DNA from: a virus
Length of the DNA stretch: 53,596 nt
Reading direction: 5' to 3' (one strand)
Virus record (IMG/VR): IMGVR_UViG_3300035698_019603
Span: 1 to 53,596 of that record
Shown here piece after piece: positions 1 to 53,596 of this stretch. Numbering within the stretch: the first letter of the stretch is position 1; each line of letters starts with the position of its first letter. The notes under the pieces were generated by a model. It had not been told where the DNA came from and did not search any database. It worked only from the letters and a program-made list of their open reading frames with translations. The translations under genes were made by a program, and so were the position numbers.

Positions 1-1888
1 AAAGATTGATTACCTGTACATTACCATTATCCCAATCGATAGTTTGAACAACACCAGCAGGAGTACTAGTAGTAGATAGTAATGACCCTACCTGTCCATC
101 AGCTTCTACGTTACCACCAGTCGTGACTTTGAATTTACTCACAGTCGCAACCTGCAAATCCATCAACAGCTGCGCGCCCGTGCCGACGCTGGTCTCGGTG
201 CGATTGACGTGCAGGTCAGTGCCCGACGCTGCGTTGGTTGATGCCCACTCAGGTTGAACGCTGAGCCCGTATTGCTGGACGCCATCGCCGGTCATTTCGG
301 CTGCATTAGTGTCGATAATCACCATCGCGCCGCCAGCGGAAGAGTTATCAGTCTTTTGCCGCAAAATTCCCCCTGTGCCGATACCTACGACCATCCCCCC
401 CGCAGATACAAAGAATTGGTTTGTGAGGCCGCCGAACTGCACCTGCCCGCTGCTCCCGATATCCAAAACAGCCCCATCAGCCCCGGCGAGAGTCAACAAT
501 TTCATCGTGTCGGCAACACTAGCATCTAGGATAACACCAGCTGTTCCAGCAGAGTCAGTGATCTTCAAATAGCCATCAGTAGCTCCAACAGAGAGCTTGG
601 TTGACGACGCCCGAAGTTGGAAATCTCCAGTCATAGGCCTTGTGCCATCAATAGGTAATAGGGCTGGATGGTCATCATCTCCAAGACCAGTTAAACTACC
701 GTGGTCTGTAGTAGACAATGCTACTCTAGAAATATTCTCACTACGCCAGTCTACGTAATCATCACCTTCTTCTGTGGTGACAATCCGCGCATTTACTGCG
801 CTAGCATATGCTAGATTAGTTTGAAAAATAACAGTAGCAACAGGACGAATTTCTGGAAATAGAACATCATCTAGAATCAATGACTGAACTTCAACTTGAG
901 CACCAGCTCTAGCCAATTTCTTGGTAGCATACTCAGCTTGTCCCATAATTGCTATCATTGGAGTATCTTTTTCTGTAGTAGCAAAAATGTGATAAAGAAC
1001 AAAATCTCCATTACTACCTACTTCAGTCAATTGCCAGTTAGGAGCAGAATATTCATTGAATGCTAGTCTATCTGCATTAGTTCCATCAAAGGTACGTACA
1101 GAAAATCCTGCTTCTGTATACTTGTTCCAATCACCAGTACCTGTCATATAATAGATAGGAAGACCAGTTCCAGCAGCAACAGCGGCAATCGTTATTCCTA
1201 AATCTTCGTCAGTAACCGTACCTGTATCAACACCAAACTGAGCATCAGCAGTAGCACCTGCAGCATTTGCATTGATGGTGTTCAATCCTAGCCCTGATAT
1301 ATACCTTAAACCTTCTGTATAGTGAAGATAGAAATGAGTAATAGGAGCCATGGCTTTACCATGACGTTCTTCGCCTACATAAATAGCTTCTGCAGCAGAT
1401 ACATCCCAATATACAAAAGATACAAGACACTTATTAATTAAGATATCCGACATATCAGTAACAGTTGGATTAGCTAGAGCTGTAAGAGTAGTACCGTCAT
1501 AATAAATAGCATGCACACCTTCTGCGGTGTTATCTATTTGGACCGTATCTCCTGTTGTAGTGTATTTTACTCCAGCAATCCAGTATTCAAACGAAGCGCC
1601 TGTAGGCTGAATAGAGAGTGTATAATCTGGTAATGTATCGGTCCACGTGAGTGTGGATGTGCTTCTTAAAGCAAACCCGTTTTGGTCCCAATCTTCTCGT
1701 GTCGTATAATGTTCGTGGTCATCATCATCAAGTCCGCTTATTGTGCCATGATCAATATCTGATTCAATAAAATGAATAGTAGTATCAGCCATATGGGCTT
1801 CAGGATCACCGCCTTCAAGTTGGTCATGAAAAATATTGTGAAGAGTAATCCAACTTCTGGCCTCTTCATTAGTTGGTATCTTAGCCAT
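1..1888 (-). CDS. Tail-fibre-like structural protein, C-terminus outside window
   Basis: The frame is open from an ATG at 1888 to the left edge, so about 629 N-terminal residues are visible and the protein is partial. The start overlaps the stop of the preceding gene (TAATG). Two copies of a DHG-x-x-x-GL-x-DDDH motif are visible, near residues 46-58 and about 390-405; this motif recurs in phage fibre and appendage proteins and often sits in trimeric shafts. The rest is rich in Gly, Thr, Asp and short beta-like stretches with no enzymatic motif. Bases about 160-510 are clearly more GC-rich than the rest of the gene, suggesting a recombined segment. Fibre role is inferred from the motif and from its position downstream of the capsid genes. 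Confidence 0.6.
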   Translation of the reverse strand, partial: MAKIPTNEEARSWITLHNIFHDQLEGGDPEAHMADTTIHFIESDIDHGTISGLDDDDHEHYTTREDWDQNGFALRSTSTLTWTDTLPDYTLSIQPTGASFEYWIAGVKYTTTGDTVQIDNTAEGVHAIYYDGTTLTALANPTVTDMSDILINKCLVSFVYWDVSAAEAIYVGEERHGKAMAPITHFYLHYTEGLRYISGLGLNTINANAAGATADAQFGVDTGTVTDEDLGITIAAVAAGTGLPIYYMTGTGDWNKYTEAGFSVRTFDGTNADRLAFNEYSAPNWQLTEVGSNGDFVLYHIFATTEKDTPMIAIMGQAEYATKKLARAGAQVEVQSLILDDVLFPEIRPVATVIFQTNLAYASAVNARIVTTEEGDDYVDWRSENISRVALSTTDHGSLTGLGDDDHPALLPIDGTRPMTGDFQLRASSTKLSVGATDGYLKITDSAGTAGVILDASVADTMKLLTLAGADGAVLDIGSSGQVQFGGLTNQFFVSAGGMVVGIGTGGILRQKTDNSSAGGAMVIIDTNAAEMTGDGVQQYGLSVQPEWASTNAASGTDLHVNRTETSVGTGAQLLMDLQVATVSKFKVTTGGNVEADGQVGSLLSTTSTPAGVVQTIDWDNGNVQVINL

Positions 1889-2244
1889 TACACTGTTTCT
1901 CCCAGAATAGAAACATTGCATGACAAGAATGGAACAACTACATCATTCTCATTAACAGATACACCATCCCAAGTAGCAATAAGAAAATCGCCTGCGTTCT
2001 CTGTAATTGAAGAATAATCACCAATCATTTCAATCTCAGTAACAACTCTATTAGCTCCAGTAGACAAATGATATAACATTCTATCTCTACTGATTTTACT
2101 AACTGCTCTATGAAAAGTATTTCCTGCAACAGCCTCTATTCTTGATGTGCCAATTGAAATACAAATTTCATCTATGGCAATAACTTCGTTTGCAGCGTTT
2201 CTATATGTTCGTAAAACTGAACCTAATTGTCTCGTTGAGTTCAT
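1888..2244 (-). CDS. Small putative structural protein
   Basis: 118 residues; the ATG at 2244 follows a good Shine-Dalgarno AAGGAGA. No recognisable domain. The composition is mixed alpha/beta without signal peptide or membrane segment. It lies between the Ig-like protein and the fibre-like protein and is translationally linked to the latter by a TAATG overlap, so a virion role such as connector, fibre base or chaperone is plausible but is only inferred from position. Confidence 0.6.
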   Translation of the reverse strand: MNSTRQLGSVLRTYRNAANEVIAIDEICISIGTSRIEAVAGNTFHRAVSKISRDRMLYHLSTGANRVVTEIEMIGDYSSITENAGDFLIATWDGVSVNENDVVVPFLSCNVSILGETV

Positions 2245-2254
2245 GAGATTCTCC

Positions 2255-2992
2255 TTAAATTTTAATCCTTAATGTTTTCCCATCAACTTCAAACGAAGTA
2301 GCCAGGTCACCTTGTGACTTAGTAGTTGCATTTGGATGGTCAGTGGCAGGAATCGTGGTCACCTGAACACTTCCGTCATTTACACTATCTGAATCAATCT
2401 CTTTATTAAATACTACAACAATTTCACTTGTTTCGGTAGAGTGTCCAGTAGAAAGGTCTGCTGGAGTAATAGATACTACCTCAAGTGCGGTATCAGCAGA
2501 TGCTGCCGCTTCGGAATCTGTAGCAGAAAGAACTGAAGATGAAACATCAGATGGTACAGCAATTAACGAACCTGACCCTGCAGTAAACGCAGTAGTAAAG
2601 AACCCTTCAATTTCAGCACCAGCTTCATCAAGTACACCTGCCAAGTTCATTACATAGTCTACAAGAGGAGACAATGGATATGTTGGAGTAAAGGTAACGG
2701 TTGTGTTTCCGGCGATGCCAGTAACTGTCACTCCACCAGCTACAATTCCTTGATATCCAGGAGATTGTAGAAAGTCGTCAACATCACCTTGAGAGACATT
2801 ATTTGGTGAATATAGTTCTAAAAGTCCCGGTCCAACATATTGGTCAGTATCAGGACCTTCGAGGAATATTCCCTCAAGAAGACTGTCTTCATCATAATCT
2901 AAACCTGCAAGGGTTATAGAGGGAGTTGTACCCAACGGAACACCTTGCTGCCCGCTTGCTGGGAAAATGCTGATAATGCTTAGACTAGCCAC
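2255..2992 (-). CDS. Ig-like domain virion protein
   Basis: 245 residues starting at GTG 2992, chosen because GAGGAG lies about 7 nt upstream and no ATG fits. Two repeats of the bacterial Ig-like (Big_5/SbsA type) pattern are seen: an N-terminal one beginning SIISIFPASGQQGVPLG and a C-terminal one reading ALEVVSITPADLSTG followed by an IVVVFNKEID strand with conserved Asp and Ser. Such domains are common add-ons of capsid decoration and tail proteins and often help adhesion to surfaces. No catalytic residues. The gene follows the capsid block and precedes the fibre, consistent with a surface-exposed virion component. Confidence 0.7.
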   Translation of the reverse strand: MASLSIISIFPASGQQGVPLGTTPSITLAGLDYDEDSLLEGIFLEGPDTDQYVGPGLLELYSPNNVSQGDVDDFLQSPGYQGIVAGGVTVTGIAGNTTVTFTPTYPLSPLVDYVMNLAGVLDEAGAEIEGFFTTAFTAGSGSLIAVPSDVSSSVLSATDSEAAASADTALEVVSITPADLSTGHSTETSEIVVVFNKEIDSDSVNDGSVQVTTIPATDHPNATTKSQGDLATSFEVDGKTLRIKI

Positions 2993-2995
2993 AGA

Positions 2996-3646
2996 TTACT
3001 CCTCGAGTTGACTCATCACTTCTGGCGACAAAACCAAATTTTCTTCTTCAATATCGCCTTGTGTGAAAGTCACAACCTCTACATCTGATTCTACTATATC
3101 TGAGACCTGTGTCGACCTACTGTGAGGATCTAATTGATTAAAAATAATATCATCTCCTGATCCAATAGCAGCTGTCACGGAAAGTTCGTGTTTATCTAGT
3201 AGTTTTTCCAGAAAAGAAATTACACCTTTTCTCTTCTTGAGAGACATTTCTAACTCAAGTAACTTGCGTAATCTACCTGGTGAGAGATCACATGCAATTT
3301 TCTTGACAGATGCTACACCTTGACGAAGTAATGCTCTTAAAGGTTTTAGATCTGCCTTAATCGGATCTACCGTCAATGACTTTGCCATTTTGGTAACTGC
3401 ACCCATTTTGATTGGGATTTGTTCCTGTGGAATTGGGGTAACTGGCTGCATAGCTTGAGCCAAAGCTTTGAGACCTTTTTTATCATCTGTTTCAAGAACA
3501 CCACGATTAACATTGTAAAGTAGTTGCTGTTTATACTGATCTGGCAACTGATCAACATCAATCTCATGTACTGTCTCTGCAAACGAAAAGGAAAAAGGAC
3601 CAATAGTACAGAACGGACTCTTCTCTGAGTTTAGTTCAAATATCAT
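2996..3646 (-). CDS. Putative structural protein
   Basis: 216 residues from the ATG at 3646; a start 33 nt further upstream is open but the strong AGGAGA site at about 3651-3656 lies directly before 3646 and decides the start. No known domain was recognised. The central part is Lys-rich and helical, and the C-terminal third is acidic. It is the first gene after the terminator that follows the major capsid gene, so it is probably read either from a new promoter or by read-through. Function unknown. Confidence 0.65.
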   Translation of the reverse strand: MIFELNSEKSPFCTIGPFSFSFAETVHEIDVDQLPDQYKQQLLYNVNRGVLETDDKKGLKALAQAMQPVTPIPQEQIPIKMGAVTKMAKSLTVDPIKADLKPLRALLRQGVASVKKIACDLSPGRLRKLLELEMSLKKRKGVISFLEKLLDKHELSVTAAIGSGDDIIFNQLDPHSRSTQVSDIVESDVEVVTFTQGDIEEENLVLSPEVMSQLEE

Positions 3647-3676
3647 GTTGTCTCCTATTATATATCTGAATCTAGA

Positions 3677-3707
3677 CAAAAAGAAGGGCCCACGGAGGGG
3701 CCCTTCT
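3677..3707 (-). terminator. Rho-independent terminator after major capsid gene
   Basis: Perfect 10-bp stem (AGAAGGGCCC pairing GGGCCCTTCT) with a 6-nt loop. On the minus strand the stem is followed by five T residues. It lies 24 nt past the stop of the major capsid gene, where a strong terminator is expected for a highly expressed structural gene. Confidence 0.9.
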
Positions 3708-3731
3708 CTATTCTATCTAATTGAGCTTATC

Positions 3732-4970
3732 TTAGCTCAAAACGTCGTCAGTTGCACCGATAGCGGCTACGCTACCAGAAACACTAAGTGTGGTCTGTGC
3801 TGGGAGCACAACCTCATTAGCAACAACGTGTACATTCTTCAGAGTAGCAATGCCCTGGCCCTCAGAGAGGATACCCAGACCATAGCGCTCACGCAGTTTG
3901 ATTTTCTTGATATCTACACGAGGATCATCAAACTCTTCAGTTGTCACTTCCTCATCAACAATCAGAACACCAAGTTCCGATGCATCAAACATGTAGATGT
4001 CAGTCAACTTTCTACGTGGGTCGTAATGCACAAACGGACTTACAATGATCATGAACGGAACATTGAAGTAGTTTGGCAAAACAGGTGCTGAGTCAATTGT
4101 CTGAGGATACTGCAACAGGTTAGTTGGACTAAGGCCTGCGGCGTTGCCCCCTGGTGTAATATTTTGTCCACTAGACATACCCAAACCACCAGTACTAGAA
4201 GCATCCCATGGTGCACGACCTGCTGGATTACCAGTCCAAGTAGCGAAGAAGGTACCACCACCATTCTGCATTACAAATGCACGCAATGTAGCGTCCTTAA
4301 CAAACATAGTCCACGTTAGTGGATGCATAAGCAAGGTGTTAGGGAAGAAGCCCTGTGTGATAATTTGTGCATAAGCATCAAACAAATCATCCATGGTCAC
4401 AGAACCATTTCCAGCACCACTCAAGTCACGACCTGTACAGACACCCTTGATCGACGTAGTCGGATTCAAGTTGTCAAATACGGGCACACCCAAAGCACGG
4501 ATGAGATTAAAAATCTTAACCTCTTTATGTCGTGCAAGCGCACGGCCAGCAGCGCGTAGATGCATACCAATTACGTCGAATTGCGAATAACGAATCATCT
4601 CGGCAGTAACCTTAATGGCCACACCTGACTTTCCGATGTTCGCTGTAACAGTAGCTCCACCCATCTGCAAGCCGCGTTCTGGATATTCTTCACCTTCTGC
4701 GATGTCCGCAGCAACCAAGGCTCCAACAGCTGGAAAAGTGATTGTTTGTCCATAAGAATAATTAATTCTCTGGAGTAGACTAGTACCGACCAATAGAGGC
4801 TCTTGGGCTTCCTTGACGATATTAGAAATCACCTTAGGCATCAGCATTGGCGCATTTGGCACCGAAAGAGCATCCTTCAGGGTGATTCTTTCTTCATTGC
4901 CATCCTCGAGTTGGCCATTGTTGCGCCATAGGAACTCAAGTTGTCCGGCATCTTTGATTTCAAAATCCAT
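3732..4970 (-). CDS. Major capsid protein (HK97-fold type)
   Basis: 412 residues from ATG 4970; GGAGG at 4980-4984 gives 9-nt spacing and excludes the in-frame TTG at 4976. An N-terminal segment rich in charged residues is followed by a long beta-rich middle (about residues 60-130, with EGEEYP) and a helix with RHKEVKIFNLI, a layout typical of HK97-fold major capsid proteins of phages that also encode a separate scaffold. The C-terminal part carries the extended beta region ending near DPRVDIKKIKLRERYG. Its position right after protease and scaffold genes, its length, and the strong terminator behind it support the call. The exact family cannot be confirmed by eye. Confidence 0.8.
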   Translation of the reverse strand: MDFEIKDAGQLEFLWRNNGQLEDGNEERITLKDALSVPNAPMLMPKVISNIVKEAQEPLLVGTSLLQRINYSYGQTITFPAVGALVAADIAEGEEYPERGLQMGGATVTANIGKSGVAIKVTAEMIRYSQFDVIGMHLRAAGRALARHKEVKIFNLIRALGVPVFDNLNPTTSIKGVCTGRDLSGAGNGSVTMDDLFDAYAQIITQGFFPNTLLMHPLTWTMFVKDATLRAFVMQNGGGTFFATWTGNPAGRAPWDASSTGGLGMSSGQNITPGGNAAGLSPTNLLQYPQTIDSAPVLPNYFNVPFMIIVSPFVHYDPRRKLTDIYMFDASELGVLIVDEEVTTEEFDDPRVDIKKIKLRERYGLGILSEGQGIATLKNVHVVANEVVLPAQTTLSVSGSVAAIGATDDVLS

Positions 4971-4985
4971 TCCCAAAAACCTCCA

Positions 4986-6218
4986 TTACCTGCTGATCAG
5001 GTTAATTCTCACAACTAGATTTGCAGCGCCTGCATAGTGGATCTTATCGGTCACACCGCCAGTAGCAGAACCTGGCATCTGGTCCATCTGGCCTGCGTAA
5101 GCTGGCAGAGAACCACTAGCATCTGTTGCTAGACTATCGTATGCAGTACGAACTCTCGAAAGAGCATCCTTGTCATAAAGGTCTTCGACCTCAATAACTT
5201 GACCCATGATTGAAGTAAATGTATCAAAATTGTCTGTGGCCCCATCTCCATACACCTTTGGTGTGGCGAGGGTCCAGTTAGAATTTGAATCACACTTCAA
5301 GAAATCACCAGCAGATAGATCACCAACCGCACATGCGAATGAGGATACAGTAGCTGGAGCACTATTATAATGATAATAGGCGATAGTATAAAGGATACCA
5401 CCACCTGGGTCAGCAGCATCATACAAGCTCACAACGCCAGTCACGAGATCGATGTGCCAATCACCAACAGCAGCCAAATCACTTGCTGCGTCTTTTTCTA
5501 CTACAAAAGCTGTAGCAGAATCAGCTTCAGTTCCATCGGCAAAAGCCATTGGAGTACGACCAACAGTATTCTTTGCTACAGGTAAATTACTGACTGCGTC
5601 AAAGGTTGTAATATTGTCCGCATAAGCTGAATATGTCAAACTAGCTGCTGCTTGAGAAGCAGGAACCAAAGGAAGCTCCAAAACATAGTCACAAAGAATT
5701 GCAACTTGATGCTGAAGATTGTGGTTGTGCTGTCTGAAACCTGCTGGATTGAATCCGTCATCATAAGACGAACCGTCACCGGCCCACTGCCAATAAGCAT
5801 ATGGTGCAACAGCAATGGGAGACTTAACATCCATTACCACATCAGTGTCACCCATAAAGCCAGAAACTGTACCAACATTGAATGTACCGATTGCTGCTAC
5901 CAACAAAGTTGCACCAGTACGAACATCCAAAACACCTGCAGCTACATCAGCGGCAGTATATGTAATGGTAGCTGCATCCAAACCATATTGCGCTGGGCAA
6001 ATACGGCCATCATTGTCAGCGGCAAGAATCTTGCCAGGCATAACAACAAAAGGTTCTTCGTAATGTTTATCGGAGAACTGGATAGGTAGCCACGCTGCAG
6101 GCTTAAATTCACCATGTGGTCGAACACCTTCTGAGTGTTCAACAACTGGAATCATATTACCTACGTGATCCCACGCCTTGTGGGGAGTTGTATAGCGATT
6201 AAGACTATCAAAAGCCAT
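4986..6218 (-). CDS. Putative capsid-associated structural protein
   Basis: 410 residues; ATG 6218 overlaps the stop of the upstream protease-scaffold gene (TAATG) and has an AGGAGG site. The sequence is Ala/Gly/Asp-rich with many predicted beta strands and few Lys, as in virion shell or decoration proteins. It contains an aromatic patch (YAYWQWAG, about residue 140) and a His/Asn/Gln-rich stretch after it. No enzymatic motif. It sits between the scaffold and the major capsid gene, where minor capsid or decoration proteins are often found; that role is inferred. Confidence 0.65.
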   Translation of the reverse strand: MAFDSLNRYTTPHKAWDHVGNMIPVVEHSEGVRPHGEFKPAAWLPIQFSDKHYEEPFVVMPGKILAADNDGRICPAQYGLDAATITYTAADVAAGVLDVRTGATLLVAAIGTFNVGTVSGFMGDTDVVMDVKSPIAVAPYAYWQWAGDGSSYDDGFNPAGFRQHNHNLQHQVAILCDYVLELPLVPASQAAASLTYSAYADNITTFDAVSNLPVAKNTVGRTPMAFADGTEADSATAFVVEKDAASDLAAVGDWHIDLVTGVVSLYDAADPGGGILYTIAYYHYNSAPATVSSFACAVGDLSAGDFLKCDSNSNWTLATPKVYGDGATDNFDTFTSIMGQVIEVEDLYDKDALSRVRTAYDSLATDASGSLPAYAGQMDQMPGSATGGVTDKIHYAGAANLVVRINLISR

Positions 6219-7540
6219 TAGTTATTTCCTCCTGTAATTTCAACATCTTCAACACCTTGGGGAAGGAGGCCTTGATCTCGAAGACCTTTCAAATATACTT
6301 CAGCTGCTGGACTACCGCCCTTAGAAAGTCTAAGGTGATAATAACGTTCCTGAATCGTTTTCAAATCTTCGATGCTGATTTTCCTATTTTTACTCGTGTC
6401 CGCAGGCTTCGTTGGATCTTCAACACCTTCAGAAGGCACATTGGACATTCCATCACCTAGCTTATCAGTAATCTTCGCCATGTCAACAACTTCCGTCATT
6501 CTGGCGAGTTCTGATTCAAGTTCACTGTTGCTTAATTTAGTGAAGTCGATCTCTCCATCAACCTTCTGGTCCCGGAGAGCAGTAACAATAGTAAGATGTC
6601 TCTCTTGTACAGTACGGGTTTTCACCGTTTCTGTTACTAAAGAATCTTGTACTTCTTCCAAATCCTTGAAGAGAAGAGCATGTTCTTTCTGAGATGCATC
6701 TAGTCTATCTTGGATTTGACAAATCTGTTCCTCGAGAGAAACAACTTCATCAATAAGGGCAGTTTCGTTCTTGACAATCTTTTCAGAAAAGAGAGCCGCC
6801 TGGAAAGAGTCCTTACCAACCATAGTAGATAATCGTTTCAGAATTCCTTGGAGAGCCATTACTTCGGCGTCTTCCAATGGTGTATCATCTGGAGATGTCT
6901 CATAGCCTTCATTATTCGCAAGAGTCTCAAGAATACTACGCATAGCACGACTATGCTTCCAAGCATCTGCGACATCAGCTTTTGCCTTGACTTCGCAACC
7001 CATAACCTTTGACTTACGTGTAACACAAGCCATAATCTCTGTCTTGGAACCTTCGCCCTTATATGCATCCATTAATCTACGTGTTGCAACTACATGAGCA
7101 ACGTCAGGGACAGGGAAGGTTTTGTCTGGTCCAGAGAAAGAAGACTTAGGAAGTTTGTTTCTCTTCTCTGTAGAGAGTTTGGCATCTTCCAGTTTTTCAA
7201 CCTTCAGCTGTTCGAGAGTGAAATCTCCTGCCTTGAAAGCATCTTGGACTTCCGCCCAAACCTGTTCATACAATGCGTCTGCTTGCTCATCGGTAAGCAT
7301 GACTTCTTCACCAGTGTGGGTAAGAACACGGTCGACAAGATCAACGATCTCTTCCACTACTGGATCATTTTCTTCTGCTATCTTTGCATCAGCAATCTTT
7401 TTTGCCTCTTCAGCTTCTTTGGCTGCTGCATCAATTACGCCCTGTGCTTCATCAGTAATGAGTTCTGCATCAGGAGCGGGAATCTTTACTTCATCTTTGA
7501 TGACAATTTGATCATCTTTCTTGGCTTTCTTTTTTGCCAT
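6218..7540 (-). CDS. Nested in-frame scaffold protein start
   Basis: Within the protease-scaffold gene an ATG at 7540 (MAKKKAKK) is preceded by AAGGAGG with 8-nt spacing, a better ribosome site than that of the full-length gene. Starting here gives a 440-residue protein equal to the scaffold half without the protease. This mirrors the lambda C/Nu3 arrangement, where a nested start yields an excess of scaffold. The product is not proven; the evidence is the exact placement of the site at the domain boundary. Confidence 0.65.
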   Translation of the reverse strand: MAKKKAKKDDQIVIKDEVKIPAPDAELITDEAQGVIDAAAKEAEEAKKIADAKIAEENDPVVEEIVDLVDRVLTHTGEEVMLTDEQADALYEQVWAEVQDAFKAGDFTLEQLKVEKLEDAKLSTEKRNKLPKSSFSGPDKTFPVPDVAHVVATRRLMDAYKGEGSKTEIMACVTRKSKVMGCEVKAKADVADAWKHSRAMRSILETLANNEGYETSPDDTPLEDAEVMALQGILKRLSTMVGKDSFQAALFSEKIVKNETALIDEVVSLEEQICQIQDRLDASQKEHALLFKDLEEVQDSLVTETVKTRTVQERHLTIVTALRDQKVDGEIDFTKLSNSELESELARMTEVVDMAKITDKLGDGMSNVPSEGVEDPTKPADTSKNRKISIEDLKTIQERYYHLRLSKGGSPAAEVYLKGLRDQGLLPQGVEDVEITGGNN

Positions 7541-8440
7541 TCCCTTTTCCTCCTTAGTGTTAGAATCATACTGAGGAAACTGAAGTTGAACCTCATAGAT
7601 TCTGCCTTTATAGTCATCTGCTACTTCGACTTCACAACTATCACCATTACAGTCTAACTGTAATACTTTGGAATGTCTATCAGCAGGGACATTAACAAAT
7701 GAATATTCTTCATAGGTTAGGTCACCGGCAATCAAGAAACACTTGGCCTTGTCATAAATCTTTCCAGGTCTATGATCACAAGGACCGTTTTCAGTCCAAT
7801 CAGTTTTACAAACAGAACAAACGGCACGGTTGGTTGAAGCACCAACTGAGCCTGTGATATATCTTCCATCGATTAATTTTTGAACTGCTTTTGGGTCTGC
7901 AATGTTAGCCAGGATTTGAATGTATCCCAGACCTTCAAAGCTGTTATCTTCCAGAAGACTATCAGCGAACAGATGTCGAACAACATCAACCTGCTGGCCA
8001 AATGTCATCTTACTATTCACAAAATCGCTGATCATGGCATCATTGATAGTTCCAATGAGCTTACCAGCTGAGTTCTTGATCTCCATTCCGTTGTACTTGT
8101 CATGGAGCGAACCAGACGTATCAACGTATTCAGCAGCCAGTACACGACCAACTGGGTCTTGTTCCTGGTCATGATGTAGAAGAACAGGCTTGTTGAAGTC
8201 CTTCGTGAAAGTACTGGCACCCTTAGCCATCCTGTCAGGAAGATAGAGTCTGTTGTTTCGAATAATCACACCAGAGTGTGTAGCGGCAATAGAGACATTC
8301 AAACCACTACCGGCTTGAGGCTGCGTGGGCGCATGACCAGCAGAGAGTACTCCACCAGCATAATCGTCTTTAACCTTACCCCAATTCTTATCTAAATAGG
8401 AAAAGGTTACAAGGTCAGTGAATTTTAGTGTTCCAGCCAT
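6218..8440 (-). CDS. Prohead maturation protease fused to scaffold
   Basis: 740 residues; GGGAG precedes ATG 8440, which lies 16 nt inside the end of the portal gene. The N-terminal ~270 residues resemble the S78/HK97-type prohead protease: PVLLHHDQEQDPVGRV (His89/His90) matches the usual His motif, ITGSVGAST near residue 195 fits the Ser region, and EEYSFVNVPAD near 250 matches the EvSxVxxPAN block. The remaining ~440 residues are Lys/Glu-rich and helical with coiled-coil character, as in scaffold or delta domains. The enzyme would cut the scaffold and the capsid N-terminus after prohead assembly. An internal start allows scaffold alone to be made (see nested entry). Confidence 0.75.
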   Translation of the reverse strand: MAGTLKFTDLVTFSYLDKNWGKVKDDYAGGVLSAGHAPTQPQAGSGLNVSIAATHSGVIIRNNRLYLPDRMAKGASTFTKDFNKPVLLHHDQEQDPVGRVLAAEYVDTSGSLHDKYNGMEIKNSAGKLIGTINDAMISDFVNSKMTFGQQVDVVRHLFADSLLEDNSFEGLGYIQILANIADPKAVQKLIDGRYITGSVGASTNRAVCSVCKTDWTENGPCDHRPGKIYDKAKCFLIAGDLTYEEYSFVNVPADRHSKVLQLDCNGDSCEVEVADDYKGRIYEVQLQFPQYDSNTKEEKGMAKKKAKKDDQIVIKDEVKIPAPDAELITDEAQGVIDAAAKEAEEAKKIADAKIAEENDPVVEEIVDLVDRVLTHTGEEVMLTDEQADALYEQVWAEVQDAFKAGDFTLEQLKVEKLEDAKLSTEKRNKLPKSSFSGPDKTFPVPDVAHVVATRRLMDAYKGEGSKTEIMACVTRKSKVMGCEVKAKADVADAWKHSRAMRSILETLANNEGYETSPDDTPLEDAEVMALQGILKRLSTMVGKDSFQAALFSEKIVKNETALIDEVVSLEEQICQIQDRLDASQKEHALLFKDLEEVQDSLVTETVKTRTVQERHLTIVTALRDQKVDGEIDFTKLSNSELESELARMTEVVDMAKITDKLGDGMSNVPSEGVEDPTKPADTSKNRKISIEDLKTIQERYYHLRLSKGGSPAAEVYLKGLRDQGLLPQGVEDVEITGGNN

Positions 8441-11400
8441 TTTTTCTCCCTCGAACAGATAGCTTTCGCAGAAGAAGCTATTTTGCTTTTATCCCATTCT
8501 GGATGCTCTGAACGTAGTATTTTTGCTGCGAAAAGTTCTTGTTCTACGAGTGTAGCATCTTCACCCAAAATTGCATCTATCAGATTATGAATACATGCCA
8601 TTTCTGCTGCAAACTGAATCTGAGTCTCAGCCCAATCTGGATGTGCTTCTCTCAACTTAGTAGCTACTTTCATCTTACATTTTAGAAATCTAGACTGTTT
8701 ACCTGTCTTGTTAGTCAGAGTATTGTCTTTAACCGATTTCTTTTGTTTCACCTTAAAAACAGTCGTACATGCTGGGCATGTAAAAGAATTAATACTATTT
8801 CTAACTCTTACGGCAGTTTTACCACAATTAGGACAAATTGCTATCTCTCCACTAGCTTCTAATTCTTTTGTAGGTTTGTCCGCGCCTGAGTCCTGTGTCT
8901 CCAAAAACGTCTCAGATTTCTCAAATACACAGGTACAGTTAGCATGATGTGGTGGGAGAGAGTCTAATTGAGCAGAATAGAGATTAATGGGAATCCCATT
9001 TTTCCCACTGCAAGTAGGACATGCCTCTTCAGAAGTTACAAAGGAAGCAACCACTGTTTCAGGTGCTGTGTTTCTCAGAGCCATAGCCATACCCAAAGAG
9101 CGGGCTTTTCTTGTCTCTACATCTTCTATAAAGGAGGTCCTGTAGCCAAGTGCATCAAATACAGCTCTAGTCTTAATTGCTGCATCTTCCGTACCATATT
9201 CAACATTACGTCTCAATGAACTAATTACATTTTCTGTTAGTTTATTAACATAGTACTCTGAACGTTCTTGGAAGCGCAGTCTCGCTTGTGAAGTACTAAT
9301 GACGAAGTCTTGAGTCTCTGTGGATGTAATCTGAGAATATCCTTTTCTGAACTCTACTAACTGGTCTGCTTGTAGTCTATGGACAGAGGAGGTCATTTGC
9401 GCCCTTATGATGGCAGCAATCCAATCGTGTTCTAGTAGACCCTTTTCAGCCACACGAGAAACCACTTCATTTTTGGTCTGAACATATGTGCGCTGCAAGT
9501 AAGAGTCTTTTGTCTTAACGGCTGGCTTAGCTTTGGCTACAGCCACCTTTGCTTTTGTCTTCTCTTTTTCTAGAGTTACTTCTTGATCCATCTGAGCCTT
9601 AGCAGATTCCTCGTTTCCCTTGGTTGTCATAGGAAGAGAATTATCAGCAGCTGCTGCACGAGCCTGTGGAGACCATGGTTCATCAAGAGCTTGGATAAGC
9701 AAGGTTGGAAGTTGAAACATTTTCCACTTACTCTTGTGCCACTGTGCATATTTCTCTGGAGTATCCAGTTCACTCTGGACTTCGTCTGGTGAAGGGATAA
9801 TCCATGGTTCATAGCCAAGTCTAGTACGAGCTTCATCATGGTCAATAATATCTTTAGTGAACAAATCTGCTGAATGATTTTCTTTTTTAATCTGAGAATC
9901 AACGTCGATTTCTTTGAACTTGAGAGTAACAATGTTTTCTTCATCAAGTACATCGTTCCCAAAAGTAGACTCCAGGAGAAGCTCGTTGATGATTTCAAAG
10001 TTGATTGCATCTTCGAGCACTTGTTGGATGTCTTTTACACCATCCACCATGTTACGGGACATGTTGTCTGCGGTTGCACGGTTAGCAGTATTTCCACTAA
10101 TTAAAGTTTTCCCATTTCTTCGTGTAACTAGAAGATGGTTGGGAACATTGTAACAATATATCTCGCCATCGTACCTAGAAATAGAAATCATATCTCTATT
10201 GACTAGACGCCATTTTGTACCACCAGCTCCATTACCTGAAATTAAGACACGATAAATAAACGAACCATAAGAATCTATGTTTTGTTCAGTTTCTGTAATC
10301 TTAGCCATATAACCAACAGACATTGCAAGCATCTGTACATCATCAGCCAAACTTCTGCTAGTTGTATAATAAGTCTTAGAAGTTCTGCCTACTCTTTGAT
10401 CTATAGTCCCATCTCCATCAATAAGAGAATTCAGTAAATTCAATCTAGACTGATATTCCCAATGCCATACACATTCTGGAATCGACTTAGAATTGGCCTT
10501 ACCAGGAACATTATTCTGGAAGAAACTAAATAATGCTTTCCCGTATAGACGAAGACCAGATTCATTTTTTCGATTATTTCGTTTAATAACAGAATATGAC
10601 AACCCCATTCTATCTACTAAACTTACAATACGATCCAGACCCGATCCTGTATTTTGTGAGATGATTGTACGATATCTACCTTGATTGGCATTGTGAGTAT
10701 CAACACATCCTTCAGACAGATAATAACCAAGCAATGATGCAAAATCAGAAACTTTACAGGTTATATCTTTTGCTCTACCTCTCTTCTTAGCATTTGCTAA
10801 AAAGGTTATTTCAGTTTCTGTATTATTAACGTCGGTAAAAGCAGCAGTTTCGCGCATATAAAATTCTGAAGGACCGTCTTCCAGTAAATCTTTAGCATAG
10901 ACTTTATGAAATTCTAATTCATTCGGAAAACCATTAGGTCTATTAGCAATATACATTTCATGTAAAGGAGTCACCTTTGCATCTAAATGTTTACCATTGA
11001 AACTAACCATATCTCCAACATAATATCCTTCATATTTATGATTTGCTAAATGAAATTCAATTTGTCCAGTTTCTGGATTAAATGTAGCAATACGTTCGTT
11101 CTCATGATCTATTTCATAATGAAATTTCCAACCATTTTCAGTTAAAGTTTGAGTAAACTCATCGTGACATTCGCCTTCACCCATATCAACGGCGGAAACA
11201 CCCAACCCAGAGAAGACACGCTTCTTGAAGTGGTCTACATAGCCTTCAGCACGTAGGGCTCTACCTTCTGCACCGATAGCAGTAATCTCATGTCGTTCAG
11301 GAGTTACAATGCCACCTTCGGTGGGCATGAACATAATTTCTTGTTTGACGACATCAATCTCTCTCTCACCTGCTTCGTTATATCCTGCAGGAGACTTCTC

Positions 11401-13386
11401 AGTACCAACCTTATACTGGAAGAGAGGAAAGAGATGTTGATAGATGAGAAGCTCGATATTTTCTTCAATCTTACGAAGAGCACGGATATCATCTACCACA
11501 GGAGTGATAGTTGGCGTACCAAATATGAATCCATCCTTTCTGTCTAAATTAATGTGAATAATGTCTCTGGTAGTAAAATACTTGTCATCACCATTTGGCA
11601 TGACTTGCTTCCAACGAGATGGTTCGTTCCCAGATAGAGTAAACTCCATAGCTTCAGCAGGGAGGATGAAATATCCTGCAACCGGCTTGATTACCATAGG
11701 CTTGCCTGGCTCTGTTCTTAATCTACCACCTGATGCTTCAACCTTTCTAACCTTGGCCAGAAAGGAATTGGACTTACGAACGATACTACTACCAATCTTA
11801 CGAAAGAGAGTATTGGTAGGTGTCTTACTAGCCTTGGCAATTTGAGCTAGCCTAGACTTGATATATTTGATTGTTCTAGGATTCTTTCCAACAAGGTCCC
11901 ATCCTTCCTTGAACATGAGAGCTGTCTTCTTGTTGAATGCCTGACGTACATAGCAGTCAGTATTGTGTAATAATACTTGACCTGCTAAATCTATAAAATT
12001 ATGAGTATCATTAACTTCTAAATCATAAACCCATTCATCTACATATGATCGTGGAATCGACCATGTTTTACACTGTGACTTTTTCTCGAAATGAAGATTT
12101 GTTCTAATATTATAATAAATATTACCTTCTTTAAACTTATAATTAAAAGTATTGTTTATTCCCTCTAGTCTAAGAAGAAAAGACCATCCACTAGCAAGTG
12201 CTAAAGATTTTGTTGTATAAGAATATCCATAAGATTGACGGTTTCCATCACCATCCAACATATATTTCTTAAACTGTTCAACTGAAGATTGTGGTAGAGA
12301 ATAGATGAAATCAGGAATTCTTTTATGAGAAGATTGATATCCGCCCAAGTTAGCAAACAAATCAGAAATAATGTGTCTGTCACATTGAATTGCATATTGT
12401 AAATTTCCTGTAGATATTAGAGACGCTTCTAATCCAAAAATATGATTAAATTTTCTTTGTAGATCTTCTAACCATTCTATAGAAGTTGAAGAAATTCTAA
12501 ATCCTCTATAGTGTTCAGATTTACTATTTCGAGTAACTGATCCTTCAGAGATATATGCTCCCAGTAATCCTGTAAACATATCTAAATCGTTTTTTAAAAT
12601 GTATCTTGGAATAGAACAAATACGGTTTGCGTATCCACCATTTTTTAATGGATTATGATATTTATACCAAATTCTATCTGACGTAAACTCATATACTTCT
12701 AGTTCAGAGGGAATAAATTTAAGTAAATCAACCTGAGTTGTAGTTCCCCATTGATGTTCAATACTTGTTATTTTTGCAATAGGATGTTCTTCTTCTGGCT
12801 TAAATTCATTTAATTCCCCATCTTGAAATGTTATTAAGCTATGATCATTTGTTACTTCTGTACTTCCATGTTTTTGTAAAAATAAACAACCCTCTTTTGT
12901 TACTTTATGACGAGTGAGATAATTTATGTTTTTCCATACTCCTTTAATCTTCTCATCTTTTATCTGACCAGATAGAACTTCTACATTCTTAATATCAAAA
13001 ATATATTCATTACTATTTGAACGTTGAATATTTCCACCATTTTGAATTAACCTATCCCATAATTCTTCAAATGTTAGTGTTGCTAGTTGACCATCAATAC
13101 GTATAGCAGTAAATCTACTTCCATGAACACTATCTTCGATTCTACCTATCTCAACTAGGTCATATTCTGAAGATTGGAATGCACCTCGACCAACAGTACG
13201 TTGACTACGATAGTTGAGAACAGGGTCTTTAACGTTTGGTTGTAAGGCTACGGGACGGGTGTCTGGAATAGACACCTTAATTTCAGGAACCTTATCTTCT
13301 ACTGGCTCAGCTGCTTTAGCAGAAATTACGGGACTAGTGATATTAAACCACTCATCTTGTTTATGTGAAACTTCCCAGAAACTCAA
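8425..13386 (-). CDS. Portal protein with two inteins and Mu-F-like C-terminus
   Basis: 1653 residues. The start is TTG 13386, fixed by AAAGGAGG 8 nt upstream. Exteins 1-85, 476-739 and 1100-1653 join to a ~903-residue portal: the joined sequence reads RIED/TDCYVRQAF and GVSAVDMGEGE/TANRATADNM, both typical of tailed-phage portals. The part after about residue 1390 resembles Mu gpF/minor head proteins, with CPTCSGKNG and a later HHANCTC cluster, followed by a zinc ribbon (CPNC...CPAC). The portal forms the dodecameric DNA gate and binds terminase. The two inteins must splice out for function. The protease gene overlaps the 3' end. Confidence 0.9.
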   Translation of the reverse strand: MSFWEVSHKQDEWFNITSPVISAKAAEPVEDKVPEIKVSIPDTRPVALQPNVKDPVLNYRSQRTVGRGAFQSSEYDLVEIGRIEDSVHGSRFTAIRIDGQLATLTFEELWDRLIQNGGNIQRSNSNEYIFDIKNVEVLSGQIKDEKIKGVWKNINYLTRHKVTKEGCLFLQKHGSTEVTNDHSLITFQDGELNEFKPEEEHPIAKITSIEHQWGTTTQVDLLKFIPSELEVYEFTSDRIWYKYHNPLKNGGYANRICSIPRYILKNDLDMFTGLLGAYISEGSVTRNSKSEHYRGFRISSTSIEWLEDLQRKFNHIFGLEASLISTGNLQYAIQCDRHIISDLFANLGGYQSSHKRIPDFIYSLPQSSVEQFKKYMLDGDGNRQSYGYSYTTKSLALASGWSFLLRLEGINNTFNYKFKEGNIYYNIRTNLHFEKKSQCKTWSIPRSYVDEWVYDLEVNDTHNFIDLAGQVLLHNTDCYVRQAFNKKTALMFKEGWDLVGKNPRTIKYIKSRLAQIAKASKTPTNTLFRKIGSSIVRKSNSFLAKVRKVEASGGRLRTEPGKPMVIKPVAGYFILPAEAMEFTLSGNEPSRWKQVMPNGDDKYFTTRDIIHINLDRKDGFIFGTPTITPVVDDIRALRKIEENIELLIYQHLFPLFQYKVGTEKSPAGYNEAGEREIDVVKQEIMFMPTEGGIVTPERHEITAIGAEGRALRAEGYVDHFKKRVFSGLGVSAVDMGEGECHDEFTQTLTENGWKFHYEIDHENERIATFNPETGQIEFHLANHKYEGYYVGDMVSFNGKHLDAKVTPLHEMYIANRPNGFPNELEFHKVYAKDLLEDGPSEFYMRETAAFTDVNNTETEITFLANAKKRGRAKDITCKVSDFASLLGYYLSEGCVDTHNANQGRYRTIISQNTGSGLDRIVSLVDRMGLSYSVIKRNNRKNESGLRLYGKALFSFFQNNVPGKANSKSIPECVWHWEYQSRLNLLNSLIDGDGTIDQRVGRTSKTYYTTSRSLADDVQMLAMSVGYMAKITETEQNIDSYGSFIYRVLISGNGAGGTKWRLVNRDMISISRYDGEIYCYNVPNHLLVTRRNGKTLISGNTANRATADNMSRNMVDGVKDIQQVLEDAINFEIINELLLESTFGNDVLDEENIVTLKFKEIDVDSQIKKENHSADLFTKDIIDHDEARTRLGYEPWIIPSPDEVQSELDTPEKYAQWHKSKWKMFQLPTLLIQALDEPWSPQARAAAADNSLPMTTKGNEESAKAQMDQEVTLEKEKTKAKVAVAKAKPAVKTKDSYLQRTYVQTKNEVVSRVAEKGLLEHDWIAAIIRAQMTSSVHRLQADQLVEFRKGYSQITSTETQDFVISTSQARLRFQERSEYYVNKLTENVISSLRRNVEYGTEDAAIKTRAVFDALGYRTSFIEDVETRKARSLGMAMALRNTAPETVVASFVTSEEACPTCSGKNGIPINLYSAQLDSLPPHHANCTCVFEKSETFLETQDSGADKPTKELEASGEIAICPNCGKTAVRVRNSINSFTCPACTTVFKVKQKKSVKDNTLTNKTGKQSRFLKCKMKVATKLREAHPDWAETQIQFAAEMACIHNLIDAILGEDATLVEQELFAAKILRSEHPEWDKSKIASSAKAICSREKKWLEH
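10090..11169 (-). mobile_element. Intein 2 of portal (Cys1...Asn360, +1 Thr)
   Basis: 360 residues, portal Cys740 to Asn1099. Block A reads CHDEFTQTLTENGW; the C-terminal region reads EIYCYNVPNHLLV and ends TLISGN before Thr. The penultimate residue is Gly rather than the usual His, a known but less common variant. LAGLIDADG-type motifs are LLGYYLSEG and LIDGDGT. Removing it restores the conserved portal stretch GVSAVDMGEGETANRATAD, so the borders are precise. Confidence 0.9.
11962..13131 (-). mobile_element. Intein 1 of portal (Ser1...Asn390, +1 Thr)
   Basis: 390 residues, portal Ser86 to Asn475. The N-terminal block reads SVHGSRFTAIRIDG. The B block holds TNDHSLITF. The C-terminal blocks read VYDLEVNDTHNFI and GQVLLHN, with Thr as the +1 nucleophile. 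Two LAGLIDADG-type motifs (LLGAYISEG and MLDGDGN) mark a homing endonuclease domain in the middle. First residue Ser and +1 Thr are less usual than Cys but compatible with splicing. The DNA is more AT-rich than the flanking exteins. Confidence 0.9.
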
Positions 13387-13400
13387 AGCAGTATCCTCCT

Positions 13401-15377
13401 TTAGATATTAACTTCCCTGATCCATTGATTGATCTGCTCTGTCTGAGCAACTGTTATATTTAAAGGACATTTGAATGTTACATTCACTGGTGTCGTTAAT
13501 CCTTCAGCCACTCGAGCAATATCTGTATCTAATACAGGATCTCCAGTAAATTCTATCAGAGACTTGAGCTTCTGACTAGCTGTATCAGGTTGAGTTCCCT
13601 TATCTTTATTTGCAGGACTATTGGCTCCAGTAGCATCGCCTGTTGTATCAGTACCTAAAGCTTCAACCATTGAATTGACAGCATCGTTAATTTCGGCTTC
13701 ATCACCCGCAATATGAATATTTCCATCCTCATCGGTCCAAATTTTCATTCCATCTCTTGTAGGCATTACAGAATTGAAATCAATTCCTTCTACAGAATCC
13801 TCACAAATGGCTCCTCTCTTAAATGCTTGATAGATGGAATTGATAAGCTTGATAATATTAGCTAGAGCGTTCTTTTTAATGATCTCACCAATGAAACCTC
13901 CAGAACCACCTACGTATTCACCCATAAGCTTCTTGAACTCATCAAATAAAAAGTCAAAGAAGCCTTCCACAGCCTGAGCTGCTTCTCTCAAATAACCAAT
14001 AATCATCATTAGACTACTTTTAAGTCCAGTTTGAATACCCTCAATAGATCTATTAGTTCTACCATCTCTTTTCTCCTGAGCGTCCTGATAGTTATCCTTG
14101 GCATCACTTTCTCGATCACGCTGAGCTTTAATTGCTGCTGGGTTAGAACCATCTACATTTTTTCCTGCTCTTCGTACTGAAGCCAAATCTTCTGCAGCTT
14201 GGTCCACAGCAGTTTGTTTGGCTGCATAGTCTGCATCAATCCATGTAGAAACAGGACCTGCCATATTAAAATCAAACTCAGCAAACCTTTCACCAGCAAC
14301 CGTATCACGACGAGCAATCTGCCCATCGATCCAGGGAGTTTTCGGTTCATCACTATCTAGTCTTGGCTTATCAAGATTAAACGTATAGTCTCCACGTAAA
14401 TCCTTTGAACGAAAGGCTGCTTCGTTCTCCTCATTGCCAGGTAACATGGCACCTTTCTTGGGTCCACCCAAATCTAGAGTCTTGTCTAATTGGTGAATAT
14501 TAGCAAAGAGAATATTGTAGTCGAATTTAGCCAGAAGAGCTTGAATAGAATCGATAATACATTCGACTGGTTTTACAATCATGAGAACATATTGTTCAAT
14601 TAAAGCTACTAAATTACTGAGATATGGAGCTAGAAGAGGTCCGATGAATTGGAGTAGTAGATCTAGAATACCACCCATTTGAAATGATTGCTTTTTCATG
14701 AGAGCCATAAGAAGCGATAGGATTTTTGCAATATCAGGAACACACATGAATTCGGTGAAAAACTTAATGAATGCACAAAGGTCTATATATGGATCTGTAT
14801 TAGTAAAAAGCTTAAGCATCTCTTCTAATTGTTGAAGTTGTTTTCTAAACAATTCTTCATAGAATTTTAGATAGGCAGACAATCCGTCTTTCAATCCCTT
14901 ACCAGCTTCGTTGAAGAATGCTTTGAGTCCAGCTTTGCTCATATCAATTCCACATGGAATACACTTACTATTGAAATGGCTAGTCATATCAAACTCACCC
15001 TTTTTATTTAAAAGGCCAAAGTTACCCGCAATTTTTTCTCCGAATGAAGAATCTTTTCCATCACTCTTATCTAAATTACGGAAGTCATCACTCTGCTGTT
15101 CACTACCTATGAGAGGGTGAAAAACAAGTCCTGTAGCATTTGCTGAACCTGGCGATCGAGCAGTCTGTGCACTATCTGTTGTAGCAATAGGAACAGAAAT
15201 ACGTTCGATTGCTATAGCCTGATTAATATAACCCTGACTTTGAATACGCATACCATCCAACAATGGTGATAATAGAGATAGTCCAGATTCTTCTGTAGTA
15301 GAGAACATGGCACCTCTCTCAAATTTTTTTGCAATAATTAGGCAATCAAGAAGTTCTGTTGTTTCAAATGCTGCCAT
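13401..15377 (-). CDS. Large putative structural protein
   Basis: 658 residues; ATG 15377 overlaps the preceding stop (TAATG). No recognisable enzyme motif. Residues about 190-330 have several hydrophobic, possibly amphipathic or membrane-active helices; a coiled-coil-like region rich in Ala, Asp, Arg and Gln lies around residues 385-450. It sits between terminase and portal in a packaging operon, so a neck, adaptor or internal virion protein is possible. Function unknown. Confidence 0.65.
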   Translation of the reverse strand: MAAFETTELLDCLIIAKKFERGAMFSTTEESGLSLLSPLLDGMRIQSQGYINQAIAIERISVPIATTDSAQTARSPGSANATGLVFHPLIGSEQQSDDFRNLDKSDGKDSSFGEKIAGNFGLLNKKGEFDMTSHFNSKCIPCGIDMSKAGLKAFFNEAGKGLKDGLSAYLKFYEELFRKQLQQLEEMLKLFTNTDPYIDLCAFIKFFTEFMCVPDIAKILSLLMALMKKQSFQMGGILDLLLQFIGPLLAPYLSNLVALIEQYVLMIVKPVECIIDSIQALLAKFDYNILFANIHQLDKTLDLGGPKKGAMLPGNEENEAAFRSKDLRGDYTFNLDKPRLDSDEPKTPWIDGQIARRDTVAGERFAEFDFNMAGPVSTWIDADYAAKQTAVDQAAEDLASVRRAGKNVDGSNPAAIKAQRDRESDAKDNYQDAQEKRDGRTNRSIEGIQTGLKSSLMMIIGYLREAAQAVEGFFDFLFDEFKKLMGEYVGGSGGFIGEIIKKNALANIIKLINSIYQAFKRGAICEDSVEGIDFNSVMPTRDGMKIWTDEDGNIHIAGDEAEINDAVNSMVEALGTDTTGDATGANSPANKDKGTQPDTASQKLKSLIEFTGDPVLDTDIARVAEGLTTPVNVTFKCPLNITVAQTEQINQWIREVNI

Positions 15378-16153
15378 TAGCCAATATTCTCCTGAGCCTT
15401 ATCTGCTATCTTACCAGTCAACAGGTCACCTGGAGGATCACCAAGAATAAATAATCCTGGAATATCGATGTCTGTACCTGGATCACACAACTTGTCAGGA
15501 AGTAGTTTGAACGCTTCTTTAACAGGCCAAGGAGAAGAATTGACAACTACTTTCTTAATGAAGTTTTTCCAGATAAAATTAACAAGAATACAAATTAATT
15601 TAATCTGAAGATCTTCAAGGTCAAGAGGAGGAATGATTTGAGCAGCAGCATCCAATTCGGGACGTAATCCACCATTTTCTGCATCTTTAGTTCCAAATCC
15701 ACCTGGAAAGAAACCCGCTCCAATTCCACCTCCACCCATCTTGTCTCTAGCGTTTTGAACTGAATCTGCATCTGCAAGAGCTTGGTCAGCAATAGCAACA
15801 CCTTTTCCGATGATACCATTCTTGCATGTTCTGTACTGTTCATACGTAATTCTAGTTGGGTCAGCATCTGGATAACGCCGCCTCATTGCTTGAATCGTAT
15901 CCTGGTCTGCATTTTTGTCTAAATCGATAACCATGTTAGATGCACGTTGGTCAACTCTAGCTTGAGTAGCTGTAGCTAGCTTGTTTACTGCCTGAGCTAA
16001 CAGCTTAATCCTGCGCCTTCCTTCCTGGACATCTTCAGACTGAACAGTATCTACACCTTCTATTACACCTGGCTCTTGGTCAGGTTCTACAAAGGCAATG
16101 TTTGGACGAAACTCTAAAGTATTTCTATCAGACCCATCAAGCTTACAAACCAT
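15377..16153 (-). CDS. Hypothetical protein of the packaging operon
   Basis: 258 residues; AGGAG precedes ATG 16153. The N-terminal half is charged and helical, followed by a Gly-rich loop (GGGGIGAGFFPGG, about residue 145) and a hydrophobic stretch around 190-210. The end of the gene overlaps the start of the next by TAATG, implying translational coupling. No family was recognised. Confidence 0.6.
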   Translation of the reverse strand: MVCKLDGSDRNTLEFRPNIAFVEPDQEPGVIEGVDTVQSEDVQEGRRRIKLLAQAVNKLATATQARVDQRASNMVIDLDKNADQDTIQAMRRRYPDADPTRITYEQYRTCKNGIIGKGVAIADQALADADSVQNARDKMGGGGIGAGFFPGGFGTKDAENGGLRPELDAAAQIIPPLDLEDLQIKLICILVNFIWKNFIKKVVVNSSPWPVKEAFKLLPDKLCDPGTDIDIPGLFILGDPPGDLLTGKIADKAQENIG

Positions 16154-16161
16154 TAATTCTC

Positions 16162-16608
16162 CTAAGGAACAAGTACTTCGGTATAGTCTAACCGTAATAC
16201 GATTCCAGAATGTGACTCTACAGGAGCACCGCGAGGAACCACCTGTCTAAGCCAAAAAGACTCATATATTGATATATCTGCTAATATAGCAGTTCCAATA
16301 TTTGGAATAGTAATTGCATTTGCATATGTAATAAAATCCCATTGCTCATCAAGCGGCTGGGTATCTCCAACAATCAACTGCCAATAGTATCCATTAGTAC
16401 CATTAATAACATTAGTCCCACCTGTATGTACAGGTTGAAGAGTAATACCAGTGTAGCTACGGTCTACTGCGTCATTGCGAACGTAATATCGTTTAGTTAA
16501 AATATTGCCAGCAGTTCCATCAAATGAGTTAGACAGTGGGCTGGTGAACACACCACCTACACTAAACTCTGAGACTGGATTTGGGCTAGGGTAAATCAAC
16601 AATCCCAT
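16162..16608 (-). CDS. Small beta-rich putative structural protein
   Basis: 148 residues with GGAGG before ATG 16608. The sequence is Gly/Thr/Val-rich, predicted mostly beta, without signal peptide or membrane segment. Located between terminase and the 258-residue gene; it could be a virion decoration or neck component. No homologue recognised. Confidence 0.6.
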   Translation of the reverse strand: MGLLIYPSPNPVSEFSVGGVFTSPLSNSFDGTAGNILTKRYYVRNDAVDRSYTGITLQPVHTGGTNVINGTNGYYWQLIVGDTQPLDEQWDFITYANAITIPNIGTAILADISIYESFWLRQVVPRGAPVESHSGIVLRLDYTEVLVP

Positions 16609-16629
16609 TATATCCTCCGATAATCATTA

Positions 16630-19600
16630 CTATATGTTCTTCCGACGTGGACGGCTACCCCTGCGAGGAGAAAGTCCAAGTCTTCTATTACTTTTTTGAA
16701 TCGTAGGTCGAGGAGCATCACGATTGAATCCATCCCACGACCAGAGTTTTGGAGTATTATGTGCTGTATTACTGGCAGGTAGATTATTACTATTACCGAA
16801 TAATGATTGTTGTTCAACAGTACGTGGTTCTGGTCTAGTCTTATCCCTTTCTGTCTTAGCGTTCTTCTTTCTGTCTACCTTGAAAACAAGGTCACCTTTG
16901 TGAATATCAGGTTCTGATATCTCACCTATCTTACCAGTAAATGCAATTTGAGTAGAGTGCTTGGGTTGTCCCAAAGGAGTAGTTTCCAGAATGAAGGCTA
17001 CAACAGAGAGCATCAGTGCATCCAACGCATGATCACCAACTGTTTCGTTATTTGCCTTGTAAACTGCATTACCAGTAGGAGTTACCCGGTCGATAATATA
17101 ACCAGCTAGCTGAGCTTCCAAGTCTTCATCATACTCAGAGAACCTGATGTCATTAGCTTCAAATCGACGAATTGTACTCTCTACAAGGAAACCTTTGGCA
17201 TTCTTCTTCACAGGCTGTTTTGTGAACAGGTCTCTAATCTCAATACTACTACCAAAATCATATGCTTTCACGATATCTCGCAATGCAGAGTCTGGATGAT
17301 TTGGACCCTTAGTTGGGTCAGCTAAAGAATCAAATCCAAATCCATGAAGAATCTCAACCTGAGTGCTACCATATCCCTTATCCACATAAATTGCTATTGG
17401 ACGCCAAATACGATTCATTTCTGCTATCTTCTGACAAGAGACTGTTTGTGTCCAACCCTCTTTCGAAACTACTGTTCTATCTACAAGATAGAATAAATTA
17501 CTTGCTGGATTGAAGCCTAGGACATTAATGGTCGTCCCAATCTTTGTGTCATTCCAATCAACACCCAGAGCATAGGTCCATCCAGCAGTACGCGGGATAT
17601 CCCCATAATGATAGTCTGCTTTGGCAGCTTGTACATATACATGTTGGAATACACCTTGTTCCTGTTCACCAAAGGCAGCATCACACTCATGTGTGTAACC
17701 AATCTCTGTGAGTGCTTCTCTGAAGTCAGCTTCCAAATCATCTGTCCATAGTGGATTGGAACTGGATGGGAAATAGAACTCTTTGTATCTCTTAGAGGCA
17801 CAGTTTCCAAAGAACATCTCTCTCTTACCAGATGGAGTTGAACTCATCCAAACTGTAGCTGTTGGATAGTTTGTGATGATAGCCATAGCTGCATCCATGT
17901 CACCAGAACTTAGATAGTCAGCTTCATCAAAGACTAGCATGTGGGCAGCTTGTCCACGTACTGCTTCAGCGTTACCACCAGACTTGGTACCTGCAGTGAA
18001 GCCTCGAGCGACGGACTTGTTATACAGCTTCATTGTATACGTAGGAGCCTTAATGTTCTGCTTGACTGAATTCTGGGTTAGGGATGAAGATGCAATCAGC
18101 TCTGTCATTCTTGTGAAGATTAAATCGATTTGAGTTTGATAGGGAGTGATAATAACAATTTTAAAACCTTCTTTATCTGGCACACCTGGTTTGGTGAACA
18201 TACTGAAGAGCATTGATATTACTAGCGTTTCTGTTTTTCCAGCCTGTCTCCCAATACGGAAGACTTTTCTCTTGGAGGTACAATTGTGAACAACAATACC
18301 TTCTGCTACAAAGTTGTGTCTAGTATCAACTTCTATATCCCAAACTTCTTCACGACCCCAATATTCAATTCGTTTAACTTGAGTTCTAGACAAAGTTTTA
18401 AGAGACCCGTGACGCCTATTATGAACTCTAGATCTAGTTTCATTAAGTGCCTCAATAGATTGAGCTTCTTTACCAAAAATAGGTCCTGTAAACTCTAAAA
18501 ATGTTTCAATGTCTTCAATCCGAGATATAGTAAGACTGACTGAGGATGATTTATTTCCATGATCTTGATAAATATGACTAGTATAAATACTTGCCTTTTT
18601 TAAAAGAAGTCGAAATAACTCCAAATATTCTGGATTACCACTAGATAAAGATATACAGCTTCGTTTGTATTCTAAATTTGAATCATTTTGATTATAGATA
18701 CACCCATCGCCGGCATAACATCGATTAAGAAAAACTGCCAAAGCTGCTTCATTATAATTAAAAGCAAATTTTAATAATGACATCTCTCGGTTAGTCTTGT
18801 CAGTACATCCCATTTCTCTCAATGTACTCAACAGCAAATGCTTTCTATTAAACACACAAACAGACCAATGTTCTTTATGTAATACTCCATTCTTATCTTC
18901 TCTAGCAGAATGATATTTTACGTCAGGTCGATCTACTCCAAAAATACCTGCAACAAGATCTGCAAACTCTTCTACATATTTTTGTCTAATATTCCTGAAT
19001 TCTACTACATGCTTTTCTCCAATCCTACCGGAATTACACACATATCCATCAGAGATTATGTATCCCATAAGTTTAGCTGCAGCAATATTAGATTCTTGTC
19101 CAAATATACCAAACTGATTTAATGTGTAAACCTTATCTCCTACTGACAAACCATCTTGTAAAGTTTTATAGACACGCCTAAAAGACTTTTTGTTAACAAG
19201 ATTATTGAGCTTACCTTCATGAAACCAAGATAATATTGGGTGATTATCTGTAACTTTGAGAACATCACCGTTATTTAATTCAATACGATAAATGTCTCGA
19301 ATACCGTTGTTCCATTTATTGAGAACTCTGTATGAAGATTGAGTAGTCTTCCTTTTTTCATTGTAGGTAACTATCTTATCTCCGATTTGAACATCCTTAA
19401 TTGACTTGACTGTTCCATCACCCATAAAGACTTTAGTCTCCCCATGAAGACAACGGAGCATCTCTGCTTGATAGGGACGATGATAGCGAGAGTGTCCCAA
19501 GACATCTGCATCAGGATTGAGGTCTCTCCACTCCTTATACTCATCTGGGTTCTTTCGTTTCCAGACAGTGCCAAGTGGGTCTAGACAATGCCAATCCAAC

Positions 19601-19815
19601 ATCTGTGCAGCCCAGGTGACAGGGTCAAGTAGTCCACGGGCTACATCTCGTTCTTCTGGTTCAATGGACTCTAGAATAGATAGAGGGATGTGATCTTTGG
19701 GAATACCATTACACTTGATCTCAAACTTTTGTCCTATCTTAAGATTGTGCTTTCCTTTGTATCCTTTGATACAAGACAGACATGATTTGTCGCACTGGTT
19801 GAGATCTGTGATCAT
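16630..19815 (-). CDS. Terminase large subunit with one intein
   Basis: 1061 residues. ATG 19815 has no clear Shine-Dalgarno site and lies 6 nt after the upstream stop, so translation may be coupled. After removal of the intein (122-511) the mature protein is 671 residues. The N-terminus has a Cys cluster (C8, C12, C15, C35). The ATPase has a Walker A-like GRQAGKTE at 522-529 directly after the intein and a Walker B MLVFDEAD about residue 615. The RNase H-like nuclease shows GVDWND and a later VGDHALDAL with Asp. The protein cuts concatemeric DNA and pumps it into the prohead through the portal. A basic tail ends the protein. Confidence 0.92.
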   Translation of the reverse strand: MITDLNQCDKSCLSCIKGYKGKHNLKIGQKFEIKCNGIPKDHIPLSILESIEPEERDVARGLLDPVTWAAQMLDWHCLDPLGTVWKRKNPDEYKEWRDLNPDADVLGHSRYHRPYQAEMLRCLHGETKVFMGDGTVKSIKDVQIGDKIVTYNEKRKTTQSSYRVLNKWNNGIRDIYRIELNNGDVLKVTDNHPILSWFHEGKLNNLVNKKSFRRVYKTLQDGLSVGDKVYTLNQFGIFGQESNIAAAKLMGYIISDGYVCNSGRIGEKHVVEFRNIRQKYVEEFADLVAGIFGVDRPDVKYHSAREDKNGVLHKEHWSVCVFNRKHLLLSTLREMGCTDKTNREMSLLKFAFNYNEAALAVFLNRCYAGDGCIYNQNDSNLEYKRSCISLSSGNPEYLELFRLLLKKASIYTSHIYQDHGNKSSSVSLTISRIEDIETFLEFTGPIFGKEAQSIEALNETRSRVHNRRHGSLKTLSRTQVKRIEYWGREEVWDIEVDTRHNFVAEGIVVHNCTSKRKVFRIGRQAGKTETLVISMLFSMFTKPGVPDKEGFKIVIITPYQTQIDLIFTRMTELIASSSLTQNSVKQNIKAPTYTMKLYNKSVARGFTAGTKSGGNAEAVRGQAAHMLVFDEADYLSSGDMDAAMAIITNYPTATVWMSSTPSGKREMFFGNCASKRYKEFYFPSSSNPLWTDDLEADFREALTEIGYTHECDAAFGEQEQGVFQHVYVQAAKADYHYGDIPRTAGWTYALGVDWNDTKIGTTINVLGFNPASNLFYLVDRTVVSKEGWTQTVSCQKIAEMNRIWRPIAIYVDKGYGSTQVEILHGFGFDSLADPTKGPNHPDSALRDIVKAYDFGSSIEIRDLFTKQPVKKNAKGFLVESTIRRFEANDIRFSEYDEDLEAQLAGYIIDRVTPTGNAVYKANNETVGDHALDALMLSVVAFILETTPLGQPKHSTQIAFTGKIGEISEPDIHKGDLVFKVDRKKNAKTERDKTRPEPRTVEQQSLFGNSNNLPASNTAHNTPKLWSWDGFNRDAPRPTIQKSNRRLGLSPRRGSRPRRKNI
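18283..19452 (-). mobile_element. Intein in terminase large subunit (Cys1...Asn390, +1 Cys)
   Basis: 390 residues, Cys122 to Asn511. Block A CLHGETKVFMGDG, block B DNHPILSW, blocks F/G EVWDIEVDTRHNFV and GIVVHN followed by +1 Cys: all canonical. LAGLIDADG-type motifs LMGYIISDG and YAGDGCI mark a DOD homing endonuclease. The insertion point lies ten residues before the P-loop, inside a conserved part of the ATPase, as is common for inteins. Confidence 0.93.
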
Positions 19816-19821
19816 CGAATA

Positions 19822-20358
19822 TTATTGCCAGCCTTTCAGTGTAGACTTGATTCGCCTGGCCTGTCTGTTGATCGCCATAGAGGCTCCACCTGCGTGCATT
19901 CCACCAATTCTTCCTCTTAAGCCTCTATTTACTGCTTGAGTTGTACCTTGTACTCCTCGAGCAGTAGCAATTCCACCACGAAGAGCATCACTTCTTGCTA
20001 ATGCCCCAGCATTCTGTCCTCCTGCTGACATGAAAGCTTTGGTTTGTGACCACGCAGAGCCTCCCGCAGCTTTTGACATCGTTTGTGCGAATCTGCCGTT
20101 TGATACAAATGAGCCTCCATACCTAGCACCACCTGCTCCAGCCGCTGCACCCATAGCCATTCCACCAAGAACGCTAGTGTCATCAGAGACAGCACCCCAT
20201 ATACCACCAGCAGCCATACCAATACCGCCAGGAGTTTTCATGAATGCTCCAGTACTTCGAATTGCTCCAGGCATTGCTCCAACGGCACGCGCAGCACCTC
20301 CTACAATACTAGAAGCTGCACCGAGAATTCCACCTGCTACCCTGTTACCTATATTCAT
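19822..20358 (-). CDS. Gly/Ala-rich putative virion protein
   Basis: 178 residues, over a third Gly and Ala, with short hydrophobic stretches such as AAGGIWGAV and MAMGAAAGAG and a basic C-terminus. ATG 20358 is preceded by GGAGG, and this site lies inside the orphan 3' end of the upstream gene. Similar composition in the genes at 20956-21669, 21679-22344 and 24626-24871 suggests a set of related or co-acting proteins, perhaps internal or membrane-penetrating virion proteins. Function is inferred only from composition. Confidence 0.6.
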   Translation of the reverse strand: MNIGNRVAGGILGAASSIVGGAARAVGAMPGAIRSTGAFMKTPGGIGMAAGGIWGAVSDDTSVLGGMAMGAAAGAGGARYGGSFVSNGRFAQTMSKAAGGSAWSQTKAFMSAGGQNAGALARSDALRGGIATARGVQGTTQAVNRGLRGRIGGMHAGGASMAINRQARRIKSTLKGWQ

Positions 20359-20361
20359 GAA

Positions 20362-20415
20362 TTATCCTCCAAACGATCTATGCATTAGGAACCCTTCGTT
20401 TCCTAATGCCATTCT
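20362..20415 (-). pseudogene. Orphan original 3' end of the interrupted gene
   Basis: These 54 nt encode RMALGNEGFLMHRSFGG and a stop, matching at protein level the last 17 codons of the gene at 20956-21669 in all but the final residue. At DNA level 17 of 54 positions differ. It lies directly behind the HNH gene and provides the Shine-Dalgarno GGAGG for the next gene, as expected of the ancestral gene end now cut off by the HNH cassette. Confidence 0.85.
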
Positions 20416-20956
20416 ATCGTGTTTTTAAGTCACTAGCAATCTTAGCATAGTTTTCTTCAGCCCATAGAGGTTGAAGATTAGAATAATGACAAGCTTCAAG
20501 TAGTTGTTTTCTGTCTGATAGATTAAAACTACAAAGCGGCTTAGTGTGGTCAATGTGCCACATAGTGCCATAATTGCTCCAGGTCATCTCTGGTTTAAAC
20601 CGTTGTTCAAGATGAAGTTTTAATTCTTTGACAGTACAACCTAAATCCCTGACAGCAGAACCACACTTCTGATCATTGGCAATTGCTTGACAAAGTCGAG
20701 TTCGAAGGTTGCAGGACAATCTGTATTGGATATCACTTTGCTTTCGATTCTTACAATATTGATTACAATACCGCCTATTCTTTGTTTTCCAATTCCTTTT
20801 GGCCTGCAATACAAACTCCCTGTTTTTATCTGCGTATTCCTTGTTGTATAAATTAATGCAAACTTTGCACTGACTTGTTATTCCGCTTTTTGTAGACGAC
20901 TTTTTATAGAATTCGTTTACATTTTTCTGCTGCTTACATTTGCTACAAATTTTCAT
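20414..20956 (-). CDS. HNH homing endonuclease (free-standing)
   Basis: 180 residues. N-terminal zinc-binding CSKCKQ and CKVC pairs are followed by a basic linker and a C-terminal HNH core: MWHIDHTKPLCSF about residue 135, then CHYSNLQPLWAEENYAK with the conserved Asn and surrounding residues of this phage HNH family. The ATG overlaps the stop of the preceding gene (TAATG), so it is expressed by coupling with the structural operon. It lies between a recoded 3' end and the original 3' end of that gene, which marks it as the mobile part of an inserted cassette. Confidence 0.88.
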   Translation of the reverse strand: MKICSKCKQQKNVNEFYKKSSTKSGITSQCKVCINLYNKEYADKNREFVLQAKRNWKTKNRRYCNQYCKNRKQSDIQYRLSCNLRTRLCQAIANDQKCGSAVRDLGCTVKELKLHLEQRFKPEMTWSNYGTMWHIDHTKPLCSFNLSDRKQLLEACHYSNLQPLWAEENYAKIASDLKTR

Positions 20957-21669
20957 TAAGACCCAAAACTCCTGTGCATTAAAAAGCCTTCATTTCCTAG
21001 GGCCATACGACCGTTCAAGTGCGAATTACTCAAGGCTGCAGCAGATCTTTGTCGCATGGTTGCAGCACCCTGACTATTCACAGCATCTTGCATCTGATCT
21101 GACTGACCCATCTCCATCTGTCTCAACCCCTTAGCATGAGCACGTCCAGCCTGACCAAACGAATAACCTGCTAGACCAACTCCAGCTGCAAGAGAAAGAG
21201 GACCAAGAGCAGCTACAGCTGCCCCACCACCAAGTGATGCAATAGCTCCACCAACATAGTGGAATGCCGCACTAGCAGCAACAGAATAGGCGGCTTCCTT
21301 CGTTGCACCCCACACACCTTCTTCCTGATAGCCTTGATACATAAAATAACCAGTAGCAGCCAATCCAATGGATCGCATTGCCATCCCGCCAATACCACCC
21401 TTGATTCCACCCTTTGCTACATCCTTGCCCCAGTTCTGTCTACCCAGAAATCCCTGGGGGTCAGCATTCTTACCCCAGCCTTCAACGTGCCAACCGAATG
21501 ACTCCATGGCGCCGAGTTTGAGAGATCGACCAACAGCACCTTGACCAAACTTATGTAAAGATTGTCCAGCAGCTCTATCCCATCTACGTAATTTTTGTCC
21601 AACATTAGTCTTTCCAAATCTTTTAATAGACTGTCCAATATTACTTTGGTGAAAATCATCAACAAACAT
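20956..21669 (-). CDS. Gly/Ala-rich virion protein with recoded 3' end
   Basis: 237 residues; AGGAG precedes ATG 21669. The N-terminus has repeats of the type NIGQSIKRFGKTNVGQKLRR. The middle (about residues 90-175) is rich in Ala and Gly with hydrophobic helices, suggesting membrane interaction or an internal virion role. The last 17 codons plus stop (20956-21009) are duplicated at 20362-20415 with mostly synonymous changes, evidence that the HNH cassette replaced the gene end. The encoded protein is nevertheless complete. Confidence 0.7.
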   Translation of the reverse strand: MFVDDFHQSNIGQSIKRFGKTNVGQKLRRWDRAAGQSLHKFGQGAVGRSLKLGAMESFGWHVEGWGKNADPQGFLGRQNWGKDVAKGGIKGGIGGMAMRSIGLAATGYFMYQGYQEEGVWGATKEAAYSVAASAAFHYVGGAIASLGGGAAVAALGPLSLAAGVGLAGYSFGQAGRAHAKGLRQMEMGQSDQMQDAVNSQGAATMRQRSAAALSNSHLNGRMALGNEGFLMHRSFGS

Positions 21670-21678
21670 TTCTTACTC

Positions 21679-22344
21679 CTATCCGTGGCGTCCAGAATGA
21701 AGTCCTTGAGGAAGTCCAACAGTACTATCAGCAAAACGAGCCATCTTAGTCTGAGCAGCTAGATACTTGCCAGTATTGGACATCCAATCGGCATAGCCAA
21801 ACTGTTCCTGCATCATATCGGCGGAACCAATTTGACCACCACCTATCTGACCCATTCTAGAAGACATCATAGCCTGCTTGTTCATACTCATGTTCATTCG
21901 AGCACCAGACAGACCAGGAGAACTCATAGACTGAACTGTACCAGAATGTTCTCTCCAACTTTCTGCAGCAGATGTTGCACCATATATACCTGCACCAATT
22001 CCAATAGCAGCAGCAGGATGATTCGCGGCAAACTTACCAACCCTGTATGCAGCCTTCACTCCAGCTTTAGCCATACCAGCAAGGGGAGCACCTGCAATCA
22101 TAGCACCACCTTTCAATGCTCGAGGACCCATAGTTGGGATAGCCCCGCCGATCATACCAAGAAGAGCACCCTTTCCAGCACCCTCTATTCGACTAGTTGC
22201 ATCATATCCACCTGATGCTCCAATACCAGCACCAATAGTCCCACCAAGAGCCATATGTCCAACAGGTCCAGCTCTAATGGCACCCATGCCTACCTTACCA
22301 ACACCAGAGATGGCACCGAACATCATTCCAATCGGATTAGCCAT
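21679..22344 (-). CDS. Gly/Ala-rich putative virion protein
   Basis: 221 residues with GGGAG before ATG 22344. Long Gly/Ala/Met-rich hydrophobic segments (residues about 1-60 and 75-125) suggest a membrane-interacting protein; the C-terminal third is Met/Ser/Gln-rich and polar. It belongs to the same compositional group as its neighbours. No enzyme motif seen. Confidence 0.62.
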   Translation of the reverse strand: MANPIGMMFGAISGVGKVGMGAIRAGPVGHMALGGTIGAGIGASGGYDATSRIEGAGKGALLGMIGGAIPTMGPRALKGGAMIAGAPLAGMAKAGVKAAYRVGKFAANHPAAAIGIGAGIYGATSAAESWREHSGTVQSMSSPGLSGARMNMSMNKQAMMSSRMGQIGGGQIGSADMMQEQFGYADWMSNTGKYLAAQTKMARFADSTVGLPQGLHSGRHG

Positions 22345-23364
22345 TTAGAATCTCCCTGTTTGAGTAGTGTGTCTACTGCCTGGTCTAAGTCCATTTGAGG
22401 AACTACTAACTTGTGCTTGCTTGTGAGTAATTTGCATTGTTTTGTTTCTTTTGGCAGCTTGCATACCAGGTTCTATAATACTAGAGATTTGATTCGATGC
22501 AACAGGTAGCCCAGATGAGGTTATACCCAGAGCATTGAGCAAATGCATCTTTTCTTGTGGAGTAGACAAAGCTTCTTTGGCAGCAACAGCCTTTTGTGCC
22601 CAATCACCTCGTTGTGCCTTACCAAAGTCAATGAGTCCAAATCTTGTGGTACCTTCAGGGGACACAACCTTCATAATGTTACCAAGGTTAAAGTCGCCAT
22701 GAGCTGCACCGATTGTGCTACGAAAATGCTCAACAGCAGAAAGACCTTCTTCAATCATAGGATCAAAAGAAGTCATCATATCCTTAACTGTTTGTCCTTC
22801 AAACATTTCCATAGAAAGCTTACCTTTACTAGTGGAATAAATGGTTGGAGCAATATCAGAATAATGACGCATTGACTCTACTTCGTATTCTCCAATATCA
22901 CCAACCTTCTCAGCAAAACTGAACTTCTGACCTCGAAATGTTCCGCTCATTTCAAACACTTCGGCAAAATCACCCTTGCCAAGCTTACCAACCCTCTTAC
23001 CAGCTTTTAAAGCTTGTTGGAAGGATTTCCCAGAAACCATGCCTTCGAATGTTTCACCTTTCTTTACTACTCCTCTTAGCATGTCCCATTTAGATTTAAA
23101 TGGAGTCATTTTATGTCGCATGATAGCTGCCATTGCTGGTTCTTCAGGCATTGATGCCATTTCACCATAAGCTTCTTGCATCTTGGGAATACCTGAATGG
23201 CCCAAACCTTTAATGGTGTTATACGCATCGTCCTTACCACTGAATAGACTTCCTGGCTGTGCGATGAACATCGCACCAGCGCCCGCGCCAATAGCCATTT
23301 TTCCCCAATGCTTTCTTGCGAAAGGCTTAATTAAATCAAGGGCTTCGGCTATTCCTGTCTTCAT
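22345..23364 (-). CDS. Protein-kinase-like virion-module protein
   Basis: 339 residues. After an N-terminal hydrophobic segment (about 22-36) a kinase-like fold can be traced: Gly loop GKLGKGDFAEVF (126-137), Lys153 in AEK, hinge-like MEMFEG about 186, catalytic loop HGDFNLGN (222-229) and DFG (246-248). These match protein-kinase, RIO and aminoglycoside-phosphotransferase-like folds. Activity and substrate are unknown. The gene lies inside the structural operon, between a Cys-cluster gene and Gly/Ala-rich genes, so the protein may be carried in the virion. No clear Shine-Dalgarno site; it starts 3 nt after the previous stop. Confidence 0.7.
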   Translation of the reverse strand: MKTGIAEALDLIKPFARKHWGKMAIGAGAGAMFIAQPGSLFSGKDDAYNTIKGLGHSGIPKMQEAYGEMASMPEEPAMAAIMRHKMTPFKSKWDMLRGVVKKGETFEGMVSGKSFQQALKAGKRVGKLGKGDFAEVFEMSGTFRGQKFSFAEKVGDIGEYEVESMRHYSDIAPTIYSTSKGKLSMEMFEGQTVKDMMTSFDPMIEEGLSAVEHFRSTIGAAHGDFNLGNIMKVVSPEGTTRFGLIDFGKAQRGDWAQKAVAAKEALSTPQEKMHLLNALGITSSGLPVASNQISSIIEPGMQAAKRNKTMQITHKQAQVSSSSNGLRPGSRHTTQTGRF

Positions 23365-23367
23365 GAG

Positions 23368-24153
23368 TTATTGATCGATTATATCTTCTGGAGACAATCG
23401 ACTTTCCTTGGAAAATTTTTCCTGCTCATCCAATTCTCTGGATAGATTCTCAAGTCTAGTACGCATGGAAGCCATCTTGTCAGATGGGTCTGCTCCAAGC
23501 TTGACCTTGAGTGCTGCTTCCTTCTTATACTTCTCCTGACGGTCTCCAACCATTAGTTTAATAATCTTGGACCTTCTGTTGGACAACTTGTCTTTCAGCT
23601 CCATGAACGGGGATATCTGCTTCTGAATGATGGGGTCACCCTCTCGATCGACTCCCATTACCGCATCAGTTACAAGTTCCGCATTTTCGGCTTTGGCTAA
23701 ATTCATGTTGAGTCTTCGCTCAAGAATCATTATCTCTGCTAATTCATTGGCATAGGCTACCTCTGTGAAATTAGCTGGGTCCACATCAAACTCTATCATG
23801 TAGTCAACTACCCATTGCTTCATCAATTCTACTTCTACGAGGCATTGGCGGCCTATTGGGGCCTTTCCCATGGAAGAGAAGATACAACGGTCCTGGAATG
23901 GACAGAGAGCCCCTCCACAGTACATTGGGGTCATCGCCGTCGAACCTGTGCTCATTTTGAGTAGGTGGTTGTGAATGGATTGAGCTTGTGCTGGAGTGAA
24001 CTCTAGGTCCTGATAATCATCCAAGTCATTACGAAGAAAACGGAAATAGTTACTTCTAGTAAGTTTACCATCCTCGGTTCTTGCCATACCGTTAAATGTC
24101 ACCATTTCTTTCTTCTTTCTGTTCTCTACTGTAAAGCGAGATTCTTTCTTCAT
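23368..24153 (-). CDS. Cys-cluster protein, possible small terminase subunit
   Basis: 261 residues; GGAGG precedes ATG 24153, which overlaps the preceding stop (ATGA). A cluster CGGALCPFQDRC followed by GRQC (about residues 79-104) looks like a metal site. The C-terminal half is strongly helical and charged. Similar Cys-containing proteins occur upstream of terminase genes in some phages and have been called small terminase subunits, but I cannot confirm that here; the distance to the large subunit (3.5 kb) is a point against it. Confidence 0.5.
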   Translation of the reverse strand: MKKESRFTVENRKKKEMVTFNGMARTEDGKLTRSNYFRFLRNDLDDYQDLEFTPAQAQSIHNHLLKMSTGSTAMTPMYCGGALCPFQDRCIFSSMGKAPIGRQCLVEVELMKQWVVDYMIEFDVDPANFTEVAYANELAEIMILERRLNMNLAKAENAELVTDAVMGVDREGDPIIQKQISPFMELKDKLSNRRSKIIKLMVGDRQEKYKKEAALKVKLGADPSDKMASMRTRLENLSRELDEQEKFSKESRLSPEDIIDQ

Positions 24154-24449
24154 GGTCCCTCCACAATTTTGATTAGAGTAATGGCCTTCTCAATCATCAC
24201 CTTCAATATATCATCTTTTTGTTCTTCTAGACTAGTGAGGAGATTACGAATATCCATGTAATCATCACATAGAAACTTTGTTAGACTTTTTTTATAATAA
24301 TCGCAATGCTTTCCTAGTTGGAATCCTAGTCCCGCCGTTCTCTCGACACCACTGTTGTTCAATCTGTTCTTCAGAGGAGGAGGAGTAGATGGAAATATTC
24401 TGATTTGTTCTAGGATGTCTACTAGGTCTTGTCCTGGTGTACTCTTCAT
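24150..24449 (-). CDS. Hypothetical protein
   Basis: 99 residues, no known domain; the C-terminal half is helical and charged. It starts at ATG 24449, only 6 nt after a -10-like hexamer, so the mRNA may be leaderless. It opens the cluster leading to the terminase region and overlaps the next gene by 4 nt (ATGA). Function unknown. Confidence 0.6.
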   Translation of the reverse strand: MKSTPGQDLVDILEQIRIFPSTPPPLKNRLNNSGVERTAGLGFQLGKHCDYYKKSLTKFLCDDYMDIRNLLTSLEEQKDDILKVMIEKAITLIKIVEGP

Positions 24450-24484
24450 GTTTCCAGAATAGGTTATTCCCAGCCGATGGTCAA
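24450..24484 (-). promoter_or_regulatory. Sigma70-like promoter, possibly giving leaderless mRNA
   Basis: On the minus strand: TTGACC (24484-24479), 17-nt spacer, TATTCT (24461-24456), then 6 nt to the ATG at 24449. Spacing is ideal; hexamers match 5/6 and 4/6. Transcription would begin at or next to the start codon. Confidence 0.5.
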
Positions 24485-24580
24485 TGAATCAGTAAAGGAT
24501 TATATATGAGCCCTTAGAGCTGTTATGGTACCATTAATGATTATTTATCACTAATGGCCTTAAAACAGTTCTAATTGATT

Positions 24581-24609
24581 ACTAAGGTGATATTCCGAAT
24601 AAGTAGGAA
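24581..24609. other. Intergenic hairpin, possible terminator
   Basis: GATATTCC pairs with GGAATATC around a 9-nt loop, with outer G-C pairs, between two minus-strand genes. The nearest T run lies four nt further on the plus-strand side, so it is not a textbook terminator. It could separate the transcript of the 81-residue gene from that starting at 24449. Confidence 0.4.
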
Positions 24610-24625
24610 TATCCCGCATTTTTGG

Positions 24626-24871
24626 TTAGGTGTATTTAATACCCTGACGATCCAAACTAGCACGTAGAGCGCCATTGAATCTACGAGAGCCTGCAGGTCC
24701 AGGCATAGGTTGACGAAATGCAGCAACAGCTCCAAATCCAACAGCAGTACCTGCAACACCAGCAGCTATAGCTCCACGTCTAGTGAGACCTTGCTGGTTA
24801 GCAAAACCAGCTTTCGTCATTCCGCGACCAATGGCCTGGATTGCTCTGTTGGATGTGATTCTTGTAAACAT
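24626..24871 (-). CDS. Small Gly/Ala-rich protein
   Basis: 81 residues from ATG 24871; an upstream in-frame GTG at 24898 lacks a ribosome site. The middle (about residues 30-52) is a hydrophobic Ala/Gly/Val segment flanked by Arg, a likely membrane span; the C-terminus is basic. Composition matches the Gly/Ala-rich genes at 19.8-22.3 kb. It is the first minus-strand gene next to the switch of coding direction. Confidence 0.5.
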   Translation of the reverse strand: MFTRITSNRAIQAIGRGMTKAGFANQQGLTRRGAIAAGVAGTAVGFGAVAAFRQPMPGPAGSRRFNGALRASLDRQGIKYT

Positions 24872-24906
24872 AAGATAAGTGTAGCATGAGATCCACACAA
24901 AGTCAT
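24872..24906 (-). promoter_or_regulatory. Weak sigma70-like promoter next to start codon
   Basis: ATGACT (24906-24901), 17-nt spacer, TACACT (24883-24878), 6 nt, ATG 24871. Each hexamer matches 4/6. The geometry is the same as at 24450-24484, again placing the transcription start at the ATG. Confidence 0.35.
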
Positions 24907-24965
24907 TTTGGAGAATAATTTTGATTTGATTTTTCCAAATAGATATTTTCAGAAATATTCTTGGA

Positions 24966-25056
24966 GGGTACCTAGATATGTTAGGTAACTGTTTACGTAG
25001 TACCTTTCATGCACTACCCCGGGTCGTTTTGACCCAACTAACCGGCACTTTGTGCC
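24966..25056 (+). promoter_or_regulatory. Structured leader of the rightward gene array
   Basis: TACCTA and TAGGTA arms (about 24970-24987) form one hairpin; GGGTC/GACCC (25021-25035) and GGCAC/GTGCC (25044-25056) form two short ones. No convincing promoter hexamers were found. The layout resembles the repeated leaders found upstream of the next genes. Confidence 0.45.
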
Positions 25057-25068
25057 ACTAGGACAATC

Positions 25069-25371
25069 ATGACTACTGAAAACACCAACACCAATCTTAT
25101 CTCTCGTGCCATCACCTCCATCAAAGAGTTCCTCATGAACCTCATCAACAAGATCATCAGTGGATGCAAGTCTTCCTTGATCCAACTCAAATGCAACCTC
25201 CAAGCAGTGTACGATACCATGAGTACTACTGAAGAGCGTGCTCAGTTCCGTATGTTCTTCGCTGTCAACCAGGCTTACCGCATGGAAGATGCACTAGCCA
25301 ATGAGTTGATGATCGAAGACATCACCATCAGTGTCGATGAGCTCAAAGAGAAGATCTCTGCTGCTTGCTGA
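25069..25371 (+). CDS. Hypothetical helical protein, first rightward gene
   Basis: 100 residues; AGGA lies 7 nt upstream of ATG 25069. The sequence is predicted all-helical with Thr/Asn-rich N-terminus, a Lys/Ile segment (about 18-35) and an acidic C-terminus. No family recognised. Codon use is C-rich at third positions, unlike later AT-rich genes, suggesting strong or early expression. Confidence 0.65.
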   Translation: MTTENTNTNLISRAITSIKEFLMNLINKIISGCKSSLIQLKCNLQAVYDTMSTTEERAQFRMFFAVNQAYRMEDALANELMIEDITISVDELKEKISAAC

Positions 25372-25456
25372 TACTAGTACACACATGGGTGGGTAGAGGG
25401 CTTGTCCCTCGCCCTTCCCTTGTGTTGTTGGTGATGGGTGTTACCCATCTCCTGCC

Positions 25457-25509
25457 TACATGTACCTACTACTAGTCTAGTAGGTGTATGTATGGAGGAA
25501 TGTCCCTCC
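25457..25509 (+). promoter_or_regulatory. Two-hairpin leader, copy 1
   Basis: A 15-bp hairpin (25457-25492, two G-T pairs, loop CTAGTC) is followed by a short hairpin GGAGG-aatgtc-CCTCC (25494-25509), then the Shine-Dalgarno site of the gene at 25528. Confidence 0.6.
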
Positions 25510-25527
25510 TCAACATGGAGTATGAAT

Positions 25528-25716
25528 ATGACTATCTATCTGAAGCAAGACACCAGTAGTGTGGTATCCACCTATCTGGTTACATTCAACCGTGGCAACC
25601 ATGGCCATAGCCGTGGTCTGATCATGGTACAAGCTACCACCCGTTGGGTAGCAGAGGACATGGCGGAAGAGCTGGCCCCTGATGGTTGGTATTGGACCTC
25701 CACTCAGAACATGTAG
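25528..25716 (+). CDS. Small hypothetical protein
   Basis: 62 residues from ATG 25528, chosen because GGAG lies 7 nt upstream; an ATG 6 nt earlier is too close to the site. It carries TTRWVAEDMAEELAPDGWYW near the C-terminus and looks like a compact alpha/beta protein. Unknown function; expressed behind a two-hairpin leader. Confidence 0.6.
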   Translation: MTIYLKQDTSSVVSTYLVTFNRGNHGHSRGLIMVQATTRWVAEDMAEELAPDGWYWTSTQNM

Positions 25717-25753
25717 TACAAGGGCAAGGGTGGGCATGTCTCACCCTCCTGCC

Positions 25754-25801
25754 TATACCTACTTAGTCTAACTAGGTGGGTATATGGAGGAATGTCCCTC
25801 C
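25754..25801 (+). promoter_or_regulatory. Two-hairpin leader, copy 2
   Basis: 13-bp stem TATACCTACTTAG/CTAGGTGGGTATA with loop TCTAA (25754-25784), then GGAGG/CCTCC (25786-25801) with the same six-base loop aatgtc as copy 1. Confidence 0.6.
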
Positions 25802-25821
25802 CTATTGAGTAAGGTAAGACT

Positions 25822-26124
25822 ATGAAGAAGATGATTAGTTGCATGCTGGTATTGTTTGTGGTTATCGCCGCCCTTGTGGTACTGAATGGCAGTGGTGCTG
25901 GCATCGTAGCAGTGGATGGGTATGCCCATGGTGTGGCCTTGTGCCAGAACAGTGTGGATGCGCCACGTACCACCTTTGGAGAAGGCCTGTTTGGAGGCAA
26001 GGAGGATGGTATCATGTGGGTCAAGGATGGCATCTTCTATGTCATCAACGTGGGTCACTATGATGACCCTGAGGTCAAAGAGTTAGAGGCACTAGCCAAG
26101 GGGATATGTGCCCAATACAGGTAA
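25822..26124 (+). CDS. Membrane-anchored small protein, GHYxDPEV family
   Basis: 100 residues. An N-terminal hydrophobic segment (about 5-24) acts as signal anchor. The C-terminus VINVGHYDDPEVKELEALAKGIC closely matches that of the gene at 30647-30886 (NTGHYEDPEV...LAEKMC), so the two are paralogues. No catalytic motif. Probably an inner-membrane protein with the conserved tail outside or in the cytoplasm; function unknown. Confidence 0.65.
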   Translation: MKKMISCMLVLFVVIAALVVLNGSGAGIVAVDGYAHGVALCQNSVDAPRTTFGEGLFGGKEDGIMWVKDGIFYVINVGHYDDPEVKELEALAKGICAQYR

Positions 26125-26159
26125 GTAGTAGGACAAGGGGTGCACGGCACCCCCTCCTG

Positions 26160-26199
26160 TCTATATCTATCTAGTCTAACGATTACATGGGTATATAGA
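26160..26199 (+). promoter_or_regulatory. Leader hairpin, copy 3 (short form)
   Basis: TCTATAT pairs with ATATAGA around a long loop that contains CTAGTCTAA, as in copies 1 and 2. The small second hairpin is absent. GAGGA follows as ribosome site for the gene at 26208. Confidence 0.45.
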
Positions 26200-26207
26200 G
26201 GATAAGC

Positions 26208-26552
26208 ATGACGCAAAGCAGCATCTCTCACAGGTGGGAGACTAACATGGAGGTATATCCTCCTATTAATGCCCTAACAAGGGCAAGGAGTACTGTAATG
26301 GTACAGTGTTTAGTTGTATTGATGGTAAGCATGGTCATGATGGCCGCCTCAATGGTGGTAGAGCATGTCATGGAGAGACATGAGGAATACAAGGCCCTAT
26401 GGGCACGTATCCCCCATCCAACAACAGTAATGAACCCCAAGCTTCGTGATAGTGTTATCTACCGTAGTAGGATACACTCACCAAGCACACGTCGTATACC
26501 CAAGGCTCCCACCCTATCAGGTAGGCGTTATCCAAGGGATGAGGTTATCTAG
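26208..26552 (+). CDS. Small membrane protein
   Basis: 114 residues, GAGGA 6-7 nt before ATG 26208. One hydrophobic segment (VMVQCLVVLMVSMVMMAAS, about residues 29-48) is a probable membrane span; the C-terminal half is basic, Pro- and Arg-rich. Unknown function. Confidence 0.55.
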   Translation: MTQSSISHRWETNMEVYPPINALTRARSTVMVQCLVVLMVSMVMMAASMVVEHVMERHEEYKALWARIPHPTTVMNPKLRDSVIYRSRIHSPSTRRIPKAPTLSGRRYPRDEVI

Positions 26553-26560
26553 CCACCTAG

Positions 26561-26826
26561 TCGGCGGATACCCTTCCCCTATAGCCTAACTAATACTAAG
26601 GGAGTAATAGGTCTAAAAGATAAAAATTGAGGAGTTAGGTCAAAGGAAGTGTGACTATACCTTCAAGGATTGTTACATACTATCTTCTTCTCTACTCTCT
26701 TCTTATCTACTAGCACTCTGTTATTTGTCTACTAGTGGTAAGTAGTTGTTGTTGTTACATGTTAGACAAATAGACTAGTGTAGAATGTGTTGATTAAACA
26801 GGGGTATTGGGTAGGTTATCCGCCGA
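26561..26826 (+). ncRNA. Structured non-coding element closed by a 10-bp helix
   Basis: The gene-free stretch 26553-26893 holds a perfect inverted repeat TCGGCGGATA (26561-26570) / TATCCGCCGA (26817-26826). Inside lie another perfect 10-bp helix, TATTTGTCTA (26722-26731) / TAGACAAATA (26763-26772), and a CCTAT/ATAGG hairpin. No open frame with a ribosome site is seen. It may be a stable RNA or a long structured leader. Confidence 0.45.
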
Positions 26827-26893
26827 ATTAGGCATGGAATAGCCTTACCCATATACCCAACTCCCAATCTGTCGATTGGGGCAAGGAAAAGTT

Positions 26894-27088
26894 ATGTCTA
26901 TGCGAATCTTTATCAATAATGATGGCTTTATACAAGCCGACATGAATGATGGGAGCATTGTGCTCTTGGCCCGTAACAAGTTTGATCACGAACTGCATAG
27001 GGTTGCTGCCTATATTGGTGACGTATGGGATTTTGCGTATGGCACCCAATGGGAGATGTTGAAGCTCTTCAATGGGTTGACTTCATAA
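26894..27088 (+). CDS. Small hypothetical protein
   Basis: 64 residues from ATG 26894; AAGGAAAA lies upstream and a CCCAATC/GATTGGG hairpin (26866-26883) stands just before it, which could gate translation. The product has repeated short beta-like segments (MRIFINNDGFIQADMNDGS). Unknown function. Confidence 0.55.
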   Translation: MSMRIFINNDGFIQADMNDGSIVLLARNKFDHELHRVAAYIGDVWDFAYGTQWEMLKLFNGLTS

Positions 27089-27144
27089 TATCTTGATTGA
27101 CCATCAAGCACCTAGGACAAGTGGGTAAACTGTCCTTTCTTTCC

Positions 27145-27193
27145 CTATCTCCCTTAGTAGTCTAGGTGGGGTAGTGAAGGGAATTAACCCTTC
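27145..27193 (+). promoter_or_regulatory. Two-hairpin leader, copy 4
   Basis: Stem CTATCTCCCTTAG/CTAGGTGGGGTAG (27145-27174, one mismatch, loop TAGT), then GAAGGG-AATTAA-CCCTTC (27176-27193), then AAGGAG before the next gene. Confidence 0.6.
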
Positions 27194-27211
27194 TAGATAA
27201 GGAGTTAGATT

Positions 27212-27472
27212 ATGAAGATGTGTGGCAAGTGTGGTATCCGTCATGACCGTAATGAAATGAAAGCCTTCTCTATAAGAGATAACTGGAGAGTATATGTATG
27301 TAAGGAGTGTATGAAGTTCTTCGATTCATGGTCAAAGGAGGCATGGATTTGTGGTGGTGGTGTTGAAGATGTCGAGTATTGGATTGAGCGTAAGCTTACT
27401 CCAATAGAGAGTAAGGTTATTCAGATCTTGATCGTCTCGGTAGATCAAGAGTATCGTGACAAAATGGGATAA
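27212..27472 (+). CDS. Zinc-ribbon small protein
   Basis: 86 residues, start supported by AAGGAG. Two CxxC pairs (CGKC near residue 4 and CKEC near 31) form a likely zinc ribbon in the first 35 residues; the rest is helical. Such small phage proteins often act on host transcription or as adaptors, but nothing more specific can be read here. Confidence 0.62.
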   Translation: MKMCGKCGIRHDRNEMKAFSIRDNWRVYVCKECMKFFDSWSKEAWICGGGVEDVEYWIERKLTPIESKVIQILIVSVDQEYRDKMG

Positions 27473-27485
27473 GCATTAGTCTTAG

Positions 27486-27554
27486 TGCCCATTAGCTAGT
27501 CTAGTGGGCATTATAGAGTAATGGTTATCCTACTCGACCAGGGGAATTATCCCC
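27486..27554 (+). promoter_or_regulatory. Two-hairpin leader, copy 5
   Basis: TGCCCATTAG/CTAGTGGGCA, 10 bp, loop CTAGT (27486-27510), and GGGG-AATTAT-CCCC (27541-27554) followed by GGAG of the next gene. Confidence 0.6.
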
Positions 27555-27573
27555 GTTTAACATGGAGTGAATG

Positions 27574-27768
27574 ATGAAAGTATATGTACTTGTAGCAATG
27601 AAAGAGTTGGATGATCGTAGCTATCTATCAAGACAGGAGGATTATCGTGGTGACACTGAGGTTGTAGTAACCGTGTATTCTAGTAGGGGTAAGGCTCTTG
27701 CCGCGCTCAGTCTTCTTAAAACACCCAATGTGATATGGGCTAATATAGAGGAGAGAGAAGTTATCTAG
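27574..27768 (+). CDS. Small hypothetical protein
   Basis: 64 residues from ATG 27574; GGAG lies 6 nt upstream, better than for the ATG at 27571. Starts MKVYVLVAMKELDD with alternating hydrophobic residues, and has a SSRGKALAALSLLK helix; it looks like a small alpha/beta fold of the type seen in many phage accessory proteins. Unknown function. A cUUCGg hairpin follows 6 nt after the stop. Confidence 0.58.
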   Translation: MKVYVLVAMKELDDRSYLSRQEDYRGDTEVVVTVYSSRGKALAALSLLKTPNVIWANIEEREVI

Positions 27769-27774
27769 TGGATT

Positions 27775-27798
27775 GGGAGCCTTCGGGCTCCCTCTTCC
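27775..27798 (+). terminator. Terminator-like hairpin with UUCG tetraloop
   Basis: GGGAGCC-TTCG-GGCTCCC, perfect 7-bp stem with a very stable tetraloop, followed by TCTT only. Might end transcription weakly or protect the mRNA 3' end. Confidence 0.5.
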
Positions 27799-27799
27799 C

Positions 27800-27847
27800 T
27801 ACACTTACTTACATTCAGTAGGTAGGTGTATGGAGGAATTAACCTCC
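27800..27847 (+). promoter_or_regulatory. Two-hairpin leader, copy 6
   Basis: 13-bp stem with T-A closing pair (27800-27830, ACACTTACTTAC/GTAGGTAGGTGT, loop ATTCA) and GGAGG-AATTAA-CCTCC (27832-27847), then GGAGA of the 364-residue gene. Confidence 0.6.
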
Positions 27848-27866
27848 TAGACTATTGGAGACAGTA

Positions 27867-28961
27867 ATGTCAGACAAAAGCAGCCAGATGATGAGTGATG
27901 CCATGAACCTGATCAATAACATGGTCAAGGAGATGGATAATCTCATCGTTAATCCGTTAACCGATAAATGCCATGTTTGTAACAATGGTAAGGTTAACTG
28001 CAACCATTCCAGCACCTTCTTCAAGAAGGGCAACAAGTTGCTCCAGCTGGAAGAGATGCTCTGGAAACATGAGATGGGTTTTCTCGTCTTGTGTGATGAG
28101 AATCTCGAAGGTCGGAAGGAACAGAAGAATGACATCGTTGATTGGATGATGGGAGACAAGGGTTGGACCCGTGGTCAGATTGATGACCTGTTCGATCGCT
28201 ATCTCAAGGAGATTGAGTTGGCTCATGGGGTCTATGACCCCGATAAGGACAGTAATGTCTCGGACATTCTGGTCGCATGCTCCGAAATGGCTAATCGGAC
28301 GGAGTACATCTCTGATGAGCACGAGGAAGGTTACTATCTCGGTCATGAGGAAGCTGAGACCATTGCCATCAAGGCTGAGCGGTCGTACACGGCCAAGCTC
28401 AACTTCTGGAATGGATTCATCTATAAAGGTGAAGCGGAGCTGAAGCTGCATGACAAGATGGCTGACTTCATCGAACCCTTGGTGGACGTTACGGCTAAGC
28501 TGTTTCGTACCATGGGCAAGGAGCCCTGTGCTCTTCATCTCATCGTGGATGAGGTGTATGCCCGTTACGGGCGTCAACTCGGTAACATGGTGCAAGCCCT
28601 GGACCGCAAGTTCAAGGCGTGTTTCGCACGTCTCGATATCCTGCGCTTCGAAGAGAAGCGGTTGGGGTATAACGGGTGGTTAACGTTCAACAATGTGCTG
28701 TTCTCGGCACAAGGTCGTACTCCCAAGGAGGACAAGTGGAACTCGGCGCTTCTCCCCGACAAACTGGTGGAGTGGGAAGCCAAGCGAGAGATCGAGCGTA
28801 ACAACATCGAGTTGGCCAAGGAACTCGTGACTGGACTCTATCTGGAGGATGAGTCGTATGAGGAGTTGGCAGAGGAAATCGGCCTGGATGGTGACATGGC
28901 CATGGAAATGGTCAATGACCTCAATCGGCAGGCCTTCCTTGCTGAGCGTGTCCTTAACTAA
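27867..28961 (+). CDS. Hypothetical protein, 364 aa
   Basis: Starts at ATG 27867 with GGAGA upstream; an in-frame TTG 12 nt earlier lacks spacing. A CHVC...C-x-H element (about residues 36-49) may bind zinc. The rest is helical and acidic with no motif I recognise; the C-terminal 60 residues are strongly acidic. It is the longest gene of this stretch and noticeably richer in G+C than genes after 29 kb, which may reflect strong expression or separate origin. A GAGGTAGG/CCTACCTC hairpin with a short T run (about 28983-29009) follows. Confidence 0.65.
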   Translation: MSDKSSQMMSDAMNLINNMVKEMDNLIVNPLTDKCHVCNNGKVNCNHSSTFFKKGNKLLQLEEMLWKHEMGFLVLCDENLEGRKEQKNDIVDWMMGDKGWTRGQIDDLFDRYLKEIELAHGVYDPDKDSNVSDILVACSEMANRTEYISDEHEEGYYLGHEEAETIAIKAERSYTAKLNFWNGFIYKGEAELKLHDKMADFIEPLVDVTAKLFRTMGKEPCALHLIVDEVYARYGRQLGNMVQALDRKFKACFARLDILRFEEKRLGYNGWLTFNNVLFSAQGRTPKEDKWNSALLPDKLVEWEAKREIERNNIELAKELVTGLYLEDESYEELAEEIGLDGDMAMEMVNDLNRQAFLAERVLN

Positions 28962-28982
28962 CACCGAGAGCTATGTGTCATT

Positions 28983-29009
28983 GAGGTAGGTTCTACTCCT
29001 ACCTCTTTG
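28983..29009 (+). terminator. Hairpin with weak T tail after the 364-aa gene
   Basis: GAGGTAGG-ttctact-CCTACCTC, 8-bp stem, then TTTGAC. A second small hairpin CCTACT/AGTAGG lies just after. Possible weak terminator. Confidence 0.4.
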
Positions 29010-29128
29010 ACGTATTCCTACTCAGTAGGGTTCTTTCTTTCTCTTCCCTGTTCCTTTGAATTGGGGAGTTCATTCGTTCTTGTTACTAAGTAAGGGTTGT
29101 TCTCTTCTTAGACTATAAGGAGAAAGTT

Positions 29129-29578
29129 ATGAATATTGAACATCTACTCAAGGAGGCTGTTCGTTCTTGGTTAGTAGGGGATATCCCCGTTCTTGTGTTG
29201 GATGACGATGCTTTCTTTGACGCATCCTCTCAAACAGACTTTAAGATTCCATGTGTTAGCTATCAGCCTGAGAGTGAATGCATAGCCATCTTCATTCCCG
29301 TTCAATGGTGGAAGGATATGTCTCGACGTATCATTGACGCTATTGTCTATCATGAAGTTGGACATTTCATGTTAGGTCATCTTGGTAAGTTTTGTTTTAC
29401 TTATGAAGAGATGGAGGCAGATAAGTATGCTGCTCAGCGTACTAGTAAGCAGGATATACTTGATGCTCTTGTTGAGACAAAAAAGTATCTAGTACCAATA
29501 ATGGCCGATTGGACTTCTCAGGAGAAGAACTATTGTCTTACTGATCTAGACTCTAGAATAGAAGGTCTAAAGTCTTAG
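29129..29578 (+). CDS. Zn metalloprotease-like protein (HExxH)
   Basis: 149 residues, AAGGAGA before ATG 29129. VYHEVGH (His75, Glu76, His79) is a zinc protease core, and EEMEAD (93-98) downstream supplies the third ligand and the ExxxD pattern of M48/ImmA-like gluzincins. There is no signal peptide, so it would act in the cytoplasm, for instance on a host or phage regulator. Substrate unknown. The fold is inferred from motif spacing. Confidence 0.72.
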   Translation: MNIEHLLKEAVRSWLVGDIPVLVLDDDAFFDASSQTDFKIPCVSYQPESECIAIFIPVQWWKDMSRRIIDAIVYHEVGHFMLGHLGKFCFTYEEMEADKYAAQRTSKQDILDALVETKKYLVPIMADWTSQEKNYCLTDLDSRIEGLKS

Positions 29579-29592
29579 ACTAAGGAGAAGGT

Positions 29593-29757
29593 ATGTTGGA
29601 ATCTACTAAGTTCTTTCACGAAGTGAGACGCGGACTCAACATGGAAGCAGAAGGAGCTACTGAAAAGGAAGTGTTAGCTCATTTGGAGAAAGTCTACAAT
29701 GAGCATCAGAAGATGAGGCGCAATCTCATTGTTCTCAAAAGGAGGATAGATGACTAA
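29593..29757 (+). CDS. Small coiled-coil protein
   Basis: 54 residues, AAGGAGAAG upstream of ATG 29593. Helical and charged (heptad-like KEVLAHLEKVYNEHQKMRRN). Its end overlaps the start of the next gene by 8 nt. Unknown function. Confidence 0.6.
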   Translation: MLESTKFFHEVRRGLNMEAEGATEKEVLAHLEKVYNEHQKMRRNLIVLKRRIDD

Positions 29758-30019
29758 TAAGAAGATTATTGTCGCCCGCATTGGTGGAGACAATGTCCGT
29801 CGTGGTCAGGTACTGTCCAAGGTCCTTGGCTGTTCCTTCAAGACGTTTCACTTCCAGTCCAATGAAGAGATGAATTGGGCTGAGGGTAAGTGTCTACCTA
29901 TCGTAGACCTACCCAAGGAGATTTGTATCAACTGTGGTAAGGAAGTCCCAACTGGTCAGGTTGGGGTATGTAGTGTCAAGTGCGGGATCGAAGCAATTGA
30001 GTATGCTGAAGGATGTTGA
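29750..30019 (+). CDS. Small zinc-ribbon protein
   Basis: 89 residues; AGGAGG lies upstream of ATG 29750. The C-terminal third contains CINCGKEVPTG and a later CSVKC, a probable zinc ribbon. The N-terminal half is an alpha/beta unit. Translated by overlap with the preceding gene. Confidence 0.6.
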   Translation: MTNKKIIVARIGGDNVRRGQVLSKVLGCSFKTFHFQSNEEMNWAEGKCLPIVDLPKEICINCGKEVPTGQVGVCSVKCGIEAIEYAEGC

Positions 30020-30040
30020 CAAATCAATCATCTAACACAA

Positions 30041-30077
30041 AACTGCATGCTAGCTCAAGTAGAGTTAGTGTGCAGTT
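30041..30077 (+). other. Two-part intergenic hairpin
   Basis: AACTGCA/TGCAGTT (7 bp) encloses CTAGCTC/GAGTTAG (7 bp, one G-T) with a small internal loop and pentaloop AAGTA. It stands in the 141-nt gap before the gene at 30161. The loop side again contains a CTAG motif like the repeated leaders. Confidence 0.5.
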
Positions 30078-30160
30078 ATGGTTTAATGAACTGGACAACT
30101 GTGGGATACTCTGTTGAGATATAAAATACATCTCACCTCTAGACTAGAAGGAGAAGAATT

Positions 30161-30490
30161 ATGTCATTGATTATCAATTTAGCTAAAGGCATGGATGTAT
30201 CTGATATGGACATTGTTGAAGAGCTAACCGAGATTTGTGATCGGGTGCATGCACAGTGCAATGACGAATGCCCCATTTACGAGATCAATGGTGGACCGGT
30301 CAACACGGTCAGAGGAAAAATGGATGAGTCGCTCTGGGAGGATGCCTGGGCATGCTTTGCCCTTCGCATCGAATCAATCCGCAGCGTAGGTGGAGTGCAA
30401 GTAACCGCCATGTGGTACACGGACTGTGACGGTGATAGTTACTGGGCTATGCGCTTCGTGAAGAAGGATGGTTCCATTTGGTGGTGCTGA
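30161..30490 (+). CDS. Hypothetical protein
   Basis: 109 residues with AGAAGGAG before ATG 30161. N-terminal helical part, then a beta-rich C-terminus with paired aromatic residues (MWYTDCDGDSYW). Five Cys residues are spread over the chain. No family recognised. Confidence 0.6.
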   Translation: MSLIINLAKGMDVSDMDIVEELTEICDRVHAQCNDECPIYEINGGPVNTVRGKMDESLWEDAWACFALRIESIRSVGGVQVTAMWYTDCDGDSYWAMRFVKKDGSIWWC

Positions 30491-30585
30491 TTAGGAGGAG
30501 TATGCGTACTGTTACATCTGTGGCGGTCATGGTGTACCTGACGGTACATGATGTTGGGGGTGCCAATAATAATCAATCTGGATTT

Positions 30586-30606
30586 AGGGGGCATTAGCCC
30601 CTTTTT
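30586..30606 (+). terminator. Rho-independent terminator
   Basis: GGGGC-ATTA-GCCCC with extra A-T and G-T pairs outside, followed by TTTTT. Good terminator between the genes at 30161 and 30647. Confidence 0.75.
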
Positions 30607-30646
30607 CTAGTGTACTTCAAGCTGACTAACTCAACAAGGAGGAAAC

Positions 30647-30886
30647 ATGAAACAGGTCAAAGCTGCAATTCTAGGTGTCTTCTTTGCGGGATGCGCCTTT
30701 GTTGGTATCAGTTGCTTGATACTAGTTGTTGCTAGTATCTTTGGCAATGGTAGTAGTACTATTACTATCAAAGGCTATGAAGATGCCGTCGTCATCTGTG
30801 GTGAGTGCTTGGTTGTCAACACTGGCCACTATGAAGACCCAGAAGTTGCTCAACTCATTCAGTTGGCAGAGAAGATGTGTCCATGA
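30647..30886 (+). CDS. Membrane-anchored small protein, GHYxDPEV family
   Basis: 79 residues, AAGGAGG before ATG 30647. Hydrophobic segment about residues 7-31 (membrane anchor), then a short domain ending NTGHYEDPEVAQLIQLAEKMC, which matches the paralogue at 25822-26124. The stop overlaps the next start (ATGA). Function unknown. Confidence 0.65.
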   Translation: MKQVKAAILGVFFAGCAFVGISCLILVVASIFGNGSSTITIKGYEDAVVICGECLVVNTGHYEDPEVAQLIQLAEKMCP

Positions 30887-31197
30887 ACTTCTCGCGTACG
30901 CTCAAGGGTGCAACAGCAGGCTTCGCAGTAGGCTGTGCAGCTGGCTGCATTAGAACTATTATCACACTGACCTGCCCAGTGCTTTGGGTACCCGGTACTG
31001 CTGTGTCCTATGGATGCATCGCAAGTCATCTCTCCAGTAACAATCCGGTTGCTATCGCAGCTGGTGCTGTTGTTGGTGCTGGTGTGGGTATGTTCGATCT
31101 CGTCACGTATCCCATCAGTGCTTCTATCTCACTCGGTATGGCAGCATCGTTGCCCGCCGTGGGTACTGCAGTTGGTGCGATCGTAGTTAACCTGTAA
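30883..31197 (+). CDS. Gly/Ala-rich integral membrane protein
   Basis: 104 residues from ATG 30883, in the ATGA overlap with the preceding gene. Three to four hydrophobic segments with small-residue motifs (AGAVVGAGVG, about residues 60-70) and several Cys. Possibly acts with the upstream anchored protein in the host membrane, e.g. in exclusion or lysis, but there is no direct evidence. Confidence 0.58.
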   Translation: MNFSRTLKGATAGFAVGCAAGCIRTIITLTCPVLWVPGTAVSYGCIASHLSSNNPVAIAAGAVVGAGVGMFDLVTYPISASISLGMAASLPAVGTAVGAIVVNL

Positions 31198-31201
31198 CCA
31201 T

Positions 31202-31219
31202 TGGGGGCTTCGGCCCCCA
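31202..31219 (+). terminator. Terminator-like hairpin without T run
   Basis: GGGGGC-TTCG-GCCCCC plus a T-A pair, followed by ATAAG. Stable, but lacks the T tail. Confidence 0.4.
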
Positions 31220-31240
31220 TAAGAGGTGTAAGGAGAAAGA

Positions 31241-31744
31241 ATGAACATCAAGCTCAAAGAGATGGGTAAGAAGACCCTTCGTTGTCTTATCAAAGACCTT
31301 TGTAAGGAGATTAGTAATCTAACCTCCTTGTCAGACGCTCAGGCTGAGGACTTGGGTGAGCAAAACAATCTTCTTATCGTTCTTCGTCAAGAGATTATTG
31401 ATCTCTCGAAGGAAGAGGACCGCCAGAAGATGAAGATCAAGGATATGAGGTCTTCTCTTGATCATCTCAATAGGAGGGATTTTAATCAAGCTCGAGATAT
31501 TAAAAACTTGGAAGTTCAACTGTTAGAAAAGGAGGATGAATCAGAACTAAGGTTCTTGATCAAACGAGCTTTGTTACATCCATTGGATAAAACCGCAAAA
31601 AGACTATTGATTCATGCTGCCATGTTCAGTGCAGAAGGTAGACTAGAAGCTATCAAGGCATATCGCCGTCGATTCGGTGGTGGTATTGTCGGTGCTCGCA
31701 ATGATATCGATAAGCTATTACTGCAAGATTGCGAAGGAGAGTAA
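31241..31744 (+). CDS. Coiled-coil protein
   Basis: 167 residues, AAGGAGA before ATG 31241. Long amphipathic helix from about residue 10 to 105 with heptads (DLSKEEDRQKMKIKDMRSS); the C-terminal 60 residues form a separate helical unit. No catalytic motif. Possible structural or scaffold role; unknown. Confidence 0.6.
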   Translation: MNIKLKEMGKKTLRCLIKDLCKEISNLTSLSDAQAEDLGEQNNLLIVLRQEIIDLSKEEDRQKMKIKDMRSSLDHLNRRDFNQARDIKNLEVQLLEKEDESELRFLIKRALLHPLDKTAKRLLIHAAMFSAEGRLEAIKAYRRRFGGGIVGARNDIDKLLLQDCEGE

Positions 31745-31751
31745 GGATATT

Positions 31752-32099
31752 ATGACACAAGGTGAATTAATCAATGAACGTCAAATAGGTAACGTGTTGA
31801 TTCAAACCTATGTTGAACCAGAAATGATACCACCAGAGGATGTCTTCCAGTTCCAAAAGGATATTGATGATATACATTCTGGTAATGTGGATTATTTCAG
31901 TGTGACTGTTAAAGTTCACTTTGGCCCATTTGTCGGTATTGATTATCTCGGTTGTTGTGCCTATCATCATCACGATGAATTTATTGGTCCAGGTTATTGG
32001 TATGACATGGTACATGAAGCAACACGAGCTTGTCGTCAGACAATCTTATATCAACAGAAAACATCTAATGAGTGGGCAGGACGATTAAGATTGAAATAG
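31752..32099 (+). CDS. Hypothetical protein
   Basis: 115 residues from ATG 31752, with AAGGA upstream. Central YLGCCAYHHHDEFIGPGYWYD cluster of Cys, His and aromatic residues suggests a metal site or compact core. No family recognised. Confidence 0.55.
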   Translation: MTQGELINERQIGNVLIQTYVEPEMIPPEDVFQFQKDIDDIHSGNVDYFSVTVKVHFGPFVGIDYLGCCAYHHHDEFIGPGYWYDMVHEATRACRQTILYQQKTSNEWAGRLRLK

Positions 32100-32113
32100 C
32101 AAGGATATAAGTA

Positions 32114-32171
32114 GGTGTATCAAGGTCAGTAATGGAGTATGACAGAAGGAGTTCGATTCTCTTTTACACCA
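32114..32171 (+). pseudogene. tRNA-like fold lacking a D arm
   Basis: Acceptor GGTGTAT/TTACACC (6 of 7 pairs), discriminator A, T arm AGGAG-TTCGATT-CTCTT with a canonical loop, but only 26 nt between acceptor and T arm, with one GTCA/TGAC arm. At 58 nt it is too short for a normal tRNA. Either a decayed tRNA or a tRNA mimic. Confidence 0.45.
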
Positions 32172-32591
32172 AGGTGTAACAGTGGTGGTCAGTTCATACT
32201 CAGGGACATTATGTGGATTAAGCTGCCTGATTAGAAGCCCACAAAGGGTTGTCTTTCCCTAGACTAAGGTGGTGATACAAGGGTATTGGGGTCAACGTCC
32301 TGTTGAGGGTTGCGTTGACCCCTTTACCTGTTGAAAGAGGTGTTTACGTATTGGACGTAGCCCTCCTTTAATATTGTATTCATGTAGATTGAAAGTGAGG
32401 ACAAGATGGATGAGCCCGCCTGAAAGGGTGGCAATTAGCTCGGTAGTTGATGTGTAGGACCAGATAAACAATTCAGGATCTACTGACGAATCAGTCTAAT
32501 AGTGATGAACATACATGTGAAACTGTTAGACTGCGTGAAGATATATCCCCCGTTGACATGGGTTAATACACAACTATTAGATAGTTAATCA

Positions 32592-32617
32592 AAATGGGGA
32601 CGTTGTCCCCATTTCTT
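32592..32617 (+). terminator. Rho-independent terminator
   Basis: AAATGGGGAC-GTT-GTCCCCATTT, perfect 10-bp stem, T-rich tail TTTCTT. Lies directly before the Shine-Dalgarno site of the gene at 32632. Confidence 0.7.
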
Positions 32618-32631
32618 ATGAAGGAGAAGAT

Positions 32632-32940
32632 ATGAATTTCCTCAAATACATCTTCATATTCCCGATTGTCCTTGTGAGGACAAGGAAGACATTATTTACT
32701 AATTGGAAGGATAATGGTAAACCATTCCTCGGTAAATGTGTAAGTTGGGTATTTAATACTCATATGTCTTCTCTTGTTATTCGTCACATTCATGGGCGAT
32801 ACTTCCGTAACAAGAAAATTGAAGTGCGCTACATGAGCTTCTGGTATGGTCACTTCATTCGTATCTACAATAAGGCTAGAGAGGTAGATGGAATGTCTCG
32901 CCGGATGTCACTGCAAGTCGTCAAAAGGAATATGAAATGA
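32632..32940 (+). CDS. Small basic protein with hydrophobic N-terminus
   Basis: 102 residues, GAAGGAGA upstream of ATG 32632. Residues 4-16 are hydrophobic (YIFIFPIVLV) and could be a short membrane anchor; the rest is basic and aromatic (HGRYFRNKKIEVRYMSFWYG). Unknown function. Confidence 0.55.
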   Translation: MNFLKYIFIFPIVLVRTRKTLFTNWKDNGKPFLGKCVSWVFNTHMSSLVIRHIHGRYFRNKKIEVRYMSFWYGHFIRIYNKAREVDGMSRRMSLQVVKRNMK

Positions 32941-33011
32941 AATGTGACCCAATCGATGCCATCATTGCGTTCACCGCACTGCTTACGACAGTAGACGCAT
33001 GCCTGGCTTAA
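32937..33011 (+). CDS. Tiny hydrophobic ORF
   Basis: 24 residues (MKCDPIDAIIAFTALLTTVDA...), starting in an ATGA overlap with the preceding stop. Could be a microprotein or chance. Confidence 0.25.
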   Translation: MKCDPIDAIIAFTALLTTVDACLA

Positions 33012-33394
33012 CGATGGTATTACGTTGCTTTGCATCGGTCATGTTACCGATGTTCATTCCACCGAACAAAATTGCGGAAACCAGCGATGGTTACGCAAAT
33101 AGTCCCATTAAAAAAAGGGACGGAAAGGGTACGCAACAAATGTTGCATTCGCTTGGTTTTACTTGAGCGCTAGCTAGTCTATCATGATGAAATGCGAAGA
33201 AGCCCAAGTTCGTAGATGAGTTATCACCCGAGCGCGCAAGATAACCTCATTGTCGATCGAACACGGGGTGGAGCACTCCCTCTCACCATATATATTATGG
33301 GATAGACTAGATAAAGACAGGGCGCTAACATAAGAACTGTCACAATTGATTACTTGAAGGGGGCCAATCGGCCCCTTTCTTCATGGAGGAACAA
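33012..33394 (+). other. 383-nt structured non-coding stretch
   Basis: No supported gene. Hairpins seen: CATCGGT/ACCGATG (about 33025-33045), TTGCG...CGCAA with inner ACC/GGT (33073-33098), GTCCC/GGGAC (33103-33121), GGTG..CACC with inner GAG/CTC (about 33267-33287). It ends with the terminator at 33357-33381. I looked for group I intron core elements and could not establish them. Confidence 0.45.
33357..33381 (+). terminator. Rho-independent terminator
   Basis: AAGGGGGCC-AATC-GGCCCCTTT, 9 bp including one G-T pair, tail TTTCTTC. Immediately upstream of the GGAGG site for the gene at 33395. Confidence 0.65.
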
Positions 33395-33661
33395 ATGATT
33401 CAATTCTCGGAACTGAATGTTGGTGACAAGTTTACTGTTGGTTATGATCAGTTTCCTTGGACAAAGATCAATAGCACTCAAGCAGAGGATGAACAAACTG
33501 GAACTGTAAATACAGTCCACGATGTATCCTGCGAGGTCACTCAATTCATTGAAGTTACCTTTAAACAGCTAACTCAAGCTGCTGCTGACTATACAAAAGA
33601 GAACGATTACAATCGAGAACATCTTCACATCAAACCAAAGGATGATGATGGCAAGTGTTGA
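33395..33661 (+). CDS. Small hypothetical protein
   Basis: 88 residues from ATG 33395, selected by GGAGG 5 nt upstream rather than ATG 33383, which overlaps that site. Begins MIQFSELNVGDKFTVG, a small beta-barrel-like pattern (FxxLxxGDxF) seen in phage proteins such as the 47.3 kb paralogues. C-terminus polar and charged. Overlaps the next gene. Confidence 0.6.
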   Translation: MIQFSELNVGDKFTVGYDQFPWTKINSTQAEDEQTGTVNTVHDVSCEVTQFIEVTFKQLTQAAADYTKENDYNREHLHIKPKDDDGKC

Positions 33662-34115
33662 TACTGAAGTATTGAAGGATATCATCAAGGCCATGGAGAT
33701 TGACCTGTTTAATGGTCAAGACGTGAATGAAACTATCCATGACCTACGCTATGAAATTCACAAAGCTGAAGCCAAGGAAGAGGCTGATGCACAAGACGAA
33801 GCCGAATTCTACGGCCAAGGAAAAGACATGAATAAGCAAGACAAGAAAAATCTCGAAGACATGAAGAACGATGTGAAATCTGGTGTCGAGATGATCAACG
33901 CCATCGCACCTGAGGTGCTCAAAGGTGTTGACACACTCAAGCCTCACTTGGCAGCACTCGTATCTGCCTTCGGTGAAGCGCTCTATGGTTCGTCTCTCAA
34001 AGACCTCATCGATACGGCCTTCAAGGTTGAGTTAATGAAGGCTGTCCTGCGTAGTGGTGGTACTGTGAATACTGCTAAATTAGCAGTCCAAGCATATGAC
34101 GATGTAATCAAATAG
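33648..34115 (+). CDS. Helical hypothetical protein
   Basis: 155 residues; third of three consecutive ATGs, chosen for 6-nt spacing from AAAGG. Acidic N-terminal half with Glu/Ala/Asp-rich helix, then a helix-rich C-terminal half (VDTLKPHLAALVSAFGEAL). No family recognised. Confidence 0.58.
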   Translation: MASVDTEVLKDIIKAMEIDLFNGQDVNETIHDLRYEIHKAEAKEEADAQDEAEFYGQGKDMNKQDKKNLEDMKNDVKSGVEMINAIAPEVLKGVDTLKPHLAALVSAFGEALYGSSLKDLIDTAFKVELMKAVLRSGGTVNTAKLAVQAYDDVIK

Positions 34116-34606
34116 CCAAGCGTAACAGCTAGGCACATTAGCTATACTCATTAGAGATAGTGCTGGCAGGTACGGGTACCGTGGCCGGCAATTCGATACG
34201 ATAGACTACAGGTATTGCCGAAAGTCCTGGGCAGTTCTAAACATAGTCTATTAGGCTACGTGCTGATACCACGTAGAGTCAGTAAAGGGGATTAACCCTT
34301 GTGACTGACAAACAGGGTAGTAGGCTTAGAAGTAGCCATCTATAAGGAGTGAAGAGCCGGGTGACATGTACATAAACCAAAATAGAGCGGAGCTTCACTG
34401 ATAAGTGTTGATGCTCTATGCAGGGAGTCACTGGCGGAGAAGGCGTTAAAATCGCTTAGGCGTAATTGTCAGTTTAAGCCTAGACTTTGGTGTAACAACA
34501 CACCCTGTAACGGTAGGTGTTTTTCGATGGTTACATAATAGAGGTAGCATCTAATAACCGGGAATCAAGATGCCCTCAACCTACCAATAATCGAAAGGAA
34601 GAAACA
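34116..34606 (+). other. 491-nt structured non-coding stretch
   Basis: No supported gene. Inverted repeats: CGGCAAT/ATTGCCG (34192-34236), CTACGTG/CACGTAG (about 34256-34277), GTCAGT/ACTGAC enclosing AGGGGATTAACCCTT (about 34279-34309), ATAGAGC/GCTCTAT (34382-34420), and ACACC/GGTGT followed by TTTTT (about 34500-34526). A degenerate T-arm-like segment ending CCTACCA stands directly before the leader TCGAAAGGAAGAAAC of the gene at 34607. Confidence 0.45.
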
Positions 34607-34768
34607 ATGCCAGTTCTATATGTTTGTTTTGAACAGTATGATAAATGGCCACCAGAACTTCGCAGGGTATTTACAACTGAATCATTGGCCAGAAACTATT
34701 GTGTATCAATGGACTCTACTCCAAAGAGTGGGCGATGGTTCTACAAGCCATACGTGGAGATGAAATGA
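34607..34768 (+). CDS. Small hypothetical protein
   Basis: 53 residues. The leader CGAAAGGAAGAAAC before ATG 34607 is shared with other genes (37800, 42777). Sequence MPVLYVCFEQYDKWPPELRRVF... resembles small phage proteins of alpha/beta type. Stop overlaps the next start. Confidence 0.58.
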   Translation: MPVLYVCFEQYDKWPPELRRVFTTESLARNYCVSMDSTPKSGRWFYKPYVEMK

Positions 34769-35040
34769 CTCATTGTGATGAGTATCTAGATGATCCAGAG
34801 ACTCCAGAGTGTCTATGGTATTTTCTATATATCAACAGACTACCAGCTGTGGAGAAACATGGAGTTTTCAGAATCAAAGGTAAACCTAAATGCTTTGCTA
34901 CTTGGAAAGGAAAAAGAGTAAGGTTGGTAATGGCCAGCCGGATGGGTGACGTTGGAATCACATCTGACCTGGAAGCAGAGTGTGGATATGAAAACAGAGT
35001 AGAGTTAGATGAATTGTCTGACTTCAGTGACGAAAAATAG
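34765..35040 (+). CDS. Hypothetical protein
   Basis: 91 residues starting in an ATGA overlap. Basic middle with a beta-like WKGKRVRLVMAS strand, acidic C-terminus (ELDELSDFSDEK). Unknown function. Confidence 0.55.
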   Translation: MTHCDEYLDDPETPECLWYFLYINRLPAVEKHGVFRIKGKPKCFATWKGKRVRLVMASRMGDVGITSDLEAECGYENRVELDELSDFSDEK

Positions 35041-35373
35041 ATACTGGGTGAGATTGACCACGTCTCTCTACTTGCAAGGCCCAGTAAGGTTTGTTGTGGT
35101 TGACAAAGGACTAAGTCGGCCGTGCCACAGCAATTTTCTAGATGGATGAGCAGAGGCAAGCTCAAATTTGGAGAAAGGTGTAGTCCGGACAAAGAATACT
35201 AGGGAAAGCATTACTATTTCTCCCTGTTCTTCTCAAACAATGACGTGCATTCTCCTCTGAGAGTAGAAGGTTATCCTAGGTAACTATCAGGAGGAGCGTA
35301 AACGCCGCCATGAAGAACCACAGAGTAAGTAGCCTCTCTAGCATTCTTTCTTTCGTTGTAATAAGATAAAGGT
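35041..35373 (+). other. 333-nt structured non-coding stretch
   Basis: No supported gene. TACTGGG/CCCAGTA (35042-35088) encloses a GAGA/TCTC arm and looks like a miniature tRNA-like or clover fold. TTGTTGTGG/CCACAGCAA (about 35092-35133) is a 9-bp helix with one G-T. Small palindromes GTTATCCTAGGTAAC and GCGTAAACGC follow. Confidence 0.42.
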
Positions 35374-35952
35374 ATGAAATACCTAATATGTTTATTGCTT
35401 CTTTCATGTTCAGTGCAGTCGATACCACAAGCACAACATCAAATGTGTTTTGTCCCAGAGTTAGTCATCACCGAAACGGTGGTACACTCTGAGTTGGACC
35501 CTTTCGTATCTGATGCAATTAAATGGTGGAACACTCAAATAGGAAGTGAAATTCTAATTGATGCTGATGATGCTACTCTTCCAACTTCTAACGAAATCGT
35601 TTCCTTCATAGCAATCAGAATAGCTCCACCTGAGTTGTTAAAAACCTGGAAGCCAGCTACAGGAGCAATAGCACATAGATTCTATGGTGGTATTTATCCC
35701 AACAGATGTGTGAGAGGAACAGCTATCTGGATAAAGGATAGCAAGTCCAGGTCAGAAAAGATTCTCTATCTTATAATTCTACATGAATTAGGACATGCAC
35801 TTGGATTTGGTCATAGTAATATTCCTAACACTGTCATGTACCACGAAATCAGTGCATCTACTCTACCTAGACTAGGTAAGGATACACTATTAGATATCAA
35901 GAGAGGTATCTCTTTTGGAATTTGGAATAAAAATCGCCGACTTGATAGGTGA
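35374..35952 (+). CDS. Secreted matrixin-like metalloprotease
   Basis: 192 residues with AAAGGT before ATG 35374. Residues 1-16 (MKYLICLLLLSCSVQS) are a signal peptide, possibly a lipoprotein type. LHELGHALGFGH (His137, Glu138, His141, His147) is the metzincin zinc motif and NTVMY with Met155 the Met-turn, so this is a matrixin-type (M10A-like) endopeptidase. It lacks a propeptide cysteine switch or added domains; the catalytic part is short. Being exported, it would act on envelope or extracellular proteins. Rare cargo for a phage. Confidence 0.82.
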   Translation: MKYLICLLLLSCSVQSIPQAQHQMCFVPELVITETVVHSELDPFVSDAIKWWNTQIGSEILIDADDATLPTSNEIVSFIAIRIAPPELLKTWKPATGAIAHRFYGGIYPNRCVRGTAIWIKDSKSRSEKILYLIILHELGHALGFGHSNIPNTVMYHEISASTLPRLGKDTLLDIKRGISFGIWNKNRRLDR

Positions 35953-35978
35953 AAATCAATTCGAGGAGTAGAGAGATA

Positions 35979-36371
35979 ATGTTTGATCTAGAAAAACAAC
36001 TCGAGAAATGGGAAAAAGAGTTTCTGCCAACAAGAAAACCTAGAACCTGGAAAGATGCAATGGATGCAACCATTAAATTCTGGGAAGGAATATTGCCAGG
36101 TAATCTTAAGAGATATAGAATAGATTTCTATTCTGCACGTGAGCATGCGTTTGATAGAGTATTCATACTAACCAGCCAAGATGTTAGTTGCTTTCTATGT
36201 GCTCGTACTCCTTATTTTAATCTAGGTACAGGCGAATGCGGCAACTGTCCAGTCTATAAACATGTAGGTTATTGTCTTGAACTAGAAGAATATATTTCAT
36301 TAATTTATGATCAAGATCCAAAACCTGGTCTTCGTGTTCTACGAAAGATCAGAAAGAAAATGGACAAATAG
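35979..36371 (+). CDS. Cys-containing hypothetical protein
   Basis: 130 residues from ATG 35979 (GAGGAG about 13 nt upstream); an in-frame GTG at 35949 is an alternative. A Cys cluster SCFLCARTP...CGNCPVYKHVGYC (about residues 67-95) probably binds zinc. N-terminal helix acidic/basic. Follows the matrixin gene closely and may be co-transcribed. Confidence 0.55.
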   Translation: MFDLEKQLEKWEKEFLPTRKPRTWKDAMDATIKFWEGILPGNLKRYRIDFYSAREHAFDRVFILTSQDVSCFLCARTPYFNLGTGECGNCPVYKHVGYCLELEEYISLIYDQDPKPGLRVLRKIRKKMDK

Positions 36372-36394
36372 TCCAATAACAAAGGATAATTCAG

Positions 36395-36568
36395 ATGAAA
36401 TGCAATGCATGCGGTGCAAAGATGCAACTCGTGAAGTTTACTCGTGAAACAAACGATGATTGTAGATCGGAATTTGTTTACGAATGCGTAAACATGGACC
36501 GAGAAGAAGAAGAAAAACTCGATCACCAGGTTCTGGTTACTCATACCTCAAAAGGTTGTCATGGCTAA
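36395..36568 (+). CDS. Small zinc-finger protein
   Basis: 57 residues, AAAGGA upstream of ATG 36395. CNACGAK near the start and two later Cys residues suggest a zinc ribbon. Overlaps the next ORF by 8 nt. Confidence 0.55.
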   Translation: MKCNACGAKMQLVKFTRETNDDCRSEFVYECVNMDREEEEKLDHQVLVTHTSKGCHG

Positions 36569-36710
36569 AGATTATCAATGCAATCTTCTAACAGTTATAA
36601 TAGAAGATGATAAAAAGGTATTTTGTACTCCAAATCATCCGTTCTTAACTCAACGAGGATTTGTAAAAGCTAAAGATCTTAATATATCAGATAACATTAT
36701 ACTTATATAA
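36561..36710 (+). pseudogene. Orphan Hint/intein-like fragment
   Basis: 49 residues. VFCTPNHPFLTQRGFVKAKDL followed by SDNIIL matches block B and the following strand of Hint domains (TxNHPFLT...GxVxAxDLxxGD). Blocks A, F and G and any endonuclease are missing, so it cannot splice. It differs from the three inteins of this genome. Probably the remnant of an excised or decayed intein or Hint protein, now in a small open frame. Confidence 0.6.
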
Positions 36711-36721
36711 GGAATCTAGCC

Positions 36722-36961
36722 ATGGCAAAGGATAAGTTGGGTAAAACCTACATCACCGAAGCACAGCAGAAGGCTCGAGACACTCGTGAAGAGCGTAATC
36801 TAGACAAAGAAGCAACTCGCAACCTTAACAAGAAACTACGTGCGGAACGTTCGCCAGAACAACAGTTGAATCATCTCGACATCCTCCTTGGTGGCAATGT
36901 TGGTGCAACTAAAGAGCGAGTACGACTCAATGCTCAAGTACTCAAAGATGGAGAAAAATAA
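36722..36961 (+). CDS. Small charged protein
   Basis: 79 residues, GGAATC upstream. Lys/Arg/Glu-rich helices (QQKARDTREERNLDKEATRN), likely a nucleic-acid or protein-binding helix bundle. Overlaps the next start (TAATG). Unknown function. Confidence 0.58.
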   Translation: MAKDKLGKTYITEAQQKARDTREERNLDKEATRNLNKKLRAERSPEQQLNHLDILLGGNVGATKERVRLNAQVLKDGEK

Positions 36962-37251
36962 TGATTCAGCAACTCAGTGATGAAGCTACCGAGATTTTCC
37001 CAGGTGCAGTAGATTTCATTCGTGATGAGAATTACACCGCAACTGCCAGCACCATTGCTCGCAATGTGATGGACTGGAGGGATTCACGTAATCTCTCCGA
37101 TGATTCGGTGGAACAAGGAATGAAGGATGCATTTACTAAAGCTCATTCTCAATTCCCCGGAGTAGAGAATGAGAACACAGCATTGCAAATGCTCCGCTGG
37201 CAGGCCATTCGATTGAGACGAAATCGAATGAAGACCTCTATTGACAAATAG
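36961..37251 (+). CDS. Hypothetical protein
   Basis: 96 residues, translationally coupled by TAATG to the preceding gene. Mixed helical, with an Asn/Arg-rich C-terminus (RWQAIRLRRNRMK). No family recognised. Its last bases contain the -35 box of the following promoter. Confidence 0.58.
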   Translation: MIQQLSDEATEIFPGAVDFIRDENYTATASTIARNVMDWRDSRNLSDDSVEQGMKDAFTKAHSQFPGVENENTALQMLRWQAIRLRRNRMKTSIDK

Positions 37252-37269
37252 TTAGGACTTTCGTATACT
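37241..37269 (+). promoter_or_regulatory. Strong sigma70 promoter, start codon 6 nt after -10
   Basis: TTGACA (37241-37246), 17-nt spacer, TATACT (37264-37269), then TAGTAG and ATG 37276. Hexamers match 6/6 and 5/6. RNA would start at about the ATG of the GIY-YIG remnant, giving a leaderless message, and continue into the structured region behind it. Confidence 0.8.
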
Positions 37270-37275
37270 TAGTAG

Positions 37276-37462
37276 ATGAAAACAGGAATCATCTACATAA
37301 TAACAAACACCGTTAACAATAAGCAATATGTTGGGCAAACAGTTCGATCTTTAGCGCAATTTGTCTCTTGCTAAAATAGGAAAACCTTGGTCAGCAGAAC
37401 GTCGTGCTACCTATGAGGAAAAGAAACAGAAAGAACGACGAGACGTTCGTCGAAAAAGTTAG
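37276..37462 (+). pseudogene. Deleted GIY-YIG homing endonuclease
   Basis: The first 32 codons read MKTGIIYIITNTVNNKQYVG..., the GIY...YVG core of a GIY-YIG nuclease, then stop at 37374. In another frame directly after, the segment KIGKPWSAERRATYEEKK up to 37462 looks like the C-terminal end of the same family. The middle, with catalytic Arg and Glu, is missing. An internal deletion has therefore killed the gene while leaving its promoter. Confidence 0.75.
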
Positions 37463-37799
37463 TAAATCGTTGGGGAACCTCGGCCTAGTCTCGTTACCTA
37501 CCAGGCTTTCTGGAGGCTAGGTGTCGCCCAAGGAATTTAGAAAGATAGCTTAGCAGAGCTGATGGCTGCTTCTTCGATGGTCCTATTGGAGGAATGTGGG
37601 AGGTAACTCCTAGCCAACCTGGTTGAAACAGGAGCATTCCAAGTTAAAGGTATAACAGGGTGTATTTATCAACGCTTAATTGAGGCGGCATGTCTCAGCC
37701 CGGACCACATGATGGAATCGTCTAATTAGTAAGATAGCAGACAAATAGTCTGAAGATGTGAGTGCAAATCTCACAACCATTACCATTCGAAAGGAAGAA
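37463..37799 (+). other. 337-nt non-coding stretch with tRNA-like end
   Basis: No supported gene; downstream of the promoter at 37241. GGCCTAG...CTAGGTG and CCTAGCC-type repeats suggest folding. It ends in a tRNA-like fold (37711-37785) followed by the shared leader TTCGAAAGGAAGAAA and the gene at 37800. Confidence 0.45.
37711..37785 (+). pseudogene. tRNA-like fold, degenerate
   Basis: 75 nt with encoded CCA. T arm GTGAG-TGCAAAT-CTCAC, D-like arm GTCT/AGAT, anticodon-like arm CAGA-CAAATAG-TCTG, acceptor GATGGAA/AACCATT with only five pairs. U33 is absent and the D loop lacks GG, so it is unlikely to be charged normally. Probably a decayed tRNA or tRNA mimic. Confidence 0.45.
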
Positions 37800-37976
37800 A
37801 TGACATACAGACAGCTAATAGTAGCACTTGCTCATCTGTGTGATGAACAGCTTGACTGTGATGTCACTGTTGAGCTTGGTCTTGAAGATGAATGTTTCGC
37901 TGCAGAACTTCGTATCTGTGACAGTGATCATGATTCATTGGATGAAGGTCATCCTATTATCTATGTAAAGGAATAA
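37800..37976 (+). CDS. Small acidic protein
   Basis: 58 residues; leader CGAAAGGAAGAA directly before ATG 37800. Begins MTYRQLIVALAHLCDEQLDCDVTVEL, a pattern known from small phage proteins; acidic C-terminus. Ends 1 nt before the next start. Confidence 0.6.
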   Translation: MTYRQLIVALAHLCDEQLDCDVTVELGLEDECFAAELRICDSDHDSLDEGHPIIYVKE

Positions 37977-37977
37977 A

Positions 37978-38169
37978 GTGAAGAAACTTCTCATCTTGTT
38001 GGGATTCCTAGCTGCTAGCTGTGTTAATAATGTAGAATCCACACGCAAAAGTATTGCAGATGTCACTTGTGCATGGAGTCACAAACATTCTGTTTGTCTC
38101 TGTATGTATACTCAAGACTATCAAGGCTATGGATTTCATGTCCCTCCACGTGTATGTGGGAAGGATTAA
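37978..38169 (+). CDS. Small lipoprotein
   Basis: 63 residues from GTG 37978. MKKLLILLGFLAASC is a lipoprotein signal with lipobox LAAS-C15. The mature part is 49 residues, with Cys pairs and aromatic residues. Small phage lipoproteins can block superinfection or form spanin partners; no partner gene is evident. Confidence 0.65.
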   Translation: MKKLLILLGFLAASCVNNVESTRKSIADVTCAWSHKHSVCLCMYTQDYQGYGFHVPPRVCGKD

Positions 38170-38171
38170 CA

Positions 38172-38426
38172 ATGACAAAGGACGAATATCTCTCTAGTCT
38201 AGTAGACGATGAACATGGATATGGTGGTAAACTACTCCATGACCTGATTCTAGGTATGGATATCTTCTTTAAGTATGATAAGAAGGCGTCATTTGAAGGA
38301 CATCATGATGTTCTTATCGGTCCAGAGACTGAATGTGGAGATATAACCAAAGAAGATAAAATTAAATTGGATGAATTGGGTTGGCATATCAATGAAGAAC
38401 ATGATTGCTGGCAAATATTTACCTAA
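38172..38426 (+). CDS. Acidic hypothetical protein
   Basis: 84 residues from ATG 38172. Acidic, with several His (FEGHHDVLIG). It follows the lipoprotein by 2 nt and looks co-translated. No family recognised. Confidence 0.55.
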   Translation: MTKDEYLSSLVDDEHGYGGKLLHDLILGMDIFFKYDKKASFEGHHDVLIGPETECGDITKEDKIKLDELGWHINEEHDCWQIFT

Positions 38427-38714
38427 TTCTCGAGCATAGGGAGTATTGAGGTATCCCTCGACTCTGTGTAAGATAGGCGATTTGTGGAAGTGGTGTATAG
38501 GTGCACACTCGATAGGTTCGATTCCTGTCTTCAGATCATTTCGTTTAGGTACCAAGGGGAGTAAGGGTGTTGATCAACCCTTGCTCCCTAAACCTTTGAA
38601 AAAATAATATGATTTGGAACATTATTTGTATCCTCCTTCTATTGTATTGGTTAGCCCATACAATATGGACGTTAAAAGGTTGATCTGCTAGACTAGCAAA
38701 TAGGAGAGAGAAGA
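38427..38714 (+). other. 288-nt structured gap with a T-arm-like element
   Basis: ATAGG-TTCGATT-CCTGT (about 38502-38518) is a good T arm, but the remaining cloverleaf does not close convincingly. A hairpin GGGAGTAAGGG/CCCTTGCTCCC (about 38557-38588, one T-G pair) follows. A 24-codon hydrophobic ORF (38609-38683) lies behind it. Confidence 0.42.
38609..38683 (+). CDS. Tiny membrane peptide ORF
   Basis: 24 residues, MIWNIICILLLLYWLAHTIW..., a single membrane span. No ribosome site is evident; the call is weak. Confidence 0.25.
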   Translation: MIWNIICILLLLYWLAHTIWTLKG

Positions 38715-38912
38715 ATGAAAGATTCCCCGATTCTAGTAGAAATGCACGATGGTGAAGAACCAGAATTCTCTACTACAATGAGTGGTGAGAGAAATATTGA
38801 ACATTGTATCGAATGTGGACAAACAGACGGCCGACATGACTCATCTTGTTCTGCAAATCGTGATTTGTGGAGCGATACTAAGGCATTGGTCGAACACCCA
38901 GTTCAAGCATAA
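38715..38912 (+). CDS. Small Cys-containing protein
   Basis: 65 residues, GGAGAG upstream of ATG 38715. HCIECGQTDGRHDSSC (about residues 30-45) is a compact probable zinc site. Acidic N-terminus. Confidence 0.57.
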   Translation: MKDSPILVEMHDGEEPEFSTTMSGERNIEHCIECGQTDGRHDSSCSANRDLWSDTKALVEHPVQA

Positions 38913-38925
38913 TAAAGGAGTTGGT

Positions 38926-39141
38926 ATGGAATTCTACTATGAGCTGAAACATGGAAAAGCACCCAAATCCATCCAAGCTCCTTCTTCACAGATAGCTATC
39001 GAAGCAGCCAAGAATATGGCAGACTTTGAGAATGACGAACTGCTGGTTGTTTATCACGAGAGTGATACAAAAGACGGAACACCTTTCATTGTAGACTACA
39101 ATGTAGATGGTTCACCCTCTATTTACGACTATGAATTTTAA
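38926..39141 (+). CDS. Small hypothetical protein
   Basis: 71 residues from ATG 38926 with AAAGGAG upstream. Alpha/beta pattern; acidic with aromatic C-terminus (SPSIYDYEF). Unknown function. Confidence 0.57.
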   Translation: MEFYYELKHGKAPKSIQAPSSQIAIEAAKNMADFENDELLVVYHESDTKDGTPFIVDYNVDGSPSIYDYEF

Positions 39142-39155
39142 CCAAGGAGTCCACC

Positions 39156-39584
39156 ATGTGTGGAAGCTTGAATTACTCAGGAGTAACCTCCCGAATCGGT
39201 GAGACCTCCTCCGTACTAAACATCAACACCTTCAAGTGTGGCAAAGCTATTTTTGGAGGACACGCAACAGAAAAAGAATTCATTTCCTTCTGGTATCCCA
39301 ATAGGTGTATACCTGTAAATATTCTAGCCGATTCTTTTATCTTGAACAATATAGAATTTATGGTTCCAGGTAGGCGTATTCAAGCAATAGGTCTCAAGAG
39401 AGATATCAAGATTCGTGGTCATGTCATTGGAAGAAAGAACAGTGTGAAAATAGTCACACGAGCTGCTGTTTCCAAATGGGAAGCATCAATTCATCTTCGC
39501 TGGCCATTGGTGTATTACCCTCGTAGTTTAGACAATGGTTATATCTTTTCACGGGAAGATACTTCCCAACTCAGTCTATTTTAA
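39156..39584 (+). CDS. Hypothetical protein with N-terminal Cys2
   Basis: 142 residues, AAGGAG before ATG 39156. It begins MCGSLNYSG; a Cys directly after Met recalls SRAP and Ntn-type enzymes that use Cys2, and FWYPNRCIPVNI and MVPGRR in the middle are reminiscent of DUF/SRAP-like phage proteins. The usual SRAP catalytic Glu/His pattern could not be assigned, so function is open. Confidence 0.5.
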   Translation: MCGSLNYSGVTSRIGETSSVLNINTFKCGKAIFGGHATEKEFISFWYPNRCIPVNILADSFILNNIEFMVPGRRIQAIGLKRDIKIRGHVIGRKNSVKIVTRAAVSKWEASIHLRWPLVYYPRSLDNGYIFSREDTSQLSLF

Positions 39585-39595
39585 GGTGAATAAGC

Positions 39596-40240
39596 ATGAA
39601 TATTCGGGATTCCTATTCTGAACAAACACGCCCAGAAAAAGCTGCACTTCAGCAAATGATTGCAAGTAAGATCTATTTTGACAAAAAAGGTATTAAATCT
39701 CAACAGAGTACTAGTGTTATCACCCTTGGTGGTCCGTCCATAGACAAGTGCTTTTCAATCTATCAAAAACTAGTGGGTCGACATGGTAGTGTCCATTCTA
39801 TTGAACGAGACAAAAAAGTGTTTCGTAGACAAAAGAAGTTTTTGACAAAAGTTGGTGATCAACCATTAAATCTTCATCATGGAGATTTTTGTAGAACCTT
39901 AGAAGGTTTAGTATCTGCAAATAAAATTCGTGCTAAATCTCTTTATATTGAGATGGATGTACAAGGTCGACTTGACAAAATCTTTGCTGAAAATAATTAT
40001 TGGCTAGGATTGATTTCTCAACAATGCAAACGATTCCAAGATGAAATTTGGTTGTCGATCACATACAGTCGTCGAGGAATATGTAAATCAGATAAAGAAA
40101 AGCTTCTGCACCGTATTGCGTCAATCTTTCGTAACAAAACCGTCTATCAAAATGGCTGGTCTGTAAAGCATATAGGAACGTATCACTATAACGATACTTC
40201 AAATATGGGACTAACGCTTTGGAAATGTGTTAGGAAATAA
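39596..40240 (+). CDS. Rossmann-like protein, possible methyltransferase
   Basis: 214 residues, AAGGTGAATAAGC upstream. SVITLGGPSIDKCFSIYQ (about residues 40-57) followed by VHSIERD (67-73) reads like motif I and the acidic ligand position of class I SAM-dependent folds; SLYIEMDVQG near 115 may be motif IV-like. A degenerate or unusual methyltransferase fold is plausible, not proven. Substrate unknown. Confidence 0.45.
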   Translation: MNIRDSYSEQTRPEKAALQQMIASKIYFDKKGIKSQQSTSVITLGGPSIDKCFSIYQKLVGRHGSVHSIERDKKVFRRQKKFLTKVGDQPLNLHHGDFCRTLEGLVSANKIRAKSLYIEMDVQGRLDKIFAENNYWLGLISQQCKRFQDEIWLSITYSRRGICKSDKEKLLHRIASIFRNKTVYQNGWSVKHIGTYHYNDTSNMGLTLWKCVRK

Positions 40241-40242
40241 TC

Positions 40243-40308
40243 ATGAAGTATGAGTTCATCAGCTATAAGGATAAAGAATGTCTTCAAGCAAGCAAAGATG
40301 ATGTCTAA
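40243..40308 (+). CDS. Tiny ORF
   Basis: 21 residues, directly between two genes, starting 3 nt after the previous stop and ending in a TAATG overlap with the next start. The tight spacing supports translation; function unknown. Confidence 0.3.
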   Translation: MKYEFISYKDKECLQASKDDV

Positions 40309-40538
40309 TGAGCAAATTCAAAGACTACACAATTAAAATGAGTGGATGTGTTGAATTGTTTTGCGAACATGGAATTGGTCATCCCAGTAAGCAACTAACT
40401 GAGTTCTACAGGAAAGGACAACGTTTCAGTAGTTTGTGGGATACACATAATAGTATTCATGGTTGTGATGGTTGCTGCTCTGATCCTGAGTTCAAGAAAG
40501 CAGAAGAAGAACTTCTTAAACAATGGAGAAAAATTTAA
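40308..40538 (+). CDS. Small Cys/His protein
   Basis: 76 residues. HGCDGCCSDPEF (about residues 51-62) and an earlier CVELFCEHG suggest a metal-binding fold. Overlaps its neighbours at both ends. Confidence 0.57.
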   Translation: MSKFKDYTIKMSGCVELFCEHGIGHPSKQLTEFYRKGQRFSSLWDTHNSIHGCDGCCSDPEFKKAEEELLKQWRKI

Positions 40539-41071
40539 TGAACCCATGGATTCAAACATATAATGGTAAGATTTTTGATTTAATAGATCCCAAGCCTGAG
40601 CAGGTAGATATCAGAGATATTGCTCATGCACTGTCACAAATTAATCGATTCACAGGACACACCAAGTGGCCTTACTCTGTAGCACAGCATTGTTGTTTAG
40701 CTCTGGATCAAGTAGCATTAAAATATCAGTTCGCCCTGCTCATGCATGATGCAAAAGAAGCATATATTAATGATTTAGCTTCACCTCTCAAAAGACTACC
40801 GGGTATGCAAGGTTATCATGACCTGGATGCACGTGTAGATGCGGTGATTCAACAAGCCTTCGGATACGAAGTATCTGAAGAGACAGCAGCAGTAATTGCG
40901 GCAGTCGATCTTCGTATGCTTATGACTGAAACACGTCAGCTCATGCAATGGCCTCCTCCAGGTGACTGGGGAGTAGATGTAGAACCATACACCATAGCAA
41001 TTTGTGAATGGACCTCAAAGTGGGCAAAAAAATCATTTCTGCAAAAGTTTCATTATCTCAAAGGAGTTTGA
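40538..41071 (+). CDS. HD-domain phosphohydrolase (YfbR-like)
   Basis: 177 residues from ATG 40538, in a TAATG overlap, with GGAGA 9 nt upstream. The HD layout is visible: YSVAQHCC (His51), LLMHDAKEAYINDLASPLK (His70-Asp71), and VIAAVDLRMLM with a later Asp. This matches YfbR-type 5'-deoxynucleotidases, which dephosphorylate dNMPs. In a phage it could adjust nucleotide pools. Activity inferred from motifs. Confidence 0.75.
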   Translation: MNPWIQTYNGKIFDLIDPKPEQVDIRDIAHALSQINRFTGHTKWPYSVAQHCCLALDQVALKYQFALLMHDAKEAYINDLASPLKRLPGMQGYHDLDARVDAVIQQAFGYEVSEETAAVIAAVDLRMLMTETRQLMQWPPPGDWGVDVEPYTIAICEWTSKWAKKSFLQKFHYLKGV

Positions 41072-41131
41072 ATGGCAATTGCAGCTGTCATCGTATTCGG
41101 TGCAGTCTGCGTTACAATTTTCACGTCATAG
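41072..41131 (+). CDS. Tiny membrane peptide ORF
   Basis: 19 residues, MAIAAVIVFGAVCVTIFTS, one hydrophobic span directly after the HD gene (TGA-ATG). Weak call. Confidence 0.25.
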   Translation: MAIAAVIVFGAVCVTIFTS

Positions 41132-41170
41132 TAGTAGAAAAGGTTGTTTAAACAGGAGACATGAACGGAC

Positions 41171-42040
41171 ATGAACAACGAACAAGAAGAAATGGCACGC
41201 TATTTTAGCGAGATTGAACAGTATCCAATTCTCACTCGAGAAGAGGAGCACAATCTAGCTCAGTGTGCCAAAAATGGAGACAAGAGTGCTTTGGATTTAC
41301 TCATAGTATCTAATCTCCGCTTCGTTGTTCGAGTGGCGCATACCTTCTCTGGCTATCTTAAGCATGGTAAAGTTACTCTGTTAGACTTAGTTCAAGAAGG
41401 TAATAAAGGTTTAGTCATTGCTACTAAAAAATTCGATCCAGACCGTGGTTATCGCCTGATAAGCTATTCTGTATGGTGGATTAGGGTAGGAATGCAGAAA
41501 CTAGTAACTAATAACTTCTCCCTTGTGAAACTGGGAACAACAGCATTGCAAAGAAAACTCTTCTTTAAACTTGGTAAGATTACTGAGATATTGATGGAAG
41601 CGGATTTTGAGAGAAAGGATAAGCTTCGTGAAGATTTAGCTGAGATAACTAAAGTATCGGTGAAACAGATTGAATCCATGGAAATCAGAGTATCGTGGAA
41701 AGATAAATCACTCTCTGATACCATGGTCACAGGCGATGGCGATCCTATTAGTCTAGTAGATATGTTGGCAGAAAGAATTCCCTGGCAAGATTATATGCAG
41801 CATAGAACAAATCATCAATCCACAGTAGATTGTATCCATCCAGCTATTGAAAAACTAACTGATAGAGAACAGTTAATCATCAATCAACGATGGTTGGGAC
41901 CAGAAAAGATTACACTTCAAGAAATAGGTAAACAGCTCGGTATTACTCGTGAAAGAGTAAGACAGATAGAAAAAACTGCCATTAGAAAAATAAAGCATTC
42001 CCTGAAGAAACAGGGGATATTAGATAGTGAACTCGGGTAA
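41171..42040 (+). CDS. RNA polymerase sigma factor (sigma70 family)
   Basis: 289 residues; AGGAGA upstream. Region 1.2/2 is clear: SNLRFVVRVAH, then LLDLVQEGNKGLVIATKKFD and SYSVWWIRVGM (residues about 47-110), closest in style to RpoH/group 3 factors. A divergent middle replaces part of region 3. Region 4 has ITLQEIGKQLGITRERVRQIE with the DNA-binding helix. The protein would direct host RNA polymerase to phage promoters, most likely the late structural operon. No late promoter consensus could be fixed here. Confidence 0.88.
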   Translation: MNNEQEEMARYFSEIEQYPILTREEEHNLAQCAKNGDKSALDLLIVSNLRFVVRVAHTFSGYLKHGKVTLLDLVQEGNKGLVIATKKFDPDRGYRLISYSVWWIRVGMQKLVTNNFSLVKLGTTALQRKLFFKLGKITEILMEADFERKDKLREDLAEITKVSVKQIESMEIRVSWKDKSLSDTMVTGDGDPISLVDMLAERIPWQDYMQHRTNHQSTVDCIHPAIEKLTDREQLIINQRWLGPEKITLQEIGKQLGITRERVRQIEKTAIRKIKHSLKKQGILDSELG

Positions 42041-42078
42041 TATGTCTATTACTCCAGAAACAGAAAGGTTAGACAGAC

Positions 42079-42498
42079 ATGTTGAATCAAGTAGAACTTT
42101 TGGGAAATCTTGGAAGTGATCCAGAAAAGCGCTTTACTCAGAGTGGTGTTAGCGTATGCAATATGCGCGTAGCTACCAATGAGAAGTGGACCGACAAGGA
42201 AGGTAACAAGAAAGAATCCGTTGAGTGGCATCGTGTCGTATGCTGGAACAAACTCGCCGACCTCTGTGCTGAGTATCTCACCAAGGGTCGTCAGATTTAT
42301 GTTAGTGGTAAGTTGAAGACTCGTTCTTGGGTCGACAATGATAGCAACAAACGTTTCACTACTGAGATTGTGGCCAACAAGGTCATCTTCCTCGGTGGAG
42401 GACGTGAGACCAAGCAGGAAGAGAATTCCTCGGATGAAGTTGCTGACGAGGTAGCTACTGATGGTCAGCACCTACTCGAGAGTAATGTTCCTTTCTAA
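42079..42498 (+). CDS. ssb: Single-stranded DNA-binding protein
   Basis: 139 residues. OB-fold pattern of bacterial-type SSB: LLGNLGSDPEKRFTQSG, VSVCNMRVATNEKW, WHRVVCWNKLADLC and the LKTRSW strand. Acidic linker and a C-terminal tail ending in NVPF, like the DIPF tip that recruits replication partners. It protects ssDNA during phage replication and recombination. A strong terminator follows. Confidence 0.93.
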   Translation: MLNQVELLGNLGSDPEKRFTQSGVSVCNMRVATNEKWTDKEGNKKESVEWHRVVCWNKLADLCAEYLTKGRQIYVSGKLKTRSWVDNDSNKRFTTEIVANKVIFLGGGRETKQEENSSDEVADEVATDGQHLLESNVPF

Positions 42499-42506
42499 AC
42501 AATTAA

Positions 42507-42537
42507 CTAATGGAGGCCTTCGGGCCTCCATTTTTAT
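42507..42537 (+). terminator. Rho-independent terminator after ssb
   Basis: AATGGAGGCC-TTCG-GGCCTCCATT, 10-bp stem with UUCG loop and TTTTATT tail. Textbook terminator. Confidence 0.9.
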
Positions 42538-42565
42538 TGACTATTTGATTAAATAGTAGTTAAAT
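42537..42565 (+). promoter_or_regulatory. Sigma70-like promoter for tRNA-Arg
   Basis: TTGACT (42537-42542), 17-nt spacer, TTAAAT (42560-42565). Predicted start at about 42572, 2 nt before the mature tRNA 5' end. Hexamers match 5/6 and 4/6. Confidence 0.55.
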
Positions 42566-42573
42566 AGTCTATT

Positions 42574-42648
42574 GCCTTACGTGGTGGATTCCACACCAGA
42601 GTCTTCTAAACTTAGGTTTTCCCGGTTCAATTCCGGGGTAGGGCTCCA
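42574..42648 (+). tRNA. tRNA-Arg (TCT)
   Basis: 75 nt with encoded CCA. Acceptor GCCTTAC/GTAGGGC (one T-G pair), D stem GGTG/CACC, anticodon loop CTTCTAA with TCT at 42605-42607, T arm CCCGG-TTCAATT-CCGGG. The anticodon stem has one A-A mismatch at 27-43. Reads AGA (and possibly AGG). Confidence 0.82.
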
Positions 42649-42652
42649 CTTC

Positions 42653-42752
42653 AACGAAATCTGATAATGTAGGATAAATTAAAGTCCTACGAGCAACCCC
42701 TACTGAAGTACAAAGCTCTTTGGTACTTCAATAGCGTTAGGTTTTTTCGTTG
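42653..42752 (+). ncRNA. Branched RNA fold between tRNA-Arg and next gene
   Basis: CAACGAAA (42653) pairs with TTTCGTTG (about 42745), enclosing GTAGGA/TCCTAC and TGAAGTAC/GTACTTCA hairpins, a three-way junction. It has no gene and directly precedes the CGAAAGGAAAC leader of the gene at 42777. Could be a leader or stable RNA co-transcribed with the tRNA. Confidence 0.5.
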
Positions 42753-42776
42753 AGGAATAACTCGAAAGGAAACAAA

Positions 42777-42935
42777 ATGAAATCTTACTGGGTTCTCTAT
42801 ACAGATATTAATGGTCAATTGAACGGACATGAAGGACCATTCGCTACCTTCTCCGAAGCAAAGGTGAGACAAACTAAGCTAATTAAAAAAGATGAATTTG
42901 TAATTGGTCCAGTAGTAGGATATGAACACAAGTAG
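42777..42935 (+). CDS. Small hypothetical protein
   Basis: 52 residues; CTCGAAAGGAAACAAA before ATG 42777. MKSYWVLYTDINGQLNGHEGPF... is an alpha/beta minimal domain with a helix SEAKVRQTKLIKK. Unknown function. Confidence 0.58.
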   Translation: MKSYWVLYTDINGQLNGHEGPFATFSEAKVRQTKLIKKDEFVIGPVVGYEHK

Positions 42936-43200
42936 TCCACTCGATAAAACCCAGCAAATTACTGGGATAGAAGTGTGATAAATCTCAGAAAGAAGCAGCG
43001 CTCGTTAAGTCGACATCGAGCAAACTTTAAATCTGAGTAATCACTTTGATTAACAAGCTAGAGGTAATGCCGTCCCAAATACCATCAATAGGCTAACCAT
43101 AGCTAAACTGTCATCGTCACTAATGAGTGCAAGTTCGACTCTTGCATGTGGGAGTAGCTTAATTGGTTAGAGCGGTTAGTGACAAATACGAAAGGTAAAA
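42936..43200 (+). other. 265-nt non-coding stretch with tRNA arms in reversed order
   Basis: CCCAG/CTGGG and GCTCG/CGAGC hairpins are followed by a T arm GCAAG-TTCGACT-CTTGC (43129-43145) and then, 9 nt on, TA plus a D arm GCTT-AATTGGTTA-GAGC (about 43155-43171). CTAAT before the T arm can pair with GTTAG after the D arm, as anticodon-stem halves do; the helix runs on for 9 bp (GTCACTAAT/GTTAGTGAC). A proper acceptor stem is missing. The leader TACGAAAGGT then leads to the gene at 43201. Confidence 0.45.
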
Positions 43201-43416
43201 ATGAAAACGAAGAGTCAACGAGGTTTCACTCTCATCGAGCTTCTAATCGTAGTATTCTTCTTCTTCGCTATCATTATGATACCAGTAGGTCTCTGGGCAG
43301 GCGGAAGTCTGATTACCAGTGGTGTTAAGTCAGCAAACGAAGATTGTGGTAAGACCTATGGAATCGAAGCTGTCTTCAACGGAGACTGGTTCTGCGAGGA
43401 TACAGATGAAAATTGA
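43201..43416 (+). CDS. Type IV prepilin-like small protein
   Basis: 71 residues, CGAAAGG before ATG 43201. RGFTLIELLIVV (residues 7-18) is the canonical class III signal peptide cleaved by prepilin peptidase after Gly, with Glu5 of the mature form. The hydrophobic helix continues to about residue 33; the 38-residue remainder has two Cys that may form a disulphide. Too short for a major pilin, it may be a minor-pilin mimic inserted in host type IV pili or a membrane-bound inhibitor. The role is inferred. Confidence 0.72.
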   Translation: MKTKSQRGFTLIELLIVVFFFFAIIMIPVGLWAGGSLITSGVKSANEDCGKTYGIEAVFNGDWFCEDTDEN

Positions 43417-43741
43417 AAATTCTCTCAGAAGCTGGTCTATTCTTCAACTACTTGGACTCACGTTAGGTGCTGCTTGTGTAGCAGTATTGATGCTCATCTA
43501 TGGTGGATGGGCAGTCATGGTACTTTGGGGTTGGTTCGTAGTTCCATTGGGAGTATCAGCTCTGACATTGGGACAAGCCATTGGGCTGGACCTCCTTGTC
43601 TCCATGATGGTAGTTCAAGGTAGCTATTCAAGATGCCGGAAACTATTCTCAGAAGAGACAGGTAGACTCTATCTAAATATGGCACTACTACCTATTATCT
43701 CAGTAGGTCTTGGTTGGTTAGTGATGACGTTCCTACTGTGA
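43406..43741 (+). CDS. Multi-spanning membrane protein
   Basis: 111 residues from ATG 43406 (GAGG upstream), overlapping the prepilin-like gene. Three hydrophobic segments (about 12-35, 38-60, 92-111). May work with the prepilin-like protein at the membrane. No family recognised. Confidence 0.58.
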   Translation: MKIENSLRSWSILQLLGLTLGAACVAVLMLIYGGWAVMVLWGWFVVPLGVSALTLGQAIGLDLLVSMMVVQGSYSRCRKLFSEETGRLYLNMALLPIISVGLGWLVMTFLL

Positions 43742-43749
43742 ACAATGCC

Positions 43750-43812
43750 CTCAGCAATTGGATGCAGCCCAGTTTCCTAAACCAGGTTTTCCCAGTTCGA
43801 ATCTGCAGGTTA
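43750..43812 (+). pseudogene. Broken tRNA-Arg (CCT)-like sequence
   Basis: Anticodon loop TTCCTAA with CCT, followed by variable GGTTTT and a T loop TTCGAAT; the order and spacing match the tRNA-Arg at 42574. The anticodon stem (CCAGT/ACCAG) and T stem (CCCAG/CTGCA) are only partly paired and no acceptor or CCA is found. The HNH gene starts inside it, so this is a tRNA gene damaged by or fused to the insertion. Confidence 0.55.
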
Positions 43813-44106
43813 GTAGTTGAAAAAAAGCTTGGTAGATATCTTAGTGATAAAGAAGTTGTTCATCATCTCTACGAAGATAGAAATGACAACAGACCTAGCA
43901 TGCTTATTCACCTTACCCGCTCGGAACATATGATTTTACATAGAACACTTGGTAGAGTAGGTATAGCTTTACTCATACAAGGTAGACTCGAAGAAATTAT
44001 GTCTGTCATATCAGACCAGAATCTAGAACTTGTAAAGAGGGTGTATAATGTTGGAAATCTATGGAAATCTATTCGATACGAATACTTACAAGAACAAGGA
44101 TGGTAG
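43762..44106 (+). CDS. HNH homing endonuclease
   Basis: 114 residues if started at ATG 43762; the frame is open upstream to 43714 and no ribosome site fixes the start. RLVVEKKLGRYL then EVVHHLYEDRNDN and LTRSEHMILHR give the H-N-H residues of the phage HNH_3-like family. Its first codons read through tRNA-like sequence, and its 3' end overlaps the macrodomain gene by 59 nt, both signs of insertion. Confidence 0.75.
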   Translation: MQPSFLNQVFPVRICRLVVEKKLGRYLSDKEVVHHLYEDRNDNRPSMLIHLTRSEHMILHRTLGRVGIALLIQGRLEEIMSVISDQNLELVKRVYNVGNLWKSIRYEYLQEQGW

Positions 44107-44653
44107 CCAACTAAACATTAGAGTAGACGCAATTTGTATATCGACCAACGGGTTCTGCAAAACCAATGGTAAATGTGTCATGGGTCGAGGATGTGCTAAG
44201 ACTGCTGCTGATGCCTATCCTAATCTCTCTCGTAGGCTAGGTAGTTATATCAGAGAATATGGGAACCGCGTTTTTGACATGGGTCAAATACTCAATCCTA
44301 CTGGTGCTAAGATGCTCAATCAACCAACTCACTTAGTTACGTTCCCAGTCAAGCCACGCAAGGGTACTGCTGGTAACAGTCAATGCAACGTTGTCTCTCA
44401 CATGCACAAACACATTAAGCCGGGTGACTTTGTCCCTGGATGGGCTATGATAGCAGATGTAGATATCATTAAGAGATCAGCTGAACAGCTAGTAGAACTA
44501 GCAGACAAACGCAAATGGAATAACATAGTGCTTCCTAGGCCAGGATGCGGGGCCGGCGAATTGAAATGGGAAGAGTACGTTCGACCGATTCTTAGAGAAC
44601 TCTTGGATGATAGGTTCTCCGTAATTACATTCCCATCAAGGAGAAAAAAGTGA
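44048..44653 (+). CDS. Macrodomain protein (ADP-ribose binding)
   Basis: 201 residues. MLEIYGNLFD near the start, ICISTNGFCKTNGKCVMGRGCAK-type glycine-rich loop (about 30-50) and VLPRPGCGAGELKWEEY (about 162-178) match the Macro/Appr-1''-p processing fold. Such phage proteins can remove ADP-ribose marks placed by host defence enzymes or process ADP-ribose 1''-phosphate. The start lies inside the HNH gene. Confidence 0.75.
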   Translation: MLEIYGNLFDTNTYKNKDGSQLNIRVDAICISTNGFCKTNGKCVMGRGCAKTAADAYPNLSRRLGSYIREYGNRVFDMGQILNPTGAKMLNQPTHLVTFPVKPRKGTAGNSQCNVVSHMHKHIKPGDFVPGWAMIADVDIIKRSAEQLVELADKRKWNNIVLPRPGCGAGELKWEEYVRPILRELLDDRFSVITFPSRRKK

Positions 44654-44850
44654 AACGAACATATTTCTATGTAACCAAGGATCAATATCCAGAACATAGG
44701 CCAGGTAAGGGAACATTCTTAACTGAGGCCATTGCAGTGAAGGAGATTAAGAAGTTCATCAAATTGGTTGATGACAAATTGGAAGAGATCTATTACGAAA
44801 AAGCTGGCCCAGATGGAACAGAATACGTTACTATATGGATGGCGGAATGA
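44650..44850 (+). CDS. Small hypothetical protein
   Basis: 66 residues from GTG 44650; AAGGAGAA upstream. Lys/Glu-rich alpha/beta unit. Overlaps genes on both sides (GTGA and ATGA), so it is part of a coupled run with the macrodomain gene. Confidence 0.58.
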   Translation: MKRTYFYVTKDQYPEHRPGKGTFLTEAIAVKEIKKFIKLVDDKLEEIYYEKAGPDGTEYVTIWMAE

Positions 44851-45032
44851 TAAATGCAATTATAGCAGGAGCAGTAGTATTATTCTTCTTCTTTCTAATC
44901 AGATATCTGATAATGAACAGAAGTAGTAACCCTGAACATCAGGACGCCTCAAGGGATGCCGCATGGAACGCTGCATGGACCGATCAAAGCAAACGGCTGG
45001 GCCGGATGTTGTCGCGTGAGGTGGTGCGATGA
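44847..45032 (+). CDS. Membrane peptide fused to remnant of the Ala-repeat gene
   Basis: 61 residues from ATG 44847. One membrane span (IIAGAVVLFFFFLIRYLI). From about residue 34 on, DAAWNAAW and SKRLGRMLSREVVR repeat the C-terminus of the next gene; the DNA turns GC-rich at the same point (about 44942). It seems to be a small membrane gene joined to the tail of a lost second copy of the downstream gene. Confidence 0.5.
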   Translation: MINAIIAGAVVLFFFFLIRYLIMNRSSNPEHQDASRDAAWNAAWTDQSKRLGRMLSREVVR

Positions 45033-45631
45033 TGATCAAAGCATGGCATTTTTTGCCCGAGAATCGACGGCTGACCAACGGCGACGGCGCGGCGGTGGAG
45101 GCAGGATACACGTATGTCTCCGACCAGCCTGCGGTACTATGCAAGTCAGGACTGCACGCCAGCATTGACCCCCTCGATGCGCTCCAATACGCACCTGGCC
45201 CGATCGTGTGCCGAGTCGAGGTCGGCGGAGACGTCGGGTTTGGCAATGACAAAATCGTTGGCACCGAGCGATCTGTGATATGGATGGGCGACGCCACGAA
45301 TTGTCTGCGTCATTTTGCCCGACTGTGTGCGCTCGATGTGATTCACCGATGGGATGCCCCTGACGTCATGGTGAGATACCTGCGCACAGGCGACGAGTCG
45401 ATCCGGTCCGCCGCAAGGGACGCCGCACGAGTGCACGCCGCACGGGACGCCGCACGGAACGCTGCACGGGGCGCCGCACGGTACGCCGCATGGGGCGCCG
45501 CATGGAACACTGCACGGGGCGCCGCACGGTCCGCCGCATGGAACGCTGCACGGGGCGCCGCACGGGACGCCACATGGAACGCCCAAAGCAAACGGCTGGG
45601 CCGGATGTTGTTGCGCGAGGTGGTGCGATGA
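45029..45631 (+). CDS. GC-rich gene with Ala-repeat C-terminus (DUF7666-like)
   Basis: 200 residues. The N-terminal 125 residues (MIKAWHFLPENRRL, CKSGLHAS, DALQYAPGPIV, GNDKIVGTERS) look like a domain common in phages and called DUF7666-like here with caution. The C-terminal 70 residues are AARDAARNAARGAAR repeats of 12-nt units, then SKRLGRMLLREVVR. The gene is far more GC-rich than its neighbours and is bounded by two copies of its own terminal ~45 nt (44988-45033 and 45587-45632), suggesting recent arrival and unequal recombination. Confidence 0.6.
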   Translation: MMIKAWHFLPENRRLTNGDGAAVEAGYTYVSDQPAVLCKSGLHASIDPLDALQYAPGPIVCRVEVGGDVGFGNDKIVGTERSVIWMGDATNCLRHFARLCALDVIHRWDAPDVMVRYLRTGDESIRSAARDAARVHAARDAARNAARGAARYAAWGAAWNTARGAARSAAWNAARGAARDATWNAQSKRLGRMLLREVVR

Positions 45632-45669
45632 TTCCATTACCATGACATCACATCAAATGGTTGTGTGAA

Positions 45670-45918
45670 ATGCAGCCCGAAGGGTGGAAAAGTAGAATAC
45701 AACATGCGTCTTATGATTGTAATATTCGTTCCTTCATTCATTCATCTGGATTACAACTCGATCTTATTCACGGTGAATTCAAGTACTTGAGGTCTTCAGT
45801 AATTGGTAACATGTCAGTATACGATAGTAAAGCAGCACAAAAGGCTATATTGAATGCTATTCAAAAACAAGAACAAAACAACATTTCAGAAAGCATTCTG
45901 AACAAAGAAACCTATTGA
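45670..45918 (+). CDS. Small hypothetical protein
   Basis: 82 residues from ATG 45670; a GTG at 45661 is an alternative and no ribosome site is clear. Mixed alpha/beta, C-terminus Gln/Asn-rich helix (AIQKQEQNN). The TTGACA of the following promoter lies at its end. Confidence 0.45.
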   Translation: MQPEGWKSRIQHASYDCNIRSFIHSSGLQLDLIHGEFKYLRSSVIGNMSVYDSKAAQKAILNAIQKQEQNNISESILNKETY

Positions 45919-45943
45919 CATAATCCTTCTATTTTCATACTCT
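45915..45943 (+). promoter_or_regulatory. Sigma70-like promoter of the tRNA-His cluster
   Basis: TTGACA (45915-45920), 17-nt spacer, TACTCT (45938-45943). Perfect -35, weak -10 (3/6). Start expected about 45950, 8 nt before tRNA-His. Confidence 0.55.
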
Positions 45944-45957
45944 CTAGAAGGAGTAAT

Positions 45958-46046
45958 GGTGAGTGAAGCCGAAGCGGAATCAGGCACCTGGCTGTGACCC
46001 AGGATCCGAAAGGATAAAGCGGGTTCGAGTCCCGTCATTCACCCCA
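45958..46046 (+). tRNA. tRNA-His (GTG) with enlarged variable arm
   Basis: 89 nt including the extra 5' G (G-1) that pairs C73, an identity mark of tRNA-His, and encoded CCA. Acceptor GTGAGTG/CATTCAC, anticodon arm CCTGG-CTGTGAC-CCAGG with GTG, T arm GCGGG-TTCGAGT-CCCGT. The variable region is about 15 nt with an ATCC-GAAA-GGAT hairpin, longer than the usual 4-5 nt. Confidence 0.9.
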
Positions 46047-46058
46047 AAAAGAAACGAA

Positions 46059-46220
46059 ATGGAAAAGCTAGTATACATACACATTGGTTGTGGTGGACAT
46101 ATGAAGAAGGTAGTTCCTTTGGATCTATCTACTATGCCTCCACATCAAACTTGGAAGTGTCCAAAGTGTGGTTTCATTTACCAAGAATTTGGTCACACTG
46201 CTGATTTTCCTTCAAGATAA
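46059..46220 (+). CDS. Small zinc-ribbon protein
   Basis: 53 residues from ATG 46059, 12 nt after tRNA-His; GAAACGAA leader. CGGH near residue 10 and WKCPKCGFI near 34 form a zinc ribbon. Its stop abuts the 5' end of tRNA-Trp. Confidence 0.55.
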   Translation: MEKLVYIHIGCGGHMKKVVPLDLSTMPPHQTWKCPKCGFIYQEFGHTADFPSR

Positions 46221-46290
46221 GGGTAGGGCGCCGGCTGCGCAGGCGAGTCTCCAAAACTTGCTTTCGAGGGCTCGACACCCTCTCTGCCCG
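46221..46290 (+). tRNA. tRNA-Trp (CCA)
   Basis: 70 nt. Acceptor GGGTAGG/TCTGCCC with two wobble pairs, anticodon arm CGAGT-CTCCAAA-ACTTG with anticodon CCA, T arm GAGGG-CTCGACA-CCCTC (C at 54), discriminator G. CCA tail not encoded. D arm GCC/GGC is short. Confidence 0.8.
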
Positions 46291-46294
46291 CAAT

Positions 46295-46318
46295 GCTCCT
46301 ATAGTGTAACGGTAGCAC
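46295..46318 (+). pseudogene. 5' half of a split tRNA
   Basis: GCTCCTA (acceptor), TA, then D arm GTG-TAACGGTAG-CAC. Directly after the D arm the sequence changes into a promoter and an HNH gene. The matching acceptor strand TAGGAGC lies at 46993-46999, so the tRNA gene has been cut about position 26. Confidence 0.7.
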
Positions 46319-46347
46319 TTGACATGCTCTACCATTAATAATATTAT
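46319..46347 (+). promoter_or_regulatory. Strong sigma70 promoter of HNH cassette
   Basis: TTGACA (46319-46324), 17-nt spacer, TATTAT (46342-46347), 5 nt, ATG 46353. Hexamers match 6/6 and 5/6. The message would be leaderless or nearly so. It starts at the exact end of the tRNA half. Confidence 0.75.
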
Positions 46348-46352
46348 GGTGT

Positions 46353-46691
46353 ATGCAAATATGTAAGTGCTGTAACAAAGATTTTAAATATGACCGTAAT
46401 AAAGGGCATAGAAAGAATCATTGTAATAGCTGTTATGCCAACAAAAGAAGATTTAAGATTAAACGCGATGCCATCGCATATAAAGGTGGTAAATGCGTTA
46501 AGTGCGGCTACAAGAAATGTAATCAGGCGCTACAATTCCATCATCTAGATCCCGCTACTAAGAAGTTTACAATAGGTGGCAATCATTCTCGATCCTGGGA
46601 ATCTATCAGGAAAGAACTAGACAAGTGCATCCTCATTTGTGCTAATTGTCATGCTGAATTACACGAAAAAGAAACAAATAAGTCCGGGTAG
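46353..46691 (+). CDS. HNH homing endonuclease inside a tRNA gene
   Basis: 112 residues. N-terminal zinc pairs CKCC and CNSC, then GGKCVKCGY, and the HNH core LQFHHLDPATKKF with CILICANCHAELHEK. Own promoter, no Shine-Dalgarno site. The stop overlaps tRNA-Ile by 10 nt. It separates the two halves of another tRNA. Confidence 0.82.
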   Translation: MQICKCCNKDFKYDRNKGHRKNHCNSCYANKRRFKIKRDAIAYKGGKCVKCGYKKCNQALQFHHLDPATKKFTIGGNHSRSWESIRKELDKCILICANCHAELHEKETNKSG

Positions 46692-46759
46692 CTGCTGTTG
46701 GTTGTAGCCCATGCCTTATAAGCGTGAGTCCGTGGGTTCAATTCCCACCCCGGATACCA
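46682..46759 (+). tRNA. tRNA-Ile (TAT)
   Basis: 78 nt with encoded CCA. Acceptor GTCCGGG/CCCGGAT (one G-T), anticodon arm CATGC-CTTATAA-GCGTG with TAT, T arm GTGGG-TTCAATT-CCCAC. Reads AUA directly, in contrast to the modified CAT tRNA most bacteria use; this helps decode AUA in an AT-rich phage. Confidence 0.87.
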
Positions 46760-46780
46760 AATAAAATTTGGAGCTTCCAG

Positions 46781-46948
46781 ATAATTCTGGGCGAAAAAAC
46801 AAAATTGGTCTTTTCAACGAGCATCGATAAAGATCCATGTTCAGGACACTTTTACATCGCAGAAGATGACAAAAACTTTCCTCTCAGTAACGAAGAAGCC
46901 GATATCTTGATACGAATGAAGAATCTTGGTGGCCACATAAGAAAATAA
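46781..46948 (+). CDS. Doubtful ORF without canonical start
   Basis: An open frame runs from inside tRNA-Ile to 46948; the part after 46781 encodes about 55 residues (…FYIAEDDKNFPLSNEEAD…). TTTGGAG lies upstream, but ATA, ATT or CTG would have to be the start. It could be the remnant of a gene or a real one with a rare start. Confidence 0.3.
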   Translation: MILGEKTKLVFSTSIDKDPCSGHFYIAEDDKNFPLSNEEADILIRMKNLGGHIRK

Positions 46949-46957
46949 TCCCGTATC

Positions 46958-47003
46958 ACCAGATTAGTGAGTAGTGGGGGTTCGAATCCCTCTAGGAGCA
47001 CCA
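46958..47003 (+). pseudogene. 3' half of a split tRNA
   Basis: T arm GGGGG-TTCGAAT-CCCTC (46976-46992), acceptor TAGGAGC (46993-46999), A, CCA (47001-47003). A TCAC/GTGA arm lies before it. The acceptor is the perfect complement of GCTCCTA at 46295-46301, 700 nt upstream; no nearer partner exists. Confidence 0.7.
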
Positions 47004-47017
47004 ACACGAAAGAAGCA

Positions 47018-47158
47018 ATGACTCCAAATAAACAATGTCCTATCTGCAACAAACCAGTTGATGGTAATGCAATCTATTCCTATCACTGTGATTCACTAGT
47101 ACATGAAAAATGTATGCAAAAAATGTTAAAACAACTAGTAAAGAAAGAAAAGAAATGA
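47018..47158 (+). CDS. Small zinc-finger protein
   Basis: 46 residues from ATG 47018, CGAAAGAAGC leader right after the tRNA 3' half. CPICNKPV and SYHCDSLVHEKC form a RING- or LIM-like zinc pattern in miniature. Stop overlaps the lipoprotein start. Confidence 0.57.
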   Translation: MTPNKQCPICNKPVDGNAIYSYHCDSLVHEKCMQKMLKQLVKKEKK

Positions 47159-47253
47159 AGAAACTACTAATTACTTTTACTCTTCTGATCTCCATGGCTG
47201 GCTGTACTTTCAATACAGACTATGGGGAATGCATCGGCTTCGATGATGTATGA
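47155..47253 (+). CDS. Very small lipoprotein
   Basis: 32 residues. MKKLLITFTLLISMAGC is a lipoprotein signal with Cys at 17, leaving a 16-residue mature peptide. ATGA overlap with the previous gene. Resembles short phage lipoproteins (spanin o-subunits or exclusion peptides), role not known. Confidence 0.58.
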   Translation: MKKLLITFTLLISMAGCTFNTDYGECIGFDDV

Positions 47254-47359
47254 GACCAGTACTTGGAATATTGTTTGGACAGTTATTGGGTCTGAGAGTA
47301 TTCTAGTCCCAATCATCTGGGCTCTCGAGTGTGTCCAGTGTCCGGTAGGTACTAAATGA
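47243..47359 (+). CDS. Small membrane peptide
   Basis: 38 residues overlapping the end of the lipoprotein and the start of the next gene (ATGA). One hydrophobic segment (ILVPIIWALEC). The nested overlaps support translation. Confidence 0.4.
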   Translation: MMYETSTWNIVWTVIGSESILVPIIWALECVQCPVGTK

Positions 47360-47571
47360 AAATTGTTCATCCAGAAAAGCCCGACCAGTTTTACATTTAC
47401 ACCCTAAATAATGGTACTGTATTCAAATACCACGAAGATCTCTATATGAAAATCGAAGACTTCACAAATGAACGAAACGCAGTATGTTTCATAAATGGAA
47501 GTTTGGTAGAATTTGCTTCTTTAACACCTGTTAGTTTAGTTAATAACGCCCGATTGGAGTATGACAAATAA
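47356..47571 (+). CDS. MKIVHP family protein, copy 1
   Basis: 71 residues: MKIVHPEKP, then a small beta-barrel pattern (LxxGTVFxYxxxLYxKI, NAVCFxNGxLVxF, NARLEY). Forms a tandem array with three paralogues, each joined by TAATG, ATGA or a 2-nt gap. The domain resembles small phage proteins of the GxxFxxxGxxYxKI type. Function unknown. Confidence 0.7.
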   Translation: MKIVHPEKPDQFYIYTLNNGTVFKYHEDLYMKIEDFTNERNAVCFINGSLVEFASLTPVSLVNNARLEYDK

Positions 47572-47792
47572 TGAAGATTGTTCATCCCAAAAAACATGAC
47601 GTGATACGGTTTGAAACTTTAAGTCCAGGTACGGTGTTTTGGTATCAGGGTTCACCTTATATTAGAATACTAATAATCCCTCATCCTACTGTTAATGCAA
47701 TAGGTCTCAAAGGTGGAACCTCTGCGGACTTTGCTGCTACTACGGAAGTGAAGCTCGTCAAGAACGCACGATTGGAGTTCGACGAATCATGA
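47571..47792 (+). CDS. MKIVHP family protein, copy 2
   Basis: 73 residues, MKIVHPKKH..., conserved GTVFWYQGSPYIRI and KNARLEFD. TAATG coupling with copy 1 and ATGA with copy 3. More diverged in the loop after the YIxI strand. Confidence 0.7.
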   Translation: MKIVHPKKHDVIRFETLSPGTVFWYQGSPYIRILIIPHPTVNAIGLKGGTSADFAATTEVKLVKNARLEFDES

Positions 47793-48013
47793 AGATTGTT
47801 CATCCAGAAAAACAAAGAACTGTAGCATTTGATATGCTAAATCAAGGTACTGTTTTTAGATATCATGGAAGGCTTTTTATAAAGATTAATTCAAGTGTTT
47901 CTTTTTCTAGTCCTTTCAATGCAGTACGTCTTGTAAATGGAACACTTACAGAATTTTCTTCTCATACAGCCGTATTTCCTGTCAAAAATGCACGTTTAGA
48001 ATACGAGGAGTAA
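47789..48013 (+). CDS. MKIVHP family protein, copy 3
   Basis: 74 residues, MKIVHPEKQ..., GTVFRYHGRLFIKI, NAVRLVNGTLTEF and KNARLEYEE. Closest to copy 1 at the N-terminus. Loop slightly longer (SSVSFSSPF). Confidence 0.7.
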   Translation: MKIVHPEKQRTVAFDMLNQGTVFRYHGRLFIKINSSVSFSSPFNAVRLVNGTLTEFSSHTAVFPVKNARLEYEE

Positions 48014-48015
48014 TC

Positions 48016-48243
48016 ATGAAGATTGTTCATCCAGATTATCCAGAAATAACAGTACCGTTCGGGGATTTAATCCATGGAAGTTGTTGTCTAATTAGAGGAA
48101 CTCTTTATATTAAGATACTTACAGTAAAAAATGTTTGTGATGAGTTTACGGCAGTAGAACTATGCAACGGCGAACTTGTTTGTATTGATAAAGATATAAT
48201 GGTAGAACCCATCAGTGCTAGAATTGTATACGATAGGGAATAA
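48016..48243 (+). CDS. MKIVHP family protein, copy 4 (divergent)
   Basis: 75 residues, MKIVHPDYPEITV..., GTLYIKI and FTAVELCNGELV retained, but GTVF replaced by GSCC and two extra Cys gained. The most diverged member, perhaps with a new binding role. Confidence 0.68.
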   Translation: MKIVHPDYPEITVPFGDLIHGSCCLIRGTLYIKILTVKNVCDEFTAVELCNGELVCIDKDIMVEPISARIVYDRE

Positions 48244-48246
48244 TCT

Positions 48247-48654
48247 ATGGAATGTAATGGGAATTGCGAAAATTGTGATGACGGAGATTCTCCACCCCAG
48301 AAACAATTGGACTACACCCCACAAAGGTGTGTGAAAGAAACTCCTATTAGTGAATTTCTAGAACCTTCTCCTTCACCACCAGCAGATGACACCCCACTCG
48401 AGGAGGTGTGTAACTGTGAAAACAGTCCACGTCTTCCTCGGTCTGCTTGTTTCCCTTGCATTCGTTCGTGGGTTAATGCCACATGCAATTGTAAGGTTGA
48501 GAAACAAATTGAGCATTATAAGACTATTTCAAAAATCACTACTGAGAGGTTAATCGTAGCATTAGCCGAAAAAGAAAAAAGAGAGGCCAATCGTGTTTAC
48601 AGTACTTGCGATGATTGCTGCGAGCATTGCTCTGACAGCAATAATAGCGAGTGA
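48247..48654 (+). CDS. Cys-rich protein
   Basis: 135 residues, about 17 Cys in clusters (CNGNCENCDDGD at the start, CNCENSPRL, SACFPCIRSW, CNCKVEK, CDDCCEHC at the end). Probably binds several metal ions. Pro/Ser-rich linkers. Ends inside the next gene. Confidence 0.57.
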   Translation: MECNGNCENCDDGDSPPQKQLDYTPQRCVKETPISEFLEPSPSPPADDTPLEEVCNCENSPRLPRSACFPCIRSWVNATCNCKVEKQIEHYKTISKITTERLIVALAEKEKREANRVYSTCDDCCEHCSDSNNSE

Positions 48655-48748
48655 CATCCCTGTTGCTCCAAAAGACAAACCATCTGACCCATCTAACTCA
48701 GTCAACCGCAATATTATAATTAATGTTATCAGAGAAATAATTCGATGA
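48593..48748 (+). CDS. Small membrane peptide
   Basis: 51 residues from GTG 48593 with GAGAGG upstream, in another frame over the end of the Cys-rich gene. One membrane span (AMIAASIALTAIIAS) and a polar tail. ATGA overlap with the next gene supports it. Confidence 0.48.
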   Translation: MFTVLAMIAASIALTAIIASDIPVAPKDKPSDPSNSVNRNIIINVIREIIR

Positions 48749-48918
48749 ATTGTAAAGACTGTGAATACTGTAACGAGACAGAAGAGTCTACAGATACACA
48801 GAAGTTTTTTACATGCTGGCATAAAATGAGAACTGCTGGCTATGAGAATACTGAAGGATGGGGAATCTTCGTTGGACCCATGTTCGGCTGTATTCATTTT
48901 AAAGAGAGAAAAGCATGA
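48745..48918 (+). CDS. Small Cys-containing protein
   Basis: 57 residues, MNCKDCEYCNETEE... with further Cys at FFTCWHK and GCIHF, a probable zinc-binding mini-domain. Coupled by ATGA at both ends. Confidence 0.58.
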   Translation: MNCKDCEYCNETEESTDTQKFFTCWHKMRTAGYENTEGWGIFVGPMFGCIHFKERKA

Positions 48919-49088
48919 CACCTCACGAATTCCATGCTGAAATGCTAGTCAAGCTAGCTAATTTCAAGATCAATATGATTAACCATCCTAATACACCAAA
49001 CTATTCTTCAGAAGAGTGGATGGACATGTTCCTCCGCTGGTGTGAATGGAAGACAGATGAACACGCCATCTACTGGAGTGAAGAATGA
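48915..49088 (+). CDS. Small hypothetical protein
   Basis: 57 residues, helical with many aromatic residues (MFLRWCEWKTDEHAIYW). ATGA overlaps on both sides. Unknown function. Confidence 0.56.
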   Translation: MTPHEFHAEMLVKLANFKINMINHPNTPNYSSEEWMDMFLRWCEWKTDEHAIYWSEE

Positions 49089-49231
49089 CAATCATTGTTT
49101 TCATAGCTGGGATATTCCTTGGCGCAGGCATAGGAGCTACTGCCGTATGTGTAATAGCACAAATATTAACCGAAGAACAACTACCGCAACAGGCGAAGGC
49201 ATCCGATAAACATCGGAATATTATCTTTTAG
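49085..49231 (+). CDS. Small membrane peptide
   Basis: 48 residues, one N-terminal span (IIVFIAGIFLGAGIGATAVCVIA) and a short polar tail. ATGA overlap with the previous gene. Confidence 0.5.
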   Translation: MTIIVFIAGIFLGAGIGATAVCVIAQILTEEQLPQQAKASDKHRNIIF

Positions 49232-49240
49232 AAAGAAAAT

Positions 49241-49636
49241 ATGTCAACAGGTAAGCGATTCGACCAAGGAAAGAGCAGAATATCTCTTGTCCCATTCGTA
49301 GCAATCAGAGCAATCGGTGATGTTTATGCTTACGGTGAGTCCAAGTATGCTAGTTGGAATTGGGCTAAAGGAATGAAATGGAGTCGAGTATCTGACTCGA
49401 TGCTCAGACATTATGAACGATTCCAAATGGGAGAGAAATTTGATGAAGAAAGTTCACTACTTCATTCCGCCCATCTCGCATGGAATGCTATCACTCTTCT
49501 AACTTATGAATTACTTGATCTTGGAGAGGATGATCGTTGGAAAGAAAAGGCTGATTACATTCCTCAAGATCTCAGAACAACACTCAAGAAGGACTTTAAA
49601 GATTTAGATCCTGATGGTACTGGAAAGGCTGACTGA
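49241..49636 (+). CDS. dATP/dGTP diphosphohydrolase-like (MazZ/DUF5664)
   Basis: 131 residues. DQGKSRISLVP, GESKYASWNW, SMLRHYERFQMGE and DEESSLLHSAHLAWNAITLL match the MazG-related DUF5664/MazZ pattern, with Glu/Asp residues for Mg binding. MazZ-type enzymes hydrolyse dATP or dGTP; in some phages they support 2-aminoadenine genomes. PurZ and the matching polymerase are not in this window, so a general nucleotide-pool role is just as likely. Confidence 0.7.
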   Translation: MSTGKRFDQGKSRISLVPFVAIRAIGDVYAYGESKYASWNWAKGMKWSRVSDSMLRHYERFQMGEKFDEESSLLHSAHLAWNAITLLTYELLDLGEDDRWKEKADYIPQDLRTTLKKDFKDLDPDGTGKAD

Positions 49637-49941
49637 TGCTATTCGTTATTGCATTGTCATGTATTGCGATATTGATCCTCATTATTGGAGGCAATATTGC
49701 AATGTGTTCACATAAGTGGAAGAAGATAGGCACCTTCTTAGAAGTAATATCTGATTTAATGATTGTTATAGCCTATATGATGATGTCATCATTTGTCTTC
49801 TTCATGTACAGTCAAGGATTCGGTATCGTAGGCGGAACCTTCATTGTAACGATGTGTATCATTAGACTAGTAGGGTCAATCAGAGCCCATGAGAAGGTCT
49901 ATTCAAATGAAGCAAAACGATTCGCAGAAAGAGAGTTCTAA
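49636..49941 (+). CDS. Membrane protein
   Basis: 101 residues, two to three hydrophobic segments (1-20, 33-52, 56-76). Starts in a TGATG overlap and ends in TAATG with the next. Unknown function. Confidence 0.57.
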   Translation: MLFVIALSCIAILILIIGGNIAMCSHKWKKIGTFLEVISDLMIVIAYMMMSSFVFFMYSQGFGIVGGTFIVTMCIIRLVGSIRAHEKVYSNEAKRFAEREF

Positions 49942-50324
49942 TGAAAATTATTTACTTTGCTGGTGTCTATTCGGACGAGCATGCATATCAGGTCAAGCTA
50001 AACATCATGAAAATGGAGATGCTTGCCATGAAAGTCTGTAAAGAGACTGGCTGTGTACCTGTTATCCCTCACACAAACACTGCACACTGGGAAGGACTCC
50101 AATCCCCTCAGTGGTTCTATGATGCTACTCTCGAGATAATGAAGCGCTGCGATGCAGTGTTCATCCGAAGAGAAGATTCTGACACCTCCTCAGGCACTCG
50201 CAACGAAGAAAAGGTTGCCAAGTTCATTGGTATCCCTGTATTCTATACTATTCGAGAACTAAAAGCGTGGATGGCAGAACAGGAACTCTTTGATAAAAGT
50301 CAGAAGAAATATAAAGATGTCTGA
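49941..50324 (+). CDS. Nucleoside deoxyribosyltransferase-like protein
   Basis: 127 residues. IIYFAGVYSDEH, VPVIPHTNTAHW, CDAVFIRREDSDTSSGTRNEE and a final GIPVFY match the DUF4406/nucleoside 2-deoxyribosyltransferase-like fold (SxGxxxE motif with catalytic Glu). Could salvage or modify nucleosides, in line with the MazZ-like gene nearby. Confidence 0.68.
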   Translation: MKIIYFAGVYSDEHAYQVKLNIMKMEMLAMKVCKETGCVPVIPHTNTAHWEGLQSPQWFYDATLEIMKRCDAVFIRREDSDTSSGTRNEEKVAKFIGIPVFYTIRELKAWMAEQELFDKSQKKYKDV

Positions 50325-50562
50325 AATCATAAATATGATTAGATGTCCATTGTGTAAGAAAAATTTTATCCAAGCAAACGATGAATTAGTTTGTAGTCAA
50401 TGTAATCCGCGCATAACTGTTGACATAGCAATTATGGAAATATTGTTCTCTATTGATAGACTAGAAGAAATAGATTCTATTCATTTGAAACATCGTTATT
50501 CTTTACTACTAAAACTTCACCAAAAACTAAGTCACCTTATTGATAAAGCTAGGGAAAAATAA
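50317..50562 (+). CDS. Small zinc-ribbon protein
   Basis: 81 residues from ATG 50317, overlapping the previous stop. CPLCKKNF and CSQCNP form a zinc ribbon (about residues 9-31); the C-terminal part is helical. TAATG overlap follows. Confidence 0.6.
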   Translation: MSEIINMIRCPLCKKNFIQANDELVCSQCNPRITVDIAIMEILFSIDRLEEIDSIHLKHRYSLLLKLHQKLSHLIDKAREK

Positions 50563-51077
50563 TGGAAGATACTAATCCAATTACCGTCCTCGAAGAGAAC
50601 ATTAAAGCAAACGAAGAACAACTGAAAGCCACTAAGATGGTTCTCGCTGCCCTTAAAAAGAAGGAAGCTAAGAATATTCCGTTCAGTAAGACTATATTTG
50701 GCGGCGCATTCTATAGCACCATTAAGGCCATTACCAAGCCGTTCGCTAGCATGCATGCAAGTGCTAACAACAATCTGACTAACCCCTTTGATATACAATC
50801 TGACAAATTGGGTCACAGAAGTCTTGTCCTCTGTAACAAGGCTAAGACTTTAACTCGAGAAAAGAATGAAAAGGCTTCCACGGTCATGGCTAACATTCTA
50901 GCAACTCATGTAATTACAGCTGAAGATTTCTGTGCCAACCACAAAGAATTCGGCGATTTGCATAACGATACTGTGAATGATATGCGTGAGCACATCCAGC
51001 GGCTTCGTCCCCCTATTGATAAGGCCAAACAAGAAGCAATGAATAATCTTCTCTCCCTTGTACCTCAGGAGGTATAA
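50562..51077 (+). CDS. Hypothetical helical protein
   Basis: 171 residues, TAATG coupled. N-terminal coiled coil (residues 8-40), the rest helical with a Lys-rich middle. No motif recognised. Confidence 0.6.
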   Translation: MEDTNPITVLEENIKANEEQLKATKMVLAALKKKEAKNIPFSKTIFGGAFYSTIKAITKPFASMHASANNNLTNPFDIQSDKLGHRSLVLCNKAKTLTREKNEKASTVMANILATHVITAEDFCANHKEFGDLHNDTVNDMREHIQRLRPPIDKAKQEAMNNLLSLVPQEV

Positions 51078-51284
51078 ATGCCCAGATTTACTGTCTATTT
51101 CAATCAACAAATAGAATTAGAAAATGGTATATTTGGAACCTCTCTATCAGGCGACAAAGTTCATCATGGAGATATATGGACTACTATTCGTCTAGAAGAA
51201 AATAATAGAATTTATCGTGTTCCAAATACTTCTATAGGGTTTACTATGGATATTGATCCGCAACCCTCAGAAGACAAATACTAA
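51078..51284 (+). CDS. Small hypothetical protein
   Basis: 68 residues with AGGAGG upstream, starting one nt after the previous stop. Beta-rich (MPRFTVYFNQQIEL). Unknown function. Confidence 0.6.
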   Translation: MPRFTVYFNQQIELENGIFGTSLSGDKVHHGDIWTTIRLEENNRIYRVPNTSIGFTMDIDPQPSEDKY

Positions 51285-51306
51285 CAAAAACAAACTGGAG
51301 ACTAAT

Positions 51307-51651
51307 ATGTTGTCAACAGCACTTGCGTTATCTATACTCACTACTGCAGGTTTCATGGTAGTCTATTCCAAACTCCCCCAAGGTGTTCGTGCCTTCATTG
51401 AAAAACATAGTCTTCTTACCGATGTTGCTGCTCTAGTAGCTGTCTATTCTTTATTGGGTGGTACACTCACTGCCCTCGTGGCTGGTGCCATATGTGGTCT
51501 GTTCATCAGTATCTTGTTATTCATTAGTAATAATTCTTCAGATTTTTTAGCTCTATACGATTTGCGCGATTTTCTTAAAGAGAAGCTTATTCAAGCTAGG
51601 GATTTAGCTACTGAGATGGGACAAAAATATCGAGAGAAACAAGAAACTTAA
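51307..51651 (+). CDS. Membrane protein
   Basis: 114 residues from ATG 51307, selected by GGAG 7 nt upstream. Three hydrophobic segments (1-18, 38-60, 61-77) and a polar, helical C-terminus. Overlaps the next gene (TAATG). Confidence 0.58.
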   Translation: MLSTALALSILTTAGFMVVYSKLPQGVRAFIEKHSLLTDVAALVAVYSLLGGTLTALVAGAICGLFISILLFISNNSSDFLALYDLRDFLKEKLIQARDLATEMGQKYREKQET

Positions 51652-52388
51652 TGACTAACAACAAACACAGACCTGGGCCTTGGATAAACAAGGTAGAAGA
51701 ATATGGTGACAGATTTTATGTCTATGATCTGACAACTGGTCACACAATTGCTTCGATTTGTCGGCAGGGACATATTCTCGATAATGAGGAGCTTCTCGAA
51801 AAGGATAAAAGAATGACCAAATTAGTTGGCTCGGGTCATCGGCCTCAATCCTTGCCAGGTGGGTTTAACAATAAACCCCTTCACAAGAAAATCAAGAACC
51901 TGATTAAACACCGTCTCCAGTCAGTCAATCCAGAAATAATTATCAGTGGTATGGCCCTTGGCTTTGACCAGTGGCTTGCAGAAGAATCTATCAAACTTTC
52001 TATCCCATTCACAGCAGCATGTCCATTCGAAGGACAAGACAAGAAATGGCCACCTCAGAGTCGTCAACATTTTGAATGGCTGATGTCTAATGCTTATAAC
52101 ATAGTCTATGTAGACCGTGAAGAAGGCTATGTATCAAATCAAGCTCATCCTGGTGTCTATCATCCAGCTAAAATGCAAAAAAGAAATGAGTGGATGGTAG
52201 ACCAGCTGAAACCTAATGATATTTTATTTGCACTACAAAAAACTAATGCTAAAGGTGGCACAATCAATTGTCTTAATTATGCCAAAAGAACAGCTAATGG
52301 TATTTTTATTATCGGCCTTAATCCCATTACTTTAAAGTTTGGGACGATAAGAGTTAATATCTCTAACTTTGATGACGTTCCGTTTTAG
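51651..52388 (+). CDS. YpsA/SLOG-family protein
   Basis: 245 residues. After a ~50-residue N-terminal unit come VGSGHRPQSLPGG, ISGMALGFDQWLAE, AACPFEGQDKKWP and a final GGTINCLNYA, matching the DUF1273/YpsA-like SLOG Rossmann fold that binds nucleotide derivatives. Possible nucleotide sensor or hydrolase; in phages these often accompany nucleotide-metabolism genes, as here. Confidence 0.75.
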   Translation: MTNNKHRPGPWINKVEEYGDRFYVYDLTTGHTIASICRQGHILDNEELLEKDKRMTKLVGSGHRPQSLPGGFNNKPLHKKIKNLIKHRLQSVNPEIIISGMALGFDQWLAEESIKLSIPFTAACPFEGQDKKWPPQSRQHFEWLMSNAYNIVYVDREEGYVSNQAHPGVYHPAKMQKRNEWMVDQLKPNDILFALQKTNAKGGTINCLNYAKRTANGIFIIGLNPITLKFGTIRVNISNFDDVPF

Positions 52389-52391
52389 AAT

Positions 52392-52419
52392 TAGTGACAT
52401 GTCATCCTTCTAGTGACAT
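52392..52419 (+). promoter_or_regulatory. Possible operator: repeated TAGTGACAT
   Basis: TAGTGACAT occurs twice (52392-52400 and 52411-52419), and the first copy is part of the palindrome TGACATGTCA (52395-52404). It stands in the short gap before the gene at 52429, which lacks a Shine-Dalgarno site. Confidence 0.4.
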
Positions 52420-52428
52420 ACTTAGAAC

Positions 52429-52758
52429 ATGAAGTTACTCCACAAATTGAAATCATTGGGACGTAGGCTCCTTGCACGCTCCTGGACATCCAAGCTGGCT
52501 GAATCCAATATAGCTATGAGAATAGACTATTTGGAGAGTCAGCTAAAGGATGTTCAGGATTTGGCTCTTGAAACAATAGATCAGACAGGAGGTCCAGGTT
52601 GGACTAGCACAATACAAAGTGCAGTCGCACATTTAGACGACAGACTAGATGACCATCAGGAGGTATTGATTCAACACGAGAAGAATTTTGAGTCTATTGT
52701 AGAAGAAGAAGAAAGAATTCAAGCACCTGGACTCAAACCTAAATCACATTTAAACTAG
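52429..52758 (+). CDS. Coiled-coil hypothetical protein
   Basis: 109 residues. Basic N-terminus (MKLLHKLKSLGRRLL), then coiled coil (about 28-95). No ribosome site is clear, but the gap to neighbours and codon pattern support it. Confidence 0.55.
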   Translation: MKLLHKLKSLGRRLLARSWTSKLAESNIAMRIDYLESQLKDVQDLALETIDQTGGPGWTSTIQSAVAHLDDRLDDHQEVLIQHEKNFESIVEEEERIQAPGLKPKSHLN

Positions 52759-52771
52759 AAAGACAACAAAA

Positions 52772-53302
52772 ATGCTGGAAGACAAGAATTCCGTGCAGCA
52801 ATTCCTCACCTTGCAAGGCAAAGAGGAACTAGAACTCAAAGCTATCTGTGAAGGCATGCAGCTAAATACTGAAGGTACAAAAGAGCAGTTGATTGATAAA
52901 CTTCTCCAACTCAATATCACCAAACAATCTAGTGTCATCAAAGCTCAAGCAATTCCGCTGAGGACTCGAGATGCCAACTCTCAACCAATTCAGGCAGCAA
53001 TGGACGCTATGCGTCTTTGGCGCAAGATGATTTTCAAAGCAACTAACAACAAAAAAGAATTTCAGCTTCTCAATGGTAAGAATCAAGCTTACACAATTAA
53101 TTTGAATTACCTCAAGTGTAGCTCAGCAACCCTGCAAAAGATTATCACCGATGGTTGGTGCCTTCCTTTGGCTCATCACAAGGACCTGACTGGTATGCTA
53201 TTGAAAGAACCTGATAAGTTCGAAATCAATATCATCCAGAAACCTGATGGTCGTGGTAACAATTGGCTGATGCTCCACGTATCCGCAAAAGTAAAGGAAT
53301 AA
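52772..53302 (+). CDS. SAP-domain DNA-binding-like protein
   Basis: 176 residues. Residues about 18-47 (LELKAICEGMQLNTEGTKEQ, then LIDKLL) fit a SAP helix-turn-helix motif often seen in DNA-bound proteins. The rest carries no catalytic motif. Perhaps binds phage DNA near replication genes. Confidence 0.6.
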   Translation: MLEDKNSVQQFLTLQGKEELELKAICEGMQLNTEGTKEQLIDKLLQLNITKQSSVIKAQAIPLRTRDANSQPIQAAMDAMRLWRKMIFKATNNKKEFQLLNGKNQAYTINLNYLKCSSATLQKIITDGWCLPLAHHKDLTGMLLKEPDKFEINIIQKPDGRGNNWLMLHVSAKVKE

Positions 53303-53303
53303 G

Positions 53304-53596
53304 ATGTCTCAAACTGAGATTACTAATCCAGAAGAATTGACAGTTAGGTCAGTTCTAGATAAAAAAGCTGAAGGTTATGAGGATAAAGAAGTACATCCAC
53401 ACAACCTTCTCTTTGATTCCCATAAAAATATTATTGATACTTATCTGACTATATTTGGTAAGCCATCGACTCGTGTTGCCTTTTCTACTTCAGCAATGGG
53501 ACAATTCCTCAACAAAGTTAGGATTCCCACCAATTATTTCAATAGGTGTTCACCTGAACTACAAAGCGATAGCTTGTTTGAACACAATAGGAAATA
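53304..53596 (+). CDS. Hypothetical protein (DUF932-like?), C-terminus outside window
   Basis: About 97 residues visible, AAAGGA before ATG 53304. FSTSAMGQFLNKVRIPTNYF recalls the N-terminal part of DUF932-type phage/plasmid proteins. The end is cut off, so the assignment is tentative. Confidence 0.5.
   Translation, partial: MSQTEITNPEELTVRSVLDKKAEGYEDKEVHPHNLLFDSHKNIIDTYLTIFGKPSTRVAFSTSAMGQFLNKVRIPTNYFNRCSPELQSDSLFEHNRK

What the first reader, a model, noticed from the sequence alone, without database searches (positions are those of the whole stretch)
20362..21009. HNH cassette carries a recoded 3' end of the gene it interrupts
The last 17 codons plus stop of the gene at 20956-21669 occur twice: in place (20956-21009) and behind the HNH gene (20362-20415). 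Protein identity is 16 of 17 residues, yet 17 of 54 bases differ. Eleven of the 14 identical residues that have synonymous codons use a different one. The downstream copy keeps the Shine-Dalgarno site of the next gene, so it is the ancestral end. The cassette thus restores the host gene while changing the probable target sequence. That would make the insertion harmless and immune to its own endonuclease.
Basis: partly seen in the sequence, partly recalled or inferred. Interest (0 to 1): 0.82.

Follow-up and report, generated by a model that had tools for sequence, protein, structure and literature searches.

The report
Phage endonuclease carrying spare gene ending
A selfish DNA-cutting gene in a phage has inserted near the end of another phage gene and brought a differently spelled but equivalent ending with it, so the host gene still works; related enzymes in other phages have done the same at least seven more times.

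Summary
An HNH gene (20414-20956, minus strand) lies behind a gene (20956-21669) whose last 17 codons plus stop occur twice. Protein identity is 16/17, yet 17/54 bases differ and 11 of 14 degenerate codons are synonymous alternatives. Seven relatives without HNH at this site have one gene end followed directly by the next gene. The downstream copy keeps that junction and its Shine-Dalgarno site, so it is the displaced native end. The arrangement recurs: among 194 related HNH genes lying behind a gene I found seven more independent sites at score 34 or above (nine further loci), plus mirror-image 5' cases. Flavobacterium phages that are nearly identical at the flanks show this HNH family arriving in one block with a diverged part of the neighbouring gene. 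In L267/L272 the cassette is more similar than the displaced end. The best explanation is homing with co-conversion of a foreign gene end on one side and an end-joining-like junction on the other. This fits better than on-the-spot recoding. Self-immunity is plausible but untested, and one site (L054) has hardly any recoding. The same architecture is known from fungal mitochondria (Allomyces, Glomus); I found no phage report in the literature I could search.

The parts
20956..21669 (-). Host gene (237 aa, no Pfam or PHROG match), upstream of the terminase gene
   Evidence: homologue in L001 53% identical
20956..21009 (-). In-place, foreign (recoded) 3' end of the host gene, 17 codons + stop; part of the mobile cassette
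20969..20973 (-). AGGAG inside the recoded end (codons AGG AGT), possible Shine-Dalgarno of the HNH gene, 12 nt before its ATG; the displaced copy has AGA TCG there
   Evidence: read from sequence
20414..20956 (-). HNH endonuclease gene, 180 aa, endonuclease VII-like (phrog_1035, E 4.7e-18), N-terminal Cys pairs, HIDH...N motif intact
20362..20415 (-). Displaced native 3' end of the host gene, no longer joined to its gene, out of frame with the HNH
20366..20370 (-). GGAGG inside the displaced end: Shine-Dalgarno of the next gene (7 nt spacing), as in L001 (AGGAGG)
19822..20358 (-). Next gene (178 aa), directly behind the single gene end in the relative L001

Best explanation
This is a free-standing homing-endonuclease cassette made of a foreign gene end plus an HNH gene. 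In a donor phage the HNH gene sat directly behind a diverged allele of the same gene. After the enzyme cut near the 3' end of the gene in the recipient (inferred), the upstream side was repaired by homologous recombination, which copied the donor's gene end and the HNH gene (co-conversion). The other side was joined directly behind the HNH gene without using homology (inferred from anatomy), so the recipient's own end stayed behind as a displaced remnant that still supplies the ribosome-binding site of the next gene. The host protein is therefore restored. The spelling differences reflect divergence between donor and recipient. They may also remove the target site.
For: Gene order in relatives without HNH at this site: L001/L198, L199, L200, L201, L203, L205 and L215 have a single end directly before the next gene. 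The displaced copy keeps the 13 residues RMALGNEGFLMHR of L001 while 17/54 bases differ, so divergence predates displacement (inference). Recurrence in the same HNH family: L171, L041, L044, L014, L054, L267/L272, L292 and L144, seven independent sites besides the window at score 34 or above; at score 40 or above, 8 of 194 non-tandem HNH loci against 2 of 874 ordinary genes, Fisher p 3e-5. Mirror cases at gene starts: L088, L011 and, more weakly, L073. In nearly identical cultured Flavobacterium phages the difference between HNH+ and HNH- genomes is one block of HNH plus a foreign two-thirds of the next gene, with flanks 94-100% identical. L267 vs L272: in-place copy 0/84 and cassette 10/822 differences, displaced copy 5/84 (p 0.009), gene body farther upstream 16/300 (p 0.0002), sequence behind the displaced copy unrelated: a one-sided tract. 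Empty-site relatives L233 and L234 for the L041/L044 site.
Against: No close relative of this window was found, so the donor of the foreign end is unidentified. Homologous ends differ about equally from both copies in most relatives. Cleavage was not tested. In the Flavobacterium phages the native end is replaced rather than displaced, and at the gene start, so they show the import step but not the duplication. Only about 4-5% of the HNH loci show a recognisable duplicate.
Confidence: 0.83

Rival explanations
1. Self-immunising rescue: the recoded end was selected because it removes the enzyme's target while keeping the protein, a natural analogue of recoded 'home-and-rescue' gene drives. The import route may be the same, but the differences are the function.
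For: Differences between copies are mostly synonymous in several independent sites (window 11 syn/1 non, L171 10/3, L267 15/7, L292 8/3), including AGT-TCG serine swaps. Joining the native left side to an unchanged end would rebuild the cut site, so some change is logically needed if the target spans the junction. L011 start MSHLSA differs at 6 of 18 bases with no amino-acid change.
Against: L054 has 1 difference in 27 bases and L044 has 3 in 21, so strong recoding is not universal. Synonymous excess is also what any diverged homologous end shows. Target sites are unknown.
Confidence: 0.4
2. A simple target-site duplication at insertion, followed by slow divergence of the two copies on the spot.
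For: L054 has a 29-30 nt almost exact direct repeat flanking the HNH gene.
Against: In the window the displaced copy is not translated as part of the host gene, yet has no amino-acid change among the 13 residues conserved with L001. About 15 neutral changes would have scrambled it. Repeat lengths vary at the same site (16 vs 7 codons in L041/L044, at least 27 vs 14 in L267/L292). Foreign gene parts arrive in one step in the Flavobacterium phages.
Confidence: 0.08
3. The HNH segment is an intron or bypassed segment removed at RNA or translation level, and the downstream copy is the real gene end.
For: Homing endonucleases often sit in group I introns, and phage T4 gene 60 has a bypassed segment next to a homing endonuclease gene (known from the literature).
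Against: No intron family matched in the window at Rfam gathering scores. The in-place end is a complete in-frame end with stop, so no splicing is needed.
Confidence: 0.03
4. Chance similarity or an assembly artefact.
For: The window is a metagenomic virus record.
Against: Score 85 against at most 35 in 3999 mismatched pairs. Copies differ at 17 bases, unlike an assembly duplicate. The arrangement recurs in independent contigs.
Confidence: 0.02

Closest known systems
Mobile ORFs (mORFs) of fungal mitochondria: Allomyces macrogynus atp6, Glomus sp. atp6/atp9/cox2/nad3 (Beaudet et al. 2013, PMC3630166)
   Same: An endonuclease ORF is inserted near a gene's 3' end with a foreign carboxy-terminal coding segment that replaces the native one. 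The native end is displaced downstream. For Glomus atp6 the two copies are 63.5% identical in DNA and 91% in protein. The paper also concludes that the inserted end was imported.
   Different: LAGLIDADG or GIY-YIG enzymes in organelles, against endonuclease VII-like HNH enzymes in phages here. The duplicated ends here are mostly short (7-27 codons). Mirror cases at gene starts occur here, and the displaced end often serves as the C-terminus of the endonuclease.
Free-standing homing endonucleases of T4-like phages (Seg, Mob) with co-conversion (review PMC2988022)
   Same: Intron-less endonuclease genes between phage genes; spread with co-conversion of flanking sequence.
   Different: No displaced duplicate of the neighbour gene's end is described in the passages read.
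T4 gene 60 bypass segment with MobA (recalled, not read here)
   Same: A mobile cassette whose insertion leaves the interrupted gene functional.
   Different: Works by translational bypassing, not by a duplicated gene end.
Synthetic home-and-rescue gene drives (HomeR, PMC7968924)
   Same: An endonuclease inserted in an essential gene, together with a recoded version of the gene's remaining part.
   Different: Engineered CRISPR system in Drosophila; here no designed recoding and no tested target.

Membership tests
Endonuclease VII-like HNH endonucleases (phrog_1035) | Profile match over the whole protein with intact H-I-D-H...N catalytic motif and N-terminal Cys pairs | tested here: met
   phrog_1035 E 4.7e-18 over residues 1-174; motif WHIDH...NLQPLW...N present; no Pfam match at 1e-3 and no PDB match at E 1
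Free-standing homing endonuclease | Gene present/absent at the same site in related phages, not inside an intron or intein | tested here: met
   Seven relatives lack it at this site; no intron found; same family polymorphic among 68 Flavobacterium phage records
Free-standing homing endonuclease | Site-specific cleavage of the empty allele and super-Mendelian inheritance | not testable with these tools
   needs biochemistry and mixed infection
mORF-type gene-end-carrying cassette (fungal mitochondria) | Endonuclease ORF flanked by two versions of the host gene's end, upstream one in frame with the gene | tested here: met
mORF-type gene-end-carrying cassette (fungal mitochondria) | Inserted end is of foreign origin by phylogeny | tested here: inconclusive
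   no close relatives of the window; 17 codons too short; supported indirectly by L267/L272 and the Flavobacterium phages
mORF-type gene-end-carrying cassette (fungal mitochondria) | LAGLIDADG or GIY-YIG endonuclease in an organelle genome | tested here: not met
   HNH enzyme in a phage genome; so it works like an mORF cassette but is not a member of that group
Home-and-rescue (recoded, target-immune) drive | Rescue copy is resistant to the element's own nuclease | not testable with these tools
   target unknown; L054 shows little recoding

The most novel reading that the evidence does not exclude
A family of phage HNH elements has evolved a general natural home-and-rescue strategy. They target the ends of important genes (terminase, helicase, methyltransferase, structural genes) and travel with a recoded gene end that both restores the gene and makes the new junction uncuttable, at 3' and, mirrored, at 5' ends.
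Probability: 0.35. Interest if true: 0.85.

Novelty: new variant of a known kind. Interest (0 to 1): 0.64.

Why it matters
It explains how intron-less homing endonucleases can settle inside phage coding sequence without harming the gene, and shows that a trick known from fungal mitochondria recurs in phages with an unrelated nuclease. It offers cultured pairs of HNH+ and HNH- Flavobacterium phages in which homing with a foreign gene end can be tested directly. If the recoding also gives immunity, it is a natural counterpart of engineered home-and-rescue gene drives. It also warns that gene ends next to HNH genes can be chimeric.

Tried and rejected
Phage records near the window: megablast of 5 kb and tblastn of the host gene gave no match. 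L001's own HNH behind the terminase was checked for a duplicated terminase end: none. Intron or other RNA in the window: only two tRNAs. L170 and L118 repeats were set aside as non-coding (L170's second copy lies at the edge of a tmRNA match). L318 scores come from tandem HNH genes, and I attribute the high tail of the enlarged null to such HNH-versus-HNH matches without having checked it. L111 is an HTH-HNH fusion beside an HTH gene, kept apart. Codon usage and GC3 of the two ends do not discriminate. No search for an empty site succeeded for L014. Literature searches for a phage precedent found none in the open library; subscription papers are missing from it.

Full report
Observation. On the minus strand the 237-aa gene at 20956-21669 ends in CGT ATG GCC CTA ... 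TCT TAA. The HNH gene starts in its stop (TAATG), and behind the HNH stop lies AGA ATG GCA TTA ... GGA TAA, followed 3 nt later by the ATG of the next gene. The two 54-base stretches encode RMALGNEGFLMHRSFGS* and RMALGNEGFLMHRSFGG*, differ at 17 bases, and use different codons for 11 of 14 degenerate identical residues. Upstream of the repeat there is no similarity. In an anchored comparison of 'end of the gene before an HNH' against 'stops behind the HNH', the window scores 85, while 3999 pairs of mismatched loci give at most 35.

Which end is native. The nearest relative, L001, shares the neighbourhood (three genes, then terminase) and has one gene end, RMALGNEGFLMHRGFSA*, then AGGAGG and the next gene. 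Relatives found through the terminase add L199, L200, L201, L203, L205 and L215: all have a single end (RMALGNEAALLHSSF*, RMAMGNEAFLIHGVMR* and so on) directly before the next gene. An HNH homologue of the window type was found in none of the five of these records that were searched whole, except at another place in L001's record (L201 and L203 were not searched). The second copy in the window is the one with this native junction and the Shine-Dalgarno GGAGG. The in-place copy instead contains AGGAG (codons AGG AGT) 12 nt before the HNH start. So the in-place end belongs with the HNH gene and the downstream copy is the displaced native end. Nucleotide distances to L001 do not discriminate (8 vs 8 differences in 36 bases).

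Why the spelling differs. If the copies had diverged after the insertion, the displaced copy, which no longer belongs to the gene and is out of frame with the HNH, would have collected amino-acid changes. It has none in the 13 residues shared with L001. The roughly 15 synonymous differences, one of them a three-base serine swap (AGT/TCG), therefore predate the displacement (inference). The end arrived already diverged.

It is a recurring arrangement. Related HNH genes were collected from viral contigs, genomes and phage records. Screens gave, besides the window: L171 (helicase end, QSKARRKVYKTLGLKEA / QSKARAKVYKTLGCKEG, 17/51 bases), L041 and L044 (homologous genes, same site, 18/48 and 3/21), L014 (DNA methyltransferase, 4/27), L054 (1/27), L267 and L272 (terminase, 27 codons, 30/81 and 32/81), L292 (the same terminase site in a diverged phage, 15/42) and, weaker, L144 (another terminase type, 22/51). 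That is seven independent sites besides the window. At score 40 or more, 8 non-tandem HNH loci of 194 qualify against 2 of 874 ordinary genes; both of those look like whole-gene tandem paralogues. In the enlarged test the mismatched-pair null has a high tail (0.4% at 45 or more), which I attribute to pairs of HNH ends from tandem HNH loci; this attribution was not checked. In L041, L044, L014, L054 and L171 the displaced end is read as the C-terminus of the HNH protein and supplies its stop. Mirror cases exist at gene starts: L088 (MKKSDVTQEL before the HNH, IKKSDVTQEL at the start of the next gene, 4/30 bases), L011 (MSHLSA twice, 6/18 bases, no amino-acid change, p 0.02) and, weaker, L073 (MALEEE/MALEDE, p 0.05).

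How it moves. Flavobacterium elemo phages are a natural experiment. HNH-bearing elemoC_14-1A (L238; elemoA_2-5C is 98% identical to it over the region) and HNH-free elemoA_15-9B (L236) are almost identical on both flanks. Between lies the HNH gene plus a different first two-thirds of the ERF gene, rejoined in its conserved last third. At a second site HNH-bearing elemoA_10-9C and HNH-free elemoE_6-9C are identical up to the HNH block and again from the codons KYHKLL of the next gene. The block is HNH plus a foreign first two-thirds of that small gene. So this HNH family moves together with a diverged end of its neighbour. There the native end was replaced; in the window and the cases above it was displaced. 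In the pair L267/L272 the in-place end is identical (0/84) and the cassette differs at 10/822, while the displaced end differs at 5/84, the gene body farther upstream at 16/300, and the sequence behind is unrelated. This is what a recombination tract with homology only on the upstream side would leave. The point at which the native end resumes differs between homologous sites (L041 vs L044, L267 vs L292), which fits a variable end-joining-like junction better than a fixed staggered cut (inference).

Immunity. It is not shown. L054 and L044 have little recoding, and synonymous excess is expected of any diverged homologous end. I treat it as a rival or additional function at about 0.4.

Relation to known systems. 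The architecture and its interpretation are known from fungal mitochondria: Allomyces atp6 and Glomus atp6, atp9, cox2 and nad3, where endonuclease ORFs brought foreign carboxy-terminal segments and displaced the native ones, with mostly synonymous differences (PMC3630166). Co-conversion by free-standing endonucleases is known in T4-like phages (PMC2988022). No phage report of displaced duplicate gene ends was found in the open literature held here. I therefore call it a new variant of a known kind: it works like a mitochondrial mORF cassette, but is an HNH element of phages.

Noticed in passing
window 18285-19428 (minus strand), inside the terminase gene 16630-19815: The large terminase carries an intein with a LAGLIDADG homing domain (Pfam Intein_splicing, LAGLIDADG_3); the relative L001 has the terminase without it.
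   Followed up: partly
L001 9010-9505: The relative carries an HNH gene of the same family behind its terminase gene, without a duplicated gene end.
   Followed up: yes
L190/L238 vs L236; L240/L189 vs L239: Cultured Flavobacterium elemo phages are polymorphic for two HNH genes of this family, each arriving with a foreign first two-thirds of the following gene (ERF gene; a small hypothetical gene).
   Followed up: yes
L111 1773-2500: HNH protein fused behind a 58-residue XRE-type HTH domain; a 67%-identical stand-alone HTH gene follows directly: a mirror case at a gene start or a domain capture.
   Followed up: partly
L170 1834-1860 and 2920-2946: A 27-base repeat flanks an HNH gene next to a tmRNA gene (Rfam match 2917-3214) in a Pelagibacteraceae genome; the second copy lies at the edge of the tmRNA match, as if an RNA gene's end had been duplicated.
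   Followed up: partly
L267 1570-1630, L292 1668-1730: A conserved hairpin-like leader (GGTGCAGCGGGGCGGTAACCCCCTGCACC / GGTGCAGCGAGGCGGCAACCTCCTGCACC, with a compensatory pair change) lies between the foreign terminase end and the HNH gene.
   Followed up: no
L318 1977-3214: HNH genes of this family in tandem head to tail.
   Followed up: no
L127 around 1593 and 2281: An exact 20-base repeat ending in ATGAG precedes both the HNH gene and an apparent epimerase-like gene behind it (MSKFLVTGGSGFIG): duplicated start region.
   Followed up: no
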